A stretch of 35,637 nucleotides of DNA from an uncultured Verrucomicrobiales bacterium (GTDB lineage: Bacteria > Verrucomicrobiota > Verrucomicrobiia > Limisphaerales > UBA1100), in assembly GCA_913041895.1 (NCBI GenBank), contig CAJWKQ010000009.1:1-35637 (forward strand). Direction: 5' to 3'. A program made the translations under genes and the position numbers. Below are positions 1 through 35,637 of the stretch, in pieces. The notes beneath the pieces were generated by a model. It saw only the letters and a list, made by a program, of their open reading frames with translations, was not told the DNA's origin and searched no databases. The stretch's first letter is position 1. The number at the start of each line of letters is the position of its first letter.

Positions 1-1230
1 TATGATCGCACCGAATCAACGTACAGAATGGTAGATGAGCTACTCCAGAAATATAAACACATTAATAAAAATCTCACAATCAACAGTATCGACCCATTGC
101 AGCATCCGAAGCTGGCTCGTAAGATTCAGGCCAAATTCCGACTCAGCGAAGAACAGAATAACGTGGTCATCTTTTCGGCTAATAAAAGGCACAAAATTAT
201 TTCCCAAGGACAACTTTCACGGGTAAATCTAAAAACGATGGAGCGGTCGGATTTTCTTGGTGAGCGCCTATTTACTTCCGCACTTTTAGCAGTATCCAGT
301 AATGAGCAACCCACCGTCTATTGTCTAACAGGGCATGGGGAGCACAGCATTACTAACTTAAATAGTAGTGGATATGGCGAATTCGGTCAGCTGCTAGGTG
401 AAATGAACACTCGCGTCCGCGATCTATCGCTTCAACAACAAACAACCGTACCCGGAGACTGCAGGCTCCTCATTATTCCAGGCCCTAAAACCGAACTCAA
501 TCTTGAGGAACAGAGAAGTTTAAATCAATATCTTGTTAAAGGTGGTCGACTCTTGGTCTTATTAAATCATCGTTCCAACGGAGGAATAAAAAGCCTACTA
601 AGGTACTGGGGGTTATCCATAGGTGATAACACAGTATTGGATCCAGACAATACATTGGGTGACGGCTCCATAACCCTTAGAAATTACGTTTACCATCCGG
701 TTGTTCAAGCACTTCAAAAAGAGAGCCTCCCAGTACGACTCCTGTTGCCGAGAACCGTAAGCACCCTACCAGAAAGTGACCCTTTGGCAGCAAAGCAAAA
801 AATGCAGCCTCTTATCCAAACCGGTCCAAAAGGCAATGCTTACCGTAATTTTTTGAACAATGAAACTGACTCCAAGCCTGTTCTCGAAGCTGGCCCGGGG
901 TCACTCCCTGTAGCTGCCGTAGTGGAGCGTGATACCTTAGCAGAATTAAAAACAGATGATCTGGCTCGAATTATAGTTATTGGAGATTCACTGTTTCTCA
1001 GTAACCAGATGATTGACAAGGAAGGCAACCGGGAACTGGCATGGCATTCTGTGAATTGGTTATTAGACCGATCAAACCTTTTGAAAACCATAGGGCCACA
1101 ACCTATTAAAACCTATCGCTTTGAATTTAAGGCGAACGAATTCAGCCGTTTGGCCGTGATTCTCATTGGGATCATGCCAGTAGGAACATTAGCAATTGGA
1201 ATTTTAGTTTGGCTTCGTCGACGCACATAG
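1..1230 (+). CDS. GldG-like ABC-type transport system auxiliary protein (5' truncated by window edge)
   Basis: Frame is open to base 1 (YDRTESTYR-MVDELL...). Contains GldG-type features: 'VYCLTGHGEHS', 'LLIIPGPKTELNLEEQRSLNQYLVKGGRLLVLL', 'IIVIGDSLFLSNQ', and a C-terminal TM helix followed by RRRT. Confidence 0.8.
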   Translation, partial: YDRTESTYRMVDELLQKYKHINKNLTINSIDPLQHPKLARKIQAKFRLSEEQNNVVIFSANKRHKIISQGQLSRVNLKTMERSDFLGERLFTSALLAVSSNEQPTVYCLTGHGEHSITNLNSSGYGEFGQLLGEMNTRVRDLSLQQQTTVPGDCRLLIIPGPKTELNLEEQRSLNQYLVKGGRLLVLLNHRSNGGIKSLLRYWGLSIGDNTVLDPDNTLGDGSITLRNYVYHPVVQALQKESLPVRLLLPRTVSTLPESDPLAAKQKMQPLIQTGPKGNAYRNFLNNETDSKPVLEAGPGSLPVAAVVERDTLAELKTDDLARIIVIGDSLFLSNQMIDKEGNRELAWHSVNWLLDRSNLLKTIGPQPIKTYRFEFKANEFSRLAVILIGIMPVGTLAIGILVWLRRRT

Positions 1231-1231
1231 C

Positions 1232-3046
1232 ATGATAAAGAAAGAAACATGGTGGTTAATTTGCATAGCAGCAATTTCTGCTGCTTACCTTTACATATTT
1301 GAATTCGATCGAACTGACCAGCCTGAATCGATTCCCCTCTTTTTTCAGCCTTTTAAGACAGATGAAATAATCTCCATTAAAATTATCTATAACCAAACTA
1401 ATACGGTAAAAGTAGCCCGAACCTCTGAGAGGTGGATGCTAGAAGCGCCAATCCGCTACCCTGCTATAGCCGAAGGACCGAATGCGCTTTTACAGCAGCT
1501 TTCAGAGCTTAAACCCATGAGCTACCATAAACTGGCAAAACCCTCATCTAGGTTTGGTTTTGACCCGATGCGTGTCAGAATCTACTTGGAAAAGAATAAC
1601 GGAAAAATAGAATTACAGCTTGGAGATTTTACTCCGCTAGAGGATAAAATTTACGCTCGAGTCCCGGAAAAACCAGGCGTGTTCACCATCAGCCGCCAGT
1701 TTCTCAATGTTTTACCTTACACTGCTAACCACTGGCGTGATCGTAAACTCTTTCATCTTGAAAAGAACCGATTGGATGTAGATCTAATAAGTATTCGCTC
1801 TGGTCCCAGACAAATGTTACTCCAAAAAAACACAAATAGTTTATGGCAAATCACACAGCCTAAACCCACGAAACGCGCAAACCAAACGCGAATTAAGCAA
1901 ACACTAGTTAAATTATGGAACTGGACTGCAACAGCTTTTGAAAGTGATGATATCAAGGTAGACCTACAACGCTATGGGCTACATTCTCCAGAAGCGGAAC
2001 TTATACTTGGTCAAGGAACTAATCGTCTAGCCGTAATCCAATTTGGAAATAGCCCCACCAATCAGCCTGGGCATGTCTATGCGCGTCGGCTAAACCACAC
2101 AAATATTGTGGTAATTCCAAACCCTTGGCTAAAGGATTTACGAGCACGAGTATGGGAATACTGTGATCACCGTCTAGTAGATTTATTCGACCCTAGCCCA
2201 GATTCTTTGTGGAGAATTGAGGTTGGATCTATAGAGCCATTTATTTTAGAACAAACAACTAACGGAGTTTGGAATATTACCCAACCTTCACCATTACCCG
2301 CTGACAACGAACTGGTTTTTAATTTATTGGATAAATTGATATCTTTGGAAGCTATTGCTCCAGAAAGGGAGGTGGTCGGAGATTACTCAACTTATGGATT
2401 AGATCAACCTTCAGGGCAATATACCCTTAGGGAACGCGGAGGCACTAATGCTATTATTTCGAGGATTTCATTTGGTTCCCCAACGGGTGAGAACGGCAAC
2501 CAGACCTTTATCAAACGTCATGACGAGGGGACAGTATACATTATTTCCCAAGCTGATCGTAGAAACCTACCCGTCTATTCTTACCAATTGCGCAGCCGGA
2601 AATATTGGGATTTTTCAGAGAAAGAGGTGGTTAAAATTATAATAAACCAGGGAGAAGAAATTGTCGAAATTACCCGAAACACCAATGGCACATGGTCATA
2701 TACTGATAGTCCGATTTCAGCCGAAAAGAGAGAAGACATTTCGACTGCATTAAATGCCCTAGGGCGTCTGCAGGTTGCAACTTGGACTGCTCGTGGCGCA
2801 GATAAGTTAGCAACATACGATATATTGAAACGCAAAAAATCAATTACTCTGGAGATAAAACGTGAAGGTAAAACTTTTGTACGTAAGGTACAGTTTGGAA
2901 AGCAAACCCAATCTTTAAACTTTTATGCCTACGCAACCGATCCACTTGAACAGGAACCAGTGGTTTTTGAGTTTCCCCTAAACACCTACAACGCCTGTGA
3001 AATTATTCTCTTTCCTCTATTAAAGAGGGAAAAATCTAACGAATAA
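1232..3046 (+). CDS. DUF4340-type repeat protein, partner of the GldG-like gene
   Basis: 604 aa; N-terminal TM helix; repeated 'W.ITQP' and 'YGL..P...' segments typical of DUF4340; starts 1 nt after the GldG-like stop. Confidence 0.75.
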   Translation: MIKKETWWLICIAAISAAYLYIFEFDRTDQPESIPLFFQPFKTDEIISIKIIYNQTNTVKVARTSERWMLEAPIRYPAIAEGPNALLQQLSELKPMSYHKLAKPSSRFGFDPMRVRIYLEKNNGKIELQLGDFTPLEDKIYARVPEKPGVFTISRQFLNVLPYTANHWRDRKLFHLEKNRLDVDLISIRSGPRQMLLQKNTNSLWQITQPKPTKRANQTRIKQTLVKLWNWTATAFESDDIKVDLQRYGLHSPEAELILGQGTNRLAVIQFGNSPTNQPGHVYARRLNHTNIVVIPNPWLKDLRARVWEYCDHRLVDLFDPSPDSLWRIEVGSIEPFILEQTTNGVWNITQPSPLPADNELVFNLLDKLISLEAIAPEREVVGDYSTYGLDQPSGQYTLRERGGTNAIISRISFGSPTGENGNQTFIKRHDEGTVYIISQADRRNLPVYSYQLRSRKYWDFSEKEVVKIIINQGEEIVEITRNTNGTWSYTDSPISAEKREDISTALNALGRLQVATWTARGADKLATYDILKRKKSITLEIKREGKTFVRKVQFGKQTQSLNFYAYATDPLEQEPVVFEFPLNTYNACEIILFPLLKREKSNE

Positions 3047-3049
3047 GGA

Positions 3050-3463
3050 TTAACGACGATGGCGTTTGGCTTTGAGTTGAGCTTGAGAATAAAGTATGGC
3101 TTGAGCAAGTGCTTTGGCTTCGTCCTCTGATATATCGCCTCCTTCATCGAGTCGCTTTTGAGCTTTGGCTCTCGCCTCTTCGACGACAGCTTCATCAATG
3201 GCATCGCTACCAATAGCGTTGTCGGTAAGAATAGCGACATGATCACCAGTAATTTCAGCAAAGCCCTCACCTACTGCAAGAATCTCTTCAGCCCCATCCT
3301 TCTTGGCAATAAGCTCACCTGCCTTAACCTTAGTCATAAGTGGGGCGTGGTTTGGGTATATTCCTGCCTCCCCTTCGGAACCCGGTAAAGTCACCATATC
3401 TACATCTTCCGAATAGATAACTGCTTCAGGAGTGACAATCTCCAATTTAAGAGTGTCTGACAT
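3050..3463 (-). CDS. atpC: F1Fo ATP synthase epsilon subunit
   Basis: 'LKLEIVTPEAVIYSEDVDMVTLPGSEGEAGIYPNHAPLMTKVKAGEL', syntenic with atpD. Confidence 0.96.
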   Translation of the reverse strand: MSDTLKLEIVTPEAVIYSEDVDMVTLPGSEGEAGIYPNHAPLMTKVKAGELIAKKDGAEEILAVGEGFAEITGDHVAILTDNAIGSDAIDEAVVEEARAKAQKRLDEGGDISEDEAKALAQAILYSQAQLKAKRHRR

Positions 3464-3467
3464 TAGT

Positions 3468-4955
<1,488 letters not shown>

Positions 4956-4961
4956 TTATAT

Positions 4962-5846
4962 TTAGTTGCCCAACGCCATCTGGGCGGTGGTTATCTCCAA
5001 AAGTTCGTTAGTAATAGCGGCCTGACGCAATTTGTTGTACTCTAGGGTAAGGTCTTTAATCAGTTGGTTTGCGTTATCAGTAGCGTTTTTCATGGCTACC
5101 ATTCGAGCACTGTGCTCACTTGCCCTATTTTCCAATAAAATCTGCAGTACTTGGAAGTTGAGGTAGTGAGGCAACAATTCACCCAAAACCACAGCTGGAG
5201 AAGGCTCAAAAAGAAATTCCGTTGTGCCTCCAGGCAGATCCTCAGAGGTCTCTTCACCTTCAACCCCAGCCGATACGCCCTTAATTTCAGTTATCGGCAA
5301 CAAGGTCTGCACCTCCGGCTTTTGTGTAATGGTATTAATAAAATTAGTGAACGCAATATCCACATGGCCAACTGCCCCACTCTCAAAGAGTTCCACTGCA
5401 ACCTTGGTAATAGCTCTTGCTTCACTTATTGAAGGTGGATCTCCAAAAGAAAATTCAGCGGTCAAATCCCATCCCGCACGTGTAGCGTGCTGGGCACCTT
5501 TTCTACCGGCTGAAATTATTTGGGTGTTGGGCGTCACAAACTCGTCGGAAACTTTACGCAAAAGATTTGTATTTAGAGCGCCGCAAAGGCCTTTGTCGGT
5601 CGTGACCAAAATCAGTGCCCGTTTTTCACTTCCCTGGCTCTCCATATAAGGATGATCAAAGTCTCCAGCATGGGTCACAACTTCACCTAGGACTCTATTC
5701 ATCAGGTCGGCATAAGATCGCCCAGATATAGCCGACTGCTGGGCTTTCGCCATCTTGGCTTGGGCCACCTTTTCCATCGCCTTGGTGATTTGCGATGTAT
5801 TCTTGACGGACTTAATACGCCGCCTGATGTCTCTTGTGCTCGGCAT
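4962..5846 (-). CDS. atpG: F1Fo ATP synthase gamma subunit
   Basis: N-terminus 'RDIRRRIKSVKNTSQITKAMEKVAQAKM'; C-terminus 'SEHSARMVAMKNATDNANQLIKDLTLEYNKLRQAAITNELLEI'. Confidence 0.98.
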   Translation of the reverse strand: MPSTRDIRRRIKSVKNTSQITKAMEKVAQAKMAKAQQSAISGRSYADLMNRVLGEVVTHAGDFDHPYMESQGSEKRALILVTTDKGLCGALNTNLLRKVSDEFVTPNTQIISAGRKGAQHATRAGWDLTAEFSFGDPPSISEARAITKVAVELFESGAVGHVDIAFTNFINTITQKPEVQTLLPITEIKGVSAGVEGEETSEDLPGGTTEFLFEPSPAVVLGELLPHYLNFQVLQILLENRASEHSARMVAMKNATDNANQLIKDLTLEYNKLRQAAITNELLEITTAQMALGN

Positions 5847-5850
5847 TTAC

Positions 5851-7374
5851 CTAACTCTGTGACTTAAATTCATCCAATGCAGATTTGAGAGCAGATTCAA
5901 CCTCGTCAGTCACGGCACCTTCTGTCTCAATCGTCTTAACTAAATCTCCCTTACTGTCTTTCAGGAAGGTCGTCATATCGTTTTGGGTCTGTTTCAGAGC
6001 CTCTACATCCACATCATCGAAATATCCATTTTGCACAGCCCAGAGAACGGCCACTTGCATAGGGACTGCAACCGGCTGGAATTGTGGTTGTTTGAATACT
6101 TCAACAATCCGCTTTCCTCGCTCAAGCTTTGCCTTAGTAGCATCATCAAGATCACTGCCAAACTGCGCAAAGGCGGCCAACTCACGGAACTGAGCTAAAT
6201 CCAGTTTCACGGTACCGGCTACCTGCTTCATGGCCTTCACCTGAGCAGCGGAACCAACACGACTAACTGATAAGCCCACTGAAATTGCCGGGCGCACACC
6301 TTGGTAAAACAAGTCTGTCTCCAAGAAAATCTGACCATCAGTAATTGAAATAACATTGGTGGGAATATAAGCCGATACGTCACCAGCCTGCGTTTCAATA
6401 ATGGGCAAAGCGGTAAGCGAACCTCCGCCAGCTGCTTTACGCAAGCGAGCAGATCGCTCCAGAAGGCGGCTATGAAGATAAAATACATCACCAGGATAAG
6501 CTTCACGACCAGATGGACGCTTCAAAACCAGAGAAACCTGACGATAAGCTACGGCGTGCTTCGATAAATCATCATAAACAATAAGTGAATCCATATCATT
6601 ATCCATGAACCACTCACCCATGGCTGCGCCAGAAAAAGGAGCCAGATACTGATTAGTAGCAGAATCACTCGCTGTAGCCGCAACCACAATGGTATGCTCC
6701 ATAGCCCCTGCATCAGTCAGATCCTGAATAACCTTGGCGACGTTTGCGCGCTTCTGCCCGACAGCAACGTATATGCTGTAAAGGGGGCGGAAACCTTCGA
6801 CCCCTTCATTTTCTTTGTTGATGCGGGCATTATTAATGATCGTATCAACGGCCACAGCCGTCTTGCCAGTCTGGCGGTCCCCAATGATCAACTCTCGTTG
6901 CCCTCGGCCAATCGGAATCATTGCATCAACAGGCATAATCCCTGTCTGCATCGGCTGACTCACCGACTGCCGGTCAATAATCCCCGCAGCAATTTTTTCA
7001 ACCGGATAAGTCTCTTCATGTGCCACTTCTCCCTTATCGTCAATCGGTTGACCCAGAGAATCCACTACACGCCCCAAGAGCCCTTTACCCACCGGTACCG
7101 AAAGGAGTTCTCCAGTTGTCCGCACCTCAGTTCCCTCATTAATACCAGTATGATCACCAAGGATCACGGCGCCCACCTCAGTCTCCTCCAAATTCAGAGC
7201 CAATCCGCTCACTCCATTACCAAAGTCGAGACGCTCATTCATCATGGCACCGGTCAGGCCTTCAATCTTGGCCACACCATCACCAATCTCACGCACTATC
7301 CCCACGTTTTCACGTGCCACATCTGTCTTGGCTCCAGCTATTTGGGCTTCAATATCCTGTAATAGGTTACTCAT
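5851..7374 (-). CDS. atpA: F1Fo ATP synthase alpha subunit
   Basis: Walker A GDRQTGKT; '[47 protein letters not shown]'. Confidence 0.99.
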
Positions 7375-7398
7375 GATTCTTTGTTCTGTTGTAAAAGT

Positions 7399-7791
7399 TT
7401 AAAATTTTTCCCCTAGCCGGGTTAAACGCGTCTTAACGCTACCATCAAACACATCATCCCCAATCTTCACACGCATACCACCTATCAGTTCAGCATTTTG
7501 GGTAAATTCAACAGCCACATCACTGCCTTTCATTCGGCCCAAGCTTTCCCTGACACTTTGTTTTTGTCCTTCAGTCAGATCAACCGCACTTTCTACACTC
7601 GCTGAACGACTGTTTACGTCCAGCTTCACCAACCGCTGCAACTCCTGTAGAGTTCCAAAATAGCCGCGTGGCTTCCTCTCGATAAGCAACGTCACGGCCT
7701 GCCTAGCTCGATCTTCGTCAAGCTGGCCATCGACCTGACAGCTCTTAAAAAGCTGCTTTGCATCACGACGAGATTGTTTACCACCTTTCAT
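7399..7791 (-). CDS. atpH: F1Fo ATP synthase delta subunit (OSCP), short form
   Basis: Position between atpF and atpA; C-terminal motif 'AELIGGMRVKIGDDVFDGSVKTRLTRLGEKF'. Only 130 aa. Confidence 0.93.
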   Translation of the reverse strand: MKGGKQSRRDAKQLFKSCQVDGQLDEDRARQAVTLLIERKPRGYFGTLQELQRLVKLDVNSRSASVESAVDLTEGQKQSVRESLGRMKGSDVAVEFTQNAELIGGMRVKIGDDVFDGSVKTRLTRLGEKF

Positions 7792-7797
7792 AGTCTA

Positions 7798-8331
7798 CTA
7801 AGCAGCCAATTCTTTGTTGGTTTCATCAATCAAACGCTGCTGATCATCCTCACTAAGAACCTTCCCACTGACCTTTATTGTAGTATCAACTACAAGTCTG
7901 CCAATCTCGGCCTTAAGTTCGCTCATCATCTCTTGGCGTGAGGCTTCGGTTGCTTCCTGGGCCTTGGCAATAATATCCTCAGCTTTCTTCAGTGCTTTTT
8001 CAGCTTCTTCTCTTTCTAGTTTTGCAGCAGAAGCTTTTGCTGCGTCTATTATCTCCTGACGCTTCTCACCGGCTTCCTTAAGAATAGCGTCTTTTTGTGC
8101 CTGAGTATCTTCCAGCTCAGCTTTGATCTTGTCTGCGTTTTCGATGCCTTCGGCAATGCGTTGCTTGCGCTCTTCCAACACCTTAAGCACCGGTCCATAC
8201 GCAAACTTCTTAAGCGCAAACGCCAGTACGAGGAACGCTATGCATTGCGAAAGCAATAATTCCCACGTAACGCCAAATTGCTGCGGCAAGCCTTCTCCTT
8301 CTGCTGCGGCAAGTATGATTAGATTTTCCAT
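7798..8331 (-). CDS. atpF: F1Fo ATP synthase b subunit
   Basis: N-terminal TM helix followed by a long charged helix 'VLKVLEERKQRIAEGIENADKIKAELEDTQAQKDAILKEA'. Confidence 0.96.
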   Translation of the reverse strand: MENLIILAAAEGEGLPQQFGVTWELLLSQCIAFLVLAFALKKFAYGPVLKVLEERKQRIAEGIENADKIKAELEDTQAQKDAILKEAGEKRQEIIDAAKASAAKLEREEAEKALKKAEDIIAKAQEATEASRQEMMSELKAEIGRLVVDTTIKVSGKVLSEDDQQRLIDETNKELAA

Positions 8332-8345
8332 GTTAAAAATTAGTT

Positions 8346-8371
8346 AATCGGGCAGGATTCCCTGCCCGATT
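8346..8371 (-). other. Perfect intercistronic stem-loop between atpE and atpF
   Basis: AATCGGGCAGG-ATTC-CCTGCCCGATT: 11 bp perfect inverted repeat with a 4-nt loop, starting about 10 nt after the atpE stop. Confidence 0.9.
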
Positions 8372-8381
8372 GAGTTGATCT

Positions 8382-8579
8382 TTACGCGCCCATCTTCCCA
8401 AGGAAGATCGCAATAAACACAACACCTTCGGCCAACGCAGCGAAGATGATCGCCTGCGTCCGGATTTCACCGGCGGCTCCAGGGTTTCGGCCAGTGGCCT
8501 CAGCGGCTTTCATGCCCACTAATCCTACACCAATTGCAGAACCCAGGGCTGCCAGTCCAATATGAAGACTTCCAGTCAT
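8382..8579 (-). CDS. atpE: F1Fo ATP synthase c subunit (65 aa)
   Basis: Two-helix hairpin with glycine-rich TM1 'LGSAIGVGLVG', polar loop 'GRNPGA', carboxylate in TM2 'ALAEGVVFIAIF'. Confidence 0.97.
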   Translation of the reverse strand: MTGSLHIGLAALGSAIGVGLVGMKAAEATGRNPGAAGEIRTQAIIFAALAEGVVFIAIFLGKMGA

Positions 8580-8648
8580 TTTTTACCTTTCATTTTAGTT
8601 GTTCCCGATGATCGCCACTGACATGCATGGTCCGATCAACGAAATTAT

Positions 8649-9584
8649 TTAATGCACGTGTTCCTCTCCATGGTGCTCACACATCAGCGCTGTAAACACA
8701 GCTGCAAGCAGCGAAAACACCAGAGCTTGGACCAAGCCCACTAATAATTCTAAAAAATAAAATGGAAGAACCGCCAGCCAACCAAACCACGGACCTCCCA
8801 ACTTCATCACGGTCTCCAATATATTTTCCCCCGCAAATACATTTCCATAGAGACGGAACGTGAGCGCGACCGGCCGCACCCCAATGGAAACGATCTCGAT
8901 AATACCCACAAAAATAAACACCAAAACCAAAAACACTCCGAAGAATCCTGCTCCATGGCCTTTCACGTTGAAAATGTGACCAATAAACCCACCCGGCCCC
9001 AAGGCCTTAAGGCTCCAGTACAGCCACAGCACCATGAACATACCCGACATGGCGAGAGTCATGTTTACGTCCGCATTCACGCCACGCATCAGAGGTGCAT
9101 CCAAGTGATGGTTATGGAACAAACCGTAATCTTGATAAGTGTACCCAATCGTTCCAAGTCCAGGAATAAGCCCGAACCAATTGGCAAATAAAATAAAAAT
9201 GAATGTGGTGCCAAAAAACCAAAATGTACGCTTGACCATATCAGTGCCAATGATGCTTTCGAAAAATCCGTAGAGGCTTTCAACAAGCAGTTCCACGAAG
9301 TTTTGCAGGCCTGATGGAATAAGCTGTATGTTACTCGTGGCCATCTGAGCAATAATGATAATCCCCAAAGCCACAATGAAGGTCACAAACATCGAGTTTG
9401 TGATTTTCATTGGTCCAACCTCGAAAATCACCGGTGCAGCGGGAGGGAGCATGTGAGCCTCTTCATGATGATGGCTGTCTGCTTCAGATTTCTCTGAGCT
9501 GATAGAACCTCCCTCGTCGGCCAAAACGAAGGGACCGGTGATCATCAAAAACAGGGCAATTAAAATTTTGTGCAGTTGCATCAA
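8649..9584 (-). CDS. atpB: F1Fo ATP synthase a subunit with N-terminal signal-like extension
   Basis: 'RPVALTFRLYGNVFAGENILE' signature with the conserved Arg; His/Glu-rich N-terminal segment after a signal-like helix. Confidence 0.97.
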   Translation of the reverse strand: MMQLHKILIALFLMITGPFVLADEGGSISSEKSEADSHHHEEAHMLPPAAPVIFEVGPMKITNSMFVTFIVALGIIIIAQMATSNIQLIPSGLQNFVELLVESLYGFFESIIGTDMVKRTFWFFGTTFIFILFANWFGLIPGLGTIGYTYQDYGLFHNHHLDAPLMRGVNADVNMTLAMSGMFMVLWLYWSLKALGPGGFIGHIFNVKGHGAGFFGVFLVLVFIFVGIIEIVSIGVRPVALTFRLYGNVFAGENILETVMKLGGPWFGWLAVLPFYFLELLVGLVQALVFSLLAAVFTALMCEHHGEEHVH

Positions 9585-9740
9585 ATGGCCAATTCGGGCC
9601 TCAAAAACAGGGTTAAATTACTGTCAGGCGGAGGCCCAAAATAGGACAAGTGATTTTTTTCACAAGCCTTTTCTTTGGCAAAAAGAAAAATAGTTTAATC
9701 CCAGATTTCGTAGGTGAACTTATTGGCTGCAGCTAGCGAA

Positions 9741-10580
9741 TCAGGAGATTAAGCGGACCAAGTCACGGGCCTTATCATCGGCTCCTTCGAGAATTGAATC
9801 TAGCACCTCTTCGTTGACCTGATGGCATGTCATAACCTGATCCTTGAAATGCTCTCCCCATCCCTCATTGGACTCAGCTGAAAGATCGCTCACGTAATAG
9901 ACCGGGTCAGGTCGAAGTTCACTAATGGGCTCATTCTGTGCGCTAATGGCAGCCCCGATATCCTCGGGCAAATCCCACTCATTACAAACCAAAGCTCCTA
10001 ATTCAGCGTGGTCCCATCCGAATGTTTCCTGTTCTATTTCATGTAGAGGCTTTTGACCTTCAATTGAGGTCTTATATACCTCCACATACTCATTCCCCTT
10101 ACTAGTGGCGATAATCGGCACACTCAAATCTTCCAAAAAACCGGAGGAAAAACAAAGCCCAGCACGTGAAGGATCCACCAAGTTTGCCAAGTCTCGAGCT
10201 ATAACTGCCCTAAGACTGGCATCAAGCCAAAAAGAGCTCAAATTCAGATCGCTAGGGACATCGGTAGGTGTAGCCACTTTTGCCCCTACCATCATAACGA
10301 CACGTTCCAATTCCGACTTACCTAACATGGTGACGGCATGGTCCAGGCCCTTGATTGGGATTTTGGGAGCATAGGCCAAAGAATTGACAGTTCGCATGAC
10401 CTTAGAGGTAAGGTCAGCATCCATACTCATCACTTCAGCAATATCTTTGGAGGTGGCTTTAGGATCACGTAAACGACTTAAGGTTTCAAAAATAGTTTTC
10501 CGAAACCGCGGGAGTTCATAGTCCCCCAAAATCTCATGGAGTCGGGCATGAGGATTTTTTTGTTTTAAGAAGGAGAACAT
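9741..10580 (-). CDS. HDOD-domain protein
   Basis: 'LPRFRKTIFETLSRLRDPKATSKDIAEVMSMDADLTSKVMRTVNSLAY...IKGLDHAVTMLGKSELERVVM' matches the HDOD pattern (related to HD-GYP output domains). Confidence 0.85.
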   Translation of the reverse strand: MFSFLKQKNPHARLHEILGDYELPRFRKTIFETLSRLRDPKATSKDIAEVMSMDADLTSKVMRTVNSLAYAPKIPIKGLDHAVTMLGKSELERVVMMVGAKVATPTDVPSDLNLSSFWLDASLRAVIARDLANLVDPSRAGLCFSSGFLEDLSVPIIATSKGNEYVEVYKTSIEGQKPLHEIEQETFGWDHAELGALVCNEWDLPEDIGAAISAQNEPISELRPDPVYYVSDLSAESNEGWGEHFKDQVMTCHQVNEEVLDSILEGADDKARDLVRLIS

Positions 10581-10583
10581 AAC

Positions 10584-11645
10584 TCAGTTTCCACGTGAGG
10601 CGAATTTGGTGGCCAAAATGGATAAAAGTGCACCCAAGCCTAAGTAGCCAATGGTGATATGTGTGATGAGCACAACTTGTCCTGCAACCGTTAGTGGAGA
10701 CACATCTCCAAAACCGAGGGTCGTAAAGGTCACTACACTAAAATAAAGATATGGAATAAAACCACCTGGCAAACCCGAATCACCACCAATTCCTTTCAAA
10801 TGACTGTCTAAGCCCACAGGAGCCATCCATTGATCCATGGCCCAATAGACACAGGAAAAAAACAAAATGTTTAGAGCTAGGAATAGCCCCCAACGCGTCA
10901 TGCTCCGTCCGCATTTTGAAGTAACGTTCCAACCCCAATACAAAAATTGATGTAGTTTGTCCTGATGACGAAATTCATGCAGAAAATTCTCATCAATGAC
11001 ATGCCTACGAACCAAGTATGCCCCGGAAAAATCAATGTCACGAATATCAGTCCCTATCCAATTTGCTTTTATAAAATTGCGCATATTTCGTAACTGAGAT
11101 CGCTGTAAACTGGCGTTGTGAAAACTGACACCCTCAACATTTGTTTCACGCAAATCCGAATCTATCATCTCCGACTGCGAAAAATCGGATTGCATTAGGT
11201 CCGCTCCAAAAAAACGGCTCCGAGCTAGCTTAGTTGCCCGGAAATCAGATCGAATCACTTGTGTTTCCACAAAAGTAGCATCCTCAAGATTTGCATCAAA
11301 AAAATTAGCGGAGGTAATCACACTCATCCCGAATCCAGATTTTTTTGCTGAACAACCCGACAAGTTAGTCCCCTTAAACGTGGCACCAAGGAATTCACCA
11401 TCATCGAGCGTTGCCTTGTACAGGGTTGCCCCGTCAAAATTTGCACTCGGGCATTTAGCTTGAGATAAGTTACAACGACTCATCTCACTATCTGAAAAAT
11501 CAAACCCAGCCAAATCCAGACCTGATAAATCTTGGTCCGTTAGTTTTAAGCCTTTGAGAACCTTACAATCTGCCCCTAAAGGTTCGCCCAATTCTTGAGC
11601 TCTCCTGATTGCTTCTATGATCTCACTGGGCGATTCCTTTTCCAT
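10584..11645 (-). CDS. Pentapeptide-repeat protein with C-terminal 2TM K+-channel-like pore
   Basis: Multiple A(D/N)LxX repeats ('SGLDLAGFDFSDSEMSRCNLSQAKCPSANFDGATLYKATLDD...') then TM-pore-TM with filter-like 'TFTTLGFGDVSP'. The ORF can be extended to a TTG at 11723; the ATG at 11645 is preferred. Confidence 0.88.
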   Translation of the reverse strand: MEKESPSEIIEAIRRAQELGEPLGADCKVLKGLKLTDQDLSGLDLAGFDFSDSEMSRCNLSQAKCPSANFDGATLYKATLDDGEFLGATFKGTNLSGCSAKKSGFGMSVITSANFFDANLEDATFVETQVIRSDFRATKLARSRFFGADLMQSDFSQSEMIDSDLRETNVEGVSFHNASLQRSQLRNMRNFIKANWIGTDIRDIDFSGAYLVRRHVIDENFLHEFRHQDKLHQFLYWGWNVTSKCGRSMTRWGLFLALNILFFSCVYWAMDQWMAPVGLDSHLKGIGGDSGLPGGFIPYLYFSVVTFTTLGFGDVSPLTVAGQVVLITHITIGYLGLGALLSILATKFASRGN

Positions 11646-11710
11646 TGATTTAGGATGCCTCCTTCTCGCTAATCTAATTAAAAAATGCTTTTTCTCAAGC
11701 AAAATGCGCG

Positions 11711-11739
11711 TTGCCACAATCAATAGTAATACATAAAAT
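11711..11739 (+). promoter_or_regulatory. Candidate sigma70-like promoter for mntR
   Basis: TTGCCA (11711-11716), 17-bp spacer, TAAAAT (11734-11739); the GTG start lies 7 nt downstream of the -10. Confidence 0.4.
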
Positions 11740-11745
11740 AAAAGT

Positions 11746-12168
11746 GTGACCGGAAACCCAAGCCAGAGTGCAGAAGACTATCTCGAACGCATTCATGAAC
11801 TCATTGAGAGCAAGGGCACTGCTCATGTGGCGGATATTGCCCAGTCTCTGGGAGTCGGAAAGCCCAGCGTTACGAGCATGGTGCAAAAACTGGCCGATGA
11901 AGGGTATCTCAATTACGAGAAATATCGCTCCCTTACGCTGACTGATAGCGGTCGTTCTATCGCCAAGCGCATCCGTGATCGACACAAGGTGCTAGCTGAA
12001 TTCTTCACTCTCCTCGACTTGGATGATAAAACGCAAGCGCGTGATATTGAGGGTATCGAACATCATCTGAGTAGTGAAACCCTTGACACCTTTGCCGATC
12101 TCTCGGAATTTTTCATACAAAACCCAAAGGTACTCGAACAGTTCAAGTCTAAACGCCCTACTCATTAA
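11746..12168 (+). CDS. mntR: DtxR/MntR family metal-dependent regulator
   Basis: 'SAEDYLERIHELIESKGTAHVADIAQSLGVGKPSVTSMVQKLADEGYLNYEKYRSLTLTDSGRSIA' winged-helix N-terminus; GTG start. Confidence 0.88.
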   Translation: MTGNPSQSAEDYLERIHELIESKGTAHVADIAQSLGVGKPSVTSMVQKLADEGYLNYEKYRSLTLTDSGRSIAKRIRDRHKVLAEFFTLLDLDDKTQARDIEGIEHHLSSETLDTFADLSEFFIQNPKVLEQFKSKRPTH

Positions 12169-12179
12169 AACTCTTCCAA

Positions 12180-12824
12180 GTGCAGAAAAAATCCTGGATA
12201 GATATCAGCGTCCCCGTCCGGAACGGGATGGTTCATTGGCCCGGAGATCCTGGCTTTGAATCGCGCCTCGAAAAGAAAATAGGCGATGAAAATGGCAGTC
12301 CCTGTAATCTAACTCATCTAAATATGAGTGCCCACACCGGCACACATATGGATGCCCCCCGTCATTTCATTGCCGGAGGAGATACCATGGAGAGCATGCC
12401 GCTAGAGGCCGCCATGGGTCCATGCCGAGTCATTGAAATACATGATTCGACCGCTATCACATCTTCTGAACTGGAGCCTCACCAACTTCAAAGGAACGAA
12501 AGAGTCCTTTTTAAAACACGTAATTCTAGTCGCAGTTGGCAAAATGACGATTTCGATAAGGACTTCATCTATATCTCACAAGACGGAGCCCGCCACATTA
12601 CTGCCAGAGGAGTCCAAACCGTTGGGGTCGACTACCTCAGCGTGGGCGGGTTCAAGAAGGATGGAGTAGAAACACACGTGGAATTGCTTGGGGCTAAAGT
12701 GTGGATTATTGAAGGCCTGCACCTAAATAAAATTGAACCGGGTAAATATGATCTAGCATGTCTGCCCCTAAAAATTGTTGGCAGCGATGGGGCACCCGCC
12801 CGTGCAGCCCTACGTCCCCAATAA
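12180..12824 (+). CDS. Cyclase-family (kynurenine formamidase-like) metal-dependent hydrolase
   Basis: 'WIDISVPVRNGMVHWPGDP', HxGTHxDxP motif 'HTGTHMDAPRHF'; GTG start. Confidence 0.85.
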   Translation: MQKKSWIDISVPVRNGMVHWPGDPGFESRLEKKIGDENGSPCNLTHLNMSAHTGTHMDAPRHFIAGGDTMESMPLEAAMGPCRVIEIHDSTAITSSELEPHQLQRNERVLFKTRNSSRSWQNDDFDKDFIYISQDGARHITARGVQTVGVDYLSVGGFKKDGVETHVELLGAKVWIIEGLHLNKIEPGKYDLACLPLKIVGSDGAPARAALRPQ

Positions 12825-13645
12825 TGCGCATCCTTATTCTTGGTTACGGCTACGTTGGACAACCTCTGGCAAAGGAATTAATAGAATTAGACTACGAGGT
12901 GCACGCCGCTCGTCGTAGCCCTCTGAGTATTGAAGGGGCAAAAACACATCAGGTTGATATAACTCAACGTGACTCTTTCGAATTTCTCCCCCGTAATTTT
13001 GACTGGATTATCTTTTGCGCTTCTTCAGCACGAGGTAATGCGGAAGCACATCGCTCAGTGTTTGTTGATGGGATAAATAATCTCATCGACTGGGTGGGTG
13101 AAACTTCTGCACGGATTCTTTTTACCAGCAGCACCAACGTTTATCCACACACTAACGGTAATTGGGTAGATGAGAATACACCCCAACAACCGGTTGCAGG
13201 AACGGCTCAAAATCTTGTCGATGCTGAAACTGCATTAATGCAGTCTGACATCACTTGCTCCATCCTCCGGGTGGCGGGCATTTATGGTCCTGACCGCGGC
13301 TATTTTTATCGTCAACTGCTCAATAATGAAGCGGTAGTCACAGACAAGGGCAAGAGATGGATGAACATGATTCACCGTGATGATGTTGTTGGTGCCATTC
13401 TAGCTGCGATGAAAATCCAGCTGGGCGTTTATAATACCTGCGATGATAAACCTGTCACTCAAGGGGAGTTTTATGAGTGGCTGACTAACCGGCTCGGGAA
13501 ACCCATGCCGCCGGAGGGTGAAGTAACTAACCAGAAAAGAGCAACCACCAGTAAACGTGTGTCCAACAAGAAACTAAAGGCAGCGGGGTGGACTCTGAAT
13601 TACCCCACTTTTAGGGAAGGTTACGAAACTCTTATTACAGGGTAG
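12824..13645 (+). CDS. NAD-dependent epimerase/dehydratase (short-chain, NAD(P)-binding)
   Basis: 'MRILILGYGYVGQPLAKELIELDYEVHAARR' Rossmann motif; 'TSSTNVYPHTNG'. ATG overlaps the previous stop (TAATG). Confidence 0.85.
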   Translation: MRILILGYGYVGQPLAKELIELDYEVHAARRSPLSIEGAKTHQVDITQRDSFEFLPRNFDWIIFCASSARGNAEAHRSVFVDGINNLIDWVGETSARILFTSSTNVYPHTNGNWVDENTPQQPVAGTAQNLVDAETALMQSDITCSILRVAGIYGPDRGYFYRQLLNNEAVVTDKGKRWMNMIHRDDVVGAILAAMKIQLGVYNTCDDKPVTQGEFYEWLTNRLGKPMPPEGEVTNQKRATTSKRVSNKKLKAAGWTLNYPTFREGYETLITG

Positions 13646-13660
13646 CGGAAATTCTGGTTT

Positions 13661-14131
13661 TTATCCGACTCGAAACGATATTCGTGCAATCAGATTTGGC
13701 CCAAAAGCATGCTGAAGCCGTTGCAAAATTTCACGACGACGATAACGGACAATTTCGCTTAACCACACGTTACTATCCACATTCACAAACAAGGTGCCCT
13801 TACGAATACCCACTGGCCGAGCATGGGCCGTAATGGCCGGATCTATCAATTCGTACCATACTTTACTGATCTCTGCCTCACTCTGGCGACGTTCCATCCC
13901 AAGCTTTTTCATTACTGCAGGCATAAGATCTGCAGTATGGCGGGCATGATCCGTGCGGGCCTTTTCCTGATTAGTGAGATCCACTCCTCGCCATTGGGCT
14001 AATATACTCCTAGCCGCCCGGGTGGGCGTATGGGCACTAACTGGTTGAACACGCTTACCTGTCATTGGCAAAAGATGAGTCTGCCATAAAACAGCCTCTG
14101 ACAAAGAAGGGGTTATCCCAGTAACAAACAT
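13661..14131 (-). CDS. DUF721/DciA-like protein
   Basis: C-terminal 'GTLFVNVDSNVWLSEIVRYRRREILQRLQHAFGPNLIARISFRVG' resembles the DUF721/DciA core. Confidence 0.78.
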   Translation of the reverse strand: MFVTGITPSLSEAVLWQTHLLPMTGKRVQPVSAHTPTRAARSILAQWRGVDLTNQEKARTDHARHTADLMPAVMKKLGMERRQSEAEISKVWYELIDPAITAHARPVGIRKGTLFVNVDSNVWLSEIVRYRRREILQRLQHAFGPNLIARISFRVG

Positions 14132-14262
14132 AAATTAGTTAACGAGGCATAACCTGTTAAATACTCTCCAATTAAAGTAATTAAAAACGCTAAATAACGC
14201 GTTTAATACTAATCACCTTAATAACTCTTAAAATGTGAAAAACAGTTTTCTCCACGGGTTGT

Positions 14263-14290
14263 GACCAAAAAAGTTGGTCTGGAATTGGTC
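14263..14290. repeat. Short mixed inverted/direct repeat cluster (operator-like)
   Basis: GACCAA (14263-14268) with inverted partner TTGGTC (14274-14279) and a direct second copy TTGGTC (14285-14290), 11 bp apart. Confidence 0.45.
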
Positions 14291-14316
14291 TGAAGAATAT
14301 CGATTAATTATGATTA

Positions 14317-14637
14317 TCAGGTTTCGGGGTCTTCTTTTTCTTTCAAGTCTTCTGGATATGCCCATTTACCTAAAACCCGTCTACCATAGCGGTTATCTTC
14401 GGTCTCTTTATTTGGTCTTTTCTCCTCTTGTGGATGGACGATATTCTGCCACCATTGCCAATCGCTTATCGAATCTGAATTACAACCGTCTTCTGGATGC
14501 TCTCTTGCAAGTCGTTGGTATTTCCTCAATCGCTCTGAGAATAAGTAACCTCCAATAACATATCCTATAAGTAGCCCAATAGGTATACCTAAAATAAGTC
14601 CACCTAAAATCTCTTTTAAATATTCCACAGCATCCAT
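14317..14637 (-). CDS. Small hypothetical protein with one glycine-rich TM helix
   Basis: 106 aa ORF, 'LGGLILGIPIGLLIGYVIGGYLF' TM segment, polar C-terminus; sits in a region with no competing gene. Confidence 0.45.
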   Translation of the reverse strand: MDAVEYLKEILGGLILGIPIGLLIGYVIGGYLFSERLRKYQRLAREHPEDGCNSDSISDWQWWQNIVHPQEEKRPNKETEDNRYGRRVLGKWAYPEDLKEKEDPET

Positions 14638-14941
14638 AACAAGACTCTAGTTAAGCTCTTACTTTCCGACCAGAGTATTAATGTAAGAATAATTCTTCAA
14701 CTCAAGCCTATACCTTGTCAGAGTTTATGATAAACAAGCCACGACTTGAACAAACCAGAGCCAAAAACTATAGGTCATCCGCGCTTCCAAACTTCAATCC
14801 GCTTCATTGTTATTCAGGCAATCAACCCTTCGTGTTAACAAGACATACCCTGCGCAACCTTGACCCTGCAACAAGCACTGTGATACATAATGGTCGGCCA
14901 CTGTTATGTGGCTTTCTGCCAGGGAGGTTTGGAACAACAAA

Positions 14942-15427
14942 ATGCGTTGTCCGAAGTGCGGTTGTGTCGAGGACAAGGTGATTGATTCACGCTCTTCAAA
15001 AGAGGGCGCTATTATTCGCCGCCGTCGTGAATGCGACGAATGCCAGAATCGCTTTACTACCTATGAGCAGATAGAACACCAGCGGTTGATGGTGGTAAAA
15101 CGGGACGGCCGCAGGGAGGAATTTTCACGGGAAAAGCTTTTTTCCGGTATCTCCAAAGCCTGCCAAAAACGCCCTATCAGCCAACAGGTCATTGAGGATT
15201 TAACGCAGCGTATTTATGATACCATTTCAGAGGAATACACTGAGGAAATCCCAGGCATTATGATTGGTGAAGCCGTCATGAATGGACTTCGTGAGATCGA
15301 TCAGGTGGCCTACGTACGATACGCAAGCGTGTATCGCCGTTTTGAGGAGGCGGACGATTTTGTCCAAGCAGTAAAGAAACTGGAAACAAAGCATGATTCA
15401 GCTACATACCGATTGCCTGGTTTTTGA
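14942..15427 (+). CDS. nrdR: Transcriptional repressor NrdR (Zn ribbon + ATP cone)
   Basis: 'MRCPKCGCVEDKVIDSRSSKEGAIIRRRRECDECQNRFTTYE' and ATP-cone 'VVKRDGRREEFSREKL'. Confidence 0.97.
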   Translation: MRCPKCGCVEDKVIDSRSSKEGAIIRRRRECDECQNRFTTYEQIEHQRLMVVKRDGRREEFSREKLFSGISKACQKRPISQQVIEDLTQRIYDTISEEYTEEIPGIMIGEAVMNGLREIDQVAYVRYASVYRRFEEADDFVQAVKKLETKHDSATYRLPGF

Positions 15428-15950
15428 AACCTCAGAAGGCGAGTCCATCCCATGTTCTGCTCACGATGTAACTATCGAGTTATTAGGGGATGCGGTTAAC
15501 GAAATTGAACCCAGTTTGATTACTGAGGCAACCGAAGCGGTTCTCTACCATTTTAAAATAGATCTCGACCGAACCTCCATTAAAGTATCTGAATTTACCG
15601 TAGCACTGGAGCAGATTCTTCGTGGGTTCGGCTACAAGGTCATGGCCGCTGATGAAAAGGAATCAGATTTTAATTCTGCTGAAACTGATCTCCATCATTT
15701 AGCTCATCAAGCCGGTGAAGGCTTAGAGGTGGTTTTCTTTTGCACGTTGCGAAATCAGATTCACGCCGATCTGCATGGCAAACCGGAGATGCTCAAAGTA
15801 AAAGGACTTCGTGAAGCGGTAAACAAACTCACCGGCACCAAAAACTGGGGGCCCCGTTCGCAAAAACTCAATGATCAGATTGTCGATTATCTGCGTGATA
15901 TTGTTTCCAAACATCAGCAGGAAGCCAAACTCACGCTCATGATCGTGTAG
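15393..15950 (+). CDS. Hypothetical protein overlapping nrdR
   Basis: 185 aa ORF starting 35 nt inside the nrdR 3' end and ending just before the HIT gene; highly charged, not recognised. Confidence 0.75.
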   Translation: MIQLHTDCLVFETSEGESIPCSAHDVTIELLGDAVNEIEPSLITEATEAVLYHFKIDLDRTSIKVSEFTVALEQILRGFGYKVMAADEKESDFNSAETDLHHLAHQAGEGLEVVFFCTLRNQIHADLHGKPEMLKVKGLREAVNKLTGTKNWGPRSQKLNDQIVDYLRDIVSKHQQEAKLTLMIV

Positions 15951-15951
15951 C

Positions 15952-16290
15952 ATGACTTTGTTTGAGAAAATTATCGCTCGCGAAATCCCTGCAGATATTA
16001 TTTATGAGGATGACCTTGTCATAGCCTTTAATGACATAAATCCAAAGGCTCCCACCCACGTCCTCATCATTCCGAAAAAACCTATCCCACGCATTGCCGA
16101 AGCCCAACCGGAGGATCATCAGGTTCTGGGGCATCTGCTATTAAAAGCTAGCGAAGTCGCGGGCGAACTTGGGTTGCACGAAAAGGGATTCCGTTTGGTC
16201 TTTAACAATGGCGCCGATGCCGGCGAAACGGTGCCGCATATGCATTTGCACATCTTGGGTGGTCGTGAGATGACCTGGCCCCCGGGCTAA
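15952..16290 (+). CDS. HIT (histidine triad) family nucleotide hydrolase/transferase
   Basis: 'FEKIIAREIPADIIYEDDLVIAFNDINPKAPTHVLIIPK' and triad 'HMHLHILGGR'. Confidence 0.95.
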   Translation: MTLFEKIIAREIPADIIYEDDLVIAFNDINPKAPTHVLIIPKKPIPRIAEAQPEDHQVLGHLLLKASEVAGELGLHEKGFRLVFNNGADAGETVPHMHLHILGGREMTWPPG

Positions 16291-16291
16291 T

Positions 16292-17398
16292 CTACCTCTT
16301 CTTCAGAGAGGCCAGATATTCGATCAAATCCACCAGTTCACTCTCTTTCATTGTGAGGTGTAAACCCGGCGGCATTAATGAAACTGGCTGTTGCACGCGG
16401 CTTTTCACATTCTCCTTTGCATGCCTAGTAGCCACCCCGGTCGGTCCTTTTACAGAAATCTCCTCAGTTGTTTCACTTTCGATAATACCGTAAGCCACAT
16501 TGCCATCTTTCATAGTCACCAGCCAAGCCTCGTAACCAAAGGAAATCCCCGCGCTGGGATCCAGAATTGCCGTGTACAATTCCTCTTTTGGCAGCTTACT
16601 GCCAATCTCTGTCAGTGCAGGCCCAACATCAATACCCTGATCGCCCACCTTGTGGCAGCGAGCACAAGTCACCGCCTCACGAAAAAACACCTTTGCACCA
16701 TTGGCCACATCCCCCTTGCGGTTAACCAGTTCTGATATTGGTGGAAGTGGTTTGGCATTTTTCCCGAACGGCAAAGGCAAAACCTTGGCTGCCTCTTTCT
16801 TGATACCATCCCAGCGCACCGTGCTCAGCGCCATACTGGCAGTAAATTTTGCGCTCTGAGGCAATTTGCCCGATTTGGCTAATTTGAGAATCTGTTTTGC
16901 TCCCGCCTCAAAATTAACCAACCCTTTAATAGCTTCTTGACGGACATTGTTGTGGACCTTTGTTTCAGTCACCAAAGGTACGAGTAATCCAATAACTTTC
17001 TGGTTATTGCTGCTTCCTAAAGCTTTGGACACCGCCACCGCCTGCCTTGCATCCTTACCGTGTAAAATCGCAGTCAACTCCTTTTGCCCTTCGCCACCAA
17101 GCACCATGCCCAATGCCTCTATACCAGCCGGATCGGACGGATGCTTTATCACCACATCCAACAAATCTGTTTCACGGCCTTTTACCCCAAATTTTTTGAC
17201 CAATTCCACAAAGCGCGTCTCCCCGCGGGTAGCATTCAATATCTGGCCAAGAACCATTTTGAGACGCTCATTGCCATTCACTACGTCAGGATCCAGACGG
17301 CTCAATGCCTCAATCATCGTATTCACTTTTTCTGGTGTCAGTTTATCTGCGGCAAAAGTCGTGAACACCAAAAGCAACATCGCTATAAACCACTTCAC
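16292..17398 (-). CDS. Secreted HEAT-repeat c-type cytochrome (TIGR02603-like heme-binding domain)
   Basis: Signal peptide 'MKWFIAMLLLVFTTFAA' (GTG start), HEAT-like region, 'TCARCHKVGDQGIDVGPALTEIGSKLPKEELYTAILDPSAGISFGYEAW' with CxxCH. Confidence 0.88.
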   Translation of the reverse strand: MKWFIAMLLLVFTTFAADKLTPEKVNTMIEALSRLDPDVVNGNERLKMVLGQILNATRGETRFVELVKKFGVKGRETDLLDVVIKHPSDPAGIEALGMVLGGEGQKELTAILHGKDARQAVAVSKALGSSNNQKVIGLLVPLVTETKVHNNVRQEAIKGLVNFEAGAKQILKLAKSGKLPQSAKFTASMALSTVRWDGIKKEAAKVLPLPFGKNAKPLPPISELVNRKGDVANGAKVFFREAVTCARCHKVGDQGIDVGPALTEIGSKLPKEELYTAILDPSAGISFGYEAWLVTMKDGNVAYGIIESETTEEISVKGPTGVATRHAKENVKSRVQQPVSLMPPGLHLTMKESELVDLIEYLASLKKR

Positions 17399-17419
17399 GG
17401 CTATATCCTAACGCCATAC

Positions 17420-17453
17420 AAAAAAATCGGCCAGCACCGAAGTGTGGCCGATT
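17420..17453 (-). terminator. Rho-independent terminator with UUCG tetraloop
   Basis: Minus strand: AATCGGCCA-CAC-TTCG-GTG-C-TGGCCGATT followed by T-tract (7 consecutive A on + at 17420-17426). 12-bp stem with one bulge. Confidence 0.88.
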
Positions 17454-17473
17454 AACAAATCCTTAAGCTAAAT

Positions 17474-20400
17474 CTACAGAGAACCTAACGCAATACGGGC
17501 AAGAGCTTCATCCTTTTCTTTACTCTTGGGTATAAAATCTAATGCCCGGATATAACGAGGCTTTTCAGCTTCGGTGGTTTTCTTATCAAGAATAATATCA
17601 GCGAGTAACTTTGCTCCATGAGTGCCACGGTTACGCCAGATGATGTCACGAGCACCAGCTGTGTTAAGCTTGGCTTCACTCACCCAAGCATCAAAAAACT
17701 TGTTCTCCTGCTTGTCAGCAGCAAGTCCCAGGGCCTCAAGATACCAGCGGTCCTTGCCATCGTGGGCATTAGCCAGCTTCGCCCACAACGCAGGGGCCTC
17801 CTTGCTTTTGTTATGGCGAATGGCTATCAGGCATTCGCGGCGAACCAAAGCACTTTTGTCCTCGGCAAGCTGCTTGATAAGCCCAATGACATCCAGCTCA
17901 TGCTGACGCGCTATGCGTAAAGCCATGCCACGTATATTTTCATCCTTATCCTTTGCGGCCTGATCCACGGTCGTTTTAGAATTACCTGTGATCTTAGCCA
18001 ATAACCAAAGGGCACGCGCACGCATGCGGGGATTAGCATCTTGAGCCATCTTTTGTAGTGCAGGCTCTACAGATTCCTGACGCTTGTTAAGCTCCGTCCA
18101 GGCGACATGTCGCACAGAGTTGTTTGGATTTCCCAAGGCGGTAATTAAACCTTTAGTCGAATGGAAGTCATTTTTTGTCAGCTTATACCCCTTGTGTCCC
18201 TTAGGCGTAACCCGGAAGAGGCGGCCCCGATCTAAATCACGCATGTTGTGGCCTCCCACACCTGGATCATACCAGTCTGCCACAATGAGAGATCCATCTG
18301 GAGCAACCTTCACATCGGAAGGCCGGAACCACTTGTCACGTTTCGCACCATCTAAAATGTTAACGATAGAGGCAGTATAACCTGCTCCACTGCTTTTCAC
18401 CGGGTACGCACGTACAATACTGGGGCCGGCATCACAATGGATCATCTGGCCTTTAAACACCTTTGGAAGAAGATCACCTTCATAGATACAAATACCTGTC
18501 GGCGAACCCGCTCCTGTGTGGAGTAAGTTCGGCATTACCCCCGGATCATTGAGATGCCAATGCCGTTCAGGAATTGTTTTCTCCATATTGGTGCGTTTAG
18601 TTCGCCAACCGGCTCCAGTTACTTCGTTGCGATAGCCGTAGTTGCCGTATTCCATAACATAATTGATACGCACACCCCGATTTCCATCATCATCATTATC
18701 GCTCTGCCAAAGTGAGCCGAAACTATCAACGGCGACCATCCAATTGTTGCGAAAATTCCATCCCAGAGTTTCAAGACGACTGCCATCAAGCTCACAGCGA
18801 AATACCATTCCCTGCTGGTAAGGGTTGCGGCGATCATTCACCTCATTTCCTGCAAGATCGATGACCGGCTTACCGTTCTTATCTTTAAGCTGTTTCCCGG
18901 TATTCCCAAAATTGAAGTATAAACGCCCATCAGGGCCAAACAGGAACTGATGAATTCCATGGTCATGCTGCGAACCACTGATACCGGAAAAAAGTGTTTC
19001 TTTTTTATCGGCCTTATCATCGCCATCGATGTCGGTAAAAACCTGCACTTTGTCCAAAGCACTAACAATAACCCTTGTATTTTTACCATCAGGCGTACCC
19101 AACACACATACCCCATGCGCTGAATCAATATCACGTCCCTGATAAAAAATCTTCTTGGAATCTGCTTTCCCGTCACCATTGGTGTCCTCAAGGATGAGAA
19201 TAGTGTCCCCCTCCGGTCGCTTGCCATTGTGACGGCGATAGTTGATCACTTCACAAACCCACACGCGACCGCGGTGATCAATATCGATATTTGCCGGGCT
19301 AAGCATCATTGGTTCTGCAGCAAACAACTCCGCCTGCAACGCCTCATGCACATCAAGGTTGCCCAACGCTTCCTCAGGCTTACTCCCGTCGGCTGATTGA
19401 CCACCCCCGGAAGCCACCTTGGTGAACTTAGGCTGCTGGGTAAAAACATGGAACTGCACGCTGGATACATTACCACATGCTCCCTGATCGGTGCCGCCAT
19501 TATCGAGTCCCACCGTGGAAACGAATTTCACAAATTTGTGACCTTTAGGAAGTGTGTAGCTAATAAGCGAATTGGCATGCGTTCCGATACCGAACTCCAC
19601 GGACTTACCCGCAATGCGCAAGGCCTTGCCTCCACAATTTTTATCCAATTGAACGGAGCCATAACCACTGGAGGCACTCTTCCATTTTAAAGACGTCAAC
19701 TTTGTCTGTGTCCCTGCCTCATCAATCAGCATGGGTTGGGCCCAATCGGCCCAATCACAACTGTAGCCGTTGCCGCCATCGGTCACCACCAAATGCAACT
19801 CCTTGGCGCCCTTGATCTTTGCCTCCAACTTGGCAGGACCGGTTTTCTTTGTGATCAATTTCGATTCAGCCACCGGCTTGGGGCCGGTCACCTTGCCTGA
19901 GGGTTTGGGCCCAGGGTTACTCCTGGGCTTGGGCTTACGTCCTTTGTTATCGAGATTGGCATATAAATCCTTCTCCACCAACTTACTAGGCACACCGCCC
20001 TTGGGTACTTCAGCCTTGGCTATCCAGACGATTGCATTAAGAACGGTCTTGCGAAGATTATCTTCACCCCAATTGAGGTGGTTGTGTCCGCCGGTGAAAC
20101 CAAACCCGCGACCGCCATTAGGCCGCTCAAAGGCCCAAGCCACATGCTGCAGTTCCCCCTCAGCCACACTCTTACGCACGGCCGGATTACCGCTGTGGGC
20201 ACCGTCCCGGCGCTTCATGGTTTCCTTGGGGGCCACATCCGAAAGAATCGGTGTCACACCCTTCATATCCGGCGCAAAACGCATATGAAAATACCACTCG
20301 TCATTTGCCTTAAAAGGTTTAACACCCTGAGTGATCGGATGCTTTGGCAGCTTTTTAAAATTAGCAACCCAATGTGGATTTACCGACCAGTGTGTTTCGA

Positions 20401-20812
20401 AACAACCGCCCTGCCACTTGATAAATTCCTTGTTACCCTTGTTGGTGGTGGGCTCCACCGCGTAGTGAATGGTTAGAAAGCCAACCCCCTTGTCCATCAA
20501 TTTGCCAAGAATTTCTAGATTGTTACCGGCCAGCGCGGGATGACGCCCGCCCCCATCACTGTATATCACGACGGCATCGGCATCATCAAAGACACCGTTA
20601 TCCTCAGGCCAGCCATTAAGCACCACAGTGGGTGCCACGAGCTTGGACGCGCCTTCCTTTAGGCACTTGGCAAGTAGCATGATGCCCGCCTTATGTTCAT
20701 GTGATAAAGGCCCATGACTTTGCTTGCCAGCGATCATTACGACCTTCTTTGGTTTGGCTAGAACGCCCAACACGAGCGCGAGAGTGAGGGAAAGAGTCAG
20801 GAATTTTTTCAT
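17474..20812 (-). CDS. ThuA - NPCBM-like - PVC-type membrane-bound dehydrogenase - HEAT fusion protein
   Basis: Signal peptide 'MKKFLTLSLTLALVLGVLA'; ThuA-like 'VMIAGKQSHGPLSHEHKAG...YHMRF'; NPCBM-like 'LRIAGKSVEFGIGTHANSLISYTLPKGHKFVKFVSTVGLDNG'; beta-propeller dehydrogenase 'DIDHRGRVWVCEVINYR...FNFGNTGKQ...'; C-terminal HEAT repeats. Confidence 0.88.
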   Translation of the reverse strand: MKKFLTLSLTLALVLGVLAKPKKVVMIAGKQSHGPLSHEHKAGIMLLAKCLKEGASKLVAPTVVLNGWPEDNGVFDDADAVVIYSDGGGRHPALAGNNLEILGKLMDKGVGFLTIHYAVEPTTNKGNKEFIKWQGGCFETHWSVNPHWVANFKKLPKHPITQGVKPFKANDEWYFHMRFAPDMKGVTPILSDVAPKETMKRRDGAHSGNPAVRKSVAEGELQHVAWAFERPNGGRGFGFTGGHNHLNWGEDNLRKTVLNAIVWIAKAEVPKGGVPSKLVEKDLYANLDNKGRKPKPRSNPGPKPSGKVTGPKPVAESKLITKKTGPAKLEAKIKGAKELHLVVTDGGNGYSCDWADWAQPMLIDEAGTQTKLTSLKWKSASSGYGSVQLDKNCGGKALRIAGKSVEFGIGTHANSLISYTLPKGHKFVKFVSTVGLDNGGTDQGACGNVSSVQFHVFTQQPKFTKVASGGGQSADGSKPEEALGNLDVHEALQAELFAAEPMMLSPANIDIDHRGRVWVCEVINYRRHNGKRPEGDTILILEDTNGDGKADSKKIFYQGRDIDSAHGVCVLGTPDGKNTRVIVSALDKVQVFTDIDGDDKADKKETLFSGISGSQHDHGIHQFLFGPDGRLYFNFGNTGKQLKDKNGKPVIDLAGNEVNDRRNPYQQGMVFRCELDGSRLETLGWNFRNNWMVAVDSFGSLWQSDNDDDGNRGVRINYVMEYGNYGYRNEVTGAGWRTKRTNMEKTIPERHWHLNDPGVMPNLLHTGAGSPTGICIYEGDLLPKVFKGQMIHCDAGPSIVRAYPVKSSGAGYTASIVNILDGAKRDKWFRPSDVKVAPDGSLIVADWYDPGVGGHNMRDLDRGRLFRVTPKGHKGYKLTKNDFHSTKGLITALGNPNNSVRHVAWTELNKRQESVEPALQKMAQDANPRMRARALWLLAKITGNSKTTVDQAAKDKDENIRGMALRIARQHELDVIGLIKQLAEDKSALVRRECLIAIRHNKSKEAPALWAKLANAHDGKDRWYLEALGLAADKQENKFFDAWVSEAKLNTAGARDIIWRNRGTHGAKLLADIILDKKTTEAEKPRYIRALDFIPKSKEKDEALARIALGSL

Positions 20813-20828
20813 TGATAGTCTGTTTAAA

Positions 20829-21716
20829 TTATTTCTTTTTTTTGTGCCTCTTGGGATCAAGATTTGCTTTTAGTTCCTCCGGTGAAACTCTAGACACAAC
20901 TCCGTTCTTGGGCACCTTGGCCTTGGCCAACCAGAGCAAACCGTTGAGCACCACCTTACGGTAATTTTCATTACCCCAGTTTGTGTGTTTATGGCCGCCG
21001 GTAAAACCAAATCCACGACTGCCATTGGGTCGCTCATAAGCCCACATCATAGTTTCAGCGCGACCTTCTCCCTCAACGATGTGTTTATACGGCCCGCGCG
21101 GATACACATAAGGCCCATCCCGCACATCCTTGCCGGGTTTAGCCGTAAGAATAGGGGTAACTTTCCCCACACCATCATTACGAAATCTCATGTTAAAATA
21201 CCATTCATCCACTACCTTGAAAGGCTTCACCCCATTGGCAATGGGGTGATTGGGAAATTTTTGATAATCTGGAGCCCACATAGGGTTCACGGAAAACTTG
21301 TGTTCGTAATAACCTCCAATCCAATCCTGCATAGTTTTTCCCGTATCACCTGCAGGAACTTCCACACCATAATGAGCGCACCCCACACCCGCCCCTTTAG
21401 CAATAAGCTCATTTATTAGCTGAACTCGTTCAGGGCGCATGGCCGGGTGACGCCCACCGCCATCGGCATATACTAGGATAGCATCCGCTCCCTTGAAAAC
21501 ATCTTCACTTTTAGGCCAGCCCATGTCATGCACTTCGGCTTTTATACCCGGTAATTTATCCAAACATTTCTCGAGTAAGAGGGAGCCAGCGCGGAATTCA
21601 TGATCGCCAGGGCCGTGACTGGGTCGACCCGCAATCAAAATAATTTTTTTGTCAGCTGATTCAGCAGCAAACACGCCTATCAACGATAGGCAAAAAATCT
21701 GGAAGATACTTTTCAT
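20829..21716 (-). CDS. Secreted ThuA-domain protein
   Basis: Signal peptide 'MKSIFQIFCLSLIGVFAAESA'; 'KIILIAGRPSHGPGDHEFRAGSLLLEKCL', 'GFGFTGGHKHTNWGNENYRKVVLNGLLWLAK'. Confidence 0.88.
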   Translation of the reverse strand: MKSIFQIFCLSLIGVFAAESADKKIILIAGRPSHGPGDHEFRAGSLLLEKCLDKLPGIKAEVHDMGWPKSEDVFKGADAILVYADGGGRHPAMRPERVQLINELIAKGAGVGCAHYGVEVPAGDTGKTMQDWIGGYYEHKFSVNPMWAPDYQKFPNHPIANGVKPFKVVDEWYFNMRFRNDGVGKVTPILTAKPGKDVRDGPYVYPRGPYKHIVEGEGRAETMMWAYERPNGSRGFGFTGGHKHTNWGNENYRKVVLNGLLWLAKAKVPKNGVVSRVSPEELKANLDPKRHKKKK

Positions 21717-21758
21717 ATCAAACAATAAGGGCGCGTCGTTATTCGGCCCAAATTGCAA

Positions 21759-22460
21759 CTAATTTAAATGCTTTATACGAATGTTTTTAAACTGAACAAC
21801 CATCGGAGGACCGGCGTGTAATTGGAATGCTAGTAGTCCATCAGCTCGGCGTGTTTTCTCGTCATTATCAATAAGTACCGTCATTTTTTTACCGTTAATG
21901 TAATGGGTCAGTTCAAAACCTTTCGCTTCAATACGAAACGTGTTCCAATCTTCTTTTTTGACTAGCTTGCCTAAAGCAGCGGCATCACCAATTTTCTCTA
22001 TATTCTTTTTTAACTTGCCTCCCTCTTTAGTCAGTGTGGTCCTGTCGCCCCTGAGAGAAAGAATACCACGGAATGCTTCCCCATAACAAATGCCTGAGTA
22101 ACGATCCCCTCCAGCTCCCGCTGCAAAATCCGCCTGATACCCACCAATACGCCAGCCATCATTGTTACCTGTTTTTTTGAAACTACGATACTGAATGCCG
22201 CTATTGCCGCCTACTATTTTGAAATCCACTTCCAGGATAAAATCTTTTAATTTCCCCTCTTCCCATATGATAAAGGTGTTGCCTTTGGTCGGGTTTGCCT
22301 TGGTAGTTTGGCCAGTGATGGCACCATCCTTAACACTCCAGAATTTTGGATCTCCGCTCCAGCCTTTCAAAGTTTTCCCATCAAAGATGGATTTAAAACC
22401 TTTTTGCTCTGCTGGCAAAAGGATTGCTAGGGTAAATAATAGAATAATTACTTTTTTCAT
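21759..22460 (-). CDS. DUF1080 (3-keto-disaccharide hydrolase-like) secreted protein
   Basis: 'GFKSIFDGKTLKGWSGDPKFWSVKDGAITGQTT...FILEVDFKIVGGNSGIQYRS' with signal peptide. Confidence 0.9.
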   Translation of the reverse strand: MKKVIILLFTLAILLPAEQKGFKSIFDGKTLKGWSGDPKFWSVKDGAITGQTTKANPTKGNTFIIWEEGKLKDFILEVDFKIVGGNSGIQYRSFKKTGNNDGWRIGGYQADFAAGAGGDRYSGICYGEAFRGILSLRGDRTTLTKEGGKLKKNIEKIGDAAALGKLVKKEDWNTFRIEAKGFELTHYINGKKMTVLIDNDEKTRRADGLLAFQLHAGPPMVVQFKNIRIKHLN

Positions 22461-22479
22461 GAATACTTAGTTGGATGGT

Positions 22480-23325
22480 TTACTTAAATGCTTTCTTCAA
22501 AAATTTCAGCCCCTTCACGGCAATTTCTTCACGCGTAGGCTCCATCCGTCTCCAAATTGCTGCTGCACGTGCAATCACCTTTACATCAGTCGTAAAACTC
22601 TCGATCACGATGTCACCCTTATAGCGGATACCTTTGAGCGCCTTAACAATCGGAACCCAATCAATGTGATCGTTTCCGGGGGTGCCACGATCACTACCAC
22701 ACGCATGAAAATGGCCAAGGTGTTTACCAGCCTTGCGAATCGCAGCTGCCTGATTCTTTTCCTCAATATTCATGTGGAAGGTATCCAGATGCAGCTTTAA
22801 TGCTGGACTACCAACGGCCTTTATGAGGCGCAGGCCCTTTTCACAGGTATTGAGAAAATCTGTTTCAAATCGATTGAGAGGTTCGACGCAAATTTGGACT
22901 CCCTTCTTCTCAGCGTAAGCGGCAAGCACTTTTAGATTTTTTACGACAAGGGCAAATTCCCTCTTTTGCTCTTTAGGCTCTACGGCATCTGCCTTACCTA
23001 CTACACTATAAACCGGACCAATTAATGACGGGCAACCCAAATTCACCATGTGGTCAATAAGCGCTTTGCAGTATTTCATAGCTTCCCTCTGATCCTTTGC
23101 ACTACCACGAAAATCACGACCAGGGCCCATGCAGGCACAAACCGAACCGCAAACCAAACCATTGCGGTCCAAAGCTTTCTTAACTTTAACTGAGTCAATA
23201 TGTTCAGGTGCCTCAATTGGGATTTCGATGGTCTGAAATCCCCATTTCTTGAATTTGGGGAAAAGACTCGTGCTTTTGGTGGTGAAGGGTGAAGTGAATA
23301 GAAAGGTGTTAATACCAAATCTCAT
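22480..23325 (-). CDS. Sugar phosphate isomerase/epimerase, D-tagatose/D-psicose 3-epimerase-like TIM barrel
   Basis: 'VQICVEPLNRFETDFLNT', 'LKLHLDTFHMNIEE', 'GDIVIESF'; no signal peptide. Confidence 0.85.
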   Translation of the reverse strand: MRFGINTFLFTSPFTTKSTSLFPKFKKWGFQTIEIPIEAPEHIDSVKVKKALDRNGLVCGSVCACMGPGRDFRGSAKDQREAMKYCKALIDHMVNLGCPSLIGPVYSVVGKADAVEPKEQKREFALVVKNLKVLAAYAEKKGVQICVEPLNRFETDFLNTCEKGLRLIKAVGSPALKLHLDTFHMNIEEKNQAAAIRKAGKHLGHFHACGSDRGTPGNDHIDWVPIVKALKGIRYKGDIVIESFTTDVKVIARAAAIWRRMEPTREEIAVKGLKFLKKAFK

Positions 23326-23383
23326 AGTTATTAATGGGTGAAGACAAGAAGCTACGGGAACCAACTAAGCCGGTCAACGGCAA

Positions 23384-24673
23384 TTAAGTATGACGCAAAG
23401 CCTCAATGGGATCCAAATCTGCCGCCCTCCGAGCGGGGTATACTCCAAACACTACCCCAACTAGTGCAGAGATTAAAAAAGCCAATAATACTGACTGAAA
23501 GGTAACGATCGTTTTCATCTCAGCGAAATGTTCTACAGCAAAGGGAAGTAAAACGCCCAAACTCACTCCCACAATTCCCCCGCCTATTGAGAGGACAACT
23601 GTTTCAATGAGAAATTGAATTACGATCTGTTGTTTACGCGCTCCCAATGCCCGGCGAATTCCAATCTCGCGAGTTCGTTCAGTAACTGTTGCCAGCATAA
23701 TATTCATGATACCAATACCTCCTACAATCAAACTAATACCGGCGATTGAGCCTAACACGATATTAAATATTCTTTTGGTCTGCTCAGCCTGACGTAAAAG
23801 CTCCAATGGAACGATGATCTCGTAGTCCTTTTTTTTGTGCGAGGCTTGTAAAGCTGCAGCAATGGACGCTTTTGAAATCTCTACATTTTCAATGTCGTCA
23901 ATCTCCACGACCAACTCATGCAGCTCAACACGTTCTCGGTTGTATCCGCCTGCACTCCTTTCCAAAAACTTTATGCCCAAACGAGAATGTGCTGACTGTA
24001 ACGGAATATAAATGTTAGCATCTAGCGCCTCTCCAGCTACATCCCCACCGGGAGCACGAGCACTTACTGTTCCTGTTTCCTGCAAGACACCAACCACCTC
24101 AAAAACATCTCGATTATTTAATTCTATTGTTCCGCCGATCGGATTTTCTGCCGGGAACAAAGCCCTTGCCACCGAATCAGTCAGCACGCAAACGTTATCG
24201 CTGTATTTCCCATCTGATACAGTCAAGAATCGCCCCTGTTTCATTTCTGCCTGACTCATCTTTAGATGGTGAGGCTCTGTGCCCCACACAGTACATACTG
24301 GCACCTCGGCTCTACCGTTCCGTGCTTTCATGCGGTATCTTTTTTTGGCAAGTGTAGCCACGATCGTCGGCACGGTTTCAACAAGATGCGTTACGTCATT
24401 GGTCTTCAAGCCGTAGTTTGCTGTCCAGGTGCGCCTGCCTTCAGCAGATCCCTGACCTTGCCCAGGTTGAACACTGCGAATGATAATATTGCGGCTACCT
24501 AGTTTGCGTATCACCTCTTGAGCTTCAAAACTGGCTCCTTCCCCTATGGCGAGCATGGCAATCACCGAACATACACCGAAAATTATACCTAGCATCGTTA
24601 GAGCAGACCGCATCCTGTGTAACATCAAACTTTTGATGCCGGTTTGAATTATGCGTATGAATGAAATGCCCAT
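23384..24673 (-). CDS. MacB/FtsX-type ABC transporter permease (third permease)
   Basis: 'RSALTMLGIIFGVCSVIAMLAIGEGAS', 'IAGISLIVGGIGIMNIMLATVTERTREIGIRRALGA', 'GVYPARRAADLDPIEALRHT'. Confidence 0.93.
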   Translation of the reverse strand: MGISFIRIIQTGIKSLMLHRMRSALTMLGIIFGVCSVIAMLAIGEGASFEAQEVIRKLGSRNIIIRSVQPGQGQGSAEGRRTWTANYGLKTNDVTHLVETVPTIVATLAKKRYRMKARNGRAEVPVCTVWGTEPHHLKMSQAEMKQGRFLTVSDGKYSDNVCVLTDSVARALFPAENPIGGTIELNNRDVFEVVGVLQETGTVSARAPGGDVAGEALDANIYIPLQSAHSRLGIKFLERSAGGYNRERVELHELVVEIDDIENVEISKASIAAALQASHKKKDYEIIVPLELLRQAEQTKRIFNIVLGSIAGISLIVGGIGIMNIMLATVTERTREIGIRRALGARKQQIVIQFLIETVVLSIGGGIVGVSLGVLLPFAVEHFAEMKTIVTFQSVLLAFLISALVGVVFGVYPARRAADLDPIEALRHT

Positions 24674-24685
24674 GAAAAATCTCAA

Positions 24686-24733
24686 GCCCTACTGAAACAG
24701 GGCGAAAACATTTAAGGCTCCTTTTCAGGAGCC
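24686..24733 (-). other. Two tandem intercistronic hairpins between adaptor and third permease
   Basis: GCCCT-actgaaac-AGGGC (24686-24703) and GGCTCC-ttttca-GGAGCC (24716-24733, overlapping the adaptor stop codon). Confidence 0.6.
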
Positions 24734-26449
24734 GACTGACTTAAGCACATTATTATCGGTCCTCGGACCTTTCTTGGGCTGAGCATTATTGTCAATATCA
24801 GGTGACAGTGAAACTCGGTCTCCTTCTTTGAGCCCTTCCTTAATCTCGATAAACCGATTATTGAACTGGCCGGTTTTGACAGGAACCATTTTGATTAACT
24901 CTCCTTGTTTCACCTGCACAACTTTTTTACCCTGATAAGTAGTAACTGACTGCACCGGAACCATCAGAACGCCCTTCAGATCGGCCACAATAATTTCTGC
25001 TTTCGCCGAAACCCCAGGCTTCAAATCCTCAGGGAGTTGGTTATCAATATCATCGATCCACACATGCGTATTGTATACCGAAATATTTTCATAATAATTT
25101 CGAAACGCATCTGGTGTGGGGGCGACATACTTAACTATTCCTGTAAAAGTCTTATCCGGAAGGGAATCAATTCGAACCACAGCAGGTTGGTCAGTACGCA
25201 ACTGCCTTACATAAGATTCATGCACCTGAACAACGGCCATGAGCTCACTAACATCCGGCAATTCGAGCACGCGGTTTCCCTTCTTTACTAAAACCCCATC
25301 CTTGATATAGGAATCATTGGAACGATCAGAACTACGTGGATATATCACCAATCCATCCTGTGAAGCCCTGATTTCAGTTTTGGTTAGCTGGTCTTGATAT
25401 AATGCCAAGCGTTCCTTCTGTGATTTTAACCCTTCCTCTCTTCGTTTAACCAAAGATTCCATTGATTCGACAAGAGTGCGGGATTTTTCTTGAGTCCTCT
25501 TTTCTTCAATTTGTGTCTGTTCATATTTTGACACCAACCGCTTACGCGTTTGTGGCTGTTCAAACTTTAGGTACAGTTCCTTCTGGGTTTTGTATTTGGT
25601 GATGAGGTTCTGCTGCTTCTTTATGGTCAACTCATCGGCCTGCACCTGCAACGAAGTAGCATATCCTTTCTCAAGTAATTTCTTCGTATTGGCCAATCTT
25701 TCCTGAGCACGTTTAATTTCCTCCTGAGCCAAATCTATATCTCCTTCTAAAGCCAAAAGCCTAAGAGGAGCATCTCCTTCAATAAATCTGTCCACATCCT
25801 GTTTGGCAAATTCTGTATCCAAGGCCGCTTGTTTGTTGGCTGAGGCGGTTTCAAGTTTCCTGAGTTCTCTATCCTTCATTGCATTTCCCAACTGTTGCTG
25901 GGCATCAATAACCCCTTTTTGCTGCGCCAACATTTTTTCCCGCAAAATTCCGTCTTCAAATTTTATCAGCAAATCACCGGGGATTTGAATCGTCTGGCCA
26001 ACTGTCAAATTTTCCCAGTCCGCATCAGGATTTTCGCGCCTAATAGATTCAATAAAAGAATTGTGTTCAGTCAGGTTGGCCGAAATCCCAGAAGTGGGAA
26101 CCACGGCACGTAGTCCATGTGTCTTGGCAATTACCTCCAGTGTGTCCCCTTTCTCAACATAATGCTGAACTGGACCTTTTACATAAGTCCCTTCATCCAC
26201 CAGAGATACGATTGTTCCGCCGCTATCCAGTTCACATCTAAACGTAATCTTACTGGTAGAATCTAATGTGCCTCCTTCAGCTACTGTAATGCGCAGATCA
26301 CCTCTGACAGCTGGAGCAAATTGCATTAATCGGCTCTCTTCCTTACTAGGGTGCAGCCATTTGGCTCCCATGAAAACGCCTGACAAAACCACTATTAAAA
26401 AAGTGGTCCATGCCGGATGCCTCCTGATAAATGCCTTTGCTTTAGCCAT
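24725..26449 (-). CDS. HlyD/MacA-like periplasmic adaptor with internal LysM-like domain
   Basis: N-terminal TM, lipoyl halves, coiled coil, beta-barrel and 'GLKEGDRVSLSP' terminus; insert 'HYVEKGDTLEVIAKTHGL...ENPDADWENLTVGQTIQIPG'. Confidence 0.9.
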   Translation of the reverse strand: MAKAKAFIRRHPAWTTFLIVVLSGVFMGAKWLHPSKEESRLMQFAPAVRGDLRITVAEGGTLDSTSKITFRCELDSGGTIVSLVDEGTYVKGPVQHYVEKGDTLEVIAKTHGLRAVVPTSGISANLTEHNSFIESIRRENPDADWENLTVGQTIQIPGDLLIKFEDGILREKMLAQQKGVIDAQQQLGNAMKDRELRKLETASANKQAALDTEFAKQDVDRFIEGDAPLRLLALEGDIDLAQEEIKRAQERLANTKKLLEKGYATSLQVQADELTIKKQQNLITKYKTQKELYLKFEQPQTRKRLVSKYEQTQIEEKRTQEKSRTLVESMESLVKRREEGLKSQKERLALYQDQLTKTEIRASQDGLVIYPRSSDRSNDSYIKDGVLVKKGNRVLELPDVSELMAVVQVHESYVRQLRTDQPAVVRIDSLPDKTFTGIVKYVAPTPDAFRNYYENISVYNTHVWIDDIDNQLPEDLKPGVSAKAEIIVADLKGVLMVPVQSVTTYQGKKVVQVKQGELIKMVPVKTGQFNNRFIEIKEGLKEGDRVSLSPDIDNNAQPKKGPRTDNNVLKSVGS

Positions 26450-26453
26450 CTAA

Positions 26454-28145
26454 TTAATCATCTGTCTTCGGTTCACCAAACACCTGACTAGGTGTGACCA
26501 CCTGCGGGAGACCTTCGGGCTCCTCGCCCCCCTGAGTTGGATTCTCGCCCGAAACCTCCTGCTTTTTCAACCAAAACTGTTCGCCTTCGACGCTCATTAC
26601 GCCCAAATTCTTCAACAAATTCCAGCGTGCCACATGATAGTTCACAATAGCACTTGTAACATCGTTCTGCGCTTCAACCAAATCAGCTTGTGCCTCAAGC
26701 TGATCTCGAATATCTGCGGCCCCATTCTGCAGCAGCAAAGGCATCACTTCCACCTGTTGTTTCGCCAGCTCCAATGCCGCAGATTGAATAAAGTAGTTTT
26801 CCTTCTGTCGCTCCAAGGCACGAACTCCTTCGCGAATATTCTCTCTAAGACCATCTAATTCATTGGCTAATGCCCTCATCTGTTTTTCGAAATTAATCAA
26901 ACTGGTCCTATAAGCGTTACGCTCACTCAGTTGATTTAATGGAAGTTTAAGCTTTAAACCGGATGTGCTAGCAAATTCTTCGGGTGAAAAGGAACCGTAA
27001 AATTGTTTTGTAAGTGAAGCATCTATCACAAGATCCAATCCGGGCTTAAGATTATTAGCAGCCACACGCACCTTACGCTGAGCATCTTCAAACTTATCTA
27101 CCTCATTAAGAACATCCAGCCTATTGGTAATGGCAACCAAATACCCACTGCGTGCATTTATTGTTAAAGGAGTTAACCCCGCCTTTACGAGATCGGTTAG
27201 AGCTGTGTCATCCAAGCTTAAAGCCTCTCCCAGTGGCAAACTCAATCGTTGTTTTAATTCATCCAAACCCTCCCGATAGGATTCGACCGCACTCAAATAC
27301 TTCACCCTAGCGCTCAACTCAGTTTGGCGTGCCTGATCCACTTGATACTTCGGAAGGCGCTCCGCTTCAGCCATGGCTTCAGCACGATCACGGGCCTTTT
27401 GCAGATTTAGATAGTTACTATAGCTATTGCGAACCGCGTCCTTTGATTGCAGCACCCGGAAATATTCAGTAATCGTCTCAATCGCAAAGGTCTTCTGATA
27501 ATAACTGTATTCACGAACTGCATATACTACGTCGCGTTCTGCCTGTGTTAAAATTTCTGAAGCCATCTCGGCTCCTGCTCCTCTTAATAATGGCTGCGTT
27601 AATTTCAGAGCAAAATCGGGTACTTTTGGTTTTCCGTTGAAATAAAGGACCAAATCGTTGGCAACAGTTGCCGTGATTGCAGTGCCTGTCTCAAACATCT
27701 TTTGAGCACTCAGGCTGATCTGTGAGTCTCCACTTAGTCCTCCATCGGTTCCTCGGTCGATACCCGCGTCAACCGAGCTGGTTGTAATCCATGAAAATTG
27801 ATGGCGAACTCCGGTCAGCGATAAAGCAGAAAGATATAATGTTTCACGTTGTAATTGGTAAGCACGGTTATTCTTCTCAGCCATCTCCAGTGCCTGAGGT
27901 AGATTAATTGTTCGCCCACTATCTGCAAAACGTTCCTTTATAATCTCAGATGGGGTAACTGATCCTGGATTATTACCAGTCCGCGAACTCACCAAATTGG
28001 TGCTGGCGTTGGATCCCAGCACCTGCTTACTACGTTGATTCAAAATCTCGAACACCTCCTTATCAGCAGCTCGCCGGTATTTGTCTGACTCACAAGCTGC
28101 GAAACCCACAAGGACAAAAATCAAAATAGCATTAAGTGGTTTCAT
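26454..28145 (-). CDS. TolC-family outer membrane efflux lipoprotein
   Basis: Lipobox-like '...LVGFAAC'; 'KLTQPLLRGAGAEMASEILTQAERDVVY', paired coiled-coil repeats. Confidence 0.9.
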   Translation of the reverse strand: MKPLNAILIFVLVGFAACESDKYRRAADKEVFEILNQRSKQVLGSNASTNLVSSRTGNNPGSVTPSEIIKERFADSGRTINLPQALEMAEKNNRAYQLQRETLYLSALSLTGVRHQFSWITTSSVDAGIDRGTDGGLSGDSQISLSAQKMFETGTAITATVANDLVLYFNGKPKVPDFALKLTQPLLRGAGAEMASEILTQAERDVVYAVREYSYYQKTFAIETITEYFRVLQSKDAVRNSYSNYLNLQKARDRAEAMAEAERLPKYQVDQARQTELSARVKYLSAVESYREGLDELKQRLSLPLGEALSLDDTALTDLVKAGLTPLTINARSGYLVAITNRLDVLNEVDKFEDAQRKVRVAANNLKPGLDLVIDASLTKQFYGSFSPEEFASTSGLKLKLPLNQLSERNAYRTSLINFEKQMRALANELDGLRENIREGVRALERQKENYFIQSAALELAKQQVEVMPLLLQNGAADIRDQLEAQADLVEAQNDVTSAIVNYHVARWNLLKNLGVMSVEGEQFWLKKQEVSGENPTQGGEEPEGLPQVVTPSQVFGEPKTDD

Positions 28146-28196
28146 AGAATGAATATCACAGCTTAGACGCAAAGATGATTTATATCATCAATAAAA

Positions 28197-29510
28197 TTAA
28201 GCGTGCCTCAGCGCTTCAATGGGATCCAAATGGGCTGCCCTGCGTGCCGGATACAGGCCAAAAACTAATCCGATCAAAACCGACAACCCGAAAGCCATTA
28301 TCACCGACCATGCTTTTACGATGGTTGAATCACCCGTTAAAAATTCGCGAAACTCTGCAAAAGCCCACCCTCCAGAAACTCCGATTGCCCCACCAACAAG
28401 ACAAAGCAATAAGGTCTCTACGAGAAATTGTACGGTAATATTTAAGCGTGTAGCCCCCAAGGCACGACGCACCCCGATTTCCTGAGTACGCTCGGTAACA
28501 GTCGCCAGCATAATATTCATGATACCGATTCCTCCAACCAATAGTGAGATACATGCAATATACAAAAGCATTCTAGTGTCACGTGCCTTTTGGTTTCGAA
28601 GCGCTACCATTTCCTGTATGGGTACTACGATTTCAAAATCACGTTCGTCTCTGCCTGCCTTTAATGCCTCATCAATTAATGGTAGAGCCGGCAGTACATC
28701 TTCAACCGTATCAAATTCGACTCGTATCTCCGACAATTCTACTGCTTCAAGTACGAGATTACCCACACTACGGTCCACATTTCTTTCTCCGTATAACGAC
28801 TTAAAGGTGGACAAAGGAATATATACATTTGCCGCAATCGTTTGGCCCATAGAACCGGGCAATTGAGGTAGTTTCTCAATGTCCGCCCTTTCCCGTAAGA
28901 TACCCTTCACTTGAAACACCTGCTCGGATTCATAACCACGTACCACAATTTCTTCTGCCAATGGATTATGTCCGGCGAACAAACGCTCTGCTAAGGATAA
29001 AGATATCACGCAGGCTGAAGCCTTGGTGTTTTCTTCCGCAGTATTAAGAAAGTGTCCGGCCACCATTTCGGCCTGTGTAAACTCTGGATAGTAGGGGAAT
29101 GTTCCAATCAGTTGACAACCCACTTCCCGCCGGTCATGCACCGCATTCATCCGCTTGGTCAGCATTGGAAGCACACGGCTAACCCCTGGCACTGTGTCCT
29201 TGATACGTGTCGCGTCAGTTCGTTTTAGTCCGTAGAATGCCATCCAACGGCGAAAAAAACTTTCCCAATCTCCATGCATCTGTTCACGCATAGAAGGCGG
29301 CTTGATACTGCGAATGATCACATTCTTGGCCCCAAGAGCACGAATCTCTTCTTGAGCATCGTGACTGGCCCCTTCCCCGATAGCCACCAACGCAATAACT
29401 GCCCCCACCCCAATAATCATACCCAACATCGTGAGACCACTACGCAGCTTGTGTAGTCGCAGACTCTTTAAACCAGCTTGAAAAGTTCGGATGAGAGCTA
29501 ATGCATACAT
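28197..29510 (-). CDS. MacB/FtsX-type ABC transporter permease
   Basis: 'RSGLTMLGMIIGVGAVIALVAIGEGAS', 'GGIGIMNIMLATVTERTQEIGVRRALGAT'; start ATG at 29510. Confidence 0.93.
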   Translation of the reverse strand: MYALALIRTFQAGLKSLRLHKLRSGLTMLGMIIGVGAVIALVAIGEGASHDAQEEIRALGAKNVIIRSIKPPSMREQMHGDWESFFRRWMAFYGLKRTDATRIKDTVPGVSRVLPMLTKRMNAVHDRREVGCQLIGTFPYYPEFTQAEMVAGHFLNTAEENTKASACVISLSLAERLFAGHNPLAEEIVVRGYESEQVFQVKGILRERADIEKLPQLPGSMGQTIAANVYIPLSTFKSLYGERNVDRSVGNLVLEAVELSEIRVEFDTVEDVLPALPLIDEALKAGRDERDFEIVVPIQEMVALRNQKARDTRMLLYIACISLLVGGIGIMNIMLATVTERTQEIGVRRALGATRLNITVQFLVETLLLCLVGGAIGVSGGWAFAEFREFLTGDSTIVKAWSVIMAFGLSVLIGLVFGLYPARRAAHLDPIEALRHA

Positions 29511-29511
29511 T

Positions 29512-30813
29512 TCAGGCGTGTCGTAAAGCCTCAATCGGGTCCAAGCGTGCCGCACTCCATGCAGGATAAAGACCGAAAGTCAAACCGACTCCGACTGACA
29601 ACCCAAAAGCCGCGATTACAGACCACTCGGTGACGATCGTGGTATGATGAAGAATGTAATGGAAGAAGGCTGCATTCCCACAACCTCCCAGCACTCCGAT
29701 GGTGCCACCAATCAAGCAGAGTATGAGCGTTTCAACCAAAAACTGGACTGAGATATCAATCTGGGTAGCTCCCAAAGCCCGACGCACTCCGATTTCCTGG
29801 GTACGCTCAGTCACCGTGGCAAGCATGATGTTCATGATCCCAATACCTCCTACGAGTAACGATATGCAGGCAATCAACATTAATAGCCAAGTGTCTCGCG
29901 CTTTTTGGGCCTTCAGAGCATTAAGTTCATTAATGGGCACTTGGATTTCATAATCGACCTTATCCTTACGAACTTTATCCAATGCCTCTCGAATCAATGG
30001 CAAAGCTGGAACCACCTCATCCACCGAACCAAATTCAACCCGGATTTCGCTCAATTCAACCGTGTTGACCGATATACTCCCCACACTTAAATCAATATCC
30101 TTGATGCCATACAAAGCTTTGAAAGTGGATAATGGAATATAAACGTTGGCCAAAATCGTGTGACCAGTTGCATCAGCCTGCTGAGGCAACTTCTCTGAAT
30201 CAGCACGTTCCTCTAAAATACCCTTTACTCGAAATATTTGGTGAGATTCACGACCACGAACAATTACTTCCTGCCCCAAAGGATTTTTCCCGGGAAAAAG
30301 AAAACCAGCCAAACTCATCGTTAGCACACACGCATTTTCTTTCCTTGCCTCCTCCATTTCATTCAGAAACTGCCCTGCTACAAGACGTGATTGGGTAAAC
30401 TGAGGATAATGAGGGAATGTTCCGATCAACTGACAATCCTTGTCTCGTTGCTCATGTGTAACATTTTTTCTGTGCCTTAAGATTGGAAGAACTCGTTTTA
30501 CTCCGGGAACCGTTTTTTCAATCCGCACAGCATCAGAGTTCTTAAGTCCGTAAATAGACTCCCACTGCATTTCGCCCTGCAATTGGACTTTATCCGATAT
30601 CGGCTTGATGCTTCGGATGATGACATTTTGAGCGCCCAGTGCCTTGATCGCCTCCTGTGCTTCTCGACTTGCCCCTTCCCCAATGGCGACCAATAGAATA
30701 ACTGCCCAGACACCAATAATCATTCCCAACATTGTAAGGGCACTTCGCAACTTATGGAGACGAAGACTCCTGAACCCAACCTGAATCAGGCGGAGGATAG
30801 AAAAACCGGGCAT
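29512..30813 (-). CDS. MacB/FtsX-type ABC transporter permease
   Basis: 'RSALTMLGMIIGVWAVILLVAIGEGAS', 'GGIGIMNIMLATVTERTQEIGVRRALGAT'; closely similar to its 28197..29510 neighbour. Confidence 0.93.
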   Translation of the reverse strand: MPGFSILRLIQVGFRSLRLHKLRSALTMLGMIIGVWAVILLVAIGEGASREAQEAIKALGAQNVIIRSIKPISDKVQLQGEMQWESIYGLKNSDAVRIEKTVPGVKRVLPILRHRKNVTHEQRDKDCQLIGTFPHYPQFTQSRLVAGQFLNEMEEARKENACVLTMSLAGFLFPGKNPLGQEVIVRGRESHQIFRVKGILEERADSEKLPQQADATGHTILANVYIPLSTFKALYGIKDIDLSVGSISVNTVELSEIRVEFGSVDEVVPALPLIREALDKVRKDKVDYEIQVPINELNALKAQKARDTWLLMLIACISLLVGGIGIMNIMLATVTERTQEIGVRRALGATQIDISVQFLVETLILCLIGGTIGVLGGCGNAAFFHYILHHTTIVTEWSVIAAFGLSVGVGLTFGLYPAWSAARLDPIEALRHA

Positions 30814-30816
30814 GAT

Positions 30817-31548
30817 TTAGGCTTCCTGAAACTGGTTCTCGGATTTCCGATCTGAATCTTGTTTTCGGATATCCTTATCCACTTGCCCATCCTTGAGGTG
30901 AATGACGCGACTTGCCCGCTCAGCAACCGCGTCATCATGTGTTACTACCAACAACGTACGACCTTCTGCGTGAAGTTCATCGAGTATATCCAGAATCTCC
31001 TGCTCTGTAGTGGAGTCGAGGTTGCCAGTGGGTTCATCAGCCAAAAGCATCAAAGGCTCATTTACCAACGACCGCGCCACCGCCACTCTCTGCTGCTGTC
31101 CTCCAGAAAGTTCCATGGGCCGATGATCCAATCGATCACCCAAACCAACTTTTTGAGCCAACTTTTCGCAGTGGTCATAGTAGTCACTAATGTCCTTACC
31201 CTGATAAAAAAGAGGAACGTGAATATTCTCAATCACGTTTAACTGCTGAATAAGATTATAGGATTGAAAAATGAACCCAATGCGTGCGCCCCTCACACCT
31301 GAAAGTTCCTTGTCACTCATATGGGCCACATCATCATTACCCAAAATATAAGCACCGGCGGTAGGCCGATCCAAGCATCCGAGAATATTTAGTAGAGTCG
31401 ATTTTCCTGAACCTGAAGGCCCCATGATGGCAGTGTAGGATCCTTCCTCAATTTCGAAATTGAGGCCCTTCAGTGCCGGCACTTGAATGGCCCCCAGATC
31501 ATAAATCTTGGTAAGATTCCGAATCTCAATGATGTTCCGGTCAGCCAT
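30817..31548 (-). CDS. ABC transporter ATP-binding protein, MacB/LolD family
   Basis: Walker [10 protein letters not shown], signature [15 protein letters not shown], Walker [13 protein letters not shown]-loop VVTHD. Confidence 0.97.
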
Positions 31549-31569
31549 GCTAAAAAATACAACGTTTGC

Positions 31570-33969
31570 TTACTGCTTCGGAAAGAGAACTTTATAATCC
31601 TTCTTCATTTGCTGATCGAACTTCTGCATTTGTTCCTCGTTAAGGAACTTCTGCACTTCTTCTCGAAAGTCATTTCGAAATTTTTCCCTAGCACTTGGGA
31701 GTTGTTCCCTCGTAATTTCTTTGGACATTAGGCCCGCCATTAACTTGGCCCTTGCACTTTTCGCCTTAGCTTGTGCAGTTGCCCAATCCTGCTTTTGATC
31801 CTCTGTAATCCCAAGTAAACTGACAGGATCATTGAGGTCCGCTTTCTTAGGAGCTTGAGTCTCCAGATCAATGTAACCCTTACCCATAATAGCTTCATCG
31901 AGGTTTAGATTGTCCGCCTCAGTCAGAGGTGAAAGATGGACACGTTCCCCTTCCCTTAGTCCATCGAAATAGACCATAATTCCCTCTGTTTTGTTTCCCT
32001 CTTTTTTGAGCTGACTAGGGGCCTCATCAAACTTCACCAGTTGCTTTTCCGACAGGAATCCCTCGACCGATTTGCGAAACGCATCAATAATTTCTGCTGC
32101 GCCATCCTCCTGTTTTTTTCGTATATCCTTATCGGTTTTTTTCTTGGCATTTTTTATTGCTTCCTGCCGCTCCACTCTTGAGAAATCCTTTACTTCCTCA
32201 CGGGCCTTTACCATCAGAGCTTCTTTTTCTGACGCTAATTCTTCAGCCAACTGATCTAGGGCTTTTTTTGCCTTATTGCGCTGCTGCCACCATTTATCCT
32301 TTTGCTTATCGGTAATATCCAAGATGGAAGCCCAATCGCGTATGGCAATATGAGTTTCATCACTATATTCTATAGTCACAGGTCGCCACTCATGTTTTTC
32401 AGTCTTTTCATTAAGCACCCAGCATCCGGTTTCTGGAGTATCTTCACTAATCATACGAGTGGTCACACACTGGTTTGGCAACTTAATCAAACGCTCTTCC
32501 TCAACAAGATTCATGACCACAACTTCCACTTTAACCTTCATCCCTTCAGAAACTGAGTCAGGGAAACTACTGCTATCAATAGCAACCTCGGCTTTAAAAT
32601 AGGATTTATCAGTGTGCCCTCGGCGATTGGAATCCACCGTTGTGCTAATCATAGATAAAGTTCCCGGAAGCTTTATATCTTCAACTTCAACATAGGCCTT
32701 CTGCCCAACTTTCAACTGAGGACGTTTAAGTTGAGGCACACTAATATCAACCTTGAGTGATTTACTCTTGGGTAGCTTAATTAAATTTCTGCCCTTGTAG
32801 ACTTTCGCTCCATCCATAATCGGCTCCCCTCGATCATAACGGTGAGTCCAATACAAAACGGTTCCATCCTGAGGCGCGTAGATTTTAGTATTTGCCATCT
32901 GCTCGAAAAGATCCTCCAATTTTTCCCGCTCTAGCTCCAAGGTCTTCTCAGCAGTCAAAACGTCGGAGTCTGCATCTGCAGAGTTGGCCTTATTCATAAC
33001 TTCCTGTTTCTTTATCTGCACCGCGCATTCATCTACCGTCAGCTCTTTCGCGCTCAGCATGGATTTTTGATCATACTTTTTATAGGTCTCCAAATCGTCT
33101 CTTAATACCTTGATCTGATGTAAGGCCTTATCTCTTCTGGATTTCTCCTTGAGCACCTCTAAATCAGATACAAACCCCAATTCCTTTAGTCTGTTATAGG
33201 CGGTCAGATTTTTCTCCGCCAGCTCTACGTCAGTCTCTAAATTCTTAATGGAAATTCCTGTATTCGTTATATATGTCTCAATAGTGTTATTCTTTAACTT
33301 ATCCAGATCCATTAAAGCATTTGTATAATTATTTTGAGCCACCTTGAGAGCGAGTTCCGAAGCAAGCACGAGCGTCTCCTTATTGCCCTTAGCACGCATC
33401 AAATTGTTTTCTGCACGCTGTACCGCAATCTCCTGGGAATTAATGCGTTCTTTCAAAGTTAAAGGGTCCAGCTCAACAAGTAAGTCGCCAGGGATTTGAA
33501 TCTCCGTACCTGCCTCCAATTTTTCCCAGTCCAGCTTAAGGTCCTTATTCAGCTGCTTGATGCAAAGTAAATCCTTATCATGATATTTTGATATAGACTC
33601 TATTGAGTCCTCCAATTTAACAGTATAGGTGACGGGGCCTTTTACCTTAGTCCCTTCTTCCACAATCGTTTCAATGGTAGTCGAACCTTCCAATTCACAC
33701 TTGAGCTCTTCTACATCAGTAGATTTCAACTGGCCGGTCAACGGAACTGTAACTAAAAAATCAGATTTTTTGGCAACATGATAAACTTCCTTGCGAACCT
33801 TTTCCTTCTCTTTGTTGAGATAATATTTAGCACCCCAGACCCCGCCACCCACAACGCCGAACAGAATCAAAACGCCGAGCAGTTTCGCAATCGCGAAGCC
33901 TCCTCTGCCTCTTTGATTAGTAACTGATGCCGCAGAATTAGCCTTTTTGGATCTGTTTCTTTTTCTCAT
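31570..33969 (-). CDS. Oversized HlyD/MacA-like adaptor (799 aa) with LysM-like insert and two Spy/CpxP-like modules
   Basis: Lipoyl/coiled-coil/beta-barrel adaptor core; LysM-like 'YTVKLEDSIESISKYH...LDWEKLEAGTEIQIPG'; repeated 'ITDKQKDKW...SVEGFLSEKQLVKFDE' and 'ITEDQKQDW...EVQKFLNEEQMQKFDQ'. Confidence 0.88.
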   Translation of the reverse strand: MRKRNRSKKANSAASVTNQRGRGGFAIAKLLGVLILFGVVGGGVWGAKYYLNKEKEKVRKEVYHVAKKSDFLVTVPLTGQLKSTDVEELKCELEGSTTIETIVEEGTKVKGPVTYTVKLEDSIESISKYHDKDLLCIKQLNKDLKLDWEKLEAGTEIQIPGDLLVELDPLTLKERINSQEIAVQRAENNLMRAKGNKETLVLASELALKVAQNNYTNALMDLDKLKNNTIETYITNTGISIKNLETDVELAEKNLTAYNRLKELGFVSDLEVLKEKSRRDKALHQIKVLRDDLETYKKYDQKSMLSAKELTVDECAVQIKKQEVMNKANSADADSDVLTAEKTLELEREKLEDLFEQMANTKIYAPQDGTVLYWTHRYDRGEPIMDGAKVYKGRNLIKLPKSKSLKVDISVPQLKRPQLKVGQKAYVEVEDIKLPGTLSMISTTVDSNRRGHTDKSYFKAEVAIDSSSFPDSVSEGMKVKVEVVVMNLVEEERLIKLPNQCVTTRMISEDTPETGCWVLNEKTEKHEWRPVTIEYSDETHIAIRDWASILDITDKQKDKWWQQRNKAKKALDQLAEELASEKEALMVKAREEVKDFSRVERQEAIKNAKKKTDKDIRKKQEDGAAEIIDAFRKSVEGFLSEKQLVKFDEAPSQLKKEGNKTEGIMVYFDGLREGERVHLSPLTEADNLNLDEAIMGKGYIDLETQAPKKADLNDPVSLLGITEDQKQDWATAQAKAKSARAKLMAGLMSKEITREQLPSAREKFRNDFREEVQKFLNEEQMQKFDQQMKKDYKVLFPKQ

Positions 33970-33970
33970 A

Positions 33971-35637
33971 TTAATCTCCTAAAATTTGATTTGGCGGTAT
34001 TACCTCTTGGTCCTGTTGATCTGGGGCTGGGTCAGGTTGTCCACCTGAAGTTGCATCGGTCTTGAGCCAAAATTCTTCCTGTGTCGTGTCTAAAATACCC
34101 ACGTCTTTGCGAAGCTTCAAGCGGGTTTTATGATAGTCCACAATCGCCCGAGAAACCGCCTGCTGGGCAGAAGTAAGGCTATTTCGAGCTCTAATAATAT
34201 CTTGAGTACGTACTCCCGGAAACCCCAGCCGTAAACGTTCTCTGGTAGCCAGCAAGTTCTCCTCAGCGTTTTTCTGTTTCGCGAGTTGGGTGTAATAATA
34301 AGCCCTTTGACGAGCAAGATTGCGGACATCTGCTCGGACACCCTTCCTTAAAGTGTCGAGCTGAGTTGCTAGAGCACGCAATTGCTTCTCAAAAGTGATG
34401 ATACTTTTGCGATATGCATTGCGCTCACTAACTTTGGATATTGGAAGATCAAGCTTCAGTTTTATAGTAGAGTCGTATTCGTTTGGATCAAAAGAATCAT
34501 AAAGTTGATCCTTTAGTTTGGCCTCAGCTTCGAAATTTAAACCGGGTAGTAAACTGTTTCGAGCAACCTTGACCGAGCGCTTGGCATCCTCAAACCGATC
34601 AATATGATTTAGATAATCAAGCCGGTTAGTGATAGCCATGCTATATCCGGTTAAATCGTCAATAGGAACCTGAGGCAGCCCTAGCTTATTTATTTCCTCC
34701 AAAACCTTAAAATCAAGCTGGATCGATGTTCCTTGTGGCAGCGAAAGTTCTTGTTTGAAATTATCCAGTGAATTTTGGAAAGAATTGGTGGATCCAATGT
34801 AGCTCAATTTAGCGTCGTATTCATCTTTCTTAGCCTGTTTGACGTCAAACTCCGCTAACAATCCAGCATCCGCACGGGCCTCTATTTCAGTACGGAAAAA
34901 TATTGAGTTCGTATAACTATTATAGGAAATACGCATACTGTCTGCTTGCTGTAAAAGATCGAGGTAATCATTGACCACATTAAGGGCAAAAGTCTTCTGG
35001 TAATGGCTAAAGTCGCGCACTTGATATACCACTTGACGCTCGGCCAGCTTAAGAACCTCTGCAGCAACATCTGCCCCTGCACCGCGCAACAATGGCTGGG
35101 TAAGTTTTAAGGTCAAATCAGGCACTTTAGGTTTACCGTTAATGTAAAGCACTAGATCATTAGCTAATGAAGCTGTGATTTGGCCTCCGGTTTTCCAGAT
35201 TTTTTTGGTTAACCCAATATTGGCTGAAGATGTAGCCGGATCCTGGGTTCCATCCGAATTTCGCTTTATCCCTATATCGGCACTTGCGCTGGTAAATTGG
35301 AAAGAAAAATTGTGGCGGGTTTCTGTTAGGCTCAAAGCTTTCTTGTACAGTTCCTCACGATTATCCTGATAAGACCGATTCGATTTGACTGCTATTTCCA
35401 ACGCCTCAGGAAGCGTGATTAGCCGCACCTTGCTTCCCCGAGCACGGTCGAGGATCAGCTCACTGCCATTCACATCTGTTGGTTTGCGTTTTGAATATTC
35501 AGTATCTATGGAATAATTGTGAGGCTGGCCGAAGACATGTTCATGACGTTCGGACAAAATTTGATATACCTCCTTATCAGCAGCCTCCCGATACTTGGCG
35601 GCAGCGCAGCCCAATGCAAACAAGGCGGCAATACCCG
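33971..35637 (-). CDS. TolC-family outer membrane efflux lipoprotein (5' end beyond window)
   Basis: Frame stays open to the window end (GIAALFALGC lipobox-like); 'KLTQPLLRGAGADVAAEVLKLAERQVVYQVRDFSHYQKTFAL'. Confidence 0.9.
   Translation of the reverse strand, partial: GIAALFALGCAAAKYREAADKEVYQILSERHEHVFGQPHNYSIDTEYSKRKPTDVNGSELILDRARGSKVRLITLPEALEIAVKSNRSYQDNREELYKKALSLTETRHNFSFQFTSASADIGIKRNSDGTQDPATSSANIGLTKKIWKTGGQITASLANDLVLYINGKPKVPDLTLKLTQPLLRGAGADVAAEVLKLAERQVVYQVRDFSHYQKTFALNVVNDYLDLLQQADSMRISYNSYTNSIFFRTEIEARADAGLLAEFDVKQAKKDEYDAKLSYIGSTNSFQNSLDNFKQELSLPQGTSIQLDFKVLEEINKLGLPQVPIDDLTGYSMAITNRLDYLNHIDRFEDAKRSVKVARNSLLPGLNFEAEAKLKDQLYDSFDPNEYDSTIKLKLDLPISKVSERNAYRKSIITFEKQLRALATQLDTLRKGVRADVRNLARQRAYYYTQLAKQKNAEENLLATRERLRLGFPGVRTQDIIRARNSLTSAQQAVSRAIVDYHKTRLKLRKDVGILDTTQEEFWLKTDATSGGQPDPAPDQQDQEVIPPNQILGD

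Follow-up and report, generated by a model that had tools for sequence, protein, structure and literature searches.

The operon under study lies in a window of 35,637 nucleotides from an uncultured Verrucomicrobiales bacterium and resembles MacAB-TolC in encoding MacB-type permeases, an ATPase and a TolC-type factor together with a large periplasmic adaptor (Table 1). Unlike MacAB, the ATPase and the permeases are separate proteins. The adaptor shares its domain order with MacA of Escherichia coli (PDB 5NIK), and MacA of MacAB-TolC is the top PDB match of its full-length AlphaFold model (Foldseek, E=5.6e-17). By contrast, it has 799 residues rather than 371 and carries a LysM-like segment, an inserted module and a C-terminal module that set it apart from the E. 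coli protein. The full-length model has a low pTM (0.40) and, for this reason, fixes no orientation of the insert.

Table 1. Features of the operon and of the 799-residue adaptor, with positions in the window.
Feature	Position	Strand	Basis or remark
TolC-type outer membrane factor, directly upstream of the adaptor	33971-35623	-	Pfam OEP 2.2e-17
MacA/HlyD-type periplasmic adaptor, 799 aa	31570-33969	-	ORF; carries the insert
LysM-like segment of the adaptor, residues 115-160	33490-33627	-	Pfam LysM E=0.0014, below cut-off
Insert, residues 546-669, 124 aa, between two MP-domain strands	31963-32334	-	absent from orthologues
Putative LTxxQ/Spy-like helical module in the insert, residues 546-656	32002-32334	-	profile match, hhalign, AlphaFold
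First LTxxQ-like motif, ITDKQ, residues 552-556	32302-32316	-	sequence; Q present in every row of alignment A1
Second LTxxQ-like motif, LSEKQ in FLSEKQLVKFD, residues 639-643	32041-32055	-	sequence; F, L and Q present in every row of alignment A1
Gly670 codon, immediately after the insert	31960-31962	-	aligned with E. coli MacA Gly353
Second module copy, C-terminal tail, residues 714-793	31591-31830	-	profile match
ABC ATPase, separate MacB-type nucleotide-binding subunit	30817-31548	-	Pfam ABC_tran 8.4e-31
MacB-like permease without ATPase domain	29512-30813	-	Pfam MacB_PCD 3e-29, FtsX 9.9e-21
Second MacB-like permease without ATPase domain	28197-29555	-	Pfam MacB_PCD 1.8e-29, FtsX 2.4e-21

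The adaptor is divergent from the families for which curated models exist. Its scores against Pfam HlyD_D23 (8.5e-5, 22.4 bits; cut-off 30), NCBIfam RND_mfp (2.2e-9, 36.7 bits; cut-off 94.9) and NCBIfam type_I_hlyD (4.4e-10) are all below the respective cut-offs, and no adaptor model of NCBIfam or Pfam passes its curated cut-off on this protein. Judged by sequence, homology to adaptors is clear, and the subfamily appears to be a divergent one. A LysM-like segment is located before the coiled-coil hairpin in both the 799-residue adaptor and a second adaptor of the window (24725-26449), where the Pfam E-value is 0.004; in homologue L047 the segment scores above the cut-off (4.5e-8). The presence of LysM-like segments on both adaptors suggests that these proteins may contact peptidoglycan.

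The insert of the 799-residue adaptor occupies the last beta-hairpin of the membrane-proximal (MP) domain, at the turn just before a conserved GLxEGE strand, and is flanked by 'IAIRD' and 'GLREGERVHLSP'. The first-pass annotation had described about 110 extra, mainly helical residues in this protein; the extra residues are real, number 124 and are absent in relatives, and the span originally assigned to them (32015-32336) covers the helical part of the insert. Adaptors of the same subfamily from related genomes (50-70% identical) align up to about residue 545 and pick up again at residue 670. The turn at this site has 0-8 residues in relatives, with 5-8 in most of the subfamily and none in other adaptors. 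A second genome, the single-cell assembly AG-365-D08, has the same insert, with 99% protein identity and 96% nucleotide identity over the operon; thus, an assembly artefact is unlikely. The AG-365-D08 assembly (G253; L035 12288-12339) is missing about 4.8 kb that correspond to positions 23454-28216 of the window and include a second outer membrane factor, a compact adaptor and most of a third permease. The junction falls where paralogous permease genes have their 3' ends, as would be expected from recombination between these genes.

The position of the insert is of interest with regard to pump activation. Gly670 aligns with Gly353 of E. coli MacA, which places the border of the insert at this residue; thus, the insert adjoins, in the aligned sequence, the putative equivalent of a known MacA switch. 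According to passages of a review (PMC4338810), Gly353 is needed for the stimulation of MacB ATPase activity but not for binding. MacA is further considered a protein that may communicate the presence of substrate to the motor (PMC5985334).

Both LTxxQ motifs are present in the insert as conservative variants, the glutamines of which are invariant across the module alignment. The module consensus begins with L..[LI]TxxQKxKW and closes with FLxxxQxxK[FY]; positions Q12, F62, L63 and Q67 do not vary among the 16 aligned modules. The middle of the insert is about 28 residues longer than that of the standard module, and 115 residues of the insert include 22 Lys, 6 Arg, 10 Asp and 14 Glu. An AlphaFold model of the insert, generated with the module alignment (pLDDT 89, pTM 0.77), is the check that had been proposed with the original observation and predicts with confidence a helical hairpin with short end helices, as in the LTXXQ family. 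Its four helices form an antiparallel pair of long helices (14-52 and 58-96) framed by two short ones (6-10 and 101-116), and the motif positions open the second and fourth helices. CnrX ranks first in a Foldseek search with this model and accounts for 9 of the 11 top matches, at non-significant values (E=0.67 or worse; TM 0.45-0.50). The model is compatible with a Spy/CnrX fold and is no proof of it, as helical hairpins are hard to separate by shape.

Profile comparisons indicate that the insert is very probably a divergent LTxxQ module of the Spy/CpxP/CnrX superfamily. The insert reaches 24.6-30.5 bits against profiles from which it was left out, compared to 13.0-13.9 bits for the best of 300 shuffles. 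Its score is 24.6 bits against the tails of other adaptors after all rows from the window are removed (best shuffle 13.9) and 26.0 bits against 42 modules of non-adaptor proteins (best shuffle 7.5). The adaptor's own coiled-coil hairpin scores about 0 bits against the module profiles. Similarly, hhalign assigns probabilities of 96.0% and 93.6% to the match of the insert with module profiles and 0.1-0.3% to coiled-coil controls.

The modules of the adaptors are linked to Spy through free-standing modules. The free modules match a Spy/CpxP/ZraP alignment with 94.1% probability (hhalign), and the score of E. coli Spy against the profile of free modules is 29.6 bits, compared to at most 4.1 for shuffles. 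A profile built from 44 modules retrieves the Spy structures 3o39, 5wo1, 5wnw and 3oeo from the PDB as its first four matches (from 8.6e-6), whereas a profile of the adaptor modules alone places Spy only seventh (E=9.7). Direct comparison of the adaptor modules to Spy is weak in both the PDB profile search and hhalign, and single-sequence PDB searches with the tail and with the whole 799-residue protein give no matches. A bridge is provided by L088 (1217-2257), an exported protein of the same genome with three module copies, which matches the adaptor-module profile at 1.9e-15 and PF07813 at E=5.8e-13 (49.9 bits; cut-off 24.3). The NCBIfam models of CpxP (1.2e-9) and Spy (2.6e-6) also match L088, below their curated cut-offs. 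The insert alone (E=0.14, 13.4 bits) and the tail alone (12.6 bits) are below the PF07813 cut-off of 24.3, and the insert is thus classed by homology as a divergent member of the superfamily and not as a member of the Pfam family. The relation to Spy/CpxP-type LTxxQ modules put forward in the first-pass annotation is supported by the profile scores relative to shuffles, hhalign, L088, the PDB retrieval and the AlphaFold model; a chaperone or sensor activity and a cradle-shaped dimer would be further, putative properties of the insert.

A second copy of the module, which went unnoticed in the earlier reading, forms the C-terminal tail of the adaptor. The tail scores 96.7 bits (E=2.6e-27) against profile A1, in which it is included, and 64.3 bits against a profile without rows from the window. 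Insert and tail match each other at E=1e-5 in a two-sequence comparison, share about 30% identity and group together with the tail of one orthologue in a tree (92/87). The insert was likely derived from the C-terminal tail by duplication, an origin that is not proven because the branches of the tree are long. Between the window genome and AG-365-D08, six codons of the insert differ, five of them by a synonymous and one by a non-synonymous change. If about one quarter of random codon changes are assumed to be synonymous, five of six would be unlikely under neutrality, which suggests, for these small counts, that the insert is under purifying selection. The tail (residues 709-799; 31573-31845, minus strand) differs by 3 synonymous and 6 non-synonymous changes, unlike the rest of the gene, a pattern that may reflect relaxed or diversifying selection. 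On this comparison, the insert seems more strongly preserved than the tail.

The distribution of the modules was surveyed by searching 58 relatives, 385 genomes at class level and 390 at phylum level with the module profile; these sets are samples of their groups. Among these, the inserted copy is carried only by the window genome and the near-identical AG-365-D08, the latter being the only addition from one contig-level genome scan. Adaptor-borne modules are found only in the window's own family within the same sets of genomes. Outside of this family, small exported proteins carry most of the modules, and the long module-bearing frames inspected there are kinases, glutaredoxin fusions and others, with no adaptors. 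Within the family, C-terminal tail modules are common on adaptors and are sometimes accompanied by EF-hands. The orthologues of the 799-residue adaptor include: (i) L037, L036 and L038, which have no module, (ii) most others, which have one C-terminal module, and (iii) L047, which has two in tandem. In a second adaptor paralogue (L041, L043, L044, L045, L039 and L040), a C-terminal LTxxQ module is followed by an EF-hand-like pair, of which the EF-hand of L043 is confirmed by Pfam. In the window genome itself, the module profile has 10 matches.

LTxxQ domains are known mainly as small free proteins. The insert resembles Spy/CpxP (PF07813; PDB 3O39, 3OEO, 5WNW) in its two helix-opening LTxxQ-type motifs, similar hairpin size, periplasmic location and profile homology. 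Unlike the free secreted Spy/CpxP proteins, the insert is embedded in an adaptor, has degenerate motifs (ITDKQ and LSEKQ) and has longer central helices. Precedent for an accessory domain that handles substrate on an efflux adaptor is provided by SilB/CusB adaptors that carry a metallochaperone domain of the CusF-like type (PMC4446572). The CusF-like domain of SilB is, however, a C-terminal, metal-binding beta-barrel, whereas the adaptor described here has helical LTxxQ modules, one of which is inside the MP domain. In the open-access literature searched, which most subscription journals lie outside, no LTxxQ module was found on a MacA-type adaptor, in particular inside the MP domain. While accessory domains on adaptors are known, the combination of known parts, an LTxxQ module inside a MacA-type adaptor, appears to be new.

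The insert may function, at a likelihood judged to be evenly balanced, as a module that binds clients or stress cues in the periplasm and is coupled to the MP activation switch of the pump. From the computed insertion, homology, predicted fold and position, we infer the direction of projection, the ligand and the coupling as follows. The helical hairpin would point into the periplasm, level with the MacB-like periplasmic domain, and bind a ligand there, most likely an unfolded or exported polypeptide or, alternatively, another cue of envelope stress. Ligand binding would then shift the conformation of the MP switch and, by this means, make either ABC ATPase activation or pump loading dependent on client binding. 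The C-terminal copy would add another site of this kind, carried on a flexible linker. A sensing role is compatible with the modules of periplasmic histidine-kinase regions in the same family. Against a coupling device are the restriction of the insert to two near-identical genomes, when an obligatory device might be expected more widely, and the adaptors of close relatives, which presumably work without it. A stronger form of the proposal is unlikely, namely that the adaptor has a built-in sensor of unfolded protein in which client binding to the insert, beside the Gly353 equivalent, directly turns on the ABC motor. Such an adaptor would merge the roles of CpxP/Spy and MacA, with the C-terminal copy (paired in relatives with EF-hands of the calcium type) as a second input.

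A structural role is a somewhat unlikely alternative to client binding. In this case, the insert would be a spacer or clamp, an assembly element of LTxxQ origin that packs on neighbouring adaptors of the hexamer or on the separate permeases and has lost the ability to bind clients. The helices are highly charged and lengthened relative to the standard module, and an ABC part made up of a single ATPase and several separate permeases may need extra contacts. The motif residues shared with client-binding relatives (Q, W, FL..Q and KFD) are, however, kept in the insert. It is improbable that the insert is a near-neutral passenger that arose when the tail was duplicated into a turn able to tolerate it and that has no function of its own. 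Confinement to one species-level lineage, insertion at a turn already variable in relatives and the ease with which modules are lost or duplicated in the family (from none in L037, L036 and L038 to two in L047) are consistent with a passenger, while the ratio of synonymous to non-synonymous changes (5 to 1, compared to 3 to 6 in the tail) and the retention of motif residues despite about 30% identity to the tail argue against it.

Two further readings are of much lower probability. A plain coiled coil unrelated to Spy/CpxP, named in the first-pass annotation as the contrary outcome, is very improbable and was rejected: the insert alone also weakly matches ATP synthase subunit b and OmpH models, but the shuffles, profiles and hhalign controls (about 0 bits and 0.1-0.3% for coiled coils) disfavour this reading, and the AlphaFold model has four helices instead of a simple hairpin. 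Also very improbable is a metal sensor of the CnrX/ZraP type (PF13801 Metal_resist; PDB 3EPV, 2Y3H) that controls the pump: the superfamily layout is the same, CnrX is the best though non-significant fold match (E=0.67), L088 also matches PF13801 above the cut-off and SilB has a C-terminal metallochaperone domain (PMC4446572), but the insert, with 0 His, 0 Cys and 1 Met in 115 residues, and the tail, with 0 His, 0 Cys and 4 Met, are without the His or Cys of CnrX/ZraP, which makes CnrX-like binding of metal through PF13801-type His/Met/Cys residues unlikely.

The client- or stress-binding module proposed here bears on an open question of MacAB-type pumps, namely how the periplasmic adaptor informs the ABC motor, across the membrane, that substrate is present. 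The insert-bearing adaptor and its close relatives without the insert form a natural pair for testing the coupling of substrate to motor.

In the window's family, LTxxQ domains are used as mobile units, carried by adaptors, by histidine kinases and by further exported proteins. The histidine kinases L100:2435-4381 and L144 have an LTxxQ module and an EF-hand-like motif in the periplasmic sensor region, where the module is possibly a built-in counterpart of CpxP acting on CpxA. Exported proteins with tandem LTxxQ modules and Gly/Arg/Gln-rich linkers are expanded in the family (L088, L090, L098, L099, L101 and L106). Other LTxxQ fusions, with domains named by reading the sequence, include thioredoxin-like and esterase-like domains (L094:2796-4667), a cytochrome/DUF1592-like protein (L102:3131-7000) and a glutaredoxin-like domain (L142).
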